DNA from: Desulfobacterales bacterium
GTDB lineage: Bacteria; Desulfobacterota; Desulfobacteria; Desulfobacterales; Desulfosalsimonadaceae
DNA: 64,000 nucleotides
Assembly: GCA_018335195.1 (NCBI GenBank)
Contig: JAGXKN010000002.1
Coordinates: 1-64,000, forward strand
Reading direction: 5' to 3'
Every line of letters starts with the position of its first letter. The first letter of the stretch is position 1. A program made the position numbers and the translations under genes. Positions 1 to 64,000 of this stretch are shown one piece after another. The notes under the pieces are model-generated. The model did not search any database, had not been told where the DNA came from, and was given only the letters and a program-made list of their open reading frames with translations.

Positions 1-248
1 GAGAGAGCGCAGATGACCCCGATGACTCCGGCGCCGATAATGCCGATACACATGGCGGCTGGAAAATTTCCTAAATAATTCATGGCGGTGAGGGTAAAAT
101 AGGCCCCGAGCATGTAAAAGGCGCCGTGGGCAAAATTGAGCACTTTTGTGACCCCGAAGGTAAAGGTCAGGCCCACAGAGACGATCCAGTAGAGCATGGC
201 GCTGGATAGCCCCATAATCAGTTGAAAAATAATCGAGTCCAGGCTCAT
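1..248 (-). CDS. HAAT-family ABC transporter permease LivH, N-terminal part (cut by window edge)
   Basis: Only the first 82 codons lie in the window; the gene continues past base 1. The translation starts MSLDSIIFQLIMGLSSAML and contains NFAHGAFYMLGAY, the conserved LivH segment that follows the first membrane helix. The family forms the inner-membrane channel of branched-chain amino acid or amide/organic acid (HAAT) importers with LivM, LivG and LivF. The ATG at 246-248 has GAGGAA just upstream. It follows the binding-protein gene at 330-1643 on the same strand, with an intrinsic terminator between them, so it probably receives only part of that gene's transcription. The substrate cannot be told from sequence. 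It is distinct from the LivH at 7361-8239. Confidence 0.88.
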   Translation of the reverse strand, partial: MSLDSIIFQLIMGLSSAMLYWIVSVGLTFTFGVTKVLNFAHGAFYMLGAYFTLTAMNYLGNFPAAMCIGIIGAGVIGVICAL

Positions 249-280
249 GTGGATTCCTCGCGTATGATTGCATCTTTTGT

Positions 281-323
281 CAAAAAACAAGGTCCCGCCC
301 GGAAAGCCCGCTTTCCGGGCGGG
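281..323 (-). terminator. Intrinsic terminator after the first HAAT binding-protein gene
   Basis: A perfect 13-bp stem (294-306 paired with 311-323) closes a 4-base loop (307-310). On the minus strand it is followed by a T-rich run (complement of 281-290). It lies directly downstream of the binding-protein stop codon and before the LivH start. In this position it would let the binding protein be made in excess over the membrane subunits, a common arrangement in ABC importers. Confidence 0.85.
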
Positions 324-329
324 CGTGCC

Positions 330-1643
330 TTATACTTTGACAAACGGGGGATATCCGTCAAACGGCGGCGTTTCGGTGAAGGGCGGACGCGGGTAATACA
401 TCTCCGCTGGCGCGCCGGTAAGGTTTGTTAATACAGGTATTGGATAGTCCGGATCTCTTTTGATTTGACCGAAGGGCACGTCGTAAATGGCCTGATGATC
501 CTCTTTTCTCAGATAAAGCGGTCCCATGGGGGTATACAGGGCCATGTTTTCCAGGAGATTGATATGGGTATCCACGTCGAGTGTGCCGGACATTTCAATG
601 AGCCGCTTGATCAAATACACGGCAGAATAGGATGTGGCGCCGCTGTAGGCCGGGAAATGATTCCATTTTTTGTAATGGGCCTTGACAAAGTGTTCGTTTA
701 GCGGCGTGGGGGGATACTGCCAGACATACCGCCCGGAAATCCAGCAGCCTTCCGGGTATTCGTTTGTAAGCGTTTCCATGGCATCAATTGAGGAGCCCAT
801 GGGATTGATCCATGCGTATCCGTCCTTGTATTTGACAGATTCAAACAATCCCATCTGGAGCGCCTGCCGGACGAAAGTAAACAGATCAATACCCCATTCA
901 ACCGTGTGAATCCCCTCGGGCTTCTTATTCATGATCGAGGAGATATGCGGTTTGAAATCCGTGGTCCCGATGCTGGCCCAGGCTTTGCCGACAAACTCCA
1001 CGTCCGGCCGCAGCTTTTTGAGCGTATTTTGAAAAAGCTCCCAGGATGCGTATCCGTATTCATAATCCGGGTGAATGCCGGCCCATCTTTTTACGGGCAG
1101 CTTTGAGGCAAGAAGGCCCGCCATGACGCCGTCCTGATAAACCGGAGCCGACAGCCGGAACACATGCTTGTTGCCTTTTTCATAAACGGTCTTTTCTGTG
1201 AGGTTGTGGGTGGCGGCATGGGTGACAAATAAAAGCTTGTTTAACTCCGGCATGACATCTGCGAGTCCGAGAACCACGCCGCTGGAATCAACCCCGATGA
1301 CAAAGTCACATCCATCTGAGACCAGCCGCCGGGCCTGCTTGATGGCTTCGGAGGGATTGGCCGCGGAATCCTTGTAAATCATTTTTACTTTTCCGCCGGC
1401 AATGCCCTCGCTGTCGTTGATCTCCTCTTCGGCCAGTTTGGATCCCCTTTTCTGCAGTTCCCCGTAGGTGCCGAAGGAACCGGAGAAAATGGCGATGTGC
1501 CCGATCTTGATTTCATCTTTGACCTTTTTGGGCTTATTTGTCTGGCCGAATGCGGGATTTACCATAGGGCCGGCAACAAGTGCGCCTGCACCCAGCAGCC
1601 CCGCCTTTTTTAAGAAATCTCTTCTTTTTTCTGAAAAACTCAT
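330..1643 (-). CDS. HAAT-type ABC transporter substrate-binding protein with Tat signal
   Basis: A 437-residue periplasmic binding protein of the LivK-like (Peripl_BP_6) family. The start is placed at the ATG at 1641-1643, which has GGGAGGTG just upstream, 13 codons inside the longest open frame. The N-terminus carries a twin-arginine motif (KRRDFLKKAG) and a hydrophobic stretch ending near PAFG, so export by Tat is likely. The body has the two-lobed binding-protein pattern (IKIGHIAIFSGSFGTYGE; IGVDSSGVVLGLADVMPELN). It lies downstream of the aldehyde oxidoreductase gene and upstream of a second LivH, so it probably feeds that second transporter. The ligand is unknown; members of this family bind amino acids, amides, aromatic acids and other organic acids. 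Confidence 0.87.
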   Translation of the reverse strand: MSFSEKRRDFLKKAGLLGAGALVAGPMVNPAFGQTNKPKKVKDEIKIGHIAIFSGSFGTYGELQKRGSKLAEEEINDSEGIAGGKVKMIYKDSAANPSEAIKQARRLVSDGCDFVIGVDSSGVVLGLADVMPELNKLLFVTHAATHNLTEKTVYEKGNKHVFRLSAPVYQDGVMAGLLASKLPVKRWAGIHPDYEYGYASWELFQNTLKKLRPDVEFVGKAWASIGTTDFKPHISSIMNKKPEGIHTVEWGIDLFTFVRQALQMGLFESVKYKDGYAWINPMGSSIDAMETLTNEYPEGCWISGRYVWQYPPTPLNEHFVKAHYKKWNHFPAYSGATSYSAVYLIKRLIEMSGTLDVDTHINLLENMALYTPMGPLYLRKEDHQAIYDVPFGQIKRDPDYPIPVLTNLTGAPAEMYYPRPPFTETPPFDGYPPFVKV

Positions 1644-1819
1644 GGCACACCTCCCTGCGTTGGTTGGATTTGGATTGCGCATTTCATCGGCCGCTGCCTT
1701 TTTAAAGGTGTTGGGATGCTTTTCCCGTATGGCCGCGGCGAATTTGAAAACGGCTCAATCCGGAAATAGTTGTGTTCCGGGTTCGGCTGTTATCTGAAAA
1801 CGGCAATCACCTCCTTTTT

Positions 1820-3589
1820 TCAGGCGGACGGATTTCCGGCTTCATCCCATCCGCGCGCCTTGTAATATTCCCTGACAAGTATGTCCATCTGTTGCTCGGT
1901 GATCACCTGGTTTGTTTCCGGCAGCACCGCCTTGTGGAAATGTTTCGGAAGCTTGTCATCCTCCGGGGTCAAACCTTCCCGGATATTAAAGCGGCGGGCA
2001 TTGTCGGTAACAGACGCGGCCAGTGCGCGCATTTCGGCTTTGCCCATCTTGAGCCCGGTTGCGGCTTGGATCATTCTGGCCAGTTCCTCCCACTGGTACA
2101 GGTCCCGGTAAAACCGGCAGAGGATCAGGCAGTCAAACACCGTGAGCCGGTCTTCCCATTCGGCAAACATCTCCGCCTTGCCCTCGATCTGATCCCGAGC
2201 GATCATCCCTGATAGTTCGGGTTTGTAGAACGTGGCCCGCAAATGGCAAGCCCCCCGGTCGCTCGTTCCGTAAGCAAGGCCCATTCCCTTGAGTACGCGC
2301 GGATCATAACCCGCAGGCTCCAGCCCCTTGACGTGAACCGCTATGTCCTCCAGGTCCCATTTTTTTGCCGCGCTGCGGATCCCGTCTGCCAGATCCGCCC
2401 CGGTCCCGGTCCGGTAGGCGATGGCTTCCAAAAGTCCGGCCATCTTGTCCACCTCTCCATAGTCAATATCCAGATCAATTTTTTGCCGCCTGGCCGCCTC
2501 TATCGTAAATGCTACCAGGTTGCCCGCACTGATGGTGTCGAGGCCGAGGCGGTCACAAATATCGTTGAGATAGGCGATTTCCTCGATTTCAGAAACTTCG
2601 CACAGCCCGCCAAAGGCGTAAATGGTTTCATATTCCGGTCCTTCCAGCCGGAGTCCCTTGTGCCGGCCCGCCTTAACAGTTGAAAGCCTTCCGCAGGCCA
2701 TAAAGCACTGCAGGCATGCATGGGGCTTGACCTCGCATTTTTCGTGCAGTGCCGGGGCATTGATCTTCTCTCTGTTGTCGGACCTGCCTTTTTGCCAGTA
2801 CCGGGTGGGAAACCCGCCGGCATCGTTGAGAACGTCCACCAGCATGGGCGTCCCCTTGGTCTTGTAGGCATGCACCCCGGCGTCTTCCTTGGACCTTGCG
2901 CTCATTTCCTTTGACAGTTCCTTTGCCAGCTGCGGATCGGCCAACTCCCGGGTTGTGCTGCCCCAAAAAGCAATGGCCTTGATATTTTTCGAGCCCATTA
3001 CAGCGCCTACGCCGGTGCGGCCGGCAGACCGCCAGTAGTCGTTTTCAATGACCGCAAAGGCAACCCGGTTTTCGCCTGCCGGCCCAATGGTGATCACGCC
3101 GGCGTTTTTTGCATCCGGCCGGTTGTCCTGAATCCAGGATCGGACCTGATCCTCGGTTTCAAATGTGTCTTTTCCTTTCAGCTCCTGTGCATCATGGAAA
3201 ACGATTTCCTTATCGGAAATTTCGATCCATACGGGTGTGGGGCTGGCCCCGCGGATGACCACCCCGTCAAATCCGGTTTGGGCCATACGCACGGCAACGG
3301 TTCCGCCGGAATAGGATTCGGAAAAATACCCGGTTTGCGGGGATTTTGTAAAAACTCCGTATCTGCAGGACCCCCAGGTCGCGGTTCCGGCAACCGGGCC
3401 GATTGTGAATATGAGGTGGTTTTCCGGGCTCAGCGGATCCACTTTTGCCGGGTTGCGTTCCATAAGCAGATGCGTGCCCAACCCCTTGCCGCCCAGCGTG
3501 TTTTTCAGGGTCTCGTCGGTTAGCCCCTCTGCCTGGTGTTCGTGCTTGGTGGCATCAAGACGAAGGATCGTGTTATAAAAGCCGTGCAT
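1820..3589 (-). CDS. aor: Tungsten-type aldehyde:ferredoxin oxidoreductase
   Basis: A 589-residue AOR-family enzyme, oxidising aldehydes to carboxylic acids with ferredoxin as acceptor, using a tungstopterin and one [4Fe-4S] cluster. Counting from an alternative GTG at 3598, cysteines 295, 298 and 302 form the C-x2-C-x3-C cluster motif and Cys494 fits the fourth ligand of the family. The N-terminal domain has the pterin-binding pattern (TLGGKGLGTHLL; TGPVAGTATWGSCRYGV-like). I prefer the ATG at 3587-3589 because GAGGAG lies about 8 bases before it; the GTG at 3598 is too close to that site. The iron alcohol dehydrogenase gene is 82 bases upstream, suggesting an alcohol-aldehyde-acid route. 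The natural aldehyde is unknown. Confidence 0.93.
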   Translation of the reverse strand: MHGFYNTILRLDATKHEHQAEGLTDETLKNTLGGKGLGTHLLMERNPAKVDPLSPENHLIFTIGPVAGTATWGSCRYGVFTKSPQTGYFSESYSGGTVAVRMAQTGFDGVVIRGASPTPVWIEISDKEIVFHDAQELKGKDTFETEDQVRSWIQDNRPDAKNAGVITIGPAGENRVAFAVIENDYWRSAGRTGVGAVMGSKNIKAIAFWGSTTRELADPQLAKELSKEMSARSKEDAGVHAYKTKGTPMLVDVLNDAGGFPTRYWQKGRSDNREKINAPALHEKCEVKPHACLQCFMACGRLSTVKAGRHKGLRLEGPEYETIYAFGGLCEVSEIEEIAYLNDICDRLGLDTISAGNLVAFTIEAARRQKIDLDIDYGEVDKMAGLLEAIAYRTGTGADLADGIRSAAKKWDLEDIAVHVKGLEPAGYDPRVLKGMGLAYGTSDRGACHLRATFYKPELSGMIARDQIEGKAEMFAEWEDRLTVFDCLILCRFYRDLYQWEELARMIQAATGLKMGKAEMRALAASVTDNARRFNIREGLTPEDDKLPKHFHKAVLPETNQVITEQQMDILVREYYKARGWDEAGNPSA

Positions 3590-3671
3590 GAACTTCACTC
3601 CTCTTGTCAGGCATTATCGGTTTTATTACATGAAAGCCGGATAAATACAGGTTGCTTTTTTCCGTCGCGGA

Positions 3672-4829
3672 TCATATCACGGATTCATAGATCTGCTTGG
3701 CATCCTCCAGCTCGATTTTCCGCGGGTTGTTTGCCAGCAGCCGGGTAACCTTCATCACGCCTTCGGCCAGGGCCGGCACATCCTTTTTCCGGACTCCGAA
3801 TTCGCTGAGATGCCCCGGGATGTTCAGGTCCGCGGTTAATGCTTCCAGTGCGGCGATGGTTTTGTAAGCCGCCTCTCTTGTGCTCAAATGCGATATGTTT
3901 TCCCCGAAAAGGGCAGCCACTCTTGCGAATTTGTTCATATTGCCCAGCAGGTTGAACTTCATGACCGGCAGCAGCATGATGCTGTTTGCCATCCCGTGCG
4001 GGATATGGAATTCCGCGCCAATGGGGTAGGCAAAGGCATGCACGGCAGTGACACCCGCATTGGCAAATGCCATGCCTGCCAAGAGGCTGCCTTCCAGCAT
4101 ATTGCTTCTGGCTTCAATATTTTCGCCATCTGCGTATGCTTTGCGAATGTTTTCGTAAACCAGACTTAGCGACCGCTCCGCCAGCGGGTCTGTAAACGGG
4201 TTGGCATTTCTGGAGGTATATGCTTCAATTGCGTGGATAAGGGCGTCCATTCCGGTGGATGCCGTCACATGAGCGGGCAGCCCCAGCGTGAGTTCCGGGT
4301 CCAGAAGGCTTGCATCCGGGAAAAGATGCGGGCTTACAATGCCTTTCTTCAGTTTTTCCGTTTCGTCTGACAGGATGGCAATCGGGGTGACTTCACTTCC
4401 CGTGCCGGCGGTTGTCGGGATCAGAATGGTTTTCAATCCCTCCAAGGGGATTAAATCAATGCCGAAAAAATCCCGAATGGACTTGTCGTTGGTTGCATGC
4501 ACGGCGGTCACTTTTGCGATGTCAATCGGGGAGCCCCCGCCGATGCCGATGATGGCTTCGGATTGGTGCTTTTTGATCTGCTCTGAGGCGTTTTCAACGA
4601 TTTCGTAGCGGGGGTCAGGCTCCACTTCCTGAAAAAGCTGAATTTCAAAGCCTTCAGGTTCGAGGATGGCCTGGATTTTTGATATGATACCGGATTCGAC
4701 AATCCCGGGATCGGTAATGATCATGAGCTTTTTGACATTAAACCGCTTGATCTCTTCGGGTAAGCGGCTTATGGATCCGTTTCCGAAAATAATGCGCCGT
4801 GTGGTTTGAAAGACATTAACGCCTTTCAT
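3672..4829 (-). CDS. Iron-containing (group III) alcohol dehydrogenase
   Basis: A 385-residue protein of the Fe-ADH family, which interconverts alcohols and aldehydes with NAD(P)H. The NAD-binding turn GGGSPIDIAK is clear. Metal ligands fit the D-x3-H of GMDALIHAIEAY and the two histidines in EFHIPHGMANS. The start has GGGAGG seven bases upstream. It lies between LivF (75 bases upstream) and the aldehyde oxidoreductase (82 bases downstream), all on the minus strand, so it is probably part of the same long transcript. The pairing suggests that an imported or metabolically derived alcohol is oxidised to an aldehyde and then to an acid. Substrate range cannot be read from the sequence. Confidence 0.92.
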   Translation of the reverse strand: MKGVNVFQTTRRIIFGNGSISRLPEEIKRFNVKKLMIITDPGIVESGIISKIQAILEPEGFEIQLFQEVEPDPRYEIVENASEQIKKHQSEAIIGIGGGSPIDIAKVTAVHATNDKSIRDFFGIDLIPLEGLKTILIPTTAGTGSEVTPIAILSDETEKLKKGIVSPHLFPDASLLDPELTLGLPAHVTASTGMDALIHAIEAYTSRNANPFTDPLAERSLSLVYENIRKAYADGENIEARSNMLEGSLLAGMAFANAGVTAVHAFAYPIGAEFHIPHGMANSIMLLPVMKFNLLGNMNKFARVAALFGENISHLSTREAAYKTIAALEALTADLNIPGHLSEFGVRKKDVPALAEGVMKVTRLLANNPRKIELEDAKQIYESVI

Positions 4830-4904
4830 AGCTGCCTCCCGTGATGTGGATTCAAATAATTTACGAGATATTCACTTTATGCGAAACTTTCACGATCCCC
4901 CGGC

Positions 4905-5615
4905 CTACTTGCCCACCAGGGTCAACAACTGCTTATCCTGGAGAATCTGCTGGGGGGTGCCTTCAAAATAAATTTCCCCTCTTTCGATAATATAGGCGCG
5001 GTCTGCGAGCCGGGATGCGTTGTAGATGTTTGATTCCGCCAGCAAAACTGAAGCGCCCAGGTCTTTCCGGATGGTTTTGATGGCTTCGGAAAAGGATTTT
5101 ACCACCCGCGGTGAGAGGCCCTCCATGGATTCATCCAATAGCAGCAGAGAGGGGTTTAAGGCCAGTGCCCGGGAAATGGCGACCATCTTTTTTTCCCCGC
5201 CGCTTAGATTGTTGGCCAGGCGGTTATACAGATTTTTAAGCGCCGGAAAAATGTGGAAAGCCTTTTCCATGTCAAATGATTCTGCACGTTCCGTGTCTTT
5301 TGAAATCCAGAAGCCCAGCTTGATGTTTTCGGCCACAGTCAGCTCGGGAAACAATCGGGAGTCTTCAGGGGAATACCCGATGCCCATCAGAACCCGGGCG
5401 CGCGAACTGGCCGTGGTTATATCCTTGTCTTTGAATGTGATTTTGCCGTTTTGAGGGGAGTACAGGCCGATAATGTTTTTCAGGGTGGAGGTTTTGCCCG
5501 CGCCGTTGCGGCCCAGTAGGCTGACGATTTCCCCCCTTTCGACATTCAGCGAGCAGGCGCGTAAAATTTGCGAGGAAGCGATTCTGCAGTCCAGATCCTC
5601 AATTTTCAGCAGCAT
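4905..5615 (-). CDS. livF: HAAT ABC transporter ATP-binding protein LivF
   Basis: A 236-residue cytoplasmic ATPase. It has Walker A GRNGAGKTST, the ABC signature LSGGEKKMVAISRAL and Walker B LLLLDESMEGL; the wording is typical of LivF rather than LivG. It pairs with LivG to power import. The start codon lies two bases after the LivG stop, indicating translational coupling. It is the last gene of a five-gene transporter set; the alcohol dehydrogenase follows after 75 bases. Confidence 0.93.
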   Translation of the reverse strand: MLLKIEDLDCRIASSQILRACSLNVERGEIVSLLGRNGAGKTSTLKNIIGLYSPQNGKITFKDKDITTASSRARVLMGIGYSPEDSRLFPELTVAENIKLGFWISKDTERAESFDMEKAFHIFPALKNLYNRLANNLSGGEKKMVAISRALALNPSLLLLDESMEGLSPRVVKSFSEAIKTIRKDLGASVLLAESNIYNASRLADRAYIIERGEIYFEGTPQQILQDKQLLTLVGK

Positions 5616-5617
5616 TG

Positions 5618-6361
5618 TTAAGCCTCAATTCCGAAAAGGATTTCCTTGACATCCGCCTGATCCATTACTTCCCTGGGATTACCGGAAGCAAGGATCCTGC
5701 CTTCACTGATCACCAGCACCCGGTCCGTGTAATCAAGCACAATATCCATGTCGTGTTCGATAATCATGCAGGCAATCTTTTCTTTTTTAAGCGCCGATAC
5801 AATGGTGTCCATCACCTTGAACTTGTTATTTGTCGCAACCCCGCTGGTGGGCTCGTCGAGCAGCAGAAAGGTCGGCTTCAAAGCAAAGGCCATGGCAGAA
5901 TCCAGGATCTTTTTTTCCCCTTCGGCAAGGGCCGTGGGGTAAAGGTCCTTTTTGTCGGCCAGGTCGAATATTTCCAGGATATTCAAGGCTTCTTGGGTGA
6001 TTTCCTTGTAATGGTCCGCTGGCAGAAGCATTTTGCTTAGTTTGCCATAAACCGAGAAAAGGCAAACACGAACATTTTCCAGGACGCTGCTGGCGTCAAA
6101 CAAGTTGGTTAGCTGGAAATTTCTGGCCACCCCCAGTTTGATCCGCTGGTAGGGCGGAGCCGAGGTGATGTCGTGATGAAAGAATTTGATCTGTCCTGCC
6201 GTGGGCAAAATATGCCCGCTGATCAAATTGACCAGGGTGGTTTTTCCGGCGCCGTTGGGACCGATCAGGCTTACAATCTCATCTTTTTCAACCCGGAATC
6301 GGGCTGAATCGATGACCCGGGCGCCGCCAAAATCCTTGATCAGGTCATTGACTTCCAGCAT
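5618..6361 (-). CDS. livG: HAAT ABC transporter ATP-binding protein LivG
   Basis: A 247-residue ABC ATPase with Walker A GPNGAGKTTL and Walker B FLLLDEPTSG. The usual LSGG signature reads LAEGEKK, a relaxed form; LivG proteins are known to vary here. The C-terminal part (IEHDMDIVLDYTDRVLVI) is typical of LivG, including the helix region contacting the permease. The ATG directly follows the LivM stop codon without a gap, so the subunits are translationally coupled. It works with LivF on the cytoplasmic face of the LivH-LivM channel. Confidence 0.92.
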   Translation of the reverse strand: MLEVNDLIKDFGGARVIDSARFRVEKDEIVSLIGPNGAGKTTLVNLISGHILPTAGQIKFFHHDITSAPPYQRIKLGVARNFQLTNLFDASSVLENVRVCLFSVYGKLSKMLLPADHYKEITQEALNILEIFDLADKKDLYPTALAEGEKKILDSAMAFALKPTFLLLDEPTSGVATNNKFKVMDTIVSALKKEKIACMIIEHDMDIVLDYTDRVLVISEGRILASGNPREVMDQADVKEILFGIEA

Positions 6362-7360
6362 TCAGGAAATCTCCCTTGTCTTTGATTTTTTCAGTTTTCG
6401 GTACAAATCCGCAACCCCGCCGCTGATACCCTGGGGCAGAAGCAGAACGAGCAGAATGAGGATCACCCCCATTGCAAACTGCCAGTATTCGGTCCAGGAG
6501 GTCAGGTATAGTTGCAGATAAGTAAACAGGATCGCCCCGATAATCGGGCCTTCAAATATCATGAACCCGCCCAGAAGCGTCATGAAAACAATTTCGCCGG
6601 AAAAGATCCATTCGGCCAGCTCGGGTGTGACGTGCCCGTTGATAAATGAATACAGCGCGCCGCCAAGGCCCGTGAAAATTCCGGATACCAGAAATGCGTA
6701 CCATCGATACCTTTTCACCCGGATGCCGACCATTTCCGCCCGGACTTCGTTGTCGCGGATGGATTGAAGCGTTTTTCCAAAGGGGGAGTTGACAATTCCC
6801 TGCATGACAATGACACAGACAGCGAATATACAGATAAGGAAGTAATAATACGGGCCGGATAGAAACTCGAACCTTTTGATACCGGTATATGAAGTGCCGA
6901 GCATGGTGGGCAGCTCAATGTGGATGCCATCCGAGCCGCCGGTGAAATGATAAAATTTTAAAAGCAGCGTGAAAATCACCATGGACACGGCCATGGTGAT
7001 GATTGCAAAAAATATAAACGTGTGCCGCACGCAGATGTATCCGAATATCCCGGCAACAATCATTGATACAATGATGCTTGCCGGGATCAGGATTTCAATG
7101 CTGTAGAGCGCCGGGAAGTATTTGTACATCATGCCCACGGTATAGGCGCCGACCGCGAACAATGCACCGTGCCCGAAAGAAAGCAGCCCGGTATACCGCA
7201 GCAGGAGATTGAAGCCAAGCGCGCTGATGCCGAGCGTAATACCGGCCTCCAGCAGCATAACCTGGTAGGGAGACAAAAAGTTTGCAAGCGGCAGCAGCAA
7301 CACAAAAACCGCCAGATAGACAAAAGCCTTCGGGCTTCGAATCGCCGATTTCACATCCAT
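6362..7360 (-). CDS. livM: HAAT ABC transporter permease LivM
   Basis: A 332-residue integral membrane protein of the LivM family, predicted from its run of hydrophobic segments to have about eight to ten membrane helices. It carries the conserved LivM segment TGLLSFGHGALFAVGAY, and an EAA-like loop region (LQSIRDNEVRAEMVGI) that contacts the ATPases. The ATG immediately follows the LivH stop codon. The C-terminal tail is basic (DLYRKLKKSKTREIS). It forms the channel with LivH at 7361-8239. Confidence 0.92.
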   Translation of the reverse strand: MDVKSAIRSPKAFVYLAVFVLLLPLANFLSPYQVMLLEAGITLGISALGFNLLLRYTGLLSFGHGALFAVGAYTVGMMYKYFPALYSIEILIPASIIVSMIVAGIFGYICVRHTFIFFAIITMAVSMVIFTLLLKFYHFTGGSDGIHIELPTMLGTSYTGIKRFEFLSGPYYYFLICIFAVCVIVMQGIVNSPFGKTLQSIRDNEVRAEMVGIRVKRYRWYAFLVSGIFTGLGGALYSFINGHVTPELAEWIFSGEIVFMTLLGGFMIFEGPIIGAILFTYLQLYLTSWTEYWQFAMGVILILLVLLLPQGISGGVADLYRKLKKSKTREIS

Positions 7361-8239
7361 TTATTTACTCCCAAAGAGGCCCTCGGGTTTTACCACCAGT
7401 ATGACCACAGCCACCAGAAACAGCAGGGGCAATTCGATTTCGGGAAAGTAGGCAACTCCGAATGAACGGGTTTCCCCCACGATTAATGACCCCAGTAGCG
7501 CCCCCCGGAGGCTTCCCAAACCGCCGATGACCACCACAATAAAGGCCCGGATCAACGGATCCATGCCGATTCCCAGGGTCGCCGGCGTCGTGGGTATGAT
7601 CAGCGCTCCGGCCAGCCCGGCCAGGCCGGCGCCAAGTGCGAAAGCCAGGGTGTTGAACCATTTTATCCGGATGCCCATTGCCTGGGCCATTTCTCTGTCC
7701 ATAGAAATCGCCCGAAGCATAATGCCCAGCCGGGTCTTGGAAAGCAGAAGCCAGAGACCGAAACCGGTGGCAAAACTGAGCACCATGGCAAAAATGAAGT
7801 AAACCGGATAAACACTGCCCACGATTTCAATGCTGCCCATGGAAACAAACGGGGCGGAAGCATAGTAGGACTGCCCGCCCCAGATCATTTTGATCAGGCC
7901 CTCAACGGCAAGCATTGCGCCGAATGTGATCAAGAGCTGATACTCAAGTGTCCTGTTGTACATGGGCCGGATGAAAGAGATTTCCATAAGGAGCCCGCAC
8001 GCACCGGCTATGCCGATTGCCGCCACAAGGCCTCCTGCCAGTATAAGCAGAACAGACATGCCGGCAAACATGCTTCCGATAAGCCAGGCTGCCACAAATG
8101 CGCCGATTGCATAAAGGGCGCCATGGGCCAGGTTCAATATGCCCATGACGCCGAGTATGATGTTTAGCCCGAGAGATGTCAGAAAAACAAATGAAGTGAA
8201 ATAAAGCCCGTTCAGGATGTAAATCAGGACGTATTCCAT
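7361..8239 (-). CDS. livH: HAAT ABC transporter permease LivH
   Basis: A 292-residue membrane protein of the LivH family. It has the marker LGVMGILNLAHGALYAIGAF, and a cytoplasmic coupling loop (LRAISMDREMAQAMGI) that matches the family. The stop codon abuts the LivM start. The binding-protein gene ends 48 bases upstream, so the order binding protein-H-M-G-F is complete. It differs clearly in sequence from the partial LivH at the window edge, so two separate importers meet here. Confidence 0.92.
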   Translation of the reverse strand: MEYVLIYILNGLYFTSFVFLTSLGLNIILGVMGILNLAHGALYAIGAFVAAWLIGSMFAGMSVLLILAGGLVAAIGIAGACGLLMEISFIRPMYNRTLEYQLLITFGAMLAVEGLIKMIWGGQSYYASAPFVSMGSIEIVGSVYPVYFIFAMVLSFATGFGLWLLLSKTRLGIMLRAISMDREMAQAMGIRIKWFNTLAFALGAGLAGLAGALIIPTTPATLGIGMDPLIRAFIVVVIGGLGSLRGALLGSLIVGETRSFGVAYFPEIELPLLFLVAVVILVVKPEGLFGSK

Positions 8240-8287
8240 ACCCGTTCCCCAGAAGCGGCCGGAAAATCCGCCCGGCCGGTGTTATTG

Positions 8288-9634
8288 TTAGGCTTCCCAG
8301 CTATCTATCCAGTCCACGGTTCTGAGGCCCACGGGCGTATTGACTTCATGGGCCGGAAAGATGGAACTGTTTTCTGGCTCCAGAATGGGGAAATCAAAGG
8401 ATTTGACTTTTTTGGTTTCTCCGACAAGAACATCCTCCCTGGCATTGTGATCTTTTCCAATCGTCAAAATGCCGGAGGGGGTTTCAAAGGAGAGGCCGGA
8501 AGCGGCCATGGCAATTTCTTTTTTCGTCGGCCAGCCGCCGACCAGCGAGACGGCTTTTTCCACTGCATGCTTGTAGGCATAGATCGCCTGATACGCATGA
8601 TAGGCCGGGTAGGGCGGATACTTTCCGTAGGCCTTATGATAGTCTGCTACGAACTTTTTGTTCAACGGCCATTTGTCCTGAGGCGGATAGAGGAAATAAT
8701 GTGTTCCGGCACAGCAGATGATCTGATTTTCCGGGAAGTCTTCGCCCACCTCCTGCGGATACGGTTCGCCGCGTGACATGGCCATGCGGGCTTTTTTAAA
8801 CAAGCCCATGCCGATCGCCTGCTTGGTAAAGGTCACGGTGTCCCCGCCCCACATCGAGGAGTGGACGATTTCGGCTCCGGAGGAAAGCAGGGAGGAAATG
8901 TGAGCGGTATAGTCCTTGGTGTAAATCTGCGGCCATAAGGTCTTGACCACTTCCACGTGGGGCAGCAGTTTTTTAATGGCCCTTTCGAATATCATCCAGG
9001 AGTCCCGGCCCCAGGCATAATCCTGGTTGATGCCGGCGACCTTTTTCACGTCCGGATAGTGTTTCTGAATGTATCTGGCCAGGGCGATGTTATCGATTGC
9101 CAGGTGCGCGGCGGTGCGAAAGCCCAGCCCGTATTTCGGAACGTCGTAGGGCGATTTCTCTTTTTCCATCAGCACGTGGGTGCCGCAGTCATAGGCAAAA
9201 ATCAATCCGCCCAGTTCATCGCTCAGGGGTAAAATGGCCTTGCAGTCTGCAGACGAGATATAGCCCAGGATGATGTCCACTTTATCATCCATGATCAGTT
9301 TTCTTGCCAGTTTTACCTGTGAATCCGTTCCCCCGGCCTCGTCGTAGCTTTTCATTTCGATTTTCCGGCCGGCAATACCCCCTTGCTTGTTGATTTCCTC
9401 AGCGCAGATTTTAAATGAATTGTTTCCCGGGATGCCGAAGGGGCCGGAAGCGGGACCGGACAGAAAGCTCACCACGGCAACCTTCAAAGGCGTTTTGGGA
9501 ATGGACCGGTTTTCAGCGGCCGTGGCTTTCCTGACTTTGTAGGTCGCTCCGGCAAGGCCGGAAGCTGTAAGGCCAGCCCCGGCCAGCCCCATTTGTTTCA
9601 GCAAGCTCCTTCTGTTGAATCTTTTTTCATCCAT
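8288..9634 (-). CDS. HAAT-type ABC transporter substrate-binding protein with Tat signal
   Basis: A 448-residue periplasmic binding protein of the same broad family as the one at 330-1643. The start is placed at the ATG at 9632-9634, preceded by AGGAGG five bases away; the open frame runs 40 codons further upstream but without a ribosome site. The N-terminus has a twin-arginine motif (NRRSLLKQMGLAGAG) and a hydrophobic segment, so Tat export is likely. Binding-domain hallmarks include PLKVAVVSFLSGPASGPFG and a central aspartate-rich patch. It heads the livHMGF set and, by the family, captures the substrate and delivers it to LivH-LivM. Ligand unknown. Confidence 0.88.
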   Translation of the reverse strand: MDEKRFNRRSLLKQMGLAGAGLTASGLAGATYKVRKATAAENRSIPKTPLKVAVVSFLSGPASGPFGIPGNNSFKICAEEINKQGGIAGRKIEMKSYDEAGGTDSQVKLARKLIMDDKVDIILGYISSADCKAILPLSDELGGLIFAYDCGTHVLMEKEKSPYDVPKYGLGFRTAAHLAIDNIALARYIQKHYPDVKKVAGINQDYAWGRDSWMIFERAIKKLLPHVEVVKTLWPQIYTKDYTAHISSLLSSGAEIVHSSMWGGDTVTFTKQAIGMGLFKKARMAMSRGEPYPQEVGEDFPENQIICCAGTHYFLYPPQDKWPLNKKFVADYHKAYGKYPPYPAYHAYQAIYAYKHAVEKAVSLVGGWPTKKEIAMAASGLSFETPSGILTIGKDHNAREDVLVGETKKVKSFDFPILEPENSSIFPAHEVNTPVGLRTVDWIDSWEA

Positions 9635-9752
9635 AACAGCCTCCTTGCGTTTTCTTGGGCGCCATATCGGCATCTTTAAAAGGGCTTGCCGAATGGCGGT
9701 TTCGCCATTGCCCCGGGCATCTAAAAGCCGGAGCGTGGTATCCTCAGCCAGC

Positions 9753-9791
9753 AATCATTGAAAAATCCGGATTGCCGATTTTTCAACGATT
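9753..9791. repeat. Near-perfect 15-bp inverted repeat upstream of the HAAT operon
   Basis: AATCATTGAAAAATC (9753-9767) is repeated inverted at 9777-9791 with one mismatch and a 9-base spacer. It lies about 120-160 bases upstream of the binding-protein start on the minus strand. No T-run or gene end adjoins it, so an operator or leader structure is more likely than a terminator. Confidence 0.5.
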
Positions 9792-10271
9792 TAACATTTC
9801 CCGCCAGGTTGCGGTTGGGCTTTATCTGCTTCTCATACGAGATTTTATGGATTAAGCGGCCGTTTTGGGGTTGGAATCCGGCAATCAACAACGCTTCAGA
9901 CCGGTATCTGTTTGGGGATAATTTGAGCGTTTTGCCGACGGCCTTATGCGGATTGCAGGTGGTTAATGATCCGCTGCCGGAATTATTGTTTTGTTGGAAG
10001 ATCGGGTCGGGAAAAAGGTTTCGGGGGGTTTTCCGCGAAGGAAATCTGCTGCCGGGCAGAGATGCCCGGGATTTGCAGGGTGTTGCAGCACAAAGGCAAT
10101 CCCGGTTCTGCGCCCGTTGTGTGCGGCATTTGCCGTTTATCCGGAATCCGGAACCGTTGACGTGAATCAGGCCCAACACCAACCCCCTTTCTTTTCTGTA
10201 TTTTGTTTAAAGTTATAAACAGCGATCATAACGATGTCAAACTTAAAGTGCCGGGGGCAATGGTTTGTTGC

Positions 10272-10300
10272 TTGACAACCGGGATGCGTGGGTTCACTAT
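10272..10300 (+). promoter_or_regulatory. Possible sigma-70 promoter for the universal stress gene
   Basis: TTGACA at 10272-10277 is a perfect -35 box. Seventeen bases later CACTAT (10295-10300) is a weak -10 match. The universal stress ATG lies about 75 bases downstream. Only the -35 box is convincing. Confidence 0.35.
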
Positions 10301-10375
10301 TTTACATAAAAGTGTCCGGAATTGAGGGAAACAATTCATTTTCGAAATAACGTACAGATCGGGAAAGGGGAGAAT

Positions 10376-10771
10376 ATGAAAATCCTGGTGGGTTACAGCG
10401 GGTCGGGGGCTTCCAGGGCGACCCTGTCAGTTGCAAGGGATCACGCCCGGATCTTTAACGCGAAAGTCTTTATCATTACTTCCATGGAGGGCGGGGATCA
10501 TGAAACCGCTCAGGAAATCAAATCGGCTGAGAAGGGTCTGAAAGAAGCCCGGCAGTTTATGGAAGAAGGCGGCATCGAGTGTGAAACACATCAGGTGGTA
10601 CACGGACAAAGTCCGGGGGAGGATATCGTCTGGTATGCCGAAGACAATAATGTGGACCTTGTTTTTGTGGGGGTCGAGAAAAAATCAAAAGCTCAGAAAC
10701 TTCTTCTCGGGTCGAATGCACAGTACGTGATTCTCAAATCCCCGTGCCCGGTTACGACTGTAAAGAGTTGA
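10376..10771 (+). CDS. Universal stress protein, single UspA domain
   Basis: A 131-residue cytoplasmic protein of the UspA family. The start MKILVGYSGSGASRA is chosen because AAAGGGGAG precedes this ATG; the frame is open 18 codons further up without support. The C-terminal segment (LLLGSNAQYVILKSPCPV) keeps the spacing of the ATP-binding G-x9-G(S/T) motif, though the first glycine region (FVGVEKKSKAQ) is altered, so nucleotide binding is uncertain. Proteins of this type act in stress survival, often by binding ATP or partner proteins. It stands alone on the plus strand and is convergent with the tandem Usp gene. Confidence 0.88.
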   Translation: MKILVGYSGSGASRATLSVARDHARIFNAKVFIITSMEGGDHETAQEIKSAEKGLKEARQFMEEGGIECETHQVVHGQSPGEDIVWYAEDNNVDLVFVGVEKKSKAQKLLLGSNAQYVILKSPCPVTTVKS

Positions 10772-10848
10772 TTCTCGCCCGTCATACATGGTCATTGCCC
10801 AATATCCGGATGGACGCGCCCGATGCTTGTTCCCGCTTAGAAGAGATC

Positions 10849-11727
10849 TCAGCTTTTCTTCCCGCCCTGCCGGACGAGAAGAATCGGGTTGTGAACCCGG
10901 CTGATCAGGTCCAGGATGACCTGCGGATCCGAGTCGAGGGCATCGGCCGGCAGAACCAGGGGCCTGCGGTATTCCGCCTGCATCACGGTGACCAGGCCGG
11001 CGGCGGTATTTGTGCGGATGCGCCGGAATCGCAGGTGCAGCCCTTCAGATCCGGGCGTTTCGGATGCTGCGGAAAGTACCCGGTCGCGCAGTTTTTGATA
11101 AGCCGATTCCGTGTCTGCCGGGATGAGTATTTCTGTTTTCCGGCCCACGGCAAGGGAAAGGTCAACAGCCGCTCCCAGTGCAAGGCCGGACAGCTCCGAT
11201 CCCGTGTAAAGGGTCAGCACGGGAGATACCATCCGCAGGCCGCGTCCGAGGATCAGGATCATGGCGCTTCCTTCTTCCACCAGGCGGCGTACCGTTGACC
11301 CGGTGGACGACTGAAGAAGGGAACGGCCCAGCCGCCCGATCACGGTGAGATCCGCAGAGGCGGTTTGTTCGAGAATTTCGGAAATCACGCGACCGCGCCG
11401 CACGGAAAAGTTCCAGGAAACCCGGGATTGAGCGGCGGTTAGTGCCATCATCTGCCGGAGCCGCTCGGCCTGGGTGCGAAAGTCCCTTTCCACTTCGTCC
11501 CGGCTCAGCCGCCGGCTCCGGTATATCCCGATTTCCCAGGCAAAGGGATATCGGCAGAATTCCAGCAGATCTGCGTCTTCTACATACAGCCCCGAAATCT
11601 CCGATCCGAGTGCGGAAGCCAGGTGCGCGGCCGCTTCCAGTGCCGCCCGGCTGTGCGCGGATTCGTCCAGGGGCACCAGTATCCGCCTGACTCTGACGGG
11701 TTTGCCGGGTCGATCTTCAGGATTCAC
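10849..11727 (-). CDS. Tandem universal stress protein (two Usp domains)
   Basis: A 292-residue protein. The first half (about residues 10-155) is a clear Usp domain: VRRILVPLDESAHSRAALE, and VIGRLGRSLLQSSTGSTVRR fits the ATP-loop G-x2-G-x9-G-S-T. The second half resembles a Usp fold but has lost the glycine loop, as often seen in tandem Usp proteins. The GTG start at 11727 has AAGGAGG five bases upstream and lies 11 bases inside the end of the LonB-like protease gene, so the two genes are translationally coupled. Shared expression suggests a joint role in stress and protein quality control. Confidence 0.85.
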   Translation of the reverse strand: MNPEDRPGKPVRVRRILVPLDESAHSRAALEAAAHLASALGSEISGLYVEDADLLEFCRYPFAWEIGIYRSRRLSRDEVERDFRTQAERLRQMMALTAAQSRVSWNFSVRRGRVISEILEQTASADLTVIGRLGRSLLQSSTGSTVRRLVEEGSAMILILGRGLRMVSPVLTLYTGSELSGLALGAAVDLSLAVGRKTEILIPADTESAYQKLRDRVLSAASETPGSEGLHLRFRRIRTNTAAGLVTVMQAEYRRPLVLPADALDSDPQVILDLISRVHNPILLVRQGGKKS

Positions 11728-14206
11728 GTTGACCTCCTTGCTCGGTCTCCCGGGAGAATTTACGCATGTTTTCCGCCATTTCCGCCAGGGTTTTCCGGAC
11801 CATGTCGTTTACCGTGTCTTCCGGGTAGCGGTTGTTTTCGTCTGCCCGGCCCGCGGATATGCCGGTGAGCATTTCGATGCCCGCATCCACGGTCTCGATC
11901 GGGTAGATGTGGAATTTTTCGTCTGCCACGGCTTGGACCACGTCCTTGCGCAGCATCAGGTGCTTGACGTTGGCCGCCGGGATCAGCACCCCCTGTCTGC
12001 CGGTCAGGCCTTTTCTGGTTCTGGTGCACACATCGAAAAAGCCCTCGATTTTTTCGTTGACCCCGCCAATGGCCTGGATCTCGCCGAACTGGTTGACCGA
12101 GCCGGTTACGGCAAGCCCCTGGTTCACGGGTGCACCGGAAATGGCAGAAAGCAGTGCATACAACTCGGCCGAAGAGGCGCTGTCGCCCTCGATGCCGCCG
12201 TAGGACTGCTCGAATACCAGGGAGGCTTTCAGCGACAAGGGGCGGTCCACGGCGTACCGGGCCCCGAGAAACCCGGAGAGAATCAGCACGCCCTTGGAAT
12301 GCAGGGGACCGCTGAGCTTGGCTTCCCGCTCGATATCAATGACTTCGCCCTTTCCCATCTGGATGCGGGCGGTGATGCGGTTGGGCCGGCCGAACATGAA
12401 ATCGCCCAGGTTCAGGATGGAAAGGCCGTTGACCTGTCCGGTGCTCTCGCCGTCCGTGTCGATCATCAGCGTGCCGCGCTCGATTTCCTCGTGGATGCGC
12501 TGGCGCAGGCGATCTGAGCGATAAGTTCGGAACTCCACGGCCTTGTCCACATCCCCGGCGCTGACGTGCTGATTTCCGTTCTGTGCGGCCCAGTAGTCGG
12601 CTTCCACCAGCAGGTCGCTGATGTCCTTGATCTTGGTGCTCATTTTTTCGCCGTCGCCGACCATTCTTGAGATTTGTTCGATCATTTTCCCGACAGCGCT
12701 TCTGTCAAAGTGCCGGAGATTTTCCCTTTCAATGACGGTTTTAAAAAGCCGTGCAGACATGTCCTGGTTTCCGCTGTCGCGCTCCATTTGAACGTCAAAG
12801 TCCGCTGCCACCTTAAAAAGTTCCGCAAATTCAGGGTCGTATTGCTGCAGCACGTAGTAGACATACGGGCTGCCGATCATCACCACCTTGACGTTTAAGG
12901 AGATGGGCTCCGGCTCCAGTGTCATGGTGCTCATCAAGCTGAACATCTCGGCAAGCGATTCAATCCGGATCTGGCCGGATCGCAGCGCCCGTTTCAAACC
13001 TTCCCAGGCCCCGGGCTGGGTGAGCGCCTTGCGGGCATCGATAATCAGGAATCCGCCGTTGGCCCGGTGTAGTGCCCCGGATTTGATCAGGTTGAAATCC
13101 GTGATCAGGGTTCCCATTTGGGACATGTGCTCCACCTTGCCCACAAGGTTGGCATACGTGGGATTGTCCTCGTATACCACCGGCGCGCCTTCCTGCCGGC
13201 TGTTGTCTACCAGCAGGTTGACCTTGTAGCGCCGGGTGGCCGGCGAATCCATGTCCGTGTCCTCGCCGCTGAGATATCCCTGCTGTTGCTGCTGAAGCTG
13301 GGGCATGGCGCCGCCGCCTCCGGCGACGCCCTGGCCCTGCTGCCCGCCGGTCATGAACATCTGGAGGTTTTCCAGGATGTCGTTTTCCACCGCGTCCAGA
13401 TGGGCACTGATTTTGCCTTCATCCGCGTATTTTTTCCGGAGCTCGTCGATCAGGGGAGAAATGGCGTAGCGGGCCACTTCATTGTTCAGATCCTGGATCT
13501 TTTGACGGATTTCCTTCTGCCAGCGGGGGATTTTCTGAAACACCTTCTGGGATTCTTCCTGGACTTCCTCGATCTTTTTTTCAATTTCCCGGCGCTGGTC
13601 TTCGGGCAACTGCTGGTATTCGTCGGGCGGCATGACTTCGCCATCATCCTTGAGCGGCGCAAATGCGATGCCGTTGGGCGTGCGCACCAGGGAAAGACCC
13701 TTTTCCCTGGCCTTGTTGTTGACGTCCTCAAAAGCTTTCTGCTGCTGGTCCTTGAATTCCTGCTGCACGGCCTGGAGGCGGTTCTGGTATTCCTCGCTTT
13801 CAAACGAGGCCTTCAGGGCGTTTCGCGCCTCCAGGATCGCGGTTTTCATGTCATCTGCGAATTTCCCCCCCTGGCCGGCCGGAAATTCCAGGACCTTCGG
13901 CCGGCTGGTTTCTTCAAAGTTGTTCACATAGCACCAGTCCGAAGGGGTGGCGGCTTCTTTTGCCCTCTTGTCTAAGGTCTGCCGCACCATGCTGTGCCGC
14001 CCCGTGCCGGGCGGTCCCAGGGCAAAAATGTTGAACCCGTAACGCTGCAGCCCGGTGCCGAATTTCAGGGATTCCACGGCTCTTGGCTGGGCAAGGGCTT
14101 CGCTGATCTCTTCGAGCGGATCGACATCCGCTGTGGTCTGGAATGAAAATTTTTCCGGATCACAGGAACGGTGAACCTGCTCTGCATTGAGGCGCTGAGG
14201 TGCCAT
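11717..14206 (-). CDS. LonB-like ATP-dependent protease (AAA_32 plus Lon protease domain)
   Basis: An 829-residue protein of the soluble Lon-like family that has an AAA_32-type N-terminal region and a C-terminal Lon protease domain. The nucleotide loop reads GPPGTGRHS, with Arg at the usual Lys, a form common in this family. A long helical middle section with glutamine-rich stretches follows (about residues 150-330). The Ser-Lys dyad is visible: serine in EGDSASSAELYALLS and lysine in GGVNEKIEGFF. The start has AGGAGG six bases upstream. It overlaps the downstream tandem Usp gene. It probably degrades damaged or regulatory proteins in the cytoplasm. Confidence 0.92.
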   Translation of the reverse strand: MAPQRLNAEQVHRSCDPEKFSFQTTADVDPLEEISEALAQPRAVESLKFGTGLQRYGFNIFALGPPGTGRHSMVRQTLDKRAKEAATPSDWCYVNNFEETSRPKVLEFPAGQGGKFADDMKTAILEARNALKASFESEEYQNRLQAVQQEFKDQQQKAFEDVNNKAREKGLSLVRTPNGIAFAPLKDDGEVMPPDEYQQLPEDQRREIEKKIEEVQEESQKVFQKIPRWQKEIRQKIQDLNNEVARYAISPLIDELRKKYADEGKISAHLDAVENDILENLQMFMTGGQQGQGVAGGGGAMPQLQQQQQGYLSGEDTDMDSPATRRYKVNLLVDNSRQEGAPVVYEDNPTYANLVGKVEHMSQMGTLITDFNLIKSGALHRANGGFLIIDARKALTQPGAWEGLKRALRSGQIRIESLAEMFSLMSTMTLEPEPISLNVKVVMIGSPYVYYVLQQYDPEFAELFKVAADFDVQMERDSGNQDMSARLFKTVIERENLRHFDRSAVGKMIEQISRMVGDGEKMSTKIKDISDLLVEADYWAAQNGNQHVSAGDVDKAVEFRTYRSDRLRQRIHEEIERGTLMIDTDGESTGQVNGLSILNLGDFMFGRPNRITARIQMGKGEVIDIEREAKLSGPLHSKGVLILSGFLGARYAVDRPLSLKASLVFEQSYGGIEGDSASSAELYALLSAISGAPVNQGLAVTGSVNQFGEIQAIGGVNEKIEGFFDVCTRTRKGLTGRQGVLIPAANVKHLMLRKDVVQAVADEKFHIYPIETVDAGIEMLTGISAGRADENNRYPEDTVNDMVRKTLAEMAENMRKFSRETEQGGQRES

Positions 14207-14360
14207 GGGTCCTCCTGGTGTTTGAAAGTGAAGGATCAGTTTCCATATCAGATTTTATGCATACCTGTCGGGCTTTTCAAACAATAGATTTGACGGTCTT
14301 TCCGCACGGGGATAATATGAAATGTAAATCTTTGAGATTATCCGTATTTCTGCTTTGCTC

Positions 14361-14388
14361 TTGACATGCCCGGGAAAACGTTTATTTT
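14361..14388 (+). promoter_or_regulatory. Likely sigma-70 promoter for the amylosucrase gene
   Basis: A perfect -35 box TTGACA (14361-14366) is followed after 16 bases by TATTTT (14383-14388). The start codon lies about 70 bases downstream. A second candidate, TTGACG at 14290 with GATAAT at 14311, lies further upstream with a short 15-base spacer. Confidence 0.5.
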
Positions 14389-14457
14389 TGCGGTCTTTTC
14401 TTGATTCCCTGTGAATCGGTGGAACCCCAACGTGTTTGTCTGGAGGCGACAGCAGCT

Positions 14458-16419
14458 ATGAATGGCAGCCGAGACTGGATTCCCCGGCACGCGGAAAAAG
14501 CGCTGGAGCGGCTGCTCCCGCGGGTCCGCACGGCCATGGGGCCTTATGATGAAAAATATGAAAGGCTTTGGCAGGGGTTTGAAACCCGGCTGCGGCTGTA
14601 CTGGGAAAGGCTGTTCCGGATACTGGTGCAGCTTTACGGATGGCAGTATGATTTTTTCTACCACCTGGAGCAGATCCTGATCATGGCCGCGCGCAGCTGG
14701 GCCGATCGCCCGGAATATTTAAAGGCGCTGGATGCGCACCGGGAAGCCGATCCCCAGTGGTTCCAGTCCCAGGAGACGGTCGGCGGCGTGCTGTATGTGG
14801 ATCTGTTCAGCGACAACCTGGCGGGACTGCACGATCATATCGCTTATTTCAAAAAGCTCGGCCTGACCTACCTGCACCTGATGCCCATGTTTGACGTGCC
14901 CCACGGCAGCAGCGACGGCGGATATGCGGTAAGCGACTACCGGGCCATCAATCCGGATATCGGCACCATGGAGGAACTCTCGGCCCTGGCCCGGATCCTG
15001 CATGAAGAAGGCATCAGCCTGGTGCTTGATTTCGTGTTAAACCACACCTCGGATGGTCATATCTGGGCCCGCCGGGCCAAATCCGGCGATCCGGATTACC
15101 GGGAATATTACCTGATGTTTGATGAGCGTACCATACCGGATCAATACCAGCACCATCTGCGGGATGTCTTTCCGGATGTGCGACGGGGCTGCTTTACATA
15201 TAACGAGGAGACCGGCACGTGGGTGTGGACCACGTTCAACAGTTTTCAGTGGGATCTGAATTACGCCAACCCGGCCGTGTTCCGGGCCATGGCCGAAGAG
15301 ATGCTGTTTTTAGCCAACCAGGGCGTCCAGGTGCTGCGCCTGGATGCGGTGGCATTCATCTGGAAGCGCCTGGGAACCAGCTGCGAAAACCTGCCGGAAG
15401 CGCACATGCTGGTAAAGGCATTTAACGCCGTGGCCCGGATTGCTGCGCCCGGACTGCTGTTCAAATCCGAGGCCATCGTGCATCCGGATGAAGTGCTCCG
15501 CTACATCGCCCCGGAGGAGTGCCAGCTTTCCTATAATCCGCTGCTCATGGCGCTTTTGTGGGAGGCGCTGGCCACCCGCGAGGTCAAGCTGCTCAATCAC
15601 GCCATGTGGAAGCGCTCCCGCATTCACCCGGAATGCGCCTGGGTGAACTACCTGCGCTGCCACGATGATATCGGCTGGACCTTTGACGACAGTGATGCGC
15701 GGGAGGTGGGCATCGATCCCCATGCGCACCGGCAGTTTTTAAACCGGTTTTATATCGGCGGATTTCCCGGCTCCTTCGCCCGGGGCCTGCCGTTTCAGTA
15801 CAACCCGGATACCGGGGATCTGCGCATTTCCGGGACCCTGGCATCCCTGGCCGGTCTGGAGTACGGACTGGAGCGCGAGGATCCGGATCTGATCGAAGAA
15901 GCGGTAGGGCGCATCAACCTGCTGAGAAGCATCATGCTCAGCGCGGGCGGGATCCCCCTGATCTACCTGGGAGAGGAATGGGGCATGTTAAATGATTATA
16001 CCTATCTTTCGGATCCGGCCAAGGCAAGCGACAGCCGCTGGGTGCACCGGGCACGTCAGCGGTGGGAGTCCGGAGACGCCGTGGGAGACGCTGAAGCCCT
16101 GCAGTGGCGGTTTTTCAATGAGCTGACCGGCCTGATCCGTTTGCGCAAGCAGTTGCCCGCCCTGCGAAATGGGAACATGGAGGTCATTGATACGGCAAAT
16201 CCCCATGTGTTCGGGTTTATTCGGGAGCACGGGGAGCAGAAGCTGCTGATCCTCAATAATTTTTCAGAGCATCCCCAGGAAGTGGCCCAGCAGCAGTTAA
16301 ACGCGGTCACTGCTGCCACCCGGTTTGCCGACCGGGTCACGGACAGAAGCATTGAAAACGGAACCGTACTGGAACTTTCGCCATACCGGTTCGCGTGGCT
16401 GGAATGCCGCCGGGGCTGA
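14458..16419 (+). CDS. Amylosucrase (GH13 family)
   Basis: A 653-residue alpha-amylase-superfamily enzyme. By the family it moves glucose from sucrose onto alpha-glucan and releases fructose. Catalytic parts are all present: DFVLNHTSDGH, the nucleophile in VLRLDAVAFIWKRLGT, the acid/base glutamate in LLFKSEAIVHPDEV and the transition-state aspartate in LRCHDDIGW. The N-terminal helical domain (about residues 1-90) and the phrase RLDAVAFIWK are specific to amylosucrases rather than to amylases or trehalose synthases. The ATG at 14458 has GGAGG upstream; a TTG 19 codons earlier is less likely. No signal peptide, so it is cytoplasmic. No sucrose transporter or glycogen gene is adjacent. Confidence 0.92.
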   Translation: MNGSRDWIPRHAEKALERLLPRVRTAMGPYDEKYERLWQGFETRLRLYWERLFRILVQLYGWQYDFFYHLEQILIMAARSWADRPEYLKALDAHREADPQWFQSQETVGGVLYVDLFSDNLAGLHDHIAYFKKLGLTYLHLMPMFDVPHGSSDGGYAVSDYRAINPDIGTMEELSALARILHEEGISLVLDFVLNHTSDGHIWARRAKSGDPDYREYYLMFDERTIPDQYQHHLRDVFPDVRRGCFTYNEETGTWVWTTFNSFQWDLNYANPAVFRAMAEEMLFLANQGVQVLRLDAVAFIWKRLGTSCENLPEAHMLVKAFNAVARIAAPGLLFKSEAIVHPDEVLRYIAPEECQLSYNPLLMALLWEALATREVKLLNHAMWKRSRIHPECAWVNYLRCHDDIGWTFDDSDAREVGIDPHAHRQFLNRFYIGGFPGSFARGLPFQYNPDTGDLRISGTLASLAGLEYGLEREDPDLIEEAVGRINLLRSIMLSAGGIPLIYLGEEWGMLNDYTYLSDPAKASDSRWVHRARQRWESGDAVGDAEALQWRFFNELTGLIRLRKQLPALRNGNMEVIDTANPHVFGFIREHGEQKLLILNNFSEHPQEVAQQQLNAVTAATRFADRVTDRSIENGTVLELSPYRFAWLECRRG

Positions 16420-16431
16420 TGTAATCGGGAA

Positions 16432-16953
16432 TTAGATCAGGGAAAAGGCTTTCAGGTATTCCCTGACGCAGTTCAGGGTGCCCACGAACATGCGCGATCC
16501 GATCAGTACGGTGAATACGTCGTCGGGGTTGCCGCAGGTGCTGGCGAACTCCGGGCCGATGACCGCGGCCGGGTCCTTGGCCTGTGGGTTGTCGTTCATG
16601 GCTGCCAGGTAGGTGTCAAACCGTTTTTTGACCACGTCGAAATAATTGATGTTCTGGCCGGTCATCAGGCCGGCGGTTTCTGAGAGGCTCTGGGAGAACT
16701 GCTGCACCGCGTTCCAGTAGACCTCCATGAGCGGGGTCTTGTGCGGGCTGTTTTCCAGCAGGTAGGCCGCGGACCAGCCCGCGCTGATGATTTTTAAAAC
16801 CGGCAGCTCGTATTCAACGGTCGTGGCATCAATTTCTGCGGATTCCGGCAACTGGGCCATGAGTTCCTTGACGTCTTCCCGGTCCACGGCAAAATTGAAC
16901 AGATCCTCGCCGGCTTTTTCAACTGCGCTTTTTTCCTGGTCTTCCTGGTTCAT
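16432..16953 (-). CDS. Conserved-looking hypothetical protein, 173 residues
   Basis: Not recognised. The protein is soluble, acidic and predicted largely helical, with no signal peptide and no membrane segment. The middle part (KIISAGWSAAYLLENSPHKTP) and the end (SRMFVGTLNCVREYLKAFSLI) are amphipathic. Two cysteines occur but no metal motif. It converges on the amylosucrase gene with only 12 bases between the stops. Upstream is a 429-base gap. The ribosome site is weak (GAAAGA about 6 bases before the ATG). Codon use fits its neighbours, so it is probably a real gene. Confidence 0.7.
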   Translation of the reverse strand: MNQEDQEKSAVEKAGEDLFNFAVDREDVKELMAQLPESAEIDATTVEYELPVLKIISAGWSAAYLLENSPHKTPLMEVYWNAVQQFSQSLSETAGLMTGQNINYFDVVKKRFDTYLAAMNDNPQAKDPAAVIGPEFASTCGNPDDVFTVLIGSRMFVGTLNCVREYLKAFSLI

Positions 16954-17382
16954 GGGAATCTTTCGGTGTGTTGTTTTTTCGGGTTGTGTTTTTTGCTGAG
17001 ATATCCAATATCTGTTGGAAGCCGGATTGTCAAGAATCGGTCAGGCGGCAAGCGGATTTCTGTTTTCAAAATCCGTTGCGCCCTGCAAAAAACCCCCAGA
17101 GTTTTCGAGGATTTTCGCAGGGGCCGGCCGGCGGGGATAATTTGTTCGAATGCTGACCGCTGGCGCGCTCAATGCATCTCACAAATCATTCCCGCCGTCT
17201 GCCCCTGTCCAGACTCCCCGACAGGCTTCCCCCATCTATTACCGGAAGGCTTCAAACATCCCGGAATTCAAAGACAAACCATTCGAATTGGGGTAGCCGG
17301 AAAAGGGTCTGCTGTGGGACCCGGCAAGCGAAGCACGCGGGAAAGCTCTGAAGTCGGGGTTTTCCCGGGGGGCGCGGTGGTA
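16954..17382. other. 429-bp intergenic stretch without a recognised gene
   Basis: It lies between the start of the 173-residue gene and the stop of the polyferredoxin gene, both on the minus strand. Base composition is mixed, and the open frames crossing it have no ribosome sites. A short stretch near 17270-17335 vaguely resembles part of a c-di-GMP riboswitch but lacks core elements. I see no other structured element. Confidence 0.5.
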
Positions 17383-19020
17383 TTACCTTCCCTGGTCAAA
17401 ACCCGGGGGCAGGCCGTTTCTGTCCGGGGAGGGGGTGGTGGCGCGGGCGTCTATGGCATCGGCGGAATCCGCCTTGTCCGGTTCGAGCTGGAGGGTAAAA
17501 CCCCGGCTCTTTGCAGCGTATTCGTAGGACTCGCCGGGTTTTAAGCGCAGGGCGTTCATGGGCGTGACCACGATGGCCGCTTCGTTGTAGACCGGGCAGG
17601 CATGTTCGCAGTAGCCGCACCCGGAGCAGCGGTCCTCGATCACGTGGGGCACCGGGTGCGGCAGATTCGGGCGCTTTTCAAACTCCAGGGCGTCATAGGG
17701 GCAGACCTCGTCGCAGACCATGCAGCTTTTTTCGTATTCCCAGGCCAGGCATTTCTGCCGGTAGATGACCGCGGTGCCGGTCTTGGCCCAGACCCGCTCT
17801 GCGGCATCCAGAAGCCGGATGGCGCCCGTGGGGCAGGCCCGTCCGCAGGCGGTGCACCGCGGATCGCAGTATTTGCGGCGGGGCGTGATTGCCGGGGAAA
17901 AGATTCCCAGGACCCCGGCTTCAAACCAGATGGGCTGGAGGGTGTTTGTGGGGCAGGCGCTCATGCACTGGCCGCAGCGCACACAGGCAGCCAGGAAATC
18001 GGATTCGGGCAGCGCCCCGGGCGGCCGGATCAGCCCGGGCGGCCGCACTTGGCCTTTTTCGGTTTCACCCCTGAGTACCACGTTTAAGCCGGTCAGCGAT
18101 ACGGCAGCAGTGCCGGCCCCGGCAATCCCGGAGAGCAGAAACTGCCGCCGATGAGTTGAAACCGGTGCCGGGCCGGGGCTGCCGGCGGGTTCCGCACTGA
18201 ATCGTATTGCTTCCTGCGGGCAGAGCTGCGCGCATTGCCGGCAGGCAATGCACTCGGTGTGACGGGTTGTTTCGGGATACGCCGGGTCAATGGCGGCCAT
18301 GGAGCATTTTTCCGCGCACAGGCCGCACTGGTTGCATTCAGGGCCGACCCGCCGCCGGATGATCGGCTTTTTCGACATCAGGCCCAAAAACGCCCCGGTG
18401 GGACACAGGTATCTGCACCAGAAACGGGGCGCGAACCGGACCGCTGCAAAAACGGCCGCGAAAAACAGCAGCACAAAAAACCCGACGGCATATTTCGGGG
18501 TCGGAATTTCGGCAAACATCAAAAAGCGCAGGTCTAGTCCGCTGGCAACCGGGTAGAATACGGCCACCGCCTTGTTGGCGGCCAGGTAAATCACAGGGTA
18601 GATGACCGTTCCGTAAAATCGCGTGATCAGCGACAGCGGCGCGGCCCAGAACACGAATGTGACGCCTGTCAGGGCGGCACCCGCCATAAAGGCCAGGATG
18701 CCGTATTTCAGGCGCGGGGATACGGGATGGCGGTTTTGCACGCGGCCGCGCGGGGCAAAACAGGCGTCGCACGCATCAATGGTGGTGCCCATCGGGCAGA
18801 TGTAGCCGCAGAAGATGCGGCCGAACAAAAGGGCTGATACCAGGATGATCAGCGCCGGCGCAAAGGCCCAGAGCAGGGTGCGTGCGGCCAGGGCGGCCGC
18901 ACCGATCAGGGCCGGGTCCATGCGCAGAAACAGGTCCGCGCTGACAAGCCGGCCCGCCATGGCCAGCAGGAGTAAAAATATGAGCAGGCATGCGGCCTGG
19001 GCCCAGCGGCGGAAGCCCAT
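17383..19020 (-). CDS. NapH-NapG-like membrane polyferredoxin fusion
   Basis: A 545-residue protein in two parts. Residues 1-215 are NapH-like: about four to five membrane helices with the paired motifs CGYICPMG and CRYLCPTGAF. Cysteine-rich cluster motifs follow at about 229-268 (CNQCGLCAEKC; CIACRQCAQLC). Around residues 291-315 there is an internal twin-arginine motif with a hydrophobic segment (HRRQFLLSGIAGAGTAA), then a NapG/MauM-like domain with further motifs (CVRCGQCMSACP, CTACGRACP, CMVCDEVCP, CSGCGYCEHACP). It probably carries electrons between a quinol or cytoplasmic donor and a periplasmic partner. The start lies one base after the stop of the DUF362 gene, so they are cotranslated. 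Confidence 0.87.
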   Translation of the reverse strand: MGFRRWAQAACLLIFLLLLAMAGRLVSADLFLRMDPALIGAAALAARTLLWAFAPALIILVSALLFGRIFCGYICPMGTTIDACDACFAPRGRVQNRHPVSPRLKYGILAFMAGAALTGVTFVFWAAPLSLITRFYGTVIYPVIYLAANKAVAVFYPVASGLDLRFLMFAEIPTPKYAVGFFVLLFFAAVFAAVRFAPRFWCRYLCPTGAFLGLMSKKPIIRRRVGPECNQCGLCAEKCSMAAIDPAYPETTRHTECIACRQCAQLCPQEAIRFSAEPAGSPGPAPVSTHRRQFLLSGIAGAGTAAVSLTGLNVVLRGETEKGQVRPPGLIRPPGALPESDFLAACVRCGQCMSACPTNTLQPIWFEAGVLGIFSPAITPRRKYCDPRCTACGRACPTGAIRLLDAAERVWAKTGTAVIYRQKCLAWEYEKSCMVCDEVCPYDALEFEKRPNLPHPVPHVIEDRCSGCGYCEHACPVYNEAAIVVTPMNALRLKPGESYEYAAKSRGFTLQLEPDKADSADAIDARATTPSPDRNGLPPGFDQGR

Positions 19021-19021
19021 G

Positions 19022-19942
19022 TTACACCGAAGCTTTTTTGATCCGCAGGCGGTCTATGTCCATACTCCCGAGCCCCCGCTGGTGGGCCAGCCGGATGTGC
19101 CTGATCTGGTCCGGATCGTAGCGCCCGCCGTACCATTCAAACGCGGAAACCGTGTACGCGTCTGCAGCCACCATGTCTGTGGATGCGATAATGGTGTCTG
19201 GGGTAAGTACTTTGCCGGGTCCGCCCGGCCCGCCGGTGGACAGCACCCGGGTGGCGTCGATGACAGTAAGCTGCGGGGTCAAAAGCGATGCCAGGTCCAC
19301 GATGCTTTCATGGAGGTCCAGGCGGTGCATGACACGCCGGTTGGAAATCAGGCCCATCATGCCCTTCATGGAAAGGCTCACCCCGGCCGAGGAATGGGAC
19401 TTGGCCACGGGCGCGGCAATGAGCACGTCCGCATTGAGCACTTCTTTCATCACATCGGTTTTTTTCAGGCTTTTGCCGCTGTCAATGGCAGCTTCGGAAA
19501 AGCGCGACGAGTCCGTGACCGTGTGGGCCATGTCCTTGTCAATGGACCGGCAGGCCGCTCCGATACCCGAGTTTTCAATGCATTGCTCTGCCGGGGCCAG
19601 GGGATTGTCAAGGACTAGCACCCGGCCTGCCCCAGACTGCCGGCACATCTTCGCCAGGGTCCGGACCACCAGCGGGTGAGTGTTGGACGCGCGCTCCGGG
19701 CCGGAAGCAAAGCTCATGTTCGGCTTGATAACCACCCGGCTGCCCTGCTTAACAAACCGGCCCATGCCCCCGAGTATGCCCACGGCTTTTTGCACCGCGG
19801 ATTCGATTTCCCCTTTGACAACCGCGATATCCGGTTTTTTGGCGGCGGCGCGCAGGCCGGGCGGAAACAGCAGCGACGCCCCGGTTACACAGAGCATGCC
19901 TTGGAGCTGTTTTAAAAACGTGCGCCTGTCGATTCTTTTCAT
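19022..19942 (-). CDS. DUF362 domain protein with Tat signal
   Basis: A 306-residue protein. The ATG at 19940-19942 is chosen because AAGGA lies seven bases before it. It begins MKRIDRRTFLKQLQG with a hydrophobic run, a good twin-arginine signal, so it is probably exported folded with a cofactor. The DUF362 core is seen in VVIKPNMSFASGPERASNTHPLV and VAKSHSSAGVSLSMKGMMG. Related proteins are often linked to Fe-S proteins, but no reaction is established for this one. It is translationally coupled to the polyferredoxin fusion, so the two probably form one electron-transfer unit in the cell envelope. Confidence 0.85.
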   Translation of the reverse strand: MKRIDRRTFLKQLQGMLCVTGASLLFPPGLRAAAKKPDIAVVKGEIESAVQKAVGILGGMGRFVKQGSRVVIKPNMSFASGPERASNTHPLVVRTLAKMCRQSGAGRVLVLDNPLAPAEQCIENSGIGAACRSIDKDMAHTVTDSSRFSEAAIDSGKSLKKTDVMKEVLNADVLIAAPVAKSHSSAGVSLSMKGMMGLISNRRVMHRLDLHESIVDLASLLTPQLTVIDATRVLSTGGPGGPGKVLTPDTIIASTDMVAADAYTVSAFEWYGGRYDPDQIRHIRLAHQRGLGSMDIDRLRIKKASV

Positions 19943-19958
19943 GGCAGCGTCCTTTTTG

Positions 19959-21059
19959 TTATGTATCCCCGGCAAACAGCCGGCGCATCATTGCCTGGTA
20001 TATCCGGGCGGCATCCATCACCTGGGAAAAGTTCACGGATTCATCATGCACGTGGGCGTTTTCCAGGCGTCCCGGGCCAAGCACAATGGGCTTGATGCCC
20101 GCTGCCCAAAGCTGGTTGGCATCCGAGTGGCTTCGGAAATCGCCGCTTTGCCAGGCGATGTCCACATCATTGTAGGCGTCCCGGATGGCCTCGACCACGG
20201 CTCCTTTTTCCGGAAGGCAGTAGCCCGCATCAATGGTTTCGATGTGAAAATGGGTCTCCACTGCGGAATCCCGGGTGTCTTCCGGCAGGCAGGCCTCCTC
20301 GAGTTCCGTGACGATTTCGCCGATGGCCGCGTCCGGCGGCAGATGGATATCCAGCCATGCCTCGCACCGATCCGGGACCGTGAGCCCGGATCGGCTGCTG
20401 TATAAATCCCGGAAATTGTAGACCAGTTCCGGCCGCTGTTCCCGGAAGTAGTGGGAGATGCGCAGCATCATTTCCAGCAGGATTTCAATGGTGTTTTGCC
20501 GGTTGTTGGCAAGCGATGCGTGCAGACGCTTGCCGACGCTGGTGATCTGGGTTTCCAGGTATCCGTAGCAGCTCAGGCAGGCCGCCAGGTTGGTGGGCTC
20601 CCCGATAATCGCCCAGGGAAAGTGATAGTCCTCGATTAACTGCTGAGCCCCGTCGCCGTTTTCCTCTTCCCCGACAACCAAGCACAGGGCGGCCGGGATC
20701 CGGGGCCCGAACGTGCCCCGCAGCTCCAGGAACGCCTCCACCATGGCCGCACAACCGGATTTCATGTCCGCGGCCCCCAGGCCGGCGATCACGTCTTCCT
20801 GTTCGTGCGGTCCGTAGTCCTCAATGTCGTAGGCCGTAACTGTGTCCACGTGGCCGATCAGGGCAAGCTGAGCATCGGCCTGCTCCGGCATGACGATCAG
20901 GTTGTAGCGGGTCTCATCCACCGGCTGGACTTTCGGGGTGATGCCGCTTTGCTCCAGGTAGTCCCGGAGATAATCGAGAATGTCATTTTCCTTGCCCGAC
21001 GGACTGTAAATATCAATCAGCCGGTGAAGGAGTTTTTTAACCCGGTCGGAATCGAGCAT
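19959..21059 (-). CDS. M20-family metallopeptidase/deacylase (ArgE/DapE type)
   Basis: A 366-residue cytoplasmic zinc hydrolase. Metal ligands and catalytic residues follow the family: LIGHVDTV (His, Asp), GAADMKSG (bridging Asp), VGEEENGDG (catalytic Glu and ligand Glu), IGEPTN, and the C-terminal His in ENAHVHDESV. The small lid domain lies at about residues 170-285. It belongs to the ArgE/DapE/CPG2 group, which hydrolyses N-acyl amino acids; the exact substrate (succinyl-diaminopimelate, acetyl-ornithine or another) cannot be fixed. The GNAT acetyltransferase ends 11 bases upstream, so an acylation-deacylation pair is possible. The DUF362 gene begins 16 bases downstream. Confidence 0.87.
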   Translation of the reverse strand: MLDSDRVKKLLHRLIDIYSPSGKENDILDYLRDYLEQSGITPKVQPVDETRYNLIVMPEQADAQLALIGHVDTVTAYDIEDYGPHEQEDVIAGLGAADMKSGCAAMVEAFLELRGTFGPRIPAALCLVVGEEENGDGAQQLIEDYHFPWAIIGEPTNLAACLSCYGYLETQITSVGKRLHASLANNRQNTIEILLEMMLRISHYFREQRPELVYNFRDLYSSRSGLTVPDRCEAWLDIHLPPDAAIGEIVTELEEACLPEDTRDSAVETHFHIETIDAGYCLPEKGAVVEAIRDAYNDVDIAWQSGDFRSHSDANQLWAAGIKPIVLGPGRLENAHVHDESVNFSQVMDAARIYQAMMRRLFAGDT

Positions 21060-21070
21060 GGCGGATCCGT

Positions 21071-21613
21071 TTAGCTGTTGTTTTCGCGCTTTTTCATGCG
21101 CTGGCGTTCCTGGTCGAGATTCATGGTCAGATATACGTGCTCCTGGGGGTTGCCGAATCCCTGTCGCTTGAAAAAGTTGATGGCGGGCATGTTGTCAGCC
21201 TCGGTGTCCACCACCAGGATGCGCACTCCGTCATGAAGCATGATGTTTTTAAAACGGTAAAACAGGCGCTCGGCAACACTTGAGCGCTGGTATTCCGGGA
21301 GAACGCCCAGCCACAGCAGGTATCCGTATTTCCACGCAGAGCGGTTCTTGTTGATGGTCGTGCCCAGGGCAAAGCCCACGATTTCGTCTTCGTGTTCAGC
21401 GACCAGGCAGTACTCAGTGTCGCTGTAAAACAGATCGGCCACTTCGTATTCATCCCAGGCGCGGTATGTATTGGGCGCTGTGCGGGCCACGAATAATTGT
21501 TCGCCCAGATGGAATACATCGCCCAGATCATCGATGGACATTTCGCGGATTTTTACCGCCTGCTTTCGGTTTTTGGTTGGCTGCGAACTGCCTGACTCAG
21601 CAACTTCTGCCAT
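21071..21613 (-). CDS. GNAT-family N-acetyltransferase
   Basis: A 180-residue protein with a GNAT fold. Motif A is seen as YLLWLGVLPEYQRSSVAERLF, the acetyl-CoA pyrophosphate loop (Q/R-x-x-G/A) in relaxed form, and the C-terminal strand-helix (NMPAINFFKRQGFGNPQEHVYL) is typical. The start MAEVAESGSS is chosen because AAAGGAG lies about 12 bases upstream; the frame is open for 39 more codons but those are basic and poorly supported. It could act on an amino acid, a small amine or a protein N-terminus. It is next to an M20 deacylase. Confidence 0.82.
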   Translation of the reverse strand: MAEVAESGSSQPTKNRKQAVKIREMSIDDLGDVFHLGEQLFVARTAPNTYRAWDEYEVADLFYSDTEYCLVAEHEDEIVGFALGTTINKNRSAWKYGYLLWLGVLPEYQRSSVAERLFYRFKNIMLHDGVRILVVDTEADNMPAINFFKRQGFGNPQEHVYLTMNLDQERQRMKKRENNS

Positions 21614-21748
21614 GGATGACAAAAACTCCTTTCTTTTTGGATGATTTCTCAATTTTCGGGAATTGTGGATTCGCATCTTTTTCTTCCGGATTTTATTACC
21701 GGAAAATAAGCACGAACGGGCGATTGGCAAATCCGGTTGACCACCTTT

Positions 21749-22228
21749 CTAACCATTTGGGCCCGACTCGGCAAGAAGATTTTCAAGCGCCCCGAGAAAA
21801 GGGATCTGCCCGGGGTTGATCTTCTTACGGGCGGTTGCCGGATCAAGCCACGCCGCCCGGTCCACTTCCGGAAAGGTCTGGGTGCGGCCGTATTTAGGCG
21901 GCCATTGCATGGAAAACGTGTTGCTCACGATCGCGTCCGGATCCAGGTCGCCTTCAAAGGCCCAGGCCCGGACTCGTTTTCCGCTTTTTTGCCGGATTTC
22001 GCCGAGATCGATCAGATTTTCGATCTGCGGGGAAAATCCGAGCTCTTCTGCAAATTCCCGCCTGGCCGTTTCCAGCAGGTTTTCCGCCGGATCGGCTTCC
22101 CCCTTTGGAATCGACCATGCCCCCGCATCCTTGTTTTTCCAGAACGGCCCGCCCGGATGGACCAGCAGCACTTCAAGCCTTCCGGCTTTTCGGCGGTACA
22201 TGAGCAAGCCTGCAGAAACCGCGGCCAT
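21749..22228 (-). CDS. Nudix hydrolase
   Basis: A 159-residue protein. The Nudix box G-x5-E-x7-REFAEELG is intact in the middle of the protein, giving the Mg-binding glutamates for diphosphate hydrolysis. The N-terminus SAGLLMYRRKAGRLEVLLVHPGG is typical of the group that includes bis(5'-nucleosyl) polyphosphatases and other housecleaning hydrolases; the PWSIPKGE-like phrase AWSIPKGEADP supports this. The ATG follows the stop codon of the MscS gene with no gap, so they are translationally coupled. Precise substrate unknown. Confidence 0.9.
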   Translation of the reverse strand: MAAVSAGLLMYRRKAGRLEVLLVHPGGPFWKNKDAGAWSIPKGEADPAENLLETARREFAEELGFSPQIENLIDLGEIRQKSGKRVRAWAFEGDLDPDAIVSNTFSMQWPPKYGRTQTFPEVDRAAWLDPATARKKINPGQIPFLGALENLLAESGPNG

Positions 22229-23314
22229 TTATGACTCTCCGCCAGGCGCCTGATCCCTGTTCTGCCCGGGCTGGCTGGCAATGTGAATGGTGCGGGTGGG
22301 AAAGGCAAACCCAATGCCTTCATTTTCAAAGGCCTCGAAAATCCCCATGTTGATTTTTTCCTGGATGTCCATGTATATCCGGTAATCCGGGCTCAGGACA
22401 TAATAGACCACTTCAAAGACCAGGGAAAAATCGGCAAAGGATTTGAAATGCGCCCGGTCAAACCGGGTATTTTCCGTGTTCTCGTTGATATGCTGCACCA
22501 TGTCCATGATTTTTTTCAAGTTTCCCGCCGGGGTGTCGTAGCGCACGCCAAAGGTGAATGCCACGCGCCGCTCCTGGAAATGTGTAAAATTGCGGATACG
22601 GCTCTGGAGCAGGTCGTTGTTGACGAATATGAGCAGCTCGCCGCTCAGGCTCCGGATCCGGGTGGTCTTGAGCCCGATTTTTTCCACCGTGCCCAGGTGG
22701 TCGCCCACGATGATGAAATGGCCCACCTCAAACGGCTTGTCAAGCAGGATGGAAAGCGCGGCAAACAGGTCTCCCAGGATATTCTGGGTGGCCAGACCGA
22801 TGGCGATGCCTGCCACGCCGAGGCTGGCGATCAGGGTGGTGACGTTGACACCGATGTTTTGCAGAATCACCAGGGGAATAAAGACCCACAGGATGGCCCG
22901 GCCCATCAGGCTCATGACGGTCACGCCGGATTCGCTGACCGGTTCCTCCTCGGCCTTTTTTGCCACGTATCGCCTGATGCCTGCGGAAACGATATAATTG
23001 CCCCAGATCCCCACCTGCAATGCCAGGGCGATAAAAGCCGCGCTTGCCACAGCGGCTTTAGCACGCAGCGGCAGATCCAGAAAAAGTGAGGCAGGGTACA
23101 GCGCGGCGATAAACAGGACATACGGCTTGATCCGCCCGACGATTTCGGAGAACATGCCGGAGTATCTGTCCGGTTCCCGGGTCTCCAGACGGGACATGCG
23201 CTTGGTTATCAGATTTCGGACAAAAAGGATCAGACCCGTGAGCACCGCACCAACGAGCAGCGCCAGAAGCCATTGTTCCAGGTTGTTGCCGAGAATCTGT
23301 ATTTTCAGGAGCAT
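22229..23314 (-). CDS. MscS-family mechanosensitive ion channel
   Basis: A 361-residue inner-membrane channel. About four to five membrane helices in the first 190 residues end in the pore-lining TM3 (LIASLGVAGIAIGLATQNILGD), rich in Gly and Ala as in MscS. The beta domain follows (FEVGHFIIVGDHLGTVEKIGLKTTRIRSLSGELL) and then the C-terminal alpha/beta domain. It releases solutes on hypo-osmotic shock. AAGGAG lies 7 bases before the start. It leads a minus-strand run that continues with the Nudix gene. Confidence 0.92.
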   Translation of the reverse strand: MLLKIQILGNNLEQWLLALLVGAVLTGLILFVRNLITKRMSRLETREPDRYSGMFSEIVGRIKPYVLFIAALYPASLFLDLPLRAKAAVASAAFIALALQVGIWGNYIVSAGIRRYVAKKAEEEPVSESGVTVMSLMGRAILWVFIPLVILQNIGVNVTTLIASLGVAGIAIGLATQNILGDLFAALSILLDKPFEVGHFIIVGDHLGTVEKIGLKTTRIRSLSGELLIFVNNDLLQSRIRNFTHFQERRVAFTFGVRYDTPAGNLKKIMDMVQHINENTENTRFDRAHFKSFADFSLVFEVVYYVLSPDYRIYMDIQEKINMGIFEAFENEGIGFAFPTRTIHIASQPGQNRDQAPGGES

Positions 23315-23469
23315 GCGTCATCTCCTTTCAGTCCTTGTTGCCCTGCGGGACCCCGAAAGGCGATTACCTGATGCGTTTGTTCATTTTTCCGGAGGTTGCT
23401 ATTTCGTTATGCAGCCTGTAAATATAGGCTTGGAAGAATGCATGTAAACCCGAACAAAGGAGACTTGCC

Positions 23470-24249
23470 ATGAACTACGAAAAGATCCGTTTTTCCGTAA
23501 ACGATGCCATTGCATTCCTGACCCTGTCCAACCCGGAGAAGATCAATGCACTTTCCGGGCAGATGATTCAGGAGATGATCCACGCGCTTGGTGAGGTCTC
23601 TGCGGATGAAACCGTAAAGGTGGTCATCCTCCGGGCCGAAGGCAAAAATTTTTGCGCCGGCCATTATTTGCCCGAACTGCAGAGCGGCGGGGTAAAAGCG
23701 TACAAATGGATTTTTGATGAGTGCACCCGTATGATGCAGTTGATTCATGACTTGCCGCAGCCGGTGATCGCGCAGGTTCAGGGCATCGCCACCGCGGCCG
23801 GATGCCAGCTGGCAGCCTGGTGTGATATGGTCGTGGCCAGCGAAGATGCGAGTTTTGCCACGCCCGGGGTGAAAATCGGGCTTTTCTGTACGACACCGGC
23901 GGTCGCCGTCTCCCGGGCCATCGGGAGAAAAGCCGCCATGGAGATGCTGTTGACCGGCCGTTATTTCCCGGCCGAAGAGGCCAGGCAGCTCGGGCTGGTC
24001 AACCGGGTTGTGCCCTTGAGCGAACTTCCGCAGGAGGCAGAAAAGCTGGCGGCCGAAATTGCAGAAGCCAGTCGGTTCACTTTAAGCATCGGGAAGCAGG
24101 GGTTTTATTCCCAGGTGGATCAGGAAGATAACAAGGCGCTTGCCTTTGCCAAGCATACCATTGTCATGAATAATATGGCCGAGGATGCACAGAACGGCAT
24201 TCGTGCTTTTGTTGAGAAAAAGCCCCCGGTGGAATGGAAAAACCGCTGA
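23470..24249 (+). CDS. Crotonase-family protein, ECHDC3-like, lacking the hydratase glutamates
   Basis: A 259-residue enoyl-CoA hydratase/isomerase superfamily member. The oxyanion-hole regions are kept (KNFCAGHYLPEL; IATAAGCQLAAWCD). In true hydratases the two catalytic glutamates lie where this protein has Gln (GCQLA) and Gly (FATPGVKIGLF). The phrases AAGCQLAAWCD and SFATPGVKIGLFCTTPAVAVSRAI match the ECHDC3-type subfamily, whose reaction is not established. It probably binds an acyl-CoA but is unlikely to hydrate it. AAAGGAG lies 7 bases upstream. An acyl-CoA ligase and a carboxylase follow downstream after 500 bases, on the same strand. Confidence 0.88.
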   Translation: MNYEKIRFSVNDAIAFLTLSNPEKINALSGQMIQEMIHALGEVSADETVKVVILRAEGKNFCAGHYLPELQSGGVKAYKWIFDECTRMMQLIHDLPQPVIAQVQGIATAAGCQLAAWCDMVVASEDASFATPGVKIGLFCTTPAVAVSRAIGRKAAMEMLLTGRYFPAEEARQLGLVNRVVPLSELPQEAEKLAAEIAEASRFTLSIGKQGFYSQVDQEDNKALAFAKHTIVMNNMAEDAQNGIRAFVEKKPPVEWKNR

Positions 24250-24749
24250 TCTGCCGCGCCCCGGGCCGGCTATCGCCGGGCTCAGGTGCCTGACGCGATT
24301 TTTTTGCAAAAGTTAATCAATGAGAGCCGGCAGCCGCATTGTCTTTATTAATATCGTTCTCCTGGTCCAGTTTCAATAATGTGATATAATTTTCTAATTT
24401 TCTAATTTTTTATTTTTATTCATTTTTGTCCGGGGCTGTCCTGAAGAACTCGGGGGTGGTGTCAAAAAGGCACATGTGTTGTTTTGTCAAATACAAACGG
24501 CTTGCGGCCTCTGCTGCTCCCTGATCAACGCGGGCTTTGCCTGGTGCATGACAGCAGATTTCATTGCCTCCCTGATGTTTGTATGATTATGCCGGGATGA
24601 ATAGATTCCAGGCGCCGGCAGCGGGCATACCTGCAAAAAGGACTTGATGAAAGAGCGAGCGTTCGTTATTTTGCATTGGAATTGAGATAAGATGCGGGCA
24701 TTGTAAGGTGTTTGCCGATTTTCCAAACCTGCGGATTAAAGGGGGGGCC
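24250..24749. other. 500-bp intergenic region before the acyl-CoA ligase gene
   Basis: It holds an AT-rich block (about 24370-24425), no gene that I can support, and near its end a candidate promoter with an embedded imperfect palindrome (24644-24671). The GC-rich hairpin potential at 24265-24285, followed by a T7 run near 24300, might terminate the crotonase gene, but the stem is broken. Confidence 0.5.
24644..24671 (+). promoter_or_regulatory. Possible promoter with embedded TetR-like operator
   Basis: TTGATG (24644-24649) and TTATTT (24666-24671) are 16 bases apart. Between and over the -10 side sits the imperfect palindrome AGCGAGCGTTCGTT (24654-24667), which resembles the AACGAACGTTCGTT-type sites bound by TetR-family regulators of acyl-CoA metabolism. 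The ligase ATG is about 80 bases downstream. Both box matches are moderate. Confidence 0.3.
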
Positions 24750-26450
24750 ATGGACCGCAACGAGTATCTTCAACAGGTGGAAAAGCGCTGGGAGAAGAAC
24801 TGGCCCGGGGGGATGCCCCGGGAAGTGCAATATCCCGAGGGCGAAATTCTCATGACCGATTATCTGCGCAGCCGGGCGCAGCAAATCCCGGATAATCCCT
24901 GTGTCATATATTACGGTGCTGAGATGACTTTCCGTCAGCTCGATGACTACAGCGACCGTTTTGCTGCCTGCCTGGCCGGCCGGGGTCTGGAAAAAGGCGA
25001 CCGGGTGGCGGTTTTTATGCCCAACTGCCCGCAGTTTCTGATTGCTTTTTACGGCATTCTCAAGCTGGGCTGTATTCATGTGCCGGTTAATCCGCTGTTC
25101 AAGGAAGCCGAATTTGTCTACGAGATCCAGGATGCCGGCCCAAAGGCGATCGTGGCTTTGGATTTGCTGTATTCCCTGGTTTCCGCGACACGGGAGCAGA
25201 CCGACCTGGAGGTGGTGTTTTCCACCAGCCTGAGTGACTGGCTGCCCGAGGCCCCGGCATTTCCAATCCCCGACCTGACCCGGATCCCCAGGCAGGAATG
25301 CCCGGGCTCAGAAGACCTGATGACCGTGATCCGGGACGAAGCCGGGTCCTGTCCCGAGGTGGAAGTGGAACTGGACGACATCGCCGCCCTGAACTATACT
25401 GGCGGCACCACGGGCATGCCCAAGGGGTGTGAGCACACCCAGCGCGACATGGTGTATACGGCCGCCTGCGGGGCGACCTTTGCCCTTGGGGATCCGGGCG
25501 GAGACGATGTTCTGCTGACCTACCTGCCCATATTCTGGATCGCCGGCGAGGACGCAGGGGTGCTTGCGCCCGTGCTCTCCGGAGTGACAGAGGTGCTGAT
25601 GATCCGCTGGGATGCCGGTGCGGTGCTTGATGCCATACCGAAATACCGGGTGTCGATCATGTACGGCCTGGTGGATAACATGGTTGAGCTCATGGATTAT
25701 CCGGATGTGGAAAAGGTTGACTTCTCCTCGCTGCGCGAAACCCTGGTCTCTTCTTTTGTCAAGAAGCTCAACACGGAGTACCGCCGACAATGGCGTGAAC
25801 TGACCGGCACCGTGATGCGGGAAAGCAGCTACGGCATGACCGAAACCCACACCCTGGACACCTTTACTGCAGGCATGCAGAAAGACGATATGGATCTGGC
25901 ATCCCGCCCCATTTTTGTCGGACTGCCCATGCCGGGGACCCGGTTCATGGTGGTGGATTTCGTCTCCGGTGAACCTCTGCCGTTAAACCAGGAGGGCGAG
26001 ATCCTGGTGCAGACCCCCTCCCTGATGAAGGCGTACTGGAACAAGCCGGAGGAAACCGCCCGCCAGCTCGCAGACGGCTGGCTGCACACCGGGGATATCG
26101 GCATGATCGACGATCACGGGTATTTGACCTACCTCGGGCGAAGCAAGGAAATGCTCAAGGTCAAGGGCATGAGCGTGTTCCCCTCGGAGGTGGAAAACCT
26201 GCTGGGCAGGCATCCGGCTATTGCCGGCAGCGCGGTCCTGGGGCGGACGGACGAAGAAAAAGGCGAGGTGCCGGTGGCCTTTATCCAGCTTTCCCCGGAT
26301 CAGGCCGGCAACATCGGCGAGGCGGATCTGCAGGTCTGGTGCAGGGAGAACATGGCGGGATACAAGGTCCCGGAAATCCGGATCGTGGAGGAATTGCCGC
26401 TGACGGCAACCGGCAAGGTAAAAAAGGAAGATCTGAAAGAAAGGTTATGA
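24750..26450 (+). CDS. Acyl-CoA synthetase (AMP-forming, ANL superfamily)
   Basis: A 566-residue enzyme that adenylates a carboxylic acid and transfers it to coenzyme A. Motif A5-like core YTGGTTGMPKGCEHT, A8 region (SSYGMTETH; WLHTGDIG) and the C-terminal lysine region (LTATGKVKKEDLKERL) are present. The ATG at 24750 follows a G-rich ribosome site (GGGGGGG) and is preferred over an upstream GTG. The stop overlaps the start of the carboxylase gene in an ATGA junction, so the two are translationally coupled. This suggests that the acyl-CoA made here is carboxylated by the next gene product. Acid chain length or type is unknown. Confidence 0.92.
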   Translation: MDRNEYLQQVEKRWEKNWPGGMPREVQYPEGEILMTDYLRSRAQQIPDNPCVIYYGAEMTFRQLDDYSDRFAACLAGRGLEKGDRVAVFMPNCPQFLIAFYGILKLGCIHVPVNPLFKEAEFVYEIQDAGPKAIVALDLLYSLVSATREQTDLEVVFSTSLSDWLPEAPAFPIPDLTRIPRQECPGSEDLMTVIRDEAGSCPEVEVELDDIAALNYTGGTTGMPKGCEHTQRDMVYTAACGATFALGDPGGDDVLLTYLPIFWIAGEDAGVLAPVLSGVTEVLMIRWDAGAVLDAIPKYRVSIMYGLVDNMVELMDYPDVEKVDFSSLRETLVSSFVKKLNTEYRRQWRELTGTVMRESSYGMTETHTLDTFTAGMQKDDMDLASRPIFVGLPMPGTRFMVVDFVSGEPLPLNQEGEILVQTPSLMKAYWNKPEETARQLADGWLHTGDIGMIDDHGYLTYLGRSKEMLKVKGMSVFPSEVENLLGRHPAIAGSAVLGRTDEEKGEVPVAFIQLSPDQAGNIGEADLQVWCRENMAGYKVPEIRIVEELPLTATGKVKKEDLKERL

Positions 26451-29400
26451 CAGCAAAAATCCTGGTGGCTAACAGAGGCGAGATCGCGGTACGCGTGATC
26501 CGCGCCGCAGCCGATCTCAATATGAATACTGTGGCGGTGTATTCCGAAGATGACGCCAATTCCTTTCACGTGCGGCTTGCAGATGAATGCCGATCCCTGA
26601 AGGGCTCCGGGGCGGCTGCATACCTGGATGCGGACCGGATTATTGCCGCGGCCGGTGAATGCGGCTGCTGGGCCGTTCATCCGGGCTACGGTTTTCTGGC
26701 GGAAAACGCGGAATTTGCCGAAAAATGTGAACAGGCCGGAATCGTGTTTATCGGCCCGGCCACGGAAAGTCTGAGGCTGTTCGGGGATAAGGCCCGGGCG
26801 CGGGGAAAAGCCCGGCAATGCGGCATCCCCCTGGTGCCGGCAACAAACGGCCCCACCACTCGGGCTGAGGCCAGGGATTTTTTTACCTCCCTTGGCGAAA
26901 ATTCGGCAGTGATGATCAAGGCCCTGGCCGGTGGCGGCGGCCGCGGCATGCGGGCCGTGTTAGATCTCTCGGATTTGGATGCAGCATATGATCTCTGCTG
27001 CAGCGAGGCAAATGCCGCTTTCGGCTGCGGGGATGTATACGTGGAACGCCTGATTGAAAATGCCCGGCACATCGAAGTACAGGTGATCGGCGATGGCACG
27101 GGCGCGGTGAGCCAACTCTGGGAGCGGGAATGCACCCTGCAGCGTCGCAATCAGAAGCTCGTGGAGATCGCCCCCAGCCCGGCCATAGATGATAACCTGC
27201 GCGGCCGGATTGCAGCGGCCGCGGTGGAGCTTGGCAAATCCACGCAGTACAGGAGCCTGGGTACCTTTGAATTCCTGGTGGACGTGGATGCGCAAGCACA
27301 AGCGGATGCCTTTTTCTTCCTGGAGGTCAACCCCCGGCTCCAGGTGGAGCACCCGGTCTCCGAGGAGGTTACGGGTATCGACCTGGTACGGGCGCAGATT
27401 GAAATCGCCCGCGGGCGAACCCTTGCGGATCTTGGGCTGGCACAGGAAAAAATCGGCCCGCCCCTGGGATATGCGGTGGAATTGCGGGTCAACATGGAGG
27501 AGATTGCCGAAAGCGGCGATTTCTCAGCTTCCGGAGGCGTGCTGCACGTTTTCGAGCCGCCCCTAGGCCCGGGCGTACGTGTGGATACGTTCGGATATGC
27601 CGGCTATGAGACCAATCCCAAATTTGATTCCCTGCTGGCCAAGCTGATCTGCCACAGCCGGTCTGCAGATTTTGCCGATGCCCTGGCAAAGGCCGGCCGG
27701 GCTTTGCGCGAGTTTCGGATTGAAGGCGTATGCACCAACATCGGGCTTTTGCGCAATCTGGTCAGGCATCCGGATGTGGCCGCCGGCCGGGTGACCACGC
27801 GGTTTGTTGAAGAAAACCTGGCCGAACTTGTCAGGGGCGACCCGGGGTCCGCCGGCGCCCGGGCTGCGGACCCCGGTGCAGAGGCGGCCGCCGAGAAAGC
27901 GACCGGACAATCGAATGTCGCCGAAGTGCAGGGACCGCCGGGCACCCTGCCGGCAGTTGCGGCCATGCCGGGAACAGTGGTTTCCATCGAGGTGGCAGTC
28001 GGCGATGCCGTGCACGAAAAGCAGACCATTGCCGTGGTCGAAGCCATGAAAATGCAGCACCTGGTTGCCGCACAGGTCAGCGGGACAGTCCGGCGCATAC
28101 GCACGGCTCCGGGAGAAACGCTCTATAAAGGGCAGCCCCTGGTTTTTATCGAGCCCGGAGAAGTGGACGCGGCCCTTGCAGACGCGGAAAAAGCGGTGGA
28201 TCTGGATGAGATCCGGCCGGATCTGGCTGAAGCGCTTGAGCGGCACCGGGTCTGCATGGACGTTGCACGCCCCGGGGCGGTGGAAAAGCGCAGGAAAACG
28301 GGTCAGCGCACTGCCCGGGAAAATATCGACCACCTTGTGGATGCCGACAGTTTTATCGAGTACGGGGCGCTTGCTGTGGCTGCGCAGCGTCGGCGGCGTT
28401 CCCTGGAAGAGCTTATCGAAAAAAGCCCGGCTGACGGAATGATCACCGGCATCGGCACGGTCAATGGCGATCGGTTCGACCCGGCCCGGGCTCGATGCGC
28501 GGTTCTGGCGTATGACTATACGGCCATGGCCGGCACCCAGGGGGCTTTTAATCACCAGAAAACCGACCGCATGCTGCACATCGCTGAGCAGTGGCGTCTG
28601 CCGGTGGTGCTGTTTGCCGAAGGCGGCGGCGGGCGGCCAGGTGACGTGGATGCTATGGAAATGCGGGTGGCGGGTCTGGACCTGGATACCTTTACCCGGT
28701 ATGCAGCCTTGAGCGGCCTGGTGCCGGTGGTGGGCATCGTTTCCGGCCGGTGTTTTGCCGGCAATGCAACGCTGCTGGGCTGCAGCGACGTGATCATTGC
28801 CACGAAAAAGGCAAACATCGGCATGGGGGGGCCTGCCATGATCGAAGGCGGCGGCCTGGGCCAATGCGCCCCCGAGGATATCGGACCGACCGATGTGCAG
28901 GCGCCCAACGGGGTCATTGACATCCTGGTCGATGACGAGGAAGCTGCCGTGGAAGCGGCGAAAAAATACCTTTCTTATTTTCAGGGGCCGGTTTCAGAGT
29001 GGGACTGTGCGGATCAGCGGCTTTTGCGCAGGGCCGTGCCGGAAAACCGGCTGCGGGCATACAACGTCCGCGAGGTGATCGAAACCCTGGCGGATGCCGG
29101 TTCCGTGCTGGAACTGCGCCAACAGTTCGGCGCGGGCATTATCACCGCCCTGATCCGGATTGCGGGAAAACCCTTTGGGGTGATGGCAAACAACTGCTGG
29201 CACCTGGGCGGGGCCATTGACGGGGATGCTGCTGACAAGGCCGCGAGATTCATGAAACTCTGCGACGCCCATGACATCCCCATGCTTACCCTCTGCGATA
29301 CCCCGGGTTTCATGGTGGGACCGGAAGCCGAGAAAAGCGCCCAGGTGCGCCGGTTTGCCCGGATGTTTGTCACCGCCGCCGGGGCGACCATCCCGGTGTT

Positions 29401-29773
29401 TTCCGTGATTCTGCGCAAGGGCTACGGCCTGGGCGCCATGGCCATGGTGGGCGGCGGTTACCACCGCCCGGTGTTCAATATTTCCTGGCCGACCGGGGAA
29501 TTCGGCGGAATGGGGCTTGAAGGCGCGGTCAAGCTCGGTTTTAAAAAGGACCTGGAGGCGGCCGAAGACCCGGAAGAGCGGCAGAAGCTGTACGATTCCC
29601 TGGTGAATATGGCCTATGAGCACGGAAAAGCCATCAACATGGCCTCGTTTCTGGAAATCGACGATGTGATCGACCCGAAGGATACACGTTACTGGATTTC
29701 CCGCGGGATTTCCTCCATGCTGCCGCCTGCGCCCCGGAGCGGGAAGAAACGTGCGGAAATAGACACTTGGTAA
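26447..29773 (+). CDS. Single-chain biotin-dependent acyl-CoA carboxylase (BC-BCCP-CT fusion)
   Basis: A 1108-residue protein joining three functions usually split over two or more subunits. Residues 1-450 are biotin carboxylase (ILVANRGEIAVRVIRAA; GGGGRGM; EVNPRLQVEHPVSE). Residues about 505-575 are a biotinyl domain with VVEAMKMQH, the biotin lysine being K535. Residues about 600-1100 are a PccB/AccD5-like carboxyltransferase (GRCFAGNATLLGCSDVI; DTPGFMVGPEAE; GYGLGAMAMVGG). The order matches homomeric long-chain or broad-range acyl-CoA carboxylases. It uses bicarbonate and ATP to carboxylate an acyl-CoA at the alpha carbon. Start at the ATGA overlap with the ligase stop, preceded by GAAAGG. 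The actual acyl-CoA cannot be told. Confidence 0.92.
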   Translation: MTAKILVANRGEIAVRVIRAAADLNMNTVAVYSEDDANSFHVRLADECRSLKGSGAAAYLDADRIIAAAGECGCWAVHPGYGFLAENAEFAEKCEQAGIVFIGPATESLRLFGDKARARGKARQCGIPLVPATNGPTTRAEARDFFTSLGENSAVMIKALAGGGGRGMRAVLDLSDLDAAYDLCCSEANAAFGCGDVYVERLIENARHIEVQVIGDGTGAVSQLWERECTLQRRNQKLVEIAPSPAIDDNLRGRIAAAAVELGKSTQYRSLGTFEFLVDVDAQAQADAFFFLEVNPRLQVEHPVSEEVTGIDLVRAQIEIARGRTLADLGLAQEKIGPPLGYAVELRVNMEEIAESGDFSASGGVLHVFEPPLGPGVRVDTFGYAGYETNPKFDSLLAKLICHSRSADFADALAKAGRALREFRIEGVCTNIGLLRNLVRHPDVAAGRVTTRFVEENLAELVRGDPGSAGARAADPGAEAAAEKATGQSNVAEVQGPPGTLPAVAAMPGTVVSIEVAVGDAVHEKQTIAVVEAMKMQHLVAAQVSGTVRRIRTAPGETLYKGQPLVFIEPGEVDAALADAEKAVDLDEIRPDLAEALERHRVCMDVARPGAVEKRRKTGQRTARENIDHLVDADSFIEYGALAVAAQRRRRSLEELIEKSPADGMITGIGTVNGDRFDPARARCAVLAYDYTAMAGTQGAFNHQKTDRMLHIAEQWRLPVVLFAEGGGGRPGDVDAMEMRVAGLDLDTFTRYAALSGLVPVVGIVSGRCFAGNATLLGCSDVIIATKKANIGMGGPAMIEGGGLGQCAPEDIGPTDVQAPNGVIDILVDDEEAAVEAAKKYLSYFQGPVSEWDCADQRLLRRAVPENRLRAYNVREVIETLADAGSVLELRQQFGAGIITALIRIAGKPFGVMANNCWHLGGAIDGDAADKAARFMKLCDAHDIPMLTLCDTPGFMVGPEAEKSAQVRRFARMFVTAAGATIPVFSVILRKGYGLGAMAMVGGGYHRPVFNISWPTGEFGGMGLEGAVKLGFKKDLEAAEDPEERQKLYDSLVNMAYEHGKAINMASFLEIDDVIDPKDTRYWISRGISSMLPPAPRSGKKRAEIDTW

Positions 29774-29779
29774 GGCGGG

Positions 29780-30706
29780 CTACATGTCGCCGGACTCTCC
29801 GTGAATCCCCATGAACTTCTGGTTTCCCCGGATCATTTTCCGGACGGTATTCACGTACGCCATTCCGATCCCGGAATATTGTTCCAGGCCTTTTGCCATA
29901 TGGTGCCCGGTGGGTTCGCCGCCGGCAAGGCGCATCCGGTAGCGCTGGATACGCAGTTCCTTGTATGCGGGATGGGAGTTGAGGTTCCGGACATAGGCCC
30001 GCGCCGATTCGGAAACATCGTCAAACTTCTGTACCTCATATGTAGCGCCTTGTGGGCGCCGGCGCGGCACAATGCCGCATCCCTTATTAAAACACCATTG
30101 CCCGAAAAGGTTGTTTCCTTTTTGCGCGAAATACGATGTGCCCCAGGCCGATTCCTTGGCTGCCTGGATTAATGCGAGTTCCACGGGAATTTTGTCCACG
30201 TGGATCAGCATTTTCCGGAAAAATTCCGTGCCGGCTGAAAATTCTGCGTCTACGCGGTAGTTTTCAGCAAGCTGCTTCAGGCGCTCGATTGCTTCGGGCT
30301 GGATTTCCCGGCCGTCTTGAAAGCGCTTCCATTGCTGGAGCACATAAGCCCGCTGTTTTAACACCCGCCAGTTCTCCTTCCGGATGATCGGCCGCAGAAA
30401 GTTGAAAAATTCCTTCTTTTTTTTCTGAATATTGGTATATTTTGAAAAATCAGGTAGTTTCGTGTCAACATCCCCGGTTGCGGGTTTCTGTGCGGAAATC
30501 CTCCGGTTTGTACGGTCAGCAGCCGCGCTTTGGGCCGGATGCCCCTGCCCGCTTTCGGAAAGCGGCGGAAGTTGCACCTGCCCGATGATTTTTTCCGGGG
30601 CAATATCCGCGTACGGATCTTTCTCTCCGCAGGCATGTAAAAAACCGGCAGCAACGAACAGCAAGGCCGCAATCAGAGTGGTCACGTCTTTTGTCGGAAA
30701 ACGCAT
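29780..30706 (-). CDS. Bax-like glucosaminidase-domain lipoprotein
   Basis: A 308-residue cell-envelope protein. The ATG at 30704-30706 is chosen because AGGAG lies five bases upstream. The N-terminal hydrophobic stretch ends in a lipobox-like FLHAC, so it is probably a lipoprotein. The C-terminal half is a mannosyl-glycoprotein endo-beta-N-acetylglucosaminidase-like (PF01832) domain as in Bax, with the catalytic Glu in ALIQAAKESAWGTSYFA and the family phrase GNNLFGQWCF. It probably cleaves peptidoglycan glycan strands. It converges on the carboxylase gene (6 bases between the stops) and diverges from the polysaccharide deacetylase gene. Confidence 0.87.
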   Translation of the reverse strand: MRFPTKDVTTLIAALLFVAAGFLHACGEKDPYADIAPEKIIGQVQLPPLSESGQGHPAQSAAADRTNRRISAQKPATGDVDTKLPDFSKYTNIQKKKKEFFNFLRPIIRKENWRVLKQRAYVLQQWKRFQDGREIQPEAIERLKQLAENYRVDAEFSAGTEFFRKMLIHVDKIPVELALIQAAKESAWGTSYFAQKGNNLFGQWCFNKGCGIVPRRRPQGATYEVQKFDDVSESARAYVRNLNSHPAYKELRIQRYRMRLAGGEPTGHHMAKGLEQYSGIGMAYVNTVRKMIRGNQKFMGIHGESGDM

Positions 30707-30914
30707 ACATTCTCCTGAATCTGAATCCATGTATTATAAGAGATTCTCAAAATAACCGTTTACAGCATTTTTGCAAGGGATCCGGTTTTTTGCGCCCGCA
30801 GGCTTGAAAGTCTTGCCTTTCCGGATTAGTTTAATATTCACACTGTTTATATGCACCATTTTCAAGGCAATGCGCAGTGCCGGTCAAGTCCGGCAAATGG
30901 AAAGGGTCTATTTT

Positions 30915-32006
30915 ATGGTCAAAAAACGGATTTTTTGTATTGTTGCCGCGATCATTCTTATCGGCGGTCTGACGGTTTTGCTTCATGCGGGTTCCCAAGG
31001 GGATGCCGGAGACCGGAATAATCAGGACAGCCCGCAGATTCGGGCCTTTATTTACCATCATTTCGGCAAACAGGACAAATACCCTTCCACAAGCGTGTCT
31101 GTCAAACAGTTCAGAAGCCATCTGGAGTACCTCAAGAAGCATGATTACACGGTGCTGCCGCTTGGAAAGGCACTGGACCGGATGTATTCCGGAGGTGACC
31201 TGCCGGAGAAAACCGCTGTTCTCACCATTGATGACGGCTATCGGTCAATATGGGAAAATGCCGCGCCGCTGCTCGACGAATACGGGTACAAGGCCACCAT
31301 TTTCGTGCCCACCAGCAATGTGGGCGGCGGCAATTATCTGAGCTGGAAGCAGGTTGCCGGGCTTCAGGAAAAGGGGCATGAAATCGGCAATCACTCCAAT
31401 TCCCATGGTTATTTTTTAAATTCCGACCCGGGCGAAATCGGGGAAGCATTTGAAGCCGACCTGAAAAAGGCGCACGATTTATTCCGGCGGCATTTGGGCG
31501 AAGTGCCGGACCTGTACGCCTATCCGTTCGGCGAATACCATCCAGAGATGTTTGCGGTGCTGGAAAAATACGGCTACCGGGCCGCGGCCGCCCAGAAATC
31601 CGGCGTGATTTACCGGGGAAGTGAAAAATTTGCCTTGCCCCGCTTTCCCATGAACCTCCATTACGCGGAAATGGACAGTTTCACGGAAAAACTCCGCATG
31701 AACGCCCTGCCGGTGGCCGGCGTCAAGCCGGAAAGCCCGATGGTTTCAGGAGAAAACCCGCCCCGGCTCAGGATCCAGGTGGCCGATTCCGGGATTGATC
31801 CGGGCGGCCTCCAGTGTTTTGTCAGCGGGCAAAAAAACTGCACGGTCAAACATTCCCGGCAGGACGGCGCACTTGTGATCCGGGTCCGGTCCCGGGACAA
31901 ACTCGATTCCAGAAGAACATTGTATACCATTACCGCCCCGTCTGCCGACCGCGCCCAATGGCACTGGTACTCGCATCTGTGGGTTGTGCCGGAAATCGCG
32001 GAGTAG
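30915..32006 (+). CDS. Polysaccharide deacetylase (NodB domain)
   Basis: A 363-residue protein with one N-terminal membrane segment (MVKKRIFCIVAAIILIGGL), either an anchor or an uncleaved signal. The NodB domain has the catalytic and metal aspartates in LTIDDGYRSIW and the metal histidines in GNHSNSHGYF. Such enzymes remove N-acetyl groups from poly-N-acetylglucosamine or peptidoglycan in the envelope. The C-terminal 110 residues are not recognised (beta-rich). The ATG at 30915 has AAGGG about nine bases upstream; the frame is open another 48 codons but with a second hydrophobic stretch that would be odd. It is divergent from the glucosaminidase gene, suggesting shared cell-wall work. Confidence 0.88.
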   Translation: MVKKRIFCIVAAIILIGGLTVLLHAGSQGDAGDRNNQDSPQIRAFIYHHFGKQDKYPSTSVSVKQFRSHLEYLKKHDYTVLPLGKALDRMYSGGDLPEKTAVLTIDDGYRSIWENAAPLLDEYGYKATIFVPTSNVGGGNYLSWKQVAGLQEKGHEIGNHSNSHGYFLNSDPGEIGEAFEADLKKAHDLFRRHLGEVPDLYAYPFGEYHPEMFAVLEKYGYRAAAAQKSGVIYRGSEKFALPRFPMNLHYAEMDSFTEKLRMNALPVAGVKPESPMVSGENPPRLRIQVADSGIDPGGLQCFVSGQKNCTVKHSRQDGALVIRVRSRDKLDSRRTLYTITAPSADRAQWHWYSHLWVVPEIAE

Positions 32007-32137
32007 GCATTGCTTTTTCGCCTTGATCCGGCGGCCCGGATGCAGTATGATGGAATCAAACCGGACTTTGATACGGGGATTTCCTCTTCTCTGTGCTTGA
32101 TTTAAGGGCTTAAAACCGGAAAACAAACCGGACACAA

Positions 32138-33382
32138 ATGCTGAAGGCTTCCATGACCCGCAACTCCATCGAACCCGCGCTGCCGTCTGTTCGCACGGGT
32201 GAGCTCAAGGACCTGGCCCAGGAAGTGATCGTGGCATCGGCCACGCTTGAAGGCCGCATTGCAGCCGAAACCGCAAAGGCGCTGGGCGACAGGCTTCGCT
32301 TCTTGAACAGTTATTACTCCAACCTGATCGAGGGGCATAAAACCTCGATCATGGATATTGAGGCGGCTTTAAACAAGGAATTTTCGAACGACACCGAAAA
32401 GCGGTATGCTCAACAGCTTTGCGCAGCGCACGTGCAGACCGAACGGGAGTTCATGCACCGGATTCTTTCAAATCCCCCGGAAAATATCTGCGCATTTGAT
32501 TTTGTGGCCGGCATCCACCGTTCGTTCTACGAGAAACTGCCGCAGAAACATCGCTACACGCACAGCCGGGGCGGATTTACCGGGTACCCGGCCAGGCCCG
32601 GCCAAATGCGCGACGGTCATGTTTCCATGGACGGCGGAAGGACGCCGCACGGCCCGGAGCCGGCAAAACTGCCGGAAATGTATCAGGCTTTTGCCGGGTT
32701 GTATCACCCGGCCAACTTCCACGGAGACGATCGCCTGATCGCTGCGGCGGCCGCACATCACCGGCTGACATGGCTGCATCCCTTCAGGGATGGCAACGGC
32801 CGGGTTGCCCGCCTGTTTTCCGGGCTCTACATGGCCCATGCCGGAATCAACCGGGGCAATCTGTGGTCCCTGTCCAGGGGATTTTCCAGGGACAAGCAGT
32901 GGTACATGACCAACCTGCAGTCCGCGGATTCGCCTTCTGCTGACGGCAATGGATTTGATCAGGCATTTTTCGCCGATTTCTGCATGTTTTTCCTGGAAAC
33001 CTGCCTGGATCAGGTCAACTTCATGGACCGGATCCTGGCACTGAACCGGATCGATGCCCGGATTGACGGCTACATCAAGGATCGGGAAGCCGCCCGGGGC
33101 GCCCTGGATCCGCTCGATTCCCGGGCGGGCCGGCTGCTCAAGGCCCTGTTTTTCCGGGGAACGGTGGCCCGGGGCGAGGCCGGGCCGGTCATGGACATGG
33201 GGCACCAGAGCCAGCGAAACGCCAGGCGCATTGTCAGTCAATTGATCCGGGAGGGACTGGTTCGATCGGATTCCCACCGGGCGCCTTTAAAAATCGGCCT
33301 TCCCGCCCATGTCCTGCGCTACTATTTCCCGGACCTCTTTGACCCCTCGGTCCTGGGGGAGACCCGTGAAGTTTTTGATTGA
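32138..33382 (+). CDS. Fic-domain protein with built-in inhibitory motif (class II) and C-terminal wHTH-like region
   Basis: A 414-residue protein. The Fic active loop HPFRDGNGRVARL is complete, including the catalytic His and the anion-binding GNGR, so it can probably AMPylate or otherwise modify protein hydroxyls. Near residue 60, SNLIEGH fits the inhibitory S/T-x3-E-G/N helix placed N-terminal to the Fic fold, which defines class II. The last 90 residues look like a winged helix (MDMGHQSQRNARRIVSQLIREGLV). An internal ATG at 32153 is an alternative start; neither has a strong ribosome site. It overlaps the phosphopantetheinyl transferase gene by 17 bases. No antitoxin gene is adjacent, as expected if inhibition is in cis. 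Confidence 0.87.
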   Translation: MLKASMTRNSIEPALPSVRTGELKDLAQEVIVASATLEGRIAAETAKALGDRLRFLNSYYSNLIEGHKTSIMDIEAALNKEFSNDTEKRYAQQLCAAHVQTEREFMHRILSNPPENICAFDFVAGIHRSFYEKLPQKHRYTHSRGGFTGYPARPGQMRDGHVSMDGGRTPHGPEPAKLPEMYQAFAGLYHPANFHGDDRLIAAAAAHHRLTWLHPFRDGNGRVARLFSGLYMAHAGINRGNLWSLSRGFSRDKQWYMTNLQSADSPSADGNGFDQAFFADFCMFFLETCLDQVNFMDRILALNRIDARIDGYIKDREAARGALDPLDSRAGRLLKALFFRGTVARGEAGPVMDMGHQSQRNARRIVSQLIREGLVRSDSHRAPLKIGLPAHVLRYYFPDLFDPSVLGETREVFD

Positions 33383-34088
33383 TTCCCATACCGTCCATCT
33401 CTGGTGGGCGTTTTTGGATTTTGCCCAAGCGCATCTCCGCGGCCTTTCCGCTCTGCTTTCCCACGAGGAGGCCGCCCGGGCCGAGCGGTTTATATCTGAC
33501 GTCCACACGCGGCACTTCATTGCGGCCCGCGGCATTCTTCGCCGGCTGCTGGGAAATTACCTGGCAATGCTGCCCGGAGATCTCATTATCCGCAGAGATC
33601 GGCAAGGTAAGCCTTATATTGACAATCCGGAGGCGGCCCCGCCCTTGTGTTTCAACCTTTCTCATTCCCGGGGCGTGGCCTTGTTCGGGTTTTCCGTCGA
33701 TCGCCGGCTCGGGGTGGACGTCGAATACATTGATCCCGGGCGGAACCCGGAAAAACTCGCGCGCCGCTTTTTCCGGCCCGAAGAATTCGGGGCGGTTATG
33801 GCGGCCACCGGGGCAGCCCGCCAGGAACTGTTTTTCCGGTACTGGACCATCAAGGAGGCCTACCTGAAGGCTGTGGGCGACGGCATCGGCCGCCTGGGGG
33901 ATGTCGCAGTCCAGGAGTCCCCGGCCGGCTGCCGAATCCGGGATGCAGCCGGGAGCACTGATAAAGACTGGACCGTCCGACCGCTTTTCATCCGGGCCGG
34001 GTATGCCGGGGCCGTAGCCTTTGATGGCAGGCCGCCGGCCTCCGTATCCGTTTTCCGGGTGGAACATGAAGGGCTTACAAATTTGTAA
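33366..34088 (+). CDS. 4'-phosphopantetheinyl transferase (Sfp type)
   Basis: A 240-residue enzyme moving phosphopantetheine from CoA to carrier-protein serines. The magnesium motif GVDVEYID and the signature WTIKEAYLKAVGDG (W-x-K-E-A-x3-K) are complete, and the N-terminal half has the paired Sfp fold (CFNLSHSRGVALFGF). The GTG start at 33366 is preceded by GGGGGAG and overlaps the Fic stop, so it is translationally coupled. No polyketide or non-ribosomal peptide gene is in the window, so the carrier target lies elsewhere. The end of the gene (34086-34088) is embedded in the first upstream palindrome of the glutamate synthase promoter. Confidence 0.9.
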   Translation: MKFLIDSHTVHLWWAFLDFAQAHLRGLSALLSHEEAARAERFISDVHTRHFIAARGILRRLLGNYLAMLPGDLIIRRDRQGKPYIDNPEAAPPLCFNLSHSRGVALFGFSVDRRLGVDVEYIDPGRNPEKLARRFFRPEEFGAVMAATGAARQELFFRYWTIKEAYLKAVGDGIGRLGDVAVQESPAGCRIRDAAGSTDKDWTVRPLFIRAGYAGAVAFDGRPPASVSVFRVEHEGLTNL

Positions 34089-34089
34089 G
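34074..34089. promoter_or_regulatory. Upstream palindrome 1, possible enhancer-binding-protein site
   Basis: CTTACAAATTTGTAAG is a perfect 16-bp palindrome. Its centre is about 120 bases upstream of the sigma-54 promoter and 31 bases (about three helical turns) from a second copy. It overlaps the stop codon of the preceding gene. Position and pairing fit a binding site for a bacterial enhancer-binding protein. Confidence 0.6.
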
Positions 34090-34105
34090 CATATGGCCTT
34101 AAAAT

Positions 34106-34119
34106 TTACAAATATGTAA
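34106..34119. promoter_or_regulatory. Upstream palindrome 2, possible enhancer-binding-protein site
   Basis: TTACAAATATGTAA matches the core of palindrome 1 (TTACAAATTTGTAA) in 13 of 14 bases. The spacing of 31 bases puts both sites on the same helix face. It lies about 75-100 bases upstream of the sigma-54 promoter. Confidence 0.55.
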
Positions 34120-34193
34120 GGCTTAAGCGTTCACCGGGATGCTTCCTTGTTTTATTTTTTAGTTATTTTAAAAATTTATGATTTAACGGATTG

Positions 34194-34209
34194 TGGTACG
34201 GGTGTTGCA
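34194..34209 (+). promoter_or_regulatory. Sigma-54 (-24/-12) promoter of the glutamate synthase genes
   Basis: TGGTACGGGTGTTGCA matches the consensus TGGCACG-N4-TTGCA with one change, and GG (34195-34196) and GC (34207-34208) are exactly 10 bases apart. It lies 115 bases before the glutamate synthase start, with two palindromes upstream at enhancer distance. This predicts nitrogen-type, activator-dependent control. Confidence 0.83.
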
Positions 34210-34222
34210 ATATAAATTAGGC

Positions 34223-34291
34223 CTGTCCGGGAAATCATCCGGGCGGGGTTGACAGGAAAACTCTCCGACGACGCAAACATGCGGCCGTCGG
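34223..34291 (+). promoter_or_regulatory. Structured 5' leader of the glutamate synthase mRNA
   Basis: Two hairpins can form downstream of the expected start point. The first (34223-34255) is closed by CTGTC/GACAG around an inner CCGG stem. The second (34265-34291) has CCGACG/CGTCGG with an inner CGC/GCG. The ribosome site lies after both. No U-run follows either, so they are not terminators. Confidence 0.4.
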
Positions 34292-34324
34292 GGGTCAAGT
34301 GCATCGAACCGGGGATATACAAAA

Positions 34325-35455
34325 ATGTGTCGTTTGGTCGCAATCACCAGTGAAACCCCGGTATCGCCCATGACCGCCCTGAACGCGCTGGACGTGATGC
34401 GCGAGGGCCATGACGGCTCCGGGATCGGGCTGTTTTTGCGGGACCTGGGCGGTCCGCTGGAGGAAATGAAAAACGAGCCCATTTTGTCCGGAATTTTCAC
34501 GGAAGAAGGCATCCGGCGGCTGGACAGCTATATGATTGATATGGGGTTTTTGACCAAGTACAAGATTTCCATCCGGCTGCCAAAGGTGCCGCCGCCGGGC
34601 GTGCCCAGGCGGGACATGTACCTGGTCCGGGCCTATGAGTATCCCGAGGAATGGGAGGACCTGCCCCAGGCCGAAAAAGAGGCCCGCCTGGTGACCGTCC
34701 GACTGGCCCTCCAGGAAATGGGCCGGGAAAAGGGGGACATGATCGTGTTTTCCTTCTGGCCGGATACCATCATGATCAAGGAAATCGGCGACCCCCTGAC
34801 CGTGGGCAAATACCTGGAACTGGGCCGGGAAAACTTAAACGCCCGGATCATAATGGCCCAGGGGCGGCAGAACACCAATTACGCCATTGACCTGTATGCA
34901 TGCCATCCTTTTTTCATCCAGGGCTTTTCCACCATGACAAACGGTGAGAACACGGCTTTCGTGCCGATCCGGGAATATTTGAGCTCCCGTGGGGAGCCCG
35001 GATATACTGGATTTTATTCCGACTCCGAGGTCTTCGTGCACATCCTGCATTACACTCTGAAACACCTGGGCATGGGCGTGGAGGCCTACAAGCACGTGAT
35101 CACCCCTCTGCAGGACGGGGACCTGGAAGCCCATCCCAACGGGGAGTTTTTAAAGCACATGAAGCGCACCTGCCGCAAACTGATCATCGACGGCCCCAAC
35201 TGCGTGATCGGCGTGCTGCCGGACAACACCATGTTCATGGCCCAGGACCGCAAGAAGTTGCGCCCCGGCGTGGTGGGGGGAAAGCCGGGCACTTACGTGT
35301 TTTCCTCCGAGATCTGCGGCCTGGATTACATTCTGCCGGATCGGGACAAGCACTCGGATTTTCAACCCATGCACCTGGATACGGCGGTCGTCAGACCCGA
35401 TCGCCGGGAGGTCGATATATGTCAGCAGATGCAAAGATTACCCCGTCTACATTAA
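34325..35455 (+). CDS. Glutamate synthase amidotransferase subunit (archaeal-type, class II glutaminase)
   Basis: A 376-residue glutamine amidotransferase domain made as a separate polypeptide. The mature nucleophile would be Cys2 (MCRLVAIT), and REGHDGSGIGLF contains the conserved class II loop. It releases ammonia from glutamine for the FMN subunit. In most bacteria this is the N-terminal part of GltB; here the large subunit is split as in archaea. GGGGA lies about nine bases before the ATG. The next gene starts 37 bases before this one stops, so subunits are coupled. A sigma-54 promoter lies directly upstream, so expression probably responds to nitrogen status. Confidence 0.9.
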   Translation: MCRLVAITSETPVSPMTALNALDVMREGHDGSGIGLFLRDLGGPLEEMKNEPILSGIFTEEGIRRLDSYMIDMGFLTKYKISIRLPKVPPPGVPRRDMYLVRAYEYPEEWEDLPQAEKEARLVTVRLALQEMGREKGDMIVFSFWPDTIMIKEIGDPLTVGKYLELGRENLNARIIMAQGRQNTNYAIDLYACHPFFIQGFSTMTNGENTAFVPIREYLSSRGEPGYTGFYSDSEVFVHILHYTLKHLGMGVEAYKHVITPLQDGDLEAHPNGEFLKHMKRTCRKLIIDGPNCVIGVLPDNTMFMAQDRKKLRPGVVGGKPGTYVFSSEICGLDYILPDRDKHSDFQPMHLDTAVVRPDRREVDICQQMQRLPRLH

Positions 35456-37053
35456 ATCTCAAGGACCTGCCGTGGCAGATCGCATGGAGCAGGGAAAAAT
35501 GCACCCTGTGCGGTCAGTGCACGGCGGTCTGCCCGGTCAATGCTATTGAACCGGGCGTGTTCCGCAAGCGGAGCGTGGATGTGGACATCAACGCCCCTTA
35601 CCAGTCCGGAAGCGGATTCAAGGTATATCACGGCATCCGCCAACGCACGGCGCCCGCCTATCACTGCGTGGGTTGTGGCATGTGCGCCATGGTCTGCCCC
35701 AATGACGCGATCATGCCTTATCGAAGCGACGAGGCGGACAAGCTGCGGTTTCATTTGGATCAGGGCGGCCAGCCCGAGCGGCGCGGCGGGCGGAGAAACG
35801 CGCCCGGCGGCGTGCTCGACCAGATCAAGTTCACCCGGATTTCCATGCTCACGGACCCGGCCCTGGATGCCGGCCGGCACGAGTTTGATATGCGCACCCT
35901 GCTCGGCCGCATACTGCCGCCGGAGCAGAACATGCAGCAGGTGCTGGAAAACGGGTGGATTCCGCCGGTGCGCGAAATCTATCCCCTGATTATCGGGGGA
36001 ATGTCATTCGGGGCGCTTTCTCCACCCATGTGGGAAGGCCTGCAGATGGGCGTGGCCTACCTCAATGAGGAAATGGGCATGCCGGTGCGTATCAGTACCG
36101 GCGAGGGCGGATGCCCGCCGCGGCTGCTGCGCTCACGCTTTCTGCGCTACGTGATCCTGCAGATCGCCTCGGGGTATTTCGGATGGGACGAGATCATCCA
36201 CGCTATTCCGGAAATGAAGGTGGATCCCTGCGCCATTGAAATCAAGTACGGCCAGGGGGCTAAGCCCGGAGACGGCGGCCTTCTGATGTGGCACAAGGTC
36301 AACCAGCTGATTGCCGCCATCCGCGGTGTGCCCATGGGAGTCAATCTGCCGAGCCCGCCCACTCACCAGACCAAGTATTCCATCGAGGAGGCCGTGGCCA
36401 AGATGATCCAGTCCATGTACATGGCCTGGGGCTTCCGGGTGCCGGTGTATCCCAAGATCTCGGGCACATCCACGGCCCTGGCGGTGTTAAACAATCTTTC
36501 GCGCAATCCATATGCGGCGGGCCTGGCCATAGACGGCGAAGACGGGGGCACGGGCGCGGCCTACAACGTATCCATGGATCATATGGGTCATCCCGTTGCA
36601 AGCTGCCTGCGTGACTGCTACCTGAACCTGGTCAGCCTGGGCCAGCAGAATGAGATTCCGCTGTTTGTGGGCGGCGGCATCGGAAAAAACGGCAACCTGG
36701 CGGCCAATGCCGCGGCCTTGATGATGCTCGGGGCCAGCGGCGTGCAGGTTGGCAAGTACGTGATGCAGGCGGCCGCAGGATGTCTGGGCTCGGAGACAAG
36801 GCGGTGCAACATCTGCAACATCGGGCTGTGCCCGAAGGGAATTACTTCCCAGGACCCCAGGCTTTACCGCAGGCTGGATCCCGAGGATGTGGCCCGGCGG
36901 CTCGTGGACATGTACGTGTCTTTTGATACGGAGCTGCGCAAGATCGTCGCGCCCCTGGGCCGTTCCACGTCCCTGCCCATCGGTATGTCCGATGCCCTGG
37001 CGATTTCGGACAAGGCGGCCGCAGACCGGCTGCAGATCAAGTATGTGGTATAG
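35419..37053 (+). CDS. Glutamate synthase FMN/ferredoxin subunit (archaeal-type GltB central part)
   Basis: A 544-residue protein. Residues 20-110 carry two [4Fe-4S] ferredoxin motifs (CTLCGQCTAVCP; CVGCGMCAMVCP). Residues 150-520 are the FMN-binding glutamate synthase domain (STGEGGCPPRLL; EIKYGQGAKPGDGG; DGEDGGTGAAYNVS) with the [3Fe-4S]-type cysteine set CNICNIGLCPKG near the end. It adds ammonia to 2-oxoglutarate and reduces the imine to glutamate. The ferredoxin part suggests electrons come from ferredoxin or from the next subunit. It overlaps the amidotransferase gene and is followed 55 bases later by the third subunit. Confidence 0.93.
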   Translation: MSADAKITPSTLNLKDLPWQIAWSREKCTLCGQCTAVCPVNAIEPGVFRKRSVDVDINAPYQSGSGFKVYHGIRQRTAPAYHCVGCGMCAMVCPNDAIMPYRSDEADKLRFHLDQGGQPERRGGRRNAPGGVLDQIKFTRISMLTDPALDAGRHEFDMRTLLGRILPPEQNMQQVLENGWIPPVREIYPLIIGGMSFGALSPPMWEGLQMGVAYLNEEMGMPVRISTGEGGCPPRLLRSRFLRYVILQIASGYFGWDEIIHAIPEMKVDPCAIEIKYGQGAKPGDGGLLMWHKVNQLIAAIRGVPMGVNLPSPPTHQTKYSIEEAVAKMIQSMYMAWGFRVPVYPKISGTSTALAVLNNLSRNPYAAGLAIDGEDGGTGAAYNVSMDHMGHPVASCLRDCYLNLVSLGQQNEIPLFVGGGIGKNGNLAANAAALMMLGASGVQVGKYVMQAAAGCLGSETRRCNICNIGLCPKGITSQDPRLYRRLDPEDVARRLVDMYVSFDTELRKIVAPLGRSTSLPIGMSDALAISDKAAADRLQIKYVV

Positions 37054-37108
37054 AAAAAAAGCTCGAATTTCGATATTCGAATTTCGAATTTTTCATAGAG
37101 GGGTGGAA
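37054..37108. repeat. Short AT-rich TTCGAA-type repeat between glutamate synthase genes
   Basis: The 55-base spacer contains tandem variants of CGAATTTCGA/TTCGAATTTCG, nearly palindromic. A ribosome site (AGGGG) follows. It may be a decayed small intergenic repeat; no function is assigned. Confidence 0.45.
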
Positions 37109-39481
37109 ATGACGGACCAGCAACGCTACCATCTGATATGCGGCCGGGAGGATGACATCCGGCTGGAATCCCGTGTGCTCGAAGAGCGGCTCCAGGATGC
37201 CGTGGCCCGTGGCAGCCGGCGAATCGAGGTGGAAGCCTGGGGCCAGCACGGCATCGGGGGCCGGCTTTGGCGCGCAGGCGACGACCCCCTGCACATCAGG
37301 GTAACCGGTCATTCCGGCCAGCGTCTGGGGGCCATGGGATTTCCCGGCACCCGGATTGAAAATATGGGCCCGGCTTCCGATGATGTGGGATGGCTCAATG
37401 CCGGGGCTGAGATCATCGTGCACGGCCACGGGTCAAACGGGGTGGCCAATGCCATGGCCCAGGGCAAGGTCTGCGTGGCCGGCAGCATCGGGGCCCGGGG
37501 CATGACCATGACCAAGCACAACCCGCGTTTTGCCCCCCCGGAACTCTGGGTGCTTGGGTCGGTGGGCGATTATTTCGGCGAATTCATGGCCGGCGGCGTT
37601 GCCGTAATCTGCGGCATCGAGGCCCAGACCCCGGGCAATATCCTGGGGTATCGGCCCCTGGTGGGCATGGTCGGCGGCAAGGTTTTTTTCCGCGGCCCGC
37701 ACGGCGGCTACAGCAAGAGCGATGCCAAGCTCATGCCCATCAGCGATGCGGACTGGCAGTGGCTCGTGGAAAACCTCTGGGAGTACCTGGAAGCCATCGG
37801 CCGGACCGAGCTTTATGACGAGCTGGCCGAGCGCGAACGGTGGCAGCTGATCACCGCGCGCACCCCGCAGGACAAGGTAATCCGCAAGACCCGTTCCATC
37901 TCCGAGTTTCGGCAGTCCGTCTGGAACCGCGAATTGGGTGCCGGCGGGCTGGTGGGGGACCTTACGGACATGGACATGAGCCCCATCCCGCTGATTACAA
38001 CCGGCGAACTGCGGCGGTTTGTGCCGGTATGGGAAAACCGGATGTATGCACCGCCGTGCGAGGCAAGCTGTCCCACCGGGATCCCGGTGCACGAACGGTG
38101 GCGGCTGGTTCGCGAAGGCAGGGTGGACGAGGCCGTGGACATGGCTCTGGCCTACACGCCTTTTCCTGCGGCGATTTGCGGATACCTCTGCCCCAATCTC
38201 TGCATGCAGTCCTGCACCCGGAACTCCGCATCCATGCCGTCGGTGGACATCACGCAGCTGGGGCGTGCCAGCATTGATGCAAAGGCCCCGGAACTGCCTC
38301 CTATAACCGGAAAAAAAGCGGCCGTAGTGGGTGGCGGTCCGGCCGGCATTTCCGTGGCCTGGCAGCTCCGGCAGGCGGGACATGAAGCTGTTGTTTTTGA
38401 CATGTCCGAACAACTCGGCGGCAAAATGCGGCATTTGATTCCCGAATCCCGAATCCCGAAGGAAGTGCTCGACGCCGAGTTCGAGCGCATCCGCTCCGTG
38501 CTTCCGCACGTAAATTTGCAGCAGGAGATGACCAAAGACGAAATCGAGCAGCTCAAGGCGGATTACGATTTCGTGGTGATTGCCGCAGGCGCGCGAAAAC
38601 CCCGCATATTGCCGGTTCCGGGCGTGGAGCGGACGGTTGCGGCAAATGATTTCCTGGCCCGGGCCAAGCGCGGGCGGATCGAACCGGGCCGCACCGTGGT
38701 GATCATTGGTGCGGGCAACGTTGGCTGCGATGCGGCCGTGGAAGCCGATCGCCTGGGCGCGGAAAACATCACCCTGATTGACGTGCAGGAACCGGCTTCC
38801 TTTGGCAGGGAACGCGAGCACGCAGAAGCCGCGGGTGCGAAATTCCGGTGGCCCTGTTATACCCGGGAGATTACCGAAGAGGGCGTGGTCCTGGAATCCG
38901 GAGAAGTGCTGCCCGCGGATACGGTGGTGGTTTCCATCGGCGACGTGCCGGACACGGAGTTTCTTCTGGACTCGGTGCAAATCGAAAACGGATTTGTCAA
39001 GGTCAACGCGCATTACCAGACCACGGATCCGAAAATTTTTGCCATTGGCGATATTGTCCGGCCCGGCCTGCTCACCGATGCCATTGGTGCGGGCCGCAAG
39101 GCCGCTGCCGCCATGGGCGAAATTGCCGGGGGCAGGCGCCCGGCTTCTGCTACCGGAATGGGCCCGGAATTGAATTCTGTCTCTGATGCGGGACTGCAAA
39201 TGATTGATACGTCCCGGGTTTCACTGGAATATTTTGATCCGCGGATTTCCGCCTTTTCCGGGGTGGAGCAGTGCGGCGCAAGCTGTGCATCATGCGGCAC
39301 CTGCCGGGACTGCGGCATCTGCGAGGCCATCTGCCCCAGGGGGGCCATATCCAGAAAACAATTGCCCGGGGCGGATTACGAGTACGTGGCGGATCCGGAT
39401 CTGTGCATCGGCTGCGGGTTCTGCGCCGGGGCCTGCCCGTGCGGGGTCTGGGCCATGCGGGAAAATGATCCGTTGAATTAA
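37109..39481 (+). CDS. Fusion of glutamate synthase GXGXG domain, GltD-like oxidoreductase and ferredoxin
   Basis: A 790-residue fusion. Residues 1-250 are the GXGXG beta-helix domain usually at the C-terminus of GltB (GAEIIVHGHGSNGVANAM; GSVGDYFGEFMAGG). Residues about 310-690 are the GltD small subunit: an N-terminal cysteine set (CEASCPTGIPV; CGYLCPNLCMQSC), FAD site GGGPAGISVAWQL and a pyridine nucleotide site VIIGAGNVGCDAAVEADRLG. The last 70 residues hold ferredoxin motifs (CRDCGICEAICP; CIGCGFCAGACPCG). The acidic IDVQ after the second glycine loop does not clearly favour NADPH. The ATG at 37109 has AGGGGTGG upstream. It passes electrons from NAD(P)H to the FMN subunit. Confidence 0.92.
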   Translation: MTDQQRYHLICGREDDIRLESRVLEERLQDAVARGSRRIEVEAWGQHGIGGRLWRAGDDPLHIRVTGHSGQRLGAMGFPGTRIENMGPASDDVGWLNAGAEIIVHGHGSNGVANAMAQGKVCVAGSIGARGMTMTKHNPRFAPPELWVLGSVGDYFGEFMAGGVAVICGIEAQTPGNILGYRPLVGMVGGKVFFRGPHGGYSKSDAKLMPISDADWQWLVENLWEYLEAIGRTELYDELAERERWQLITARTPQDKVIRKTRSISEFRQSVWNRELGAGGLVGDLTDMDMSPIPLITTGELRRFVPVWENRMYAPPCEASCPTGIPVHERWRLVREGRVDEAVDMALAYTPFPAAICGYLCPNLCMQSCTRNSASMPSVDITQLGRASIDAKAPELPPITGKKAAVVGGGPAGISVAWQLRQAGHEAVVFDMSEQLGGKMRHLIPESRIPKEVLDAEFERIRSVLPHVNLQQEMTKDEIEQLKADYDFVVIAAGARKPRILPVPGVERTVAANDFLARAKRGRIEPGRTVVIIGAGNVGCDAAVEADRLGAENITLIDVQEPASFGREREHAEAAGAKFRWPCYTREITEEGVVLESGEVLPADTVVVSIGDVPDTEFLLDSVQIENGFVKVNAHYQTTDPKIFAIGDIVRPGLLTDAIGAGRKAAAAMGEIAGGRRPASATGMGPELNSVSDAGLQMIDTSRVSLEYFDPRISAFSGVEQCGASCASCGTCRDCGICEAICPRGAISRKQLPGADYEYVADPDLCIGCGFCAGACPCGVWAMRENDPLN

Positions 39482-39616
39482 AGTTTTAAGTGGTTAAGCG
39501 GCTGGGTGGTTAGGTGAAATCTGTTGCGTCCGGCCGGGTATCGTGGTAATTTTGCGGGCTACCTGTTTGCGATTGATTTCTCAACATTGAACCCTGGATA
39601 TTGAATCCTGAATTTT
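39482..39616. repeat. Low-complexity intergenic repeat before carA
   Basis: The spacer starts with AAGTTTTAAGTGGTTAAG, which recurs in variant form at 62031-62064, and ends with phrases of the type ATTGAA...TGAATTTT. No promoter or terminator is convincing. carA has no evident Shine-Dalgarno site after it. Confidence 0.4.
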
Positions 39617-40753
39617 ATGAAAGCTTTGCTGGCATTAGAAGACGGCCGGGCATTTGCCTGCCGCAGCTTTACCGGGCCGGGGGAAACCTCGGGCGAGGTG
39701 GTGTTCAATACCGGCATGACCGGATACCAGGAGATCCTGACCGATCCGTCCTACCGGGGACAATTGGTGACCATGACTTATCCCTTGGTGGGCAACTACG
39801 GGGTGACCCCGGAAGACATCGAGTCAGACCGGGTGCAGGTGGCCGCATTTGTCATCCGGGAATACCAGGACAATTACAGCAACTTCCGGGCTTCGGGCAG
39901 CCTGGCCGATTACCTCAAGGACCACGGGGTCATGGGCGTGGATGAACTCGATACCAGAGCCTTAACACGGCACATCCGGCAGGCCGGTGCCATGCGTGCG
40001 TTTCTGTCCACTAACGACCTGGAGCCCAGGTCCCTGGCCGCGAGAGCCCGGCAGATCCCGAAAATGGTCGGCCAGGACCTGGTGCAGCATGTGACGGCCA
40101 GGCAGCCTTATTACTGGCAACACGGCGCACCGCAGCCCTGCCGGGCCGAAAGCCTGAATGAGGGCGTGTGGGACCGGCAAAACGATGCATACCGGGTGGT
40201 GGCCCTGGACTACGGGGTGAAGTACAATATCCTCCGGTGCCTGGAAAAAAACGGTTGCCAGATCCTTGTGCTGCCTGGGCGTACGGATGCGGACACGGTG
40301 CGCCGGCTGGTACCGGACGGCATTTTCCTGTCAAACGGGCCCGGCGATCCCGAGCCCCTGGGTTATGCGGTGGAAACCGTACGGAATCTGCTCGGCTACC
40401 GGCCGATATTCGGCATCTGCCTGGGCATCCAGCTTCTGGGGCAGGCCCTGGGCGGAAAAACTTTCAAGCTCAAGTTCGGCCACCACGGTGTGAACCAGCC
40501 GGTGCAGAACCTGGCCACCGGCCGCGTGGAGATCACTTCCCAGAACCACGGCTTTGCCGTGGACGCCGAAACCCTGGATGCAAACGCGGTGGAAGTGACC
40601 CACATCAACCTGAATGACAACACCCTGGAAGGTTTCTGCCACAGGCAGTATCCGCTGTTTACGGTCCAGTATCATCCCGAGGCCGCCCCCGGCCCCCATG
40701 ACGCCGGTTACCTGTTTGGCCAGTTTGCGCAGATGATGAAAGACAATCGATAA
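39617..40753 (+). CDS. carA: Carbamoyl-phosphate synthase small subunit
   Basis: A 378-residue class I glutamine amidotransferase subunit that supplies ammonia to CarB for arginine and pyrimidine synthesis. The N-terminal CarA domain is typical (GETSGEVVFNTGMTGYQEIL), and the catalytic triad is seen as the Cys in FGICLGIQLLGQ and the His/Glu in QYHPEAAPGP. Start MKALLALEDGRAF fits the family. The gene lacks a clear ribosome site. It follows the glutamate synthase genes by 135 bases and precedes carB by 176, so all may be on one long transcript rich in glutamine-using enzymes. Confidence 0.95.
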   Translation: MKALLALEDGRAFACRSFTGPGETSGEVVFNTGMTGYQEILTDPSYRGQLVTMTYPLVGNYGVTPEDIESDRVQVAAFVIREYQDNYSNFRASGSLADYLKDHGVMGVDELDTRALTRHIRQAGAMRAFLSTNDLEPRSLAARARQIPKMVGQDLVQHVTARQPYYWQHGAPQPCRAESLNEGVWDRQNDAYRVVALDYGVKYNILRCLEKNGCQILVLPGRTDADTVRRLVPDGIFLSNGPGDPEPLGYAVETVRNLLGYRPIFGICLGIQLLGQALGGKTFKLKFGHHGVNQPVQNLATGRVEITSQNHGFAVDAETLDANAVEVTHINLNDNTLEGFCHRQYPLFTVQYHPEAAPGPHDAGYLFGQFAQMMKDNR

Positions 40754-40929
40754 CCATGTCTGTAAACGATCCAAATCGAAATTCCACGTGTCCGGCATAC
40801 GGGATGCAGGAGATCTGTCTTTCCAAACCGATTTCGATCCCGATGGCGTCGAATGTCAACAAGCCGCCGCGCCGGAAGCTTATTTTTTGCGACGGCGGGC
40901 CTTATCTTTAATCTCCGGATTCATAAACA

Positions 40930-43900
40930 ATGCCGAAGCGTACCGACATTCACAAGATCCTGATCATCGGCGCCGGGCCCATTATCATCAGCCAGGCCTG
41001 CGAGTTCGACTATTCCGGCACCCAGGCGTGCAAGGCCTTAAAGGAAGAGGGCTACGAGGTGGTGCTGGTCAACTCCAACCCGGCCACCATCATGACCGAC
41101 CCGGAGATCGCCGATCATACTTATGTCGAGCCGATCACACCCGCGGCCGTGGAGATGATCATTGAAAAGGAGCGGCCGGATGCGCTGCTTCCCACCCTGG
41201 GCGGGCAGACCGGGCTGAATACCGCGGTGGCAGTGGCACAAAACGGGGTTCTGGAAAAATACGGCGTGAAGATGATCGGTGCCCGCCTGGATGCCATTCA
41301 CAAAGCAGAGGACCGGGAGCGATTCTGCCGGGCCATGGAAAGCATCAACTTGCGGATTCCTCAAAGCGGAATTGCCACGGACATGCACACGGCCCGGCGT
41401 ATTGCCGCAGATATCGGCTATCCGATCATCGTGCGGCCGAGCTTCACCCTGGGCGGCACCGGCGGGGGGGTGGCATACAACCCGGAGGACCTGGAAAACC
41501 TTGCCTCTGCCGGCCTGGATGCCAGCATGATCCACCAGGTGATGCTGGAGGAATCGGTGCTTGGGTGGAAGGAATACGAGCTGGAGGTGATGCGGGACAA
41601 AAATGACAACGTGGTGATCGTCTGCTCCATTGAAAACGTTGATCCCATGGGCGTGCATACCGGTGACAGCATCACCGTGGCCCCGGCCCAGACCTTGAGC
41701 GACGTGGAATACCAGGTCATGCGGGATGCCTCGATTGCCATTCTGCGGGAAATCGGGGTAGACACCGGCGGTTCCAACGTGCAGTTTGCCGTGAACCCGG
41801 ATGACGGCGAGATGATCGTGGTCGAAATGAATCCCCGGGTTTCGCGCAGTTCGGCCCTGGCCTCCAAGGCTACGGGCTTTCCCATCGCCAAGATCGCGGC
41901 CAAGCTGGCCGTGGGCTACACCCTGGACGAGATCCCCAATGATATCACGGGTGAAACCGTGGCCTCGTTTGAACCGGCCCTGGACTACTGCGTGGTCAAG
42001 ATCCCGCGCTGGACATTTGAAAAATTTTCCGAAGCAGAGGATCTGCTTACCACGTCCATGCGCTCTGTGGGCGAAACCATGGCCATCGGCCGGACCTTCA
42101 AGGAGGCGCTGCAAAAGGGGCTGCGTTCTCTGGAGATCGGCCGTCACGGATTCGGCGCAGACGGCAAAGACGAATCAGATTCGGAAAATCCGGTACTCTC
42201 GGTATCGGATATCGAGCAGATGCTGGCCAGGCCGACATCCAGGAGAATTTTTTACCTGCGCCAGGCGCTTGTCTCCGGCATGCCCGTGGAGGCCATATAC
42301 GAGCTTACCGGCATTGATCCGTGGTTTCTGCAACAGTTCGCACAGATCGTGGACATGGAACGGAAAATCGCGGCATCCGGCGGGGAGTTTGCCCCCGGGT
42401 TGCTGGAAAAGGCAAAGGCATACGGGTTTTCCGATTTTCAGATCGGCTTTTTGACCGGCCTGGGCGAAGACCACATCCGGCAGATGCGCAAATCCGAGGG
42501 TCTGCGCCCGGTTTACAAGCTGGTTGACACCTGCGCGGCGGAATTCGAGGCAGCCACCCCGTATTACTATTCCACTTATGAAGCCGAGGATGAGGCCCGG
42601 GTGTCTTCGTGCAAAAAGATTATGATCCTGGGCGGCGGACCCAACCGGATCGGTCAGGGCATCGAATTCGACTACTGTTGCGTGCACGCTTCATTTGCCT
42701 TAAAGGAGCTGGGCATTGAAAGCATCATGGTCAATTCCAACCCGGAAACCGTGTCCACGGATTATGACACCTCGGACAAGCTGTATTTCGAACCCCTGAC
42801 ACGCGAAGACGTGCTGCATATCGTGGAAACCGAAAAGCCCGACGGGGTGATCGTGCAGTTCGGCGGGCAGACGCCCCTGAACCTGTCTTTGCCGCTGCTT
42901 GCTGCGGGCGTAGCCATCATCGGCACCCATCCCGAAAGCATTGAACGCGCAGAGGACCGTCAGCATTTCCAGGCCATGTTAAATAAGGTCGGCCTGATTC
43001 AGCCGCCAAATGGCACGGCCCGATCCGTAGAAGAGGCCCTGGTGGAGGCCCGGCGCATCGGCTATCCGGTGATTGTTCGGCCCTCCTACGTGCTGGGCGG
43101 ACGGGCCATGAAAATCGTCTACAACGACGGGGAAATGGAAAACTATACGCGCCTGGCCATTGTGGCCTCGCCCGAGTACCCGGTGCTCATTGACAAATTC
43201 CTGGAGGATGCCGTGGAGGTGGATGTGGACGCGGTATCCGACGGTAACGTGACAGTGATCGGCGGGATCATGGAACATATCGAGGCCGCAGGTGTGCACT
43301 CGGGAGATTCGGCATGCGTGCTGCCGCCGTATAGCCTTGCTCAGGGGCAGATCGATGAGATCGCGGCAGCCACCCGGGCCATGGCGAAGGAACTCAACGT
43401 GGTCGGACTGATGAATGTCCAGTATGCCATCAAGGACGGCCGGCTTTATGTGCTGGAGGTCAACCCCAGGGCGTCGCGTACTGTTCCATTTGTCAGCAAG
43501 GCCACAGGCGTACCCCTGGCCCGGCTTGCCACCAAGGTGATGGTGGGCCGCAGCCTGGCGGATCTGGGATTCACCGAGCAGGTGCATCCGCTCCATATCT
43601 CGGTCAAGGAAGCGGTGCTGCCGTTTGACCGGTTTCCGGACGTGGACACCCTGCTGGGCCCGGAAATGAAATCCACCGGCGAGGTCATGGGCATTGATAC
43701 GGATTTCGGACGGGCTTATGCCAAGAGCCAGATCGCCGCAGGCCAGCACCTGCCCGCCCATGGGGCCGTTTTTATCAGTGTTCAGGACAGCGACAAGCAG
43801 GCGGTCCTGCCCGTAGCCCGGCAATTTGCCGATATCGGGTTTGAAGTCCTGGCCACCCGGGGCACCCGGTCGTTTTTCGAGGATAACGGGATTGAATGCC

Positions 43901-44160
43901 GAATGATCAACAAGGTATCCGCCGGCCGGCCCCACGTGGTGGATGCCATCATGAACCGGGAAATCCACTTGGTGATCAATACCGGCACCGGGGACCGGAC
44001 CCGCGAGGACGGCTATATGATCCGCCGGGCCGCCCTGAAGTTTAATATCCCCTATGCGACCACGATTGCCTGCGCGCGGGCCATGGGCCGCGGGATCGCC
44101 GCACTCGGGGACCGGGCACTGGGAGTGGCGCCCCTGCAGGAGTACCACAAGAGCAGTTAA
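40930..44160 (+). CDS. carB: Carbamoyl-phosphate synthase large subunit
   Basis: A 1076-residue synthetase of normal length. The two homologous halves, each with an ATP-grasp fold, are seen in [20 protein letters not shown] and [20 protein letters not shown]. The allosteric MGS domain covers the last 140 residues ([19 protein letters not shown]). It makes carbamoyl phosphate from bicarbonate, two ATP and ammonia channelled from CarA. The first motif has IIISQ where many relatives have IVIGQ, a mild change. No good Shine-Dalgarno site precedes the ATG. A 9-bp inverted repeat (44174-44214) lies just after the stop. Confidence 0.95.
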
Positions 44161-44264
44161 TCTGCGGGGGCTTGGCATCGGCCAAAAGTTGATTATTTTA
44201 AGACTGCCGATGCCCGGGAGGGTGTTTGGACAGAAAACAAAAGTGAATTGTGAAAATGGTAAGA

Positions 44265-44532
44265 GTTCACAGTTTACGGTTCACAGTTTACGGTTTACAG
44301 GTGATAAAGGCAGACCCGCCTGTCGGCAGGAAGCAAGCAAGATGTAATTACGGGTTCTTCTTTTGAGGAGTTGGAAGCCTGGGAAAAATCATTCAGATTA
44401 ACAATGCTTAAGATTTTCTCTGGTAGCGATGCAAAAGAACTGATTCGGGAAATAAAATCGATATCAAAATGCTGCAGGCATTAACGAATGCATTAAATAA
44501 AAACCGTGAACTGTAAACTGAGAACCGTGAAC
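44265..44532. repeat. Inverted pair of GTTCACAGTTTACG-type repeats flanking a gene remnant
   Basis: The left arm (44265-44296) holds two tandem 14-bp copies of GTTCACAGTTTACG and a partial third. The right arm (44501-44532) is an imperfect inverted copy built of AACCGTGAACTGTAAAC units. Inside are the palindrome CCTGTCGGCAGG (44319-44330) and a decayed coding fragment. The layout suggests a small mobile or once-mobile cassette between carB and purF. Confidence 0.65.
44308..44484 (+). pseudogene. Remnant of a four-helix-bundle (23S rRNA intervening-sequence/Avd-like) protein gene
   Basis: An open stretch without a good start codon reads SSFEELEAWEKSFRLTMLKIF and then diverges to a stop at 44482-44484. 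The F-x-x-L-x-x-W-x-K/x-x-x-L-x pattern is how four-helix-bundle (S23/IVP, PF05635-like) proteins begin; such proteins are normally about 115-125 residues. Only about 40 residues remain, and the second half does not match the family, so it is most likely truncated by deletion. It lies inside an inverted repeat pair (44265-44532). The family is known as rRNA intervening-sequence proteins and as relatives of the Avd protein of diversity-generating retroelements. No reverse transcriptase gene is near. Confidence 0.55.
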
Positions 44533-44543
44533 GGTTATTGAAA

Positions 44544-45977
44544 ATGAATCCTCAAGAACGAATGGATCCCCGGCCGCGGGAAGAATGTGGCATATTCGGC
44601 ATTCACCGCCATCCTGAATCCGCCCGGTTGACCTATTTCGGACTTTACGCCCTGCAGCACCGCGGTCAGGAAAGCGCGGGCATTGCGGTTGTCCGGGATG
44701 AGAACATCAAGTGCCACAAGGGCATGGGACTGGTGCCCGAGGTCTTTGACGACCGCATCCTGGAGTCGCTTTCCTGTGACTGCAGCGCAATCGGTCATGT
44801 GCGTTATTCCACCACCGGTGGCTCAGTGTTGACAAATGCTCAGCCATTTGCCGTCAACCACAGGGGCAAGTCCTACGGGGTGGCCCATAACGGCAACCTG
44901 GTCAATGCCCACACTTTAAAGCAGGAGCTTGAGGAAGAGGGCTCAATCTTTCAGACGTCCATGGACAGCGAGGTTTTTTTGCACCTGTTTGTCAAGAGCC
45001 TGCAGCATGGGTTCGAGCAGGCCCTGATAAACGCGGTGTCCCGGATTCAGGGGGCTTACAGTTTCGTGGTGCTCACCAGCCGGGGCGAAGTGGTGGGCAT
45101 CAAGGATCCCAGCGGATTCCGCCCCCTGTGCTTGGGCGAACTCCACGGGCATTACGTGCTGGCATCCGAATCCTGTGCCCTGGATCTGTTGGAGGCCAGG
45201 TTCGTGCGGGAGCTCGAGCCCGGCGAGATCGTGATTATAAACGATGCGGGCGTGCGCAGCATTTTTCCCCATCTGGAAACCCGCCGCACGTTCTGCATTT
45301 TCGAGTACATCTACTTTGCCCGGCCGGACAGCACCATATACGGCAAAAACGTGTACCTGACCCGCAAGGAGCACGGCCGCCGGCTGGCCCGGGAGGCCCC
45401 GGTGGATGCCGATCTGGTGATGCCGTTTCCGGATTCGGGAAATTACGCGGCCCTGGGATATTCGGAAGCCTCGGGGCTTCCGTTTGACCTGGGCATGATC
45501 CGCAACCATTATGTGGGCCGGACCTTTATCCAGCCCACCCAGGACATGCGTGATTTCGGGGTGCGTATGAAGCTCAACCCCGTAAAAGAGCTGCTGGCAG
45601 GCAAGGATATTATTATTATCGAGGATTCCATCATTCGGGGTACCACTGCCCGGACCCGGGTCAAGGCGCTTCGGGAACTGGGCGTCAAGCGGGTACACAT
45701 GCGCATCAGCTGTCCGCCGCACATATACCCTTGCCATTACGGCATTGATTTTTCCACCAAGGGCGAGTTGATTGCGGCCCGCAAGACCGTGGCTGAACTG
45801 GAAGAATTCCTGGGGCTGGATTCCCTTCACTACCTGAGCCTGGAAGGTCTGCTTGCGGCCACGGGGGTGGATTCCCCGGAAAATAATTTTTGCAAGGCTT
45901 GCTTTGACGGATGTTATCCGGTATCATTCGATCAAGATATATCCAAAAATTGCATGGAAACCCGTTCTTCGGTGTAG
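44544..45977 (+). CDS. purF: Amidophosphoribosyltransferase
   Basis: A 477-residue enzyme for the first step of purine synthesis, making phosphoribosylamine from PRPP and glutamine. A short propeptide (about 14 residues) precedes the nucleophile Cys in EECGIFGIHRH. The PRPP loop is IIIIEDSIIRGTTART. Cysteines in RRTFCIFEYIY, RISCPPHIYPC and FCKACFDGC fit the [4Fe-4S]-containing, propeptide-processed type known from Bacillus. The ATG at 44544 is used; an internal ATG at 44562 would still leave the nucleophile. The ribosome site is weak. The cyclic-nucleotide-binding gene begins 5 bases after the stop. Confidence 0.94.
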   Translation: MNPQERMDPRPREECGIFGIHRHPESARLTYFGLYALQHRGQESAGIAVVRDENIKCHKGMGLVPEVFDDRILESLSCDCSAIGHVRYSTTGGSVLTNAQPFAVNHRGKSYGVAHNGNLVNAHTLKQELEEEGSIFQTSMDSEVFLHLFVKSLQHGFEQALINAVSRIQGAYSFVVLTSRGEVVGIKDPSGFRPLCLGELHGHYVLASESCALDLLEARFVRELEPGEIVIINDAGVRSIFPHLETRRTFCIFEYIYFARPDSTIYGKNVYLTRKEHGRRLAREAPVDADLVMPFPDSGNYAALGYSEASGLPFDLGMIRNHYVGRTFIQPTQDMRDFGVRMKLNPVKELLAGKDIIIIEDSIIRGTTARTRVKALRELGVKRVHMRISCPPHIYPCHYGIDFSTKGELIAARKTVAELEEFLGLDSLHYLSLEGLLAATGVDSPENNFCKACFDGCYPVSFDQDISKNCMETRSSV

Positions 45978-45982
45978 GAAAA

Positions 45983-46501
45983 ATGATTGAATCCAAGTAT
46001 TTAAAGGATAACGTCCAGAACATTCAGCGCTTGATGAATCTGCCGGGCTTAAAGGATTTCGAGACCCGGAACCTGGCAAAGCTGCTGCGGCTGAGCAAGA
46101 TCCGGGAATACGAGGACGGCGAGATCATTATCCGGGAAGGCGACAACGATCCCTGGCTCTATTTCCTGCTTTCCGGGGAGCTGATCATCAAGAAGCAGGG
46201 GGTGGAAATCGGGCGCCTTTCCCAGGTGGGCGAGATATTCGGCGAGATGCGCATTATTGACAGCCTTACGCGCTCGGCTTCGGTATATGCCGATGGCAGA
46301 ACCATCTGCCTGTGCGTGGACACTTCCGCCAAGGGGCGGCTGTCGAGTTCCACCCAGCGCGATGAGCGACTGGATTTCCTTTTGCTGCTGTACCGGATAT
46401 TTGCTGAGTACATGTCCATCCGCCTGCGGGCGACCAATGATGAACTGTTCAAGGCCAAAAATGAACTCCTTAAACTAAAGGAAGGCCGCCGCAAGGCCTG
46501 A
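45983..46501 (+). CDS. Cyclic-nucleotide-binding domain protein
   Basis: A 172-residue protein with one cNMP-binding (CAP-type) domain at about residues 20-130: EDGEIIIREGDNDPWLYFLLSGEL, then GRLSQVGEIFGEMRIIDSLTRSASVYA, in which the phosphate-binding cassette is FGEMRIIDSLTRSA. The conserved Gly-Glu is kept as GEM. The last 40 residues are a charged helix (ATNDELFKAKNELLKLKEGRRKA), probably a coiled coil, and there is no DNA-binding domain. It may sense a cyclic nucleotide or act as a regulatory partner. AGGA lies six bases before the ATG, and it directly follows purF. A radical SAM gene comes 54 bases later. Confidence 0.85.
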   Translation: MIESKYLKDNVQNIQRLMNLPGLKDFETRNLAKLLRLSKIREYEDGEIIIREGDNDPWLYFLLSGELIIKKQGVEIGRLSQVGEIFGEMRIIDSLTRSASVYADGRTICLCVDTSAKGRLSSSTQRDERLDFLLLLYRIFAEYMSIRLRATNDELFKAKNELLKLKEGRRKA

Positions 46502-46555
46502 AGCGTTTTTAAAGCGCTGAAGTTGTTCCCGGTTACAGCCTGACGTGGATGCCTG

Positions 46556-47557
46556 ATGAAGAAAACCGTTTTGTTTGCAAAAAACGCCGTCAACGTATTT
46601 TTTCATATCACCACCCGCTGCAACCTCAAGTGCGCCCACTGCTATATCAATCCGGATCAGCACGGAGACCACACCCTGCCCCTGCATACGGTCACGGACT
46701 GGCTGGGGCTTTTCTATAACCCAGGCAAGGACGCAAACCTGATCCTTCTGGGCGGAGAGCCCACGCTGCATCCGGAACTGGCCAAAATCGTGGAAGCGGC
46801 CCGGCAGATCGGCTACGGATCTGTCACCATTGATACCAACGGGTACCTGTTCCACGACATCCTTGACAAGATCACCCCTTCCCGGGTGGATTATTTCAGT
46901 TTCAGCCTGGACGGGGCAACCTCGGCCACCAACGACCGCATCCGGGGGGCCGGGTGTTATGATACCTGCATCCGTGGCATCCGGCAGGCCGCGGAAAAGG
47001 GGTTTTCCGTAAGTGTGATCTATACGGTCAGCCGGCAGAATATGCATGAACTGGCGGATATGAAACCGATCCTGGAGGACTTGGGCGTCAGCCGGTTTTT
47101 TATTCAGGTGATCGGCATCCGAGGCCGGTCCGCGGGTTTCGACAAAGAGGCGTTGCAGCTCAGCCCTCAGGAATGGGAGACCCATGTCCCGCCGGTTGCC
47201 GAGGCAGTGGCCCGAAGCGGGATCACCGTGACCTATCCGCAGGTTTTTCTCGCACCTGAAGAGACCTTCGAGTGCGCGGGCAACGTGGCGGAAAATTATT
47301 TCCTCTTTCCCAACGGCCGGGTTTACCAGTGCCCGCTTTGCGAGGACTACCCGCTGCACAGCATGCGCATCGAAAACAACCGCATTTGCCGCACCCCGAA
47401 AATCAACGAAGCCGACCTGTTCAGCCTGGATATCCCGGAGGGCTGCGTGATGAACAAGCTGGTCCAGGCCGGCAACATCGATTACGATTCCGGCGGCAAG
47501 CCCGTGTGCAAGATCGCCTGCTGCCTTTTAAAAGAGGAGATTCCCGCCTCGCTATAA
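46556..47557 (+). CDS. Radical SAM protein with extra C-terminal cysteines
   Basis: A 333-residue protein. The radical SAM cluster motif CNLKCAHC is at residues 22-29 (TTRCNLKCAHCYINPDQHG), followed by the GGE motif (LLGGEPTLHPEL). The C-terminal part has cysteines in FPNGRVYQCPLCEDYPL and in GGKPVCKIACCLL, so a second, SPASM/twitch-like cluster is possible. Such enzymes modify peptides, cofactors or nucleosides; no precursor peptide is evident nearby. It lies between the cyclic-nucleotide-binding protein and the diguanylate cyclase, 18 bases upstream of the latter, so a common operon is likely. Substrate unknown. Confidence 0.88.
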   Translation: MKKTVLFAKNAVNVFFHITTRCNLKCAHCYINPDQHGDHTLPLHTVTDWLGLFYNPGKDANLILLGGEPTLHPELAKIVEAARQIGYGSVTIDTNGYLFHDILDKITPSRVDYFSFSLDGATSATNDRIRGAGCYDTCIRGIRQAAEKGFSVSVIYTVSRQNMHELADMKPILEDLGVSRFFIQVIGIRGRSAGFDKEALQLSPQEWETHVPPVAEAVARSGITVTYPQVFLAPEETFECAGNVAENYFLFPNGRVYQCPLCEDYPLHSMRIENNRICRTPKINEADLFSLDIPEGCVMNKLVQAGNIDYDSGGKPVCKIACCLLKEEIPASL

Positions 47558-47575
47558 GGGAGAATACAATTTGTC

Positions 47576-49309
47576 ATGGGCCTGCATGGGCGTGTATTGC
47601 AGTTTCCCGTAATTGTACTGGCAGCGGGGTGGATTTTTGCAACCGGGTGCGGGATTTGCGCCGCGGCGTCCGTTCCTTCAGTGCAGATTCCCCCGGACCG
47701 CCAGAAACGCGATCTTTCCGGATACGTGGAACTGCTCAGGGACCCGGAACATGCATGGACCATCAGCGAAGTTCTTTTCCCGCCGCTTTCGCAGCAATTT
47801 AAACCCGCAGGCCCCGGTGTGCCGCACCTTGGGATTACGGATGCCGCAGTCTGGGTCCGGTTCCATCTGGCCGGGGCGCCGCCGGACGGCTGGGTGCTCA
47901 AGGTGGGGTGGCCGTACCTCGCAACGGTAAAACTTCGGGATCTGCGGCAGAATTCGGGACTCCGGGTGATCGGCCGGAGCCCTGGGGAAAGGTCGTTTTC
48001 CGCCTGGGCGTTTCCCGCCGGAAATGACACCGACTGGTCCGTATATGCCCGTTTCGTGAGCCAGGGGATGCTCACCCTGCCCATGACGCTGTATACCGAG
48101 GATGCGCATTTGAAACATCAGCGGGTGCGCAGCATGGGATACGGGGTTTATTATGGCATTATCCTGGCCATGGCCCTGTACAATCTGTTTTTGTTTTTTT
48201 CTCTGCGCGACCGGGCCTACCTCTACTACGTGCTCTACATGTTTGCGCTGCTGTTGTATTTTCTGGGGTTAAACGGGTTGACCCTGGAATATCTCCTGCC
48301 CGGCCGCCGGGCTATGGATTCCCGCCTGACGCTGTTTTTCCTTTCGCTGATATTTATTACAGCCGGAGTATTCACCCGGAAATTTCTGGCCACGAAAAAA
48401 AACGCGCCGGTTTTTGACCGGATTATCCTGGCCTTTATCCTGAACGGGCTGGTGCTGGGCGGGCTTTCCTTTTTTGCCCGGTTTTCACTGCTTTCCGCCC
48501 TGTTCAGTATACTGGGCACGGCAGCGCCCTTTCTGCTGATCACTGTCGCGGTGGTCGTCTGGCGGCGCGGTTTCGGCCCGGCCCGGTATTACCTGCTGGC
48601 CTGGACGATCTACGGCATCGGCACCCTGAACTTCGCATTGACCTACAGCGGGGTGATCGGTTTTACCACCCTGGGTTTCCACAGCTATCAGATCGGTTCA
48701 GCAGTCGAATCGATTCTGCTGTCCTTTGCCCTGGCAGACCGGATCCGGGTTTTGCGCCAAGAGCGGGAGGAGGCCCGGGGAAGCGAGCGCCGGGCCATGG
48801 ACCTGGCTTTTCGCGATGCCCTGACCGGGCTTTACAACTCCCGGTTTTTTCGCGCCCAGATCGGACCGGAAATGCAGCGGGCCCAAAATCTGGGCCACCC
48901 GCTTTCCCTGGTCATGCTTGATGTGGACGATTTCAAGCAGTTTAACGACGAATACGGGCATATCCAGGGCGATCAGGTGCTGGCACACCTGGGCGACCGC
49001 ATCCGGGCACAGACCCGGGATTCGGATTATGCCTGCAGGTACGGAGGAGAGGAATTCGCCATGATAATGCCCACCATGACCGGCGCGCGGGCGATGGAAG
49101 TCGGGCAGCGGATCCGCAGGGATTTTGAAAATTATGTCTTTGTGCCCCGGCCGGGTCGGAAAGTCCAGGTGACCGTAAGCATCGGTGCCGCCGAGTATCA
49201 GTCCGGTATTCTGCCCCAGGATTTCGTGGACCGGGCGGACCATGCCCTGTACTGGTCCAAGGCGGCCGGGAAAAACACCGCACGGCTGTGGCAGGCCGCC
49301 AGCAAATAG
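47576..49309 (+). CDS. 7TMR-DISM membrane diguanylate cyclase (GGDEF)
   Basis: A 577-residue membrane signalling protein. A signal peptide is followed by a periplasmic 7TMR-DISM extracellular domain (about residues 40-180), seven membrane helices (about 185-390) and a cytoplasmic GGDEF domain (about 410-577). The active site reads YGGEEF, and RDSD five residues before it fits the RxxD inhibitory site, so the enzyme should make c-di-GMP with product feedback. Metal aspartate lies in LVMLDVDDFKQFND. The periplasmic domain probably binds carbohydrate or another small ligand. The ribosome site (GGGAG) is rather far from the ATG. Confidence 0.92.
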   Translation: MGLHGRVLQFPVIVLAAGWIFATGCGICAAASVPSVQIPPDRQKRDLSGYVELLRDPEHAWTISEVLFPPLSQQFKPAGPGVPHLGITDAAVWVRFHLAGAPPDGWVLKVGWPYLATVKLRDLRQNSGLRVIGRSPGERSFSAWAFPAGNDTDWSVYARFVSQGMLTLPMTLYTEDAHLKHQRVRSMGYGVYYGIILAMALYNLFLFFSLRDRAYLYYVLYMFALLLYFLGLNGLTLEYLLPGRRAMDSRLTLFFLSLIFITAGVFTRKFLATKKNAPVFDRIILAFILNGLVLGGLSFFARFSLLSALFSILGTAAPFLLITVAVVVWRRGFGPARYYLLAWTIYGIGTLNFALTYSGVIGFTTLGFHSYQIGSAVESILLSFALADRIRVLRQEREEARGSERRAMDLAFRDALTGLYNSRFFRAQIGPEMQRAQNLGHPLSLVMLDVDDFKQFNDEYGHIQGDQVLAHLGDRIRAQTRDSDYACRYGGEEFAMIMPTMTGARAMEVGQRIRRDFENYVFVPRPGRKVQVTVSIGAAEYQSGILPQDFVDRADHALYWSKAAGKNTARLWQAASK

Positions 49310-49365
49310 GCGGTTTTTGCAGGAGCGCTTGTGATACGGGTTTCCGGGCGACGTGATTAAACTCA

Positions 49366-49394
49366 TTGCAACATTATTGACAAATCGTTAATAT
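49366..49394 (+). promoter_or_regulatory. Weak sigma-70 promoter candidate before the PhoH gene
   Basis: TTGCAA (49366-49371) and TAATAT (49389-49394) are 17 bases apart, about 45 bases before the start codon. The -35 and -10 boxes each match four of six consensus bases; spacing and AT-richness are the main support. Confidence 0.33.
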
Positions 49395-49436
49395 AAAGTC
49401 GTCCTGAGAATCTCTTTTAGAGAAAGGTCCCTGTCC

Positions 49437-50765
49437 ATGGCCGATCAAGAGAAACGCTACGTTCTCGACACCAATGTCATTCTCCATGACAGTTCGAGCA
49501 TCCAGCATTTTGAAGAACACCAAGTCGTGATCCCGATCTCCGTGCTCGAAGAACTGGATGCTTTTAAAAAAGGCAATGAGGCCCTGAATTTCCACGCCCG
49601 GGAATTTCTGCGCACACTGGATTCGCTCAGCGGGGATAAGCTGTTTAACGGCGGGGTGAAAATCGGCCAAAACACCGGCAGAATCTCGGTGAAGCTGGAG
49701 CAGGCCTTTCACCCGGACCTGGAGCTCAATTTCGCCAGCCACAAGCACGACCACCGGATTTTGAATACCGCCTATCATCTGGCCAAAGAGGATCCGGGCC
49801 GGGAGGTGATCCTGGTGACAAAGGACGTCAACCTGCGGATGAAGGCCAAGGCCCTGGGACTGATGTCCCGGGACTACACCAGTGATCATGTGCGGGATAT
49901 CAATGCCCTGTATTCCGGAAAACGGGTGGCCGAGGGCATTGCACCGGAACTCATCAACAATCTGTATCACAAGCCCCACGAGGTTCCCCTTTCTGAGATG
50001 GATATTGACCCGCCCCTGATATCCAACGAGTACCTGATTTTGCGAAACGGCAGAAAATCCGGGCTGGTCCGGTTTGATCCGGCCATGCGGATGCTGCGCC
50101 GGGTGGATCGAAAGGCGGCTTACAACATCACACCGCGCAACGCGGAGCAGACCTTTGCGCTAAACGCCCTGCTGGATCCGGATATTCATCTGGTCAGCAT
50201 CACCGGCAAGGCCGGGACCGGCAAAACGCTTCTGGCACTGGCCGCCGCCCTGGAAGCCAAGCGGGGTTACAGACAGATTTTCATGGCCCGGCCCGTGGTG
50301 CCCCTGAGCAACCGGGATATGGGATACCTGCCCGGCGATATCCCGGCCAAGCTGGATCCCTACATGCAGCCCCTGTATGACAACCTGTCTGTCATCCAGA
50401 ACCAGTTTTCGGAAAACGAGCCTTCCCATCAGCACATCAGCCAGATGCTGGATGCCAATAAACTCGTGATCGCCCCGCTTTCCTATATCCGCGGCAGAAG
50501 CCTGGTGAAAATCTTCTTTATTGTCGACGAGGCTCAGAACCTGACCCCGCATGAGATCAAGACCATTATCACCCGCTCGGGCGAAGGCACCAAGATGGTC
50601 TTTACCGGGGACATTTTTCAGATCGATCATCCCTATCTTGATACGCTTTCCAACGGCTTGAGCTATCTGATCGAGAAAATGCAGGGCCAGCAGCGCTATG
50701 CGCATGTCTCCCTGGAAAAAGGGGAGCGCTCGGAGCTGGCAGAACTGGCCAGCGACCTGCTCTAG
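49437..50765 (+). CDS. PIN-domain PhoH-family ATPase
   Basis: A 442-residue protein with two domains. Residues 1-140 are a PIN nuclease domain (KRYVLDTNVILHDSSSI; VLEELDAFKK; ILVTKDVNLRMKA) with the acidic residues for metal binding. Residues 200-442 are a PhoH ATPase: Walker A GKAGTGKTLLAL, IVDEAQNLTPHE as Walker B, and TGDIFQIDHPYLD. Proteins of this architecture (PhoH2-like) are known as ribonuclease/RNA helicases. The ATG follows AGAAAGG about 10 bases upstream. It stands alone with its own likely promoter. No partner antitoxin gene is adjacent. Confidence 0.92.
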   Translation: MADQEKRYVLDTNVILHDSSSIQHFEEHQVVIPISVLEELDAFKKGNEALNFHAREFLRTLDSLSGDKLFNGGVKIGQNTGRISVKLEQAFHPDLELNFASHKHDHRILNTAYHLAKEDPGREVILVTKDVNLRMKAKALGLMSRDYTSDHVRDINALYSGKRVAEGIAPELINNLYHKPHEVPLSEMDIDPPLISNEYLILRNGRKSGLVRFDPAMRMLRRVDRKAAYNITPRNAEQTFALNALLDPDIHLVSITGKAGTGKTLLALAAALEAKRGYRQIFMARPVVPLSNRDMGYLPGDIPAKLDPYMQPLYDNLSVIQNQFSENEPSHQHISQMLDANKLVIAPLSYIRGRSLVKIFFIVDEAQNLTPHEIKTIITRSGEGTKMVFTGDIFQIDHPYLDTLSNGLSYLIEKMQGQQRYAHVSLEKGERSELAELASDLL

Positions 50766-50888
50766 CGGAAATCTTCATGATTTTTCCCCTGCCCGGTCCG
50801 GGCGGCCCCCCTGGATAATACCGGAATGAATTGTTACATTACATGAAAACCGGCTTAATCCGAAACCAATTGAAAGGAGGGAGAAAAA

Positions 50889-51362
50889 ATGGGATTTGCA
50901 CTGTCGGAAATGCAGCTCAGGAGCCCCGCCTTTGAAACCCGGGGCAGGATTCCCCAGAAACACACAGGCGACGGCCAGGATGTATCCCCGGCCCTGGAGT
51001 GGACCGATGTCCCGGAAGGAACGCGTTCCTTTGCCGTGATCTGCCATGATCCGGATGCGCCCCTGGTGCTGCCGGGCACCTACGGGTTTGTCCACTGGGT
51101 GCTCTACAACATCCCGGCCTCGGTGACCGGCCTGCCGGAAGGGTTCCCGGATTACACCAAGGGGGTCAACGACTTCAACCAGGAGGGCTACAAGGGACCC
51201 AATCCGCCGCCCGGCCATGGCGTGCACCATTATTTCTGGTGGGTGCTGGCTTTGAACCTGGAATTGAACCTGGAGCCGGGCCTTACCCAGTGGCAGCTGC
51301 TGGAACGCATTGAACCCCACCTCATCGGAATGAACCGCATCGTCGGTATATATGAGAAATAA
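50889..51362 (+). CDS. YbhB/YbcL-type PEBP family protein
   Basis: A 157-residue protein of the phosphatidylethanolamine-binding (Raf kinase inhibitor-like) family. Family motifs are present: EWTDVPEGTRSFAVICHDPDAP and FVHWVLYNIPA, and GPNPPPGHGVHHYFWWVLAL, which build the ligand pocket. Bacterial members are cytoplasmic or periplasmic and their role is not settled; no signal peptide is seen here. AAAGGAGGGAG lies close before the ATG, a strong ribosome site. It is the last plus-strand gene before two minus-strand haem proteins. Confidence 0.92.
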   Translation: MGFALSEMQLRSPAFETRGRIPQKHTGDGQDVSPALEWTDVPEGTRSFAVICHDPDAPLVLPGTYGFVHWVLYNIPASVTGLPEGFPDYTKGVNDFNQEGYKGPNPPPGHGVHHYFWWVLALNLELNLEPGLTQWQLLERIEPHLIGMNRIVGIYEK

Positions 51363-51380
51363 TTTCCGGTGGGTTTTGTA

Positions 51381-51416
51381 AGGGCCTTCCGGCAGGGGAG
51401 TTTTCCGGGAGGCCCT
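51381..51416 (+). terminator. Hairpin after the PEBP gene, weak terminator candidate
   Basis: AGGGCCTTCC (51381-51390) pairs with GGGAGGCCCT (51407-51416) with one wobble and a 16-base loop. Only a short T-rich tail (GATTTATT) follows, so termination is uncertain. Confidence 0.4.
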
Positions 51417-51507
51417 GATTTATTCCGGCCCGACCCCCTGTGACAACGCCATTGACAACAGCGTGGAAATCTATTGGTTCGTAATGATCCGGCAGGCAAA
51501 GATCGAT

Positions 51508-52296
51508 TCAGCTTTCGGGTCCCGGTGCTTCGGCTTTAACCCAGTTTTCAAGGGTCCGGATGTCACTTTCTGGCAATGCCGGAGCTGAAAGAGGCATTTG
51601 CGGCGTTGAAAGGCCCTTCACCCTTCTGATCAGTTCGCTTTGCCCCGGTTTGCCGGGAATCACCACCGGATGGTGCTTGCTGCCTTTCATTACTTCTTGG
51701 TAAGAGGTTAAATCCAGTCCTTTGGGCGGGTTGGCCCCGGTATGACAGTTTCTGCAATTGTCCCGGAAAATCTTCTGCACATCTGCAAAAACAACTTCCG
51801 CTGATTTTAACCCGGGGGGCGCCGTTTTTTCAACCGCCGGATGTTGCCCGTTTGCCTTATTGAACTTGTGCGCGAAAACGATTTCGCCGCCGAAGTAACC
51901 GAGCCCGACCACGGTAAAAAAGGAAAGCAGATAAATCAGCAAAAGCGCGCCTGAGCGGCCGCCGCGCCCGGTGTAGAGAATAACGGATAAAAGCAGGAAA
52001 AGCGCAAGGATGCAGGCGAGGATAATTTTCATTTTGATTGGAAAAATCCAGCCGGCCCCGTAATAATGATACCAGTCCATGACGCCCAGTATCACGGTGG
52101 GAAAGATGGCAAGAAACGCCAGAGAGATGCAGTGTCCGGCAGTTTGTGCAAATTTGCCATATCTCGGGATCATGGCGATCAGGCTGAATATCAGCGCGCC
52201 CGTGACAAGGCCGATGGTCAGATGGGTAAACGGGGGGTGAAGCGGATGCGTATACCCCAGCGTTTCAAAAAATCGATAGATGAAATCGATATTCAT
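51508..52296 (-). CDS. Membrane-anchored c-type cytochrome domain protein
   Basis: A 262-residue protein. The first 150 residues contain about four membrane helices resembling DUF2231 (THPLHPPFTHLTIGLVTG). The C-terminal part is periplasmic with one haem-attachment motif CRNCH and the phrase PPKGLDLTSYQEVMKGS, as in Planctomycete-type cytochrome c domains. A distal methionine may be the one in TPQMPLSAPALP. It probably moves electrons in the periplasm. AGGGGAAA lies six bases before the ATG. The P460-type gene is 175 bases upstream on the same strand. Confidence 0.82.
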   Translation of the reverse strand: MNIDFIYRFFETLGYTHPLHPPFTHLTIGLVTGALIFSLIAMIPRYGKFAQTAGHCISLAFLAIFPTVILGVMDWYHYYGAGWIFPIKMKIILACILALFLLLSVILYTGRGGRSGALLLIYLLSFFTVVGLGYFGGEIVFAHKFNKANGQHPAVEKTAPPGLKSAEVVFADVQKIFRDNCRNCHTGANPPKGLDLTSYQEVMKGSKHHPVVIPGKPGQSELIRRVKGLSTPQMPLSAPALPESDIRTLENWVKAEAPGPES

Positions 52297-52471
52297 GCTG
52301 TTTCCCCTGTTTGAACACAGCCCCGGTCACTGCCGCCGGCCGGCAAATTCGCATTGACTGCAGTTCAATCTCTGTTACGGCATCGATTCAGAAGCTTTCA
52401 TAACGATATCGACATAGCAGGTAACCGCTTACTTTGACTCGATGCACCCATGCCCGGCTGGCTATCATGAT

Positions 52472-52966
52472 TTACTTCGGCTCCGTGACCACATAATCGC
52501 CCCCGCCCATTGCTTCATGGCAGGAAATGCAGCTGTCCACCTTGCCGGCGGCCATGGCTTTCCCGTCCGGCCCGTATTTGGCCCAGAACCAGTCACTTGC
52601 GCCGGGATTGTATCCGGACACCTTGTACATCGGGGTAACGGCCATCAGGGAGGATTTGTCCTTCCCGTAATTTTCTTTGACCAGAATGGCGCCTTCTGGC
52701 ATCGGCCGGTTGTTTTTCGCCGCGTCATAGGCGATGTCATTGGCGTAGAGTTTTAAATGCGCACCGTGCGGACTTTGTCCCGGATACATCCCCTCGTAGC
52801 CGGGGAAGAATTTCCATTGGGTATAGTCTTTCTGCGTGATGTAGTCCCAGACCGATTCGGCGTCCGGCGCCGGCATTGTCCCGCCGGTGTAGGCAGTGTC
52901 CTGCAATGCGATAAATGCAAACCCGGAAACGATAACAGCGACGGCAACGGCGATTGTCTTTTTCAT
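52472..52966 (-). CDS. Cytochrome P460-like small haem protein
   Basis: A 164-residue exported protein. The ATG at 52964-52966 has AAAGGAGG seven bases upstream and is preferred over a start 9 codons earlier. A cleavable signal peptide is clear (MKKTIAVAVAVIVSGFAFIAL). The mature part fits the cytochrome P460 fold (WKFFPGYEGMYPGQSPHGAHLKLYAND; AILVKENYGKD) and has one haem motif CISCH near the C-terminus. P460 proteins handle hydroxylamine or NO-related chemistry in nitrifiers; homologues in anaerobes may detoxify nitrogen oxides, but this is only inference. The cross-link lysine cannot be verified. Confidence 0.8.
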   Translation of the reverse strand: MKKTIAVAVAVIVSGFAFIALQDTAYTGGTMPAPDAESVWDYITQKDYTQWKFFPGYEGMYPGQSPHGAHLKLYANDIAYDAAKNNRPMPEGAILVKENYGKDKSSLMAVTPMYKVSGYNPGASDWFWAKYGPDGKAMAAGKVDSCISCHEAMGGGDYVVTEPK

Positions 52967-53208
52967 GGCAAACCTCCTTTGTGTTTGAATCAAATCAAGG
53001 TACGGGCAATCGCCACGCGGGCGCTGCTGTGGCGGATTTTTGACCGTTCCGGCATCGTATGTTTAAATCTATGCATGAAAAAAAGGATCGCAAAAAAACG
53101 ATTTCAAATCGGTGAATTTGCCGGGAAAATGGGAGTTTTCCCGGTTCCTCCCGGTTCCGTTGCCCCGGCCGCGGGCTGAAGCCCTGGAGTGAATCCGGAA
53201 AAAATTGC

Positions 53209-53236
53209 TTGACAGCCCGGCGCATTGTTGTATTTT
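53209..53236 (+). promoter_or_regulatory. Sigma-70 promoter of the 67-residue gene
   Basis: TTGACA (53209-53214), a perfect -35 box, and TATTTT (53231-53236) are 16 bases apart. The region just downstream is AT-rich, and the start codon is about 105 bases further on, giving a long leader. Confidence 0.6.
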
Positions 53237-53250
53237 GTAATTAAACATAA

Positions 53251-53313
53251 CTTATTGTTATTATTAATCAAAATTAATATTTCTGATATTTTTTAAGTTT
53301 TAATAACAATAAG
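53251..53313 (+). repeat. Perfect 13-bp inverted repeat in the leader of the small-protein gene
   Basis: CTTATTGTTATTA (53251-53263) is exactly inverted at 53301-53313, with 37 bases between. In RNA it gives a long AT-rich stem just after the predicted transcript start; in DNA it could be two operator half-sites. The ribosome site lies about 22 bases after it. Confidence 0.65.
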
Positions 53314-53346
53314 GGGGCGCCCGGGGATTCGGGTAAGGAGGATTGC

Positions 53347-53550
53347 ATGAGCCGGATTAAAATGTCTTTTATTGACAATGATTTCAGAATTCAGGCCGCA
53401 GCCGACATTGAGATCAGCGACAACGAAACCAGCAAGTTCGCGGATTTCATCAACCAGCTTGCCGAGGATCTGGGCACCGGTGAGACGGCGTGGCTCCAGA
53501 TCGACGGATTGAGCCGGCCAGTCACCTTGAGCGTGGCGGAATCCGCGTGA
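53347..53550 (+). CDS. Small protein of unknown function, 67 residues
   Basis: Not recognised. A strong ribosome site (AAGGAGG, six bases upstream) and a good promoter support a real gene. The protein is acidic and soluble, without signal peptide or cysteine: a short N-terminal strand (RIKMSFIDNDFRIQA), a helix (NETSKFADFINQLAEDL) and a C-terminal strand pair (TAWLQIDGLSRPVTLSVA). It is convergent with the KaiC-like/XRE/cupin regulator gene and follows a long leader with a perfect inverted repeat. It may be regulatory or stress-related, but nothing in the sequence shows this. Confidence 0.72.
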   Translation: MSRIKMSFIDNDFRIQAAADIEISDNETSKFADFINQLAEDLGTGETAWLQIDGLSRPVTLSVAESA

Positions 53551-53587
53551 TCGCTTCGCATCCGTGAATCGACGGCTGTCCGCTGAA

Positions 53588-54889
53588 TTACTTGATTTTC
53601 AGCCACAGCACCCGGGAGGCGGTGGATCCGGGATTGTGCCACTGGGAGGGCATCTCGGATTTGAGGTAAATCACGTCGCCCGCGCGCGCGGTGCTGACAG
53701 CGTTGTTGCCGAGCTGGACCTGGAGCTTGCCTGCGAGCATGTACCCGAATTCCTCTCCCTTGTGGATGAAAAAATGCGACGGCAGGCTGGCGCCGGGGTG
53801 GACTTCAATCAGATAGGGTTCCACCCGCCCCTGGGTGTCCAGTGCGGTCAGCAGTTTTGCGGAGATACGTTCTTTGGGCATTTCCGGCAGGGAAACGGGC
53901 ACGGCATCGGCTTGCGGGAAGATAATGCGTTTTTCCGCATCCCCGGAAGCCTGGAAAAACGCGCTGATTTCCACGGACAGGATTTCGGCCATCCGGATTA
54001 ATGCGGGCAGCGAGGGATAGATCTGGTTGCTTTCCACTTGGGAGATGGTGCTGGGGGTAACGCCCACCATTTTGGCCAGCTCGGTCTGGGAAAGCCCCCG
54101 CCGGGTGCGCAAAACGCGGATCCTGGGACCCAGCTCCGCCCCGCCGGTGTTTTGTTTTTGGGGGGCAAAGCTCAGGTTCAGCCCGTTTCGCCAGTAGTAA
54201 TAAGGCGTGTTCAGGGTATCGATTTCGCGGTTTTCCGCTTTCAGGATGGAAAGCGCGGTTTTGCCGCGCTTGAGCGAAAGCTCGATGGCCACTTGGGCGA
54301 TCTGGTTGAGAGCCGCCTTAAGGCGCTTGGAATGGGCGTTTTTTTCCGCGATCCAGTATCCCACCGTGTTGAGTTCGTAAAGCCGGGGACAGGTGTGGGT
54401 GTAAAACCGGCTGATTTTGTCTTCTCCCTGCCACAGTTCCTGCATTCCGGTGAGGCTTTCAAAGGCGAATCGCAGCTCGCTTTTGGTGGATTCATGGATT
54501 TGCAGGAAACAGTCCAGGATATTATCCGGGTTTTGGGGCTCGGTAACCCGGACAATCTCGCAGGGCATTTCTTCGCGGTTCTTGTAGAATCCAAGGAAAA
54601 TGTCGGCTCCGTTGCCCTTGCCGTGGGTAAAACAGTCCAGGATGGTCAGGCGGTGACTTTCAGCCAGGGGGCCGAGCTTTTCAAGCAGGTTGCGCGGGGA
54701 GCGGTCAAAGCTGAGGTAAATAAACGGCTTGTCCTGAGCAATGGAGGTTTGCAGGAAATTCAGGGTAAACGGGGCTGCCAGGCTGCCTGCGTCATCATAC
54801 CAGATCACGTTGTCGCCGATTAACAGACCGCCCAGTATCGGGTCCAGTTCACCCACGCCCGTGGAGACTCGGATTCGTTCCGAAGCCAT
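53588..54889 (-). CDS. KaiC-like (degenerate)/XRE helix-turn-helix/cupin regulator
   Basis: A 433-residue protein of three parts. Residues 1-230 resemble a KaiC/RAD55-type RecA fold (STGVGELDPILGGLLIGDNV; FIYLSFDRSPRNLLEKLG), but where the Walker A loop belongs, residues 31-40 read YDDAGSLAAP, so ATP binding is probably lost. Residues 254-310 are an XRE helix-turn-helix (RRGLSQTELAKMVGVTPST). Residues 358-430 are a cupin (HPGASLPSHFFIHKGEEFGYML). It probably binds DNA and a small ligand in the cupin. AAGGAAAA lies six bases before the ATG. Its neighbours are the 67-residue gene (convergent) and the YchF-like gene upstream. Confidence 0.85.
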   Translation of the reverse strand: MASERIRVSTGVGELDPILGGLLIGDNVIWYDDAGSLAAPFTLNFLQTSIAQDKPFIYLSFDRSPRNLLEKLGPLAESHRLTILDCFTHGKGNGADIFLGFYKNREEMPCEIVRVTEPQNPDNILDCFLQIHESTKSELRFAFESLTGMQELWQGEDKISRFYTHTCPRLYELNTVGYWIAEKNAHSKRLKAALNQIAQVAIELSLKRGKTALSILKAENREIDTLNTPYYYWRNGLNLSFAPQKQNTGGAELGPRIRVLRTRRGLSQTELAKMVGVTPSTISQVESNQIYPSLPALIRMAEILSVEISAFFQASGDAEKRIIFPQADAVPVSLPEMPKERISAKLLTALDTQGRVEPYLIEVHPGASLPSHFFIHKGEEFGYMLAGKLQVQLGNNAVSTARAGDVIYLKSEMPSQWHNPGSTASRVLWLKIK

Positions 54890-55009
54890 GGAATTTTCCT
54901 TATACCCGGTAATGTTTATAAGTGAATTTTAATAAGTCATGCTAATGAAAATCCGGGGTTCCTGTCAAACCAATTTCCCTGCCTGAAGTAAAGCTGCCGG
55001 AAACGGCGA

Positions 55010-56044
55010 CTACACGTTAAACCGGAAGTTGATGATATCGCCGTCCTGTACTTGGTAGGTCTTGCCTTCCAGGCGCAGGGTGGCGTTTTTTTTTGCCGCA
55101 GCCATGGAGCCGGCGGCAATATATGCCTTATAGGAGATGATCTCGGCCCGGATAAATCCTTTCCGGATGTCGGAATGGATCTGGCCTGCGGCCGCTGCCG
55201 CATCCGTGCCGCGTTTGATGGTCCAGGCCCTGACCTCGTCTTCGCCGACGGTGAAAAATGAAATCAGTCCCAGGATGTCATATGATGCACGAATCACCCG
55301 GTCAGTGGCAGAGGCGGAGATATTGAACTCCTCGAGCAGTTCCGCGGCCTCTTCTTGCGTCATCCGGGCCAGCTCATGCTCCAGCTTGCCGCGGATGACC
55401 ATGCAGGTTTCCTGTGCGACGGTTTCATCAAGTTCGGGTAGGGATTCATCCTCATCCGCGTTGTTAAACAGTACCATTACCGGCTTGGCCGACATCAACC
55501 CATAGCCCCGCAGCAGGCGGGATTCCGCCAGTTCGGGAAACCGGCGCAACGGCGTTTCCTGCTGCAGGGCATCCCGGCATTTAATGAGTTGATCGTTTTC
55601 CTTGGTATCGATTTCACGGCCTTTTTTGGACTCTGTTTCCATTCGTTCCAGCCGTTTTTCCACCACGCTGGCATCCATCTGCATGAGTTCCTGGTCCAGG
55701 AGCAGAAAATCGTTTTCCGGGTCTGCGGGTTCGGTGCCGTAAGAGGCGAAATTGCGCACCACGTGAATTAGCGCATCAGTGTCGCGCACCGCGCGCATCA
55801 GGGCATCATCCGCACTGCCGGGTTTTTTCTGCTCCGCCTTGCCCGGCAGGAGGTATTCCACCTGCGCGTATATGGTCTTTTCCGGCTGGTACATCCGGCT
55901 TAAAACGTCAATGCGGGCATCGGGCACGTGGATGGTGCCGATGCGCGTTTCCGCCTTGGCGCCCGGGCCGGCGAATTCACGTGTCAGCGCCTCGAACACG
56001 GTAGTTTTTCCTGAACCGGAAAGTCCGATGATTCCCAGTTTCAT
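55010..56044 (-). CDS. YchF/DUF933-family P-loop NTPase, variant
   Basis: A 344-residue protein, a little shorter than canonical YchF (about 363). The C-terminal DUF933/TGS-like domain is clear (FFTVGEDEVRAWTIKRGTDA; GQIHSDIRKGFIRAEI). The P-loop is GLSGSGKTT, not the GLPNVGKST of YchF, and the NxxE-type base motif appears as NNADED. So it is a divergent paralogue; YchF proteins bind ATP and ribosomes in stress responses. Its start has AAGGAAGG seven bases upstream and lies 15 bases after the TatD stop, so the two are in one operon. Confidence 0.87.
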   Translation of the reverse strand: MKLGIIGLSGSGKTTVFEALTREFAGPGAKAETRIGTIHVPDARIDVLSRMYQPEKTIYAQVEYLLPGKAEQKKPGSADDALMRAVRDTDALIHVVRNFASYGTEPADPENDFLLLDQELMQMDASVVEKRLERMETESKKGREIDTKENDQLIKCRDALQQETPLRRFPELAESRLLRGYGLMSAKPVMVLFNNADEDESLPELDETVAQETCMVIRGKLEHELARMTQEEAAELLEEFNISASATDRVIRASYDILGLISFFTVGEDEVRAWTIKRGTDAAAAAGQIHSDIRKGFIRAEIISYKAYIAAGSMAAAKKNATLRLEGKTYQVQDGDIINFRFNV

Positions 56045-56059
56045 TGTTCCGCCTTCCTT

Positions 56060-56866
56060 TTATTGATGCTTTTCCGGCGCCTGCGGCGCGTCAATCGCAA
56101 ACAGCCTGCAGGTGTTTTCCCATGTCACCCGGGCCAGGTGCGCCGGGTCGGTGTTGCGGATTTCAGCCAGCTTAAACAGCACGCTTTTGACAAAGGCCGG
56201 CTCATTTCGCCGGGTGGTGTTTTTCTCCGGTGCAGGGGTCAAATACGGCGCGTCTGTTTCAACCAGCAGTCGGTCTTCCGGAATGCGCACTGCCATGTCC
56301 CGCAGTTGCCGCCCTCTTTTGGAGATCGTCAGGATGCCGGTAATGCCGATGTACAATCCCATGTCCAGGTATTGTTCCATTTCGCCGGGGGTGCCGGAAA
56401 AGCAGTGGACCACGCCCCGGCAGTTTTTCGGGGCATGCGCCCGGAGCAGGTCCAGCAACCGGCCCTCGCTGTCGCGCTCATGGAATATCAGGGGCAGATC
56501 CAGCTCTGCTGCGGCTGCGGTCTGGCGGACAAACCATTTTTCCTGGACGTCTGCAGGCGAGTGCATCCGGTTGAAGTCCAGGCCGGTTTCTCCCCAGGCA
56601 CGGACCATGGGGCTATCGGCCATTTCTTTGAGCGCGGCCAGGGCTTTTTCAGAACCCCGCTTTGCATCATGAGGGTGGATGCCCACGGATGCATAGCACC
56701 CTTCATATGCTTCCGCGATTTCCACGGCCTGCCGGGAAGTTTTTTCCGTTATCCCGACGATCATCATGGCGTTTACGTCTGCGTTTCCTGCGTTTTCAAT
56801 GACTTGTTCCAGGTCCTTGTGATAAGCCTTGTCGTTTAAGTGGCAGTGGCTGTCAAATATATTCAT
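56060..56866 (-). CDS. TatD-family metal-dependent DNase
   Basis: A 268-residue amidohydrolase-fold nuclease. Metal ligands are seen in DSHCHLND (HxH type), the Glu of AWGETGLDF, His in IFHERDSEG and VHCFSGTPGE, and the Asp of LLVETDAPYL. The ATG at 56864-56866 is preceded by AGGAA and fits the family's usual start (MNIFDSHCHL); an ATG two codons upstream is possible. TatD enzymes act in 3'-5' exonuclease repair and DNA turnover. It leads a two-gene operon with the YchF-like gene and is divergent from the nicotinamidase gene. Confidence 0.93.
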   Translation of the reverse strand: MNIFDSHCHLNDKAYHKDLEQVIENAGNADVNAMMIVGITEKTSRQAVEIAEAYEGCYASVGIHPHDAKRGSEKALAALKEMADSPMVRAWGETGLDFNRMHSPADVQEKWFVRQTAAAAELDLPLIFHERDSEGRLLDLLRAHAPKNCRGVVHCFSGTPGEMEQYLDMGLYIGITGILTISKRGRQLRDMAVRIPEDRLLVETDAPYLTPAPEKNTTRRNEPAFVKSVLFKLAEIRNTDPAHLARVTWENTCRLFAIDAPQAPEKHQ

Positions 56867-57071
56867 GGGCATTTCCTGAAATTGCGTGAAAAGTCGGGCT
56901 TTGTTTTCGTAAAACGCATCTTGTATCACCGCAGGCCGGGGGATTCAAGGAAATCGTTTCCGCTGCGGCGAGGCCCGGGATTTGCAGAGTGTTGAAAAAT
57001 ACCGGAAAATGGTTAAAGATATACCAGGCAGCCGAAAATCCGCAACCGACACATAAAGGAGATCAGAAACC

Positions 57072-57641
57072 ATGCCAGAACATGAGGAGACAATGAAATC
57101 CGGTGATGCGTTGTTGATCGTGGATGTGCAGAACGATTTCTGCCCGGGCGGCGCCCTTGCCATTGAAAAGGGCGATGCGGTGGTGCCGGTGTTAAACCGC
57201 TGGATTTCGCGGGCTTCGGAAAAAGATCTGCCGGTTTATGCCTCCCGGGACTGGCACCCCGTGGGCCATGTTAGCTTCCGGGAACAGGGCGGCAGCTGGC
57301 CGCCGCACTGCATCCAGGACACGTCCGGCGCGGCGTTTCACAAGGATCTGAATCTGCCCGCAGATACCGTGGTGGTTACCAAGGGGGTCCGGTTTGACCA
57401 GGATCAGAACTCGGCTTTTGATCAGACCGGATTGGCTGAAGAATTTAGGCGCAGGCAGATCCGACGGATTTTCGTGGGCGGCCTGGCCCTGGATGTCTGC
57501 GTGCAGGCAACCGTACTTGACGCCCTGGAGGAAGGTTTTGAAACCGTGCTCCTGCTTTCGGCCACCCGGCCGGTGACCGCGGAAGGCGGGGAGAAGGCCA
57601 TAGAGAGCATGAAAAAGGGCGGAGCGGTGATTTCCGGGTAG
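57072..57641 (+). CDS. Nicotinamidase (isochorismatase-like family)
   Basis: A 189-residue hydrolase converting nicotinamide to nicotinate for NAD salvage. The catalytic triad is visible: Asp in LIVDVQNDFCPGGAL, Lys in VVTKGV, and Cys in GGLALDVCVQAT. The zinc site fits D-x-H in ASRDWHPVGHVSF. Length and start fit the family; AAAGGAG lies 10 bases upstream. It stands alone on the plus strand, and the thiD gene converges on it with only 4 bases between stops. Confidence 0.92.
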   Translation: MPEHEETMKSGDALLIVDVQNDFCPGGALAIEKGDAVVPVLNRWISRASEKDLPVYASRDWHPVGHVSFREQGGSWPPHCIQDTSGAAFHKDLNLPADTVVVTKGVRFDQDQNSAFDQTGLAEEFRRRQIRRIFVGGLALDVCVQATVLDALEEGFETVLLLSATRPVTAEGGEKAIESMKKGGAVISG

Positions 57642-57645
57642 TCGT

Positions 57646-58476
57646 TTACTGCCGGGTGGAATACGGAAACCGGTGATGAAGCAGCGGGCCGTGCCCGCCG
57701 CCAATGCCGTGATTAGCCGAAAGCCCGATGAGCTCGGCTGTCAAGCTGACCGCGCTGGAAAATGCCTGTGCCGGGTCCTGTTTGCGGGCCAGGTATGCGG
57801 CCAGTGCGGAGGAAAACGTGCACCCGGTGCCGTGGGTATTGCGCGTGCGGACGTACGGATGCGGTTCGGATTTTGTCATCACGCTGCTGTTGCGCCGGTA
57901 TACGAACGTGTCCGTGATTTGATCCGCGTCTTGCGGCCCGTGACCGCCTTTGATTACCACGCCTTTAAGGTTTGCAAAGCGTTCAAGCAGGTCCCGGCCG
58001 GCGGTTTCCGGGTCCGGCGGCGCGGATCCGTAAAGGATTTCGAGCTCCGCCCGGTTCGGGGTGATATAGTCCGAGGCCGGCAGGATCTGCGTGATCAGCG
58101 CTTCAACTGCTGCGTCATCGATCAGCCGGTGGCCGCTGGTGGAAACCATCACAGGGTCGCATACGGTGGTATGGCCGGCCAGGTGGCCGGCGATTTTTTC
58201 ACACACTTCCTTGTTGGGCAGCATTCCGAGTTTGACCGCGTCTACGCGGATATCTGAGAATACGCTTTTAATCTGCTGTTCCACGAACGCCGCGGAAACG
58301 GCCATGGCCCCGTCCACGCCCCGGGTGTTCTGGGCGGTCAGGGCCGTGATCACAGCCGCCCCGTAAACCCCGGCGGCCATGAACGTTTTCAGATCCGCCT
58401 GTATACCGGCCCCGCCGGAGGGGTCCGAACCCGCAACGGAAAGTACGGTCGTGATGTTTTGCGTTTCCGCGGACAT
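57646..58476 (-). CDS. thiD: Hydroxymethylpyrimidine/phosphomethylpyrimidine kinase
   Basis: A 276-residue ribokinase-fold enzyme of thiamine synthesis, phosphorylating HMP to HMP-PP. Motifs include SVAGSDPSGGAGIQADLKTF, CDPVMVSTSGHRLI and the anion-hole/catalytic loop NTHGTGCTFSSALAAYL. It follows the DUF3786 gene by 15 bases on the minus strand. No TPP riboswitch is visible in front of it. Bifunctional fusion to ThiE is absent. Confidence 0.93.
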   Translation of the reverse strand: MSAETQNITTVLSVAGSDPSGGAGIQADLKTFMAAGVYGAAVITALTAQNTRGVDGAMAVSAAFVEQQIKSVFSDIRVDAVKLGMLPNKEVCEKIAGHLAGHTTVCDPVMVSTSGHRLIDDAAVEALITQILPASDYITPNRAELEILYGSAPPDPETAGRDLLERFANLKGVVIKGGHGPQDADQITDTFVYRRNSSVMTKSEPHPYVRTRNTHGTGCTFSSALAAYLARKQDPAQAFSSAVSLTAELIGLSANHGIGGGHGPLLHHRFPYSTRQ

Positions 58477-58491
58477 GGGTTGTTCTGTCTT

Positions 58492-59115
58492 TCAGTCCTG
58501 CCGGGCATTTGCCTTTTTTAAATGATGGAACAACTGCCATCCCAGCATAGCGATGCATTCGGCATCCAGAAACGTGTCCACGCTGGAATTGAATAACACG
58601 GAGCATGATGCGGAAAATTCCGCATCCGCATCATTGTAGAGCAACAATACCGGAACCTGCGGAAGCGCGTCAAACTGCAAGGCGATATCATAATCCACGT
58701 CAAGCTCGGGCCGATGGCCGCCCAGGGAAATGGCAGCTTTTTTTAATTCCGCCGAGTTTCCGGAAAAATACACTGCGATTGCGCGCTCCACATCATTTGC
58801 AAAATATTTTGTCAGCGGTCCGGCGTCCTTTAGGTCCCTGAAGCTGACCCAGTCGGCTTTTCCGGGCAGTGTATCCGGGCACATCAAAATATATTTGCTC
58901 AGGATCACACAGATTTCATGGGGCGGCCGCCTGCCGGCGGGATCGGTCATTGCCTGGCTGGAAACCGTGTATTCATTTCCGAAAAAAGGGATTTTCAATC
59001 CCTCGCCTGTAGCCTTTGCGCCCAGGGGTTGTGCCAGGGACGCCAGGGAAAGCTCCCGGATCCGGGAGAGATAGTATCTATAGGTTTGTCCGAATACGGT
59101 TTCCTCGGTGTTCAT
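58492..59115 (-). CDS. DUF3786 protein
   Basis: A 207-residue protein matching the DUF3786 pattern known from acetogens and Desulfobacterota: a central VILSKYILMCPDTLPGKADWVSFRDLKDAGPLTKYF, here only partly quoted as VILSKYILMC and WVSFRDLKDAG. It lacks the extra cysteine cluster found in some relatives. The ATG at 59113-59115 is preferred since AGAGGA lies five bases upstream. Function is not established; relatives are often found near corrinoid/one-carbon metabolism genes, which are not seen here. It is cotranscribed with thiD. Confidence 0.75.
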   Translation of the reverse strand: MNTEETVFGQTYRYYLSRIRELSLASLAQPLGAKATGEGLKIPFFGNEYTVSSQAMTDPAGRRPPHEICVILSKYILMCPDTLPGKADWVSFRDLKDAGPLTKYFANDVERAIAVYFSGNSAELKKAAISLGGHRPELDVDYDIALQFDALPQVPVLLLYNDADAEFSASCSVLFNSSVDTFLDAECIAMLGWQLFHHLKKANARQD

Positions 59116-59264
59116 CCATTTCCTCTGCAAGCATCAGATTTTACAAGTTCCCGGTTCGCACAATGCCTGACCGGGCGTTTACCTGTTTTACCTGCCGCTT
59201 GATCATACGATAAATATTGTCGAAATGCAATCAGGGGGTGCGGAACAATGGGGCAAAGCGGGAA

Positions 59265-59304
59265 AAAGCCCGCAGGCGGGGAAAAGGCCCCGTCTGCGGG
59301 CTTT
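59265..59304 (-). terminator. Intrinsic terminator of the FMN glutamate-synthase-like gene
   Basis: AAAGCCCGCAG (59265-59275) pairs perfectly with 59294-59304; an inner GGGG/CCCC stem extends it. On the minus strand a T-rich stretch (complement of 59263-59267) follows. It lies 35 bases after the stop codon. Confidence 0.82.
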
Positions 59305-59338
59305 CTGTTGAATCTCCCGGTACGCGGTCGCCGGGGGA

Positions 59339-60985
59339 TCAGCTGTTTAAGATCTTTTTTGCACTTTCATCGTTGCTGTCGCACACGTGCGGGATGCCGG
59401 TGATTTCCGCGGTCTCGCGGTTGCCGGAAAACAGGTCCGAGCGCTCGATTTCGGGCAGGGAGAATTTGCGGGCCCCGGCCATGAGCTGCTGCATCCCGCA
59501 GGCCAGCTTATCTGAAAGGGTCCAGAAGGCAATGGCACCGTAGGGAATATTCTTCATTTCATCCTTGCCCACCTTGGCTTCCACGTCATAGTAGTTGGCA
59601 AAGATTTCCTCGGGCGTGCTCCCCAGCGTGCTGACCGTCTTGGGCAGCTTGTCCCAGTTGCCGGCAACCTTTTCCCTGCGGTCCGGGTTGACTGCGCCCT
59701 CGATGTTTGCGCCCAGAAATCCGGGGATCATGATGGCCCGTCCCATGCAGACCAGCTTGGTGTAGGGCGCCCCCAGGGCAACGGCCTTGAAGATATGATC
59801 CTCCAGGGCGAGTCCGCCGGCAAAGGAGAGGTCCACGACATCCTCGCCCCTGGCGGCCAGGAGGCTGGCATATTCACGGGCTTTTGAATGCAGCTGCAGG
59901 GAAGGCACACCCCAGCTCTGCATCATGTTCCACGGGCTCATGCCCGTGCCGCCGCCGGACCCGTCAATGGTGAGCAGGTCGAGCTTGGCGTCGGTGGCGA
60001 ACTTGATCGCCATGGCCAGTTCCTCCATGCCGTAGGAGCCGGTCTTGAGCGAAATCCGCTTGAATCCCAGGCTCCGCAGGTAGTCCACGCTTTTCATGAA
60101 CTCTTCTCTGACCTGGTCCACCCGGCCCAGGTTGGTGGCGCCCAGGCGGCTGTGGCGGGCAAAGGAAGAAATGGAGCCGTGCTTGAAGGCCTCTTGGACA
60201 GACGGCTTTTCCGGGTCCGGGTCCACCACGTAGCCGCGGTTTTTCAGAAACAGTGCGTAATCCAGGCTGGTGACCTGGATTTCTCCGCCGATGTCTTTTG
60301 CGCCCTGCCCCCATTTGAGTTCCAGGATACACTTGTTGCCGTATTTTTCCGCAATGTATTCAGCCACCCCGTTGCGCGTGTCCTCCACGTTCATCTGCAC
60401 GATGATTGCGCCGTAGCCGTCGTTGTAGCGCAGATAGCTTTCAATCCGGCGGTCGAGTTCCGGCGCCTTTGTAATCCGGCCGTTTGCCATTTCCGATTCC
60501 CGGTCCACCCCGACCACGTTCTCGCCGATAACCACGGGGATGCCCACCAGGGAGGCGCCGATGGCAAAAGAATCCCAGTACTTGGCGGCCACGAAAGTCG
60601 ATCCCAGCGCACCGGTCATAAGTGGAATCCGGGCCTTGGTCTTAATTTCCCGGCCGAACTCGGTTTCCAGGCTCACATTGGGGAAAATGCAGTCATCCGG
60701 ATCATTGGAAAGGCCGGTGGAAAGGCCGTGTGAGCCGTAGGCATACCCCTGGATTCGCAGGGAATTGTAGGAAGCCCCCACGTGGGTGGTATTGTTGGCC
60801 CCGGCCGTGACGATGCCGAAGCTTCTGGGGTAAAGCAGTTTTCTGCCCACCAGGCTGGACAAAAAGGTCTCGCATTTGCCCTGGCAGTCGGCCCGGCACA
60901 GGGTGCACAGGCTGGATTCCGTGGGGTTGCCCCGGTTTGTGGTCCCTAGGACGTCGTTGTTTTTGGAAAACCGCATTTCCGTCAT
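59339..60985 (-). CDS. FMN-binding glutamate-synthase-family enzyme with N-terminal Cys cluster
   Basis: A 548-residue protein with the FMN-binding barrel of glutamate synthase (ILELKWGQGAKDIGGEIQV; TIDGSGGGTGMSPWNMMQ). It lacks an amidotransferase domain and the usual [3Fe-4S] cysteines late in the barrel; instead cysteines 27, 30, 34 and 38 form C-x2-C-x3-C-x3-C near the N-terminus, so an Fe-S cluster there is likely. It might use free ammonia or a separate donor; a different substrate is also possible. AAAGGAGG lies six bases before the ATG. Its leader holds an ANTAR-type antitermination element, and the GAF-ANTAR gene is directly upstream, so its expression is probably set by read-through. 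Confidence 0.88.
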   Translation of the reverse strand: MTEMRFSKNNDVLGTTNRGNPTESSLCTLCRADCQGKCETFLSSLVGRKLLYPRSFGIVTAGANNTTHVGASYNSLRIQGYAYGSHGLSTGLSNDPDDCIFPNVSLETEFGREIKTKARIPLMTGALGSTFVAAKYWDSFAIGASLVGIPVVIGENVVGVDRESEMANGRITKAPELDRRIESYLRYNDGYGAIIVQMNVEDTRNGVAEYIAEKYGNKCILELKWGQGAKDIGGEIQVTSLDYALFLKNRGYVVDPDPEKPSVQEAFKHGSISSFARHSRLGATNLGRVDQVREEFMKSVDYLRSLGFKRISLKTGSYGMEELAMAIKFATDAKLDLLTIDGSGGGTGMSPWNMMQSWGVPSLQLHSKAREYASLLAARGEDVVDLSFAGGLALEDHIFKAVALGAPYTKLVCMGRAIMIPGFLGANIEGAVNPDRREKVAGNWDKLPKTVSTLGSTPEEIFANYYDVEAKVGKDEMKNIPYGAIAFWTLSDKLACGMQQLMAGARKFSLPEIERSDLFSGNRETAEITGIPHVCDSNDESAKKILNS

Positions 60986-61072
60986 GGGATTCCTCCTTTG
61001 CTTTTTGAATTGGATGTAAGATTGTCTATATTTTATTATTTCAAATGGTTATATGATGTCCGCCCGCGGGCG

Positions 61073-61107
61073 AAAAAAAGCGCCTCTACAGCCTTGTATA
61101 GAGACGC
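61073..61107 (-). terminator. Leader terminator before the FMN glutamate-synthase-like gene
   Basis: GCGTCTC pairs with GAGGCGC (one G-T wobble) and TAC with GTA around a small loop, followed by a run of seven Ts (61073-61079). It lies about 90 bases before the start codon, downstream of a promoter, so it can act as an attenuator. Its 5' arm is shared with hairpin P2. Confidence 0.85.
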
Positions 61108-61157
61108 CATTGTCTTGAAAATTTATAAGTGTATCTTACACGCCATTGTGCAAGATA
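61102..61157 (-). promoter_or_regulatory. ANTAR target: two hexaloop hairpins (P1, P2) overlapping the terminator
   Basis: P1 (61132-61157) has a 10-bp stem (TATCTTGCAC with GTGTAAGATA, one G-T wobble) and the hexaloop AATGGC. P2 (61102-61115) has AGAC/GTCT and the same hexaloop AATGGC. Both loops have A at position 1 and G at position 4, the rule for ANTAR-bound RNA. The 3' arm of P2 (GTCT) is part of the terminator's 5' arm, so P2 and the terminator exclude each other. Confidence 0.82.
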
Positions 61158-61165
61158 ATTTAAAC

Positions 61166-61194
61166 TAACTAATAAGGGATGACAAATCTGTCAA
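61166..61194 (-). promoter_or_regulatory. Sigma-70 promoter of the attenuated leader
   Basis: Reading the minus strand, TTGACA (61189-61194) and TAGTTA (61166-61171) are 17 bases apart. The start point would be just before hairpin P1. The inverted repeat TGACA-GATT-TGTCA overlaps the -35 box and might be an operator. Confidence 0.6.
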
Positions 61195-61308
61195 GACTTT
61201 TTGTCGGCTTGCGAAAATCCTCCGGAAGGGGCGAATCTGTGGGTCCGATTTCCAAGTCGGATACCGAAACGGATGAAGCCGGATCTCAACCCGGGGTTTT
61301 CCCGGTGT

Positions 61309-62022
61309 TCAGTAGAGCTCTTCTGAAAGCAGGATCGCCTCGGCAATGCTGCGCATGGATTTTCTCGAATCCATGCTTTTTTTCTGAATGCGGCGGTAGG
61401 ACTCGTCCGCATCCATCCCGCTTCTCTGCATCAGGACCTCTTTTGCCCTTTCTACAAGCTTTCGGGTTTCGAGCTCTTCCTGGATGACCTTGGTCTTGAT
61501 GATCAGTTCGGAGTTGGATATGGCCACTGCCGCCTGGTTGGCCACGGTGGTGATCAGGTTGACTTCTGTATCAGTAAAATCATGGGGTTCGGCCGTGAAG
61601 CAGTTGAGCACGCCGATTACCCGTTCGTCGCGAAGCAGAAGCGGCACGCTGGCAAGGGACTTAAGGCCCAGGGAACGGGCCATTTCCTTTTCCTTGAACC
61701 TGGGCTCGGTCAGCACGTCCCGGACGATCAGGGGTTGCTTTTCAGAGGCCACGTGCCCCACCACGCCTTCGTTTATGTTCAGCACCCGGTCCTTGACATA
61801 GGCCGGCTCAATGGTCTGGGTGGCCTTGAGCCGGAGGCGCGGCGGGTTTTCGTTTTCCTCTATCAGCCACAGGGAGCAGATCTCCACGCCGGTCACCTTG
61901 GCCGTGACCATGACGATGAGCTTGAGGATCTCCTCCAAGTACAGATCCGAGTTAATGGCCCGGCTGATATCCATCAGGGCCTTGATGTATTTGTCCGTGC
62001 TGACTGTACCTTTTTGATCCAT
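61309..62022 (-). CDS. GAF-ANTAR RNA-binding antiterminator
   Basis: A 237-residue cytoplasmic regulator. A GAF sensor domain spans about residues 20-165 (ILKLIVMVTAKVTGVEICSLWLI; ASVPLLLRDERVIGVLNCF). The ANTAR domain covers about 178-235 (TRKLVERAKEVLMQRSGMDADESYRRI; SMRSIAEAIL), with the conserved helices that hold RNA hexaloops. No phospho-receiver domain is present, so the signal is probably a small ligand bound by GAF. It lies 323 bases upstream of the FMN glutamate-synthase-like gene, whose leader has a matching double hexaloop. The ribosome site is weak. A TTTTAAGTG-type repeat sits just before the start. Confidence 0.88.
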   Translation of the reverse strand: MDQKGTVSTDKYIKALMDISRAINSDLYLEEILKLIVMVTAKVTGVEICSLWLIEENENPPRLRLKATQTIEPAYVKDRVLNINEGVVGHVASEKQPLIVRDVLTEPRFKEKEMARSLGLKSLASVPLLLRDERVIGVLNCFTAEPHDFTDTEVNLITTVANQAAVAISNSELIIKTKVIQEELETRKLVERAKEVLMQRSGMDADESYRRIQKKSMDSRKSMRSIAEAILLSEELY

Positions 62023-62030
62023 TTTGCCGG

Positions 62031-62070
62031 AAGTTTTAAGTTTTAAGTGATTAAGTGGTTGAGTAAAATC
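62031..62070. repeat. TTTTAAGTG-type short repeat upstream of the ANTAR gene
   Basis: AAGTTTTAAG...AAGTGATTAAGTGGTTGAG resembles the stretch at 39481-39514. Such short low-complexity repeats recur at gene borders in this window. No function is inferred. Confidence 0.4.
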
Positions 62071-62242
62071 AGAAACTTATCATTTTATTGCCTGGCGGTT
62101 ATAAAGGTTTCAGGACTTCCGCGAAACGCCTTTTTCGCAACGCCGATCAGCCAAGGCGCTTACGGAGTTCCTGTAGGATCGTATAATACTTCGGGACGGT
62201 TTTTCAACCGGGTTTTGCGATCCGGAAGCAGGGACGTCAGGG

Positions 62243-64000
62243 CTACAGGTGCTTGACGTGTTCGTAGATTCCCGGATGGGTGCAGACCTCATAATATTTC
62301 TTTTCGGTCATGCGGATTGTATGAAAATCAGTTGGCGATACCTCCGGGATGACGGCTTCCCGGATCACCAGGCGCTGATAATTGCCCGACAGCGTGGGAA
62401 ATTTTCCCGTGTACCCGACAAAGTGATCTACTCCCAATTTGGGAATCGGGCCTTCAAACCGTTTCATGTGGATTTCCCTGGCCAGCTTGGCCAGGGCATC
62501 GGGCGCCAGCTCGATGCCCATGACATTGTAGCGCAGAATCGGGCTTGCGTTTTTTTCCAGCAGCGTCTTCCCCTGGATTCCGGAGGTGTCGAGCTGGTAG
62601 AGGTACACGTTAAACGGCGGGCCGGTGATTTGAAACCGTTTTCGCAGCTCATGGTTGCATCCGGAAAGGATGTCCGCCTCGTTGATGGAATGCGAGATCA
62701 TGATCCGGTTGTCATTGTCGTAAAAGAAAGTCGGCGCGCCTTTTGCAAAGCTCACGCCGATGCCCAGGTCGAGCCGCGGCAGTCCCTTTTTGATATTACG
62801 CTGGTTATATCGCTGCACCACCATGAGCATGTTAATGGAAAGTCCGCACGCCCGGGCTACGCCGTACCATTTCTCGGGCAAGCCTTCATGCTCGAAAATG
62901 GCCATGATGGCGGCATCGCCTTCGATGAAGATTTTTTGTGCGCCGTAGGTCGGCAGCAGATTGTTGATCGGGTCGAAAAAGTTGAGCGCAAAATTGGAGG
63001 CAGGATTTAAGCCCTTGGCTTTCATGTGATCGATAATTTCCGTGGATCCGCGAACATCCGCCTTGATGACCACGTGGTTGATGATGGTCTGCTTGCCGGT
63101 GTCATGTTCCCGCGGAAACATGAATTCATATAAGGTGTTGTTTTCCCGGGAAAGTCGGGCGGTTTTCTTATCCTCGATCAGGTTGATGGAGTCCGCCTTC
63201 TCATTGATATTGTAATAATTGTTCAGGTCGCGGTGGTATACGGCAAAGTCCTTTAAAAACCGGACAATCCGGACCCTTTTTTGCTCCCGGGATACGTGCA
63301 CAAGGCGCCGGGTCTGTTTCAGGCGGGCCATGGAAACCGACTTGCCGGTGTATTTCCTGAAGCGCTTGATTTTGCGGATAATGTTTTTTCTGGACTTGGG
63401 CGCCACCAGGTACTGGAGCAGCTCCTGCGGCGAAAGCGGCGGGCAGTAATTTTGTATGATCCTAGGCACTTCATAAGCAGCCACGATACATTCCAGCATT
63501 TGTTCATGCCGGAATTCCCGGTAGATCATGGCAAGCATTTGCTTTTGAAAGCGGATTCTTGATTTGAGGGTATTGACTTGATCGGGATCCGGTTTTTTCT
63601 TTTTTTTCTCCCGGGCGAGCAGATCGCGGGTCTCAAACAGGTTAAACAGTTGATTGATGTTTTCCGCACTCTTGATGATCTCGTCGGGTTCGTCCTGTTG
63701 ATCAACTGCGGAGAAAAAGTTGCACAGAATCGTAATCAGGCTGTGATAGTTCAGCGGGTCCTCCAGCCGGTAGCCCAAAAGTACGTAGTTGGTCATCATG
63801 AAAAAATCATCCGGCCGGCTGGGTGCATGAAGCAGGGGGTTTGCAAGCAGTTCCTCGGCCAGCAGGCAATCCTGCCCGAAATTCAGGGTGCGCAGCTCGT
63901 TTAAGCCTGCCCGGGCCTCCAGGAAGTAGTCGAAAAGCTCGGCACCGGCATGCTGGATGATCTGGCTGCGTCTCTGGATGATGTTGAAGACTTCCTCGCG
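62243..64000 (-). CDS. Class III nucleotide-cyclase-like domain protein (cut by window edge)
   Basis: At least 585 residues; the frame is open to the window edge, so the true start lies beyond base 64000. The N-terminal visible part is helical and charged (KKKKKPDPDQVNTLKSRIRF). The C-terminal part has features of a class III adenylate/guanylate cyclase homology domain: VVIKADVRGSTEIIDHMK, with the first metal aspartate in the ADVRGST phrase, and AQKIFIEGDAAIMAIFEHEG with the second. Whether the base-selecting residues are present is unclear, so activity is uncertain. It lies upstream of the GAF-ANTAR gene on the same strand, 220 bases away. The cyclic-nucleotide-binding protein at 45983-46501 is a possible reader of its product, by inference only. 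Confidence 0.65.
   Translation of the reverse strand, partial: REEVFNIIQRRSQIIQHAGAELFDYFLEARAGLNELRTLNFGQDCLLAEELLANPLLHAPSRPDDFFMMTNYVLLGYRLEDPLNYHSLITILCNFFSAVDQQDEPDEIIKSAENINQLFNLFETRDLLAREKKKKKPDPDQVNTLKSRIRFQKQMLAMIYREFRHEQMLECIVAAYEVPRIIQNYCPPLSPQELLQYLVAPKSRKNIIRKIKRFRKYTGKSVSMARLKQTRRLVHVSREQKRVRIVRFLKDFAVYHRDLNNYYNINEKADSINLIEDKKTARLSRENNTLYEFMFPREHDTGKQTIINHVVIKADVRGSTEIIDHMKAKGLNPASNFALNFFDPINNLLPTYGAQKIFIEGDAAIMAIFEHEGLPEKWYGVARACGLSINMLMVVQRYNQRNIKKGLPRLDLGIGVSFAKGAPTFFYDNDNRIMISHSINEADILSGCNHELRKRFQITGPPFNVYLYQLDTSGIQGKTLLEKNASPILRYNVMGIELAPDALAKLAREIHMKRFEGPIPKLGVDHFVGYTGKFPTLSGNYQRLVIREAVIPEVSPTDFHTIRMTEKKYYEVCTHPGIYEHVKHL

Follow-up and report, generated by a model that had tools for sequence, protein, structure and literature searches.

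The DNA analyzed in the current study (the window, 64,000 nucleotides from a Desulfobacterales bacterium) carries, on its minus strand, a gene for a protein with GAF and ANTAR domains (GAF-ANTAR), followed by a gene for an FMN glutamate-synthase-like enzyme. An earlier note on this DNA had placed, in the 323 bases between these genes, two hairpins with identical AATGGC hexaloops (P1 and P2) and an intrinsic terminator with a T7 tract overlapping the second hairpin, all at 61073-61157. These coordinates were exact, as was the length of the intergenic stretch (61308-60986), and a script recheck recovered both hairpins on the minus strand (61157-61073). The terminator is present as well. Since its 5' arm is formed by the loop and the 3' strand of P2, P2 and the terminator are mutually exclusive. 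The features are listed in table 1.

Table 1. Features of the leader and the genes on either side of it, in the order of transcription.
Feature	Position in the window	Strand	Evidence or remark
GAF-ANTAR protein gene, 237 aa	61309..62022	-	Pfam GAF 1.7e-23, ANTAR 2.8e-19
Likely promoter: TTGACA, 17-nt spacer, weak -10 TAGTTA	61166..61194	-	TTGACA 61194-61189, TAGTTA 61171-61166
P1 hairpin, hexaloop AATGGC	61157-61132	-	10-bp stem including one G-T; covarying
Linker P1 to P2, 16 nt	61116-61131	-	script coordinates
P2 hairpin AGAC[AATGGC]GTCT, antiterminator arm	61115-61102	-	4 bp
Intrinsic terminator, 12-pair stem and T7, 5' arm in common with P2	61073-61108	-	stem-loop 61108-61079, T7 61079-61073
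AAGGAGG, ribosome-binding site for the enzyme gene; not part of the switch	60992..60998	-	read from sequence
FMN glutamate-synthase-like enzyme gene, 548 aa, presumed controlled gene	59339..60985	-	Pfam Glu_synthase 5.6e-14

An ANTAR target is recognized by two hairpins, each with a stem of 3 bp or more and a loop of six bases. The window leader has stems of 10 and 4 bp with such loops, the sequence of P1 being TATCTTGCAC[AATGGC]GTGTAAGATA, and both hexaloops carry A at position 1 and G at position 4. For comparison, 38 leaders (the window's included) were collected as pattern matches downstream of the gene in 90 fetched GAF-ANTAR loci; the loop-to-loop distance was 36 in the window leader and ranged from 25 to 62 in the set (mode 35). 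The T tract lies 75 nt upstream of the ribosome-binding site. A search of Rfam gave nothing at gathering scores anywhere in the window; at permissive thresholds, three matches at chance level appeared within 60700-61400. A plus-strand terminator-like hairpin with its own T7 (61353-61376) lies antisense to the GAF-ANTAR gene, at its 3' end.

The stretch 61165-61065 folded at -28.9 kcal/mol (z -3.5), and none of 200 shuffled sequences folded as well. In the folding computation, growing transcripts of the window leader formed P1 and P2 until the 3' arm of the terminator emerged. For the complete leader, P1 with the terminator reached -28.6 kcal/mol; P1 and P2 by themselves gave -14.9, and the best fold in which both persist gave -17.2. 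The window leader and the other 37 all have a terminator stem with a T run behind it, and the terminator belonged to the minimum-energy fold in all 38. When the RNA was cut before the 3' arm of the terminator, P1 folded in 34 of the 38 leaders and P2 in 26; the 12 nascent folds without P2 count against a reading of the leader as a switch.

The earlier note had also placed a promoter in the intergenic stretch. The pair in table 1 has a perfect TTGACA, but its -10 element is poor, the pair was read by eye, and a promoter scan preferred TTGTCA/TAAATT instead. The -10 of that other pair ends at 61157, and RNA would therefore start inside P1, whereas the pair in table 1 predicts a start just before P1. 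Among the 38 leaders, 18, that of the window being one of them, carry TTGACA within the 52 bases before P1, where mononucleotide shuffles would give 0.5. This makes a promoter directly upstream of P1 likely, though the hexamer was absent from the other 20.

GAF-ANTAR matched PF03861 with 69.1 bits (cut-off 27.3), and this was the only PF03861 match, and thus the only ANTAR-domain gene found, in a genome that is 99.7% complete. At E<=1e-30, 98 of the 194 order genomes carry a homologue, mostly with 60–80% identity. Eleven RNA contacts of EutV were listed, as given in a part of PMC8934654. The window protein shares six of them (R142, K143, K149, Y164, M172 and R175), and among 90 homologues these are kept in 89, 89, 88, 64 (21 others having F), 87 and 88, respectively. 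Of the other five, E160, R168 and R177 are replaced by A, Q and S, and K147 and N173 by R and D. Y209 and M217 correspond to the aromatic residue and the methionine with which EutV holds the hexaloop (Y164, M172).

The enzyme matched the Glu_synthase profile at positions 189-309 of 369 only, and searches of NCBIfam and of PDB sequences gave no match. Its structure model (mean pLDDT 83.1) resembled FMN barrels, including type 2 IPP isomerase and the glutamate synthase alpha subunit. It is not the only glutamate synthase candidate of this genome. A long GltB-type gene lies elsewhere, and the window itself holds a glutamate synthase operon of three genes (34325-39481, plus strand: a class II amidotransferase-like protein, a ferredoxin-FMN synthase, and GXGXG fused to a GltD-like reductase). 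No significant ANTAR element was detected at that operon. At L131, L135 and L163, from other genomes of the order, an element does precede this amidotransferase-like gene.

Conservation was assessed on the 38 leaders. The pattern that selected them demanded AC[A..G..]GT, and a base plus GAC at P2; A at position 1, G at position 4 and the closing pairs are thus fixed in this set. The remaining 52 of the 90 loci had no hexaloop pair within 1300 nt, some being short or having the element elsewhere. Of the 30 loci L094-L123, 21 were not located by the pattern and were dropped. Alignments A1, A2 and A5 comprised 35 (without L021, L044 and L062), 32 and 30 leaders, respectively. A covariance model built from 30 leaders, none of them from the family of the window (R3), found the window leader with 57.5 bits and an E-value of 1.1e-11 (such E-values are rough), the next-best match across the 64 kb having 8.7 bits.

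Covariation of the P1 and P2 stems, on which the earlier note had let its reading depend, was strong for P1, where six of eight counted pairs showed changes on both sides in the 35 aligned leaders, and gave no support for the nearly invariant P2. The score for both stems together was 0.462 against 0.184 after shuffling. Changes on both sides were seen in 67 cells, compared with 17.6 in shuffled and at most 31 in slid controls, and all but two of the 67 came from P1. The inner three pairs of P2 are invariant in the alignment, partly through the selecting pattern, and covariation is thus uninformative for this stem. In the terminator helix, 94.0% of cells stay paired. Further elements were drawn from model matches, 59 from 127 matches in the order (L180 being excluded as a training duplicate) and 41 from 83 in the phylum; a few of the 59 also adjoin GAF-ANTAR. 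The motif GAC......GTC at P2 was kept in 57 of the 59 order elements outside the training alignment, though the terminator needs no GAC strand.

The loop letters were also kept, as the earlier note had expected of homologues, the counts resting on matches from a model that favours these letters. Among the 59 order elements, position 1 was A in 53 P1 and 53 P2 loops, and position 4 was G in 56 and 58. In the 41 phylum elements the corresponding numbers were 34 (A) and 38 (G) for P1, and 37 and 40 for P2 (n=40). P1 loops missing one or both of these letters numbered 8 of 59 in the order and 9 of 41 in the phylum. The P1 loops of the order further had A at position 2 in 56, G or A at position 5 in 52 and C or T at position 6 in 48; in these predicted elements, the A at position 2 extends beyond the published consensus of the first and fourth positions. 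An exact pattern for the consensus element found 13 stretches among named genomes, of which 12 were titled Desulfobacteraceae, Desulfobacterales, Desulfatibia, Desulfaltia, Deltaproteobacteria or Thermodesulfobacteriota and one 'uncultured bacterium'.

One significant element was found in the genome of the window with models R1 and R2. Besides the leader, R1 returned just one 15-bit match, and R2, which lacks the terminator, 21 weaker ones. The best of these, L240 (20.8 bits, E 4.7e-4), lies inside an ORF and was rejected as chance; the others reached at most 15.5 bits. At L123 in another genome (G082:C238:31758-31840 and 31855-31933) two model matches stand in tandem, 14 nt apart, like successive attenuators.

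The co-occurrence of protein and RNA in related genomes, which the earlier note had suggested checking, was far above chance. Among 194 genomes of the order, 88 had both GAF-ANTAR and the RNA, 10 the protein only, 12 the RNA only and 84 neither (Fisher p about 1e-29, with relatedness ignored). In a phylum sample of 395 genomes, some of them from the order, the numbers were 61, 38, 12 and 284. No element was thus detected in 10 of the 98 GAF-ANTAR genomes of the order, nor in 38 of the 99 from the phylum sample. In L077 and L078, GAF-ANTAR and the glutamate-synthase-like gene are divergently oriented with the element still upstream of the latter, so that the pair is kept despite rearrangement.

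The genomes with RNA only deserve separate mention. In the order, an ANTAR domain was not found in 11 of the 12 (the ANTAR family control, which applies to the searches of the window's genome and of the phylum as well, gave a match in 0 of 14 named genomes). Six of the 12 are less than 90% complete; five of the 11 are at least 90% complete (G105, G083, G096, G107 and G170, with elements L155, L141, L177/L178, L176 and L122/L129, respectively). The RNA of L155 lies 141 nt from a contig end, and any upstream gene would therefore not be visible. These genomes are a real exception, for which missing contigs may account only in part; assembly gaps or a different partner are the candidate reasons. 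In the phylum, eight of 11 RNA-only genomes examined (of 12) had an ANTAR domain, and all nine full-length ANTAR proteins from five of these genomes were REC-ANTAR by Pfam (L227 and L228, translated in a wrong frame, and the fragment L234 being left out of the count), indicating that the RNA is common while the sensor differs.

Genes behind the elements were named by Pfam and NCBIfam scans of representatives and by BLAST to these; the unclassified ones (3 of 38, 4 of 59 and 1 of 41) are so in some cases for want of sequence. For the 38 leaders beside GAF-ANTAR (the window's included), the first gene was glutamate-synthase-like in 33, GdhA in two and unclassified in three. The other 59 order elements preceded 25 glutamate-synthase-like genes, 20 FlpD, four GATase-GXGXG, three class II amidotransferase-like genes (a name that is our own reading of a gene without family match), one GlnA, one GdhA, one CarA and four unclassified genes. 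The 41 phylum elements preceded 19 glutamate-synthase-like genes, seven FlpD, five cases of a gene without Pfam match near P-II, three P-II, three AmtB, two GlnA, one GATase-GXGXG and one unclassified gene. The earlier note had viewed the locus as a clean unit of sensor, target and enzyme. This fits the genome of the window, with its one ANTAR gene and one element, but relatives carry the same RNA before several other operons, and the locus is therefore better read as a member of a nitrogen regulon.

FlpD was followed by MetV or MetF in 18 of the 20 order cases and six of the seven phylum cases. This arrangement accounts for 24 of the 100 further elements, which suggests, at the level of gene order, that nitrogen status is tied to one-carbon metabolism. 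The exceptions are L173, which is short, and L176 and L211, where a long ferredoxin-glutamate-synthase-like gene stands behind the FlpD-type electron-transfer subunit and the element instead; this hints at an FlpD feeding electrons to a glutamate synthase.

A Geobacter nitrogen cascade, GnfK/GnfR, was reportedly described by Ueki and Lovley in 2010, and we take GnfR to be an ANTAR protein. As at the present locus, nitrogen genes would stand there under an ANTAR-type regulator, the difference being a two-component REC-ANTAR system in Geobacter and a one-component GAF-ANTAR here. The cascade is cited in PMC8164766, and the gene names GnfK/GnfR appear in a passage of PMC7962754. In our REC-ANTAR genomes, the same RNA model found elements before P-II, AmtB or a gene near them.

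The best known ANTAR systems are Enterococcus faecalis eutP/EutV, Klebsiella oxytoca nasF/NasR and Pseudomonas aeruginosa amiE/AmiR. According to the relevant passages of PMC3369931, PMC8934654 and PMC7496416, these share with the window leader dual hexaloops with A at position 1 and G at position 4, the overlap of P2 and terminator, an ANTAR regulator and nitrogen-related targets. They differ in the sensor, which is REC in EutV and NIT in NasR, and in the loop, to which the elements of the window's order add A at position 2, mostly G/A at 5 and C/T at 6. At 16 nt, the linker is also longer than in the eut leaders of E. faecalis (5-12 nt), in which a length of 14 nt sharply lowered induction; it falls inside the range of 2-25 nt applied to actinobacterial elements (PMC8164766).

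ANTAR leaders in front of glutamate synthase and further nitrogen genes have been published: passages of PMC3369931 predict them before glutamate synthase in Desulfotomaculum reducens and before nitrogenase units in Pelobacter carbinolicus; its predicted regulons include D. acetoxidans, and many nitrogen genes in other organisms. As in these regulons, glutamate synthase, glutamine synthetase, P-II and ammonium-transporter genes stand behind the elements found here; those passages do not describe the regulators, whereas here a GAF-ANTAR gene adjoins the leader, and elements often stand before FlpD-MetV-MetF. The word 'folate' is absent from the main text of PMC3369931 (as distinct from its supplementary tables). 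By the account in part of the same paper (2012), no GAF-domain ANTAR protein had been characterized until then, and a passage of PMC7496416 (2020) names PAL and NasR as the only characterized one-component ANTAR proteins. In searches of an open-access library, leaving aside the supplementary tables of PMC3369931, we found no description of this GAF-ANTAR protein with its target, of the extended loop consensus, of MetV-MetF as a target or of the link between nitrogen status and one-carbon metabolism. One paper, PMC6436200, mentions ANTAR, antiterminat- and methylenetetrahydrofolate reductase.

Taken together, the structure and conservation of the leader support its interpretation as a putative ANTAR target. 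With a probability of roughly 0.87, the leader is an antiterminator operated by GAF-ANTAR, which gates the glutamate-synthase-like gene, and relatives use the same pair for a regulon. Counting against this reading are the nearly invariant P2, the genomes in which protein or RNA occurs alone, the five EutV contacts that differ, the 16-nt linker, and the weak -10 element together with the absence of TTGACA from 20 of the 38 leaders. RNA polymerase would start just upstream of P1, and the folding computation predicts that P1 and P2 fold first in the emerging RNA. Once the 3' arm of the terminator has been made, the far more stable terminator would displace P2 by default, and the transcript would end before the enzyme gene. 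Active GAF-ANTAR, probably as a dimer, would bind the hexaloops much as EutV does, hold P2 and block the terminator, so that the glutamate-synthase-like gene is expressed; for these steps, homology and co-conservation are the guide. In relatives, the same protein probably controls glutamate-synthase-like genes, FlpD-MetV-MetF, GlnA, GdhA, CarA and other glutamate synthase subunits.

A rival explanation is a terminator that merely ends the GAF-ANTAR transcript, beside hairpins of no regulatory role. A scan of 60900-61500 found no other terminator-like site on the minus strand, and the window terminator would therefore end this transcript in any case. However, P1 and its loop, which such a terminator does not need, are conserved and covarying, and the same element precedes many genes away from GAF-ANTAR or on other contigs, which leaves this explanation very improbable. 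We give equally little credence to an action mainly on translation or RNA stability. For such a mode one can point to passages of PMC3369931 that report ANTAR-target matches near ribosome-binding sites without terminators, but here the ribosome-binding site lies well beyond the T tract, and the stem and T run recur throughout the leader set.

Somewhat more weight, if still little, goes to a conditional terminator that is thrown by a direct ligand, a ribosome or an RNA-binding protein other than the neighboring GAF-ANTAR. The RNA-only genomes speak for it: 11 of 12 in the order yielded no ANTAR domain, and the phylum elements that occur in REC-ANTAR genomes (nine proteins, five genomes) mean that the RNA is not tied to one regulator. 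Against it stand the association with GAF-ANTAR in both order and phylum, the 38 of 90 loci in which a hexaloop pair follows the gene, and the single ANTAR gene of this genome with its conserved RNA-contact residues, while the incomplete half of the order's RNA-only genomes and the contig end at L155 weaken the apparent exceptions. The antiterminator operated by GAF-ANTAR thus remains the preferred reading. With a GAF-ANTAR protein, a probable RNA target adjoining its gene and a list of further targets at hand, the signal of GAF-ANTAR becomes testable, and the same pair opens the control of nitrogen assimilation in these anaerobes to testing.

As for that signal, the best profiles for the GAF domain were PtsP and NifA, both far below the whole-protein cut-offs, and its structure model (mean pLDDT 86.6) was closest to 4mcw (an HD-GYP protein), followed by the PtsP GAF domains 3trc and 3ci6. 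Glutamine and 2-oxoglutarate are ligands of PtsP/NifA-like GAF domains. By analogy, the domain probably senses nitrogen status, e.g. through one of these two compounds, the choice of signal being a guess. A bolder and doubtful extension is that GAF-ANTAR, as a one-component protein that directly reads glutamine or 2-oxoglutarate, might be the main nitrogen regulator across much of the phylum, acting purely at the RNA level on glutamate and glutamine synthesis and on MetV-MetF as well, with recognition of an extended AANGRY loop, tolerance of long linkers and substitution by REC-ANTAR on the same RNA in other lineages. If so, nitrogen supply would be tied to a branch of the Wood-Ljungdahl pathway via MetV-MetF.

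A similar GAF domain was also seen outside GAF-ANTAR. In L187 (6556-8271) and L218 (5707-7101), a gene downstream of the glutamate-synthase-like gene encodes a histidine-kinase-like protein whose GAF domain is 54% and 52% identical, respectively, to that of GAF-ANTAR. NifA had been considered for the roughly 600-aa protein with a similar GAF domain and was rejected, as the two examples scanned (L187, L218) match histidine kinases. From sequence similarity, one sensor type may therefore feed both a kinase and an antiterminator.
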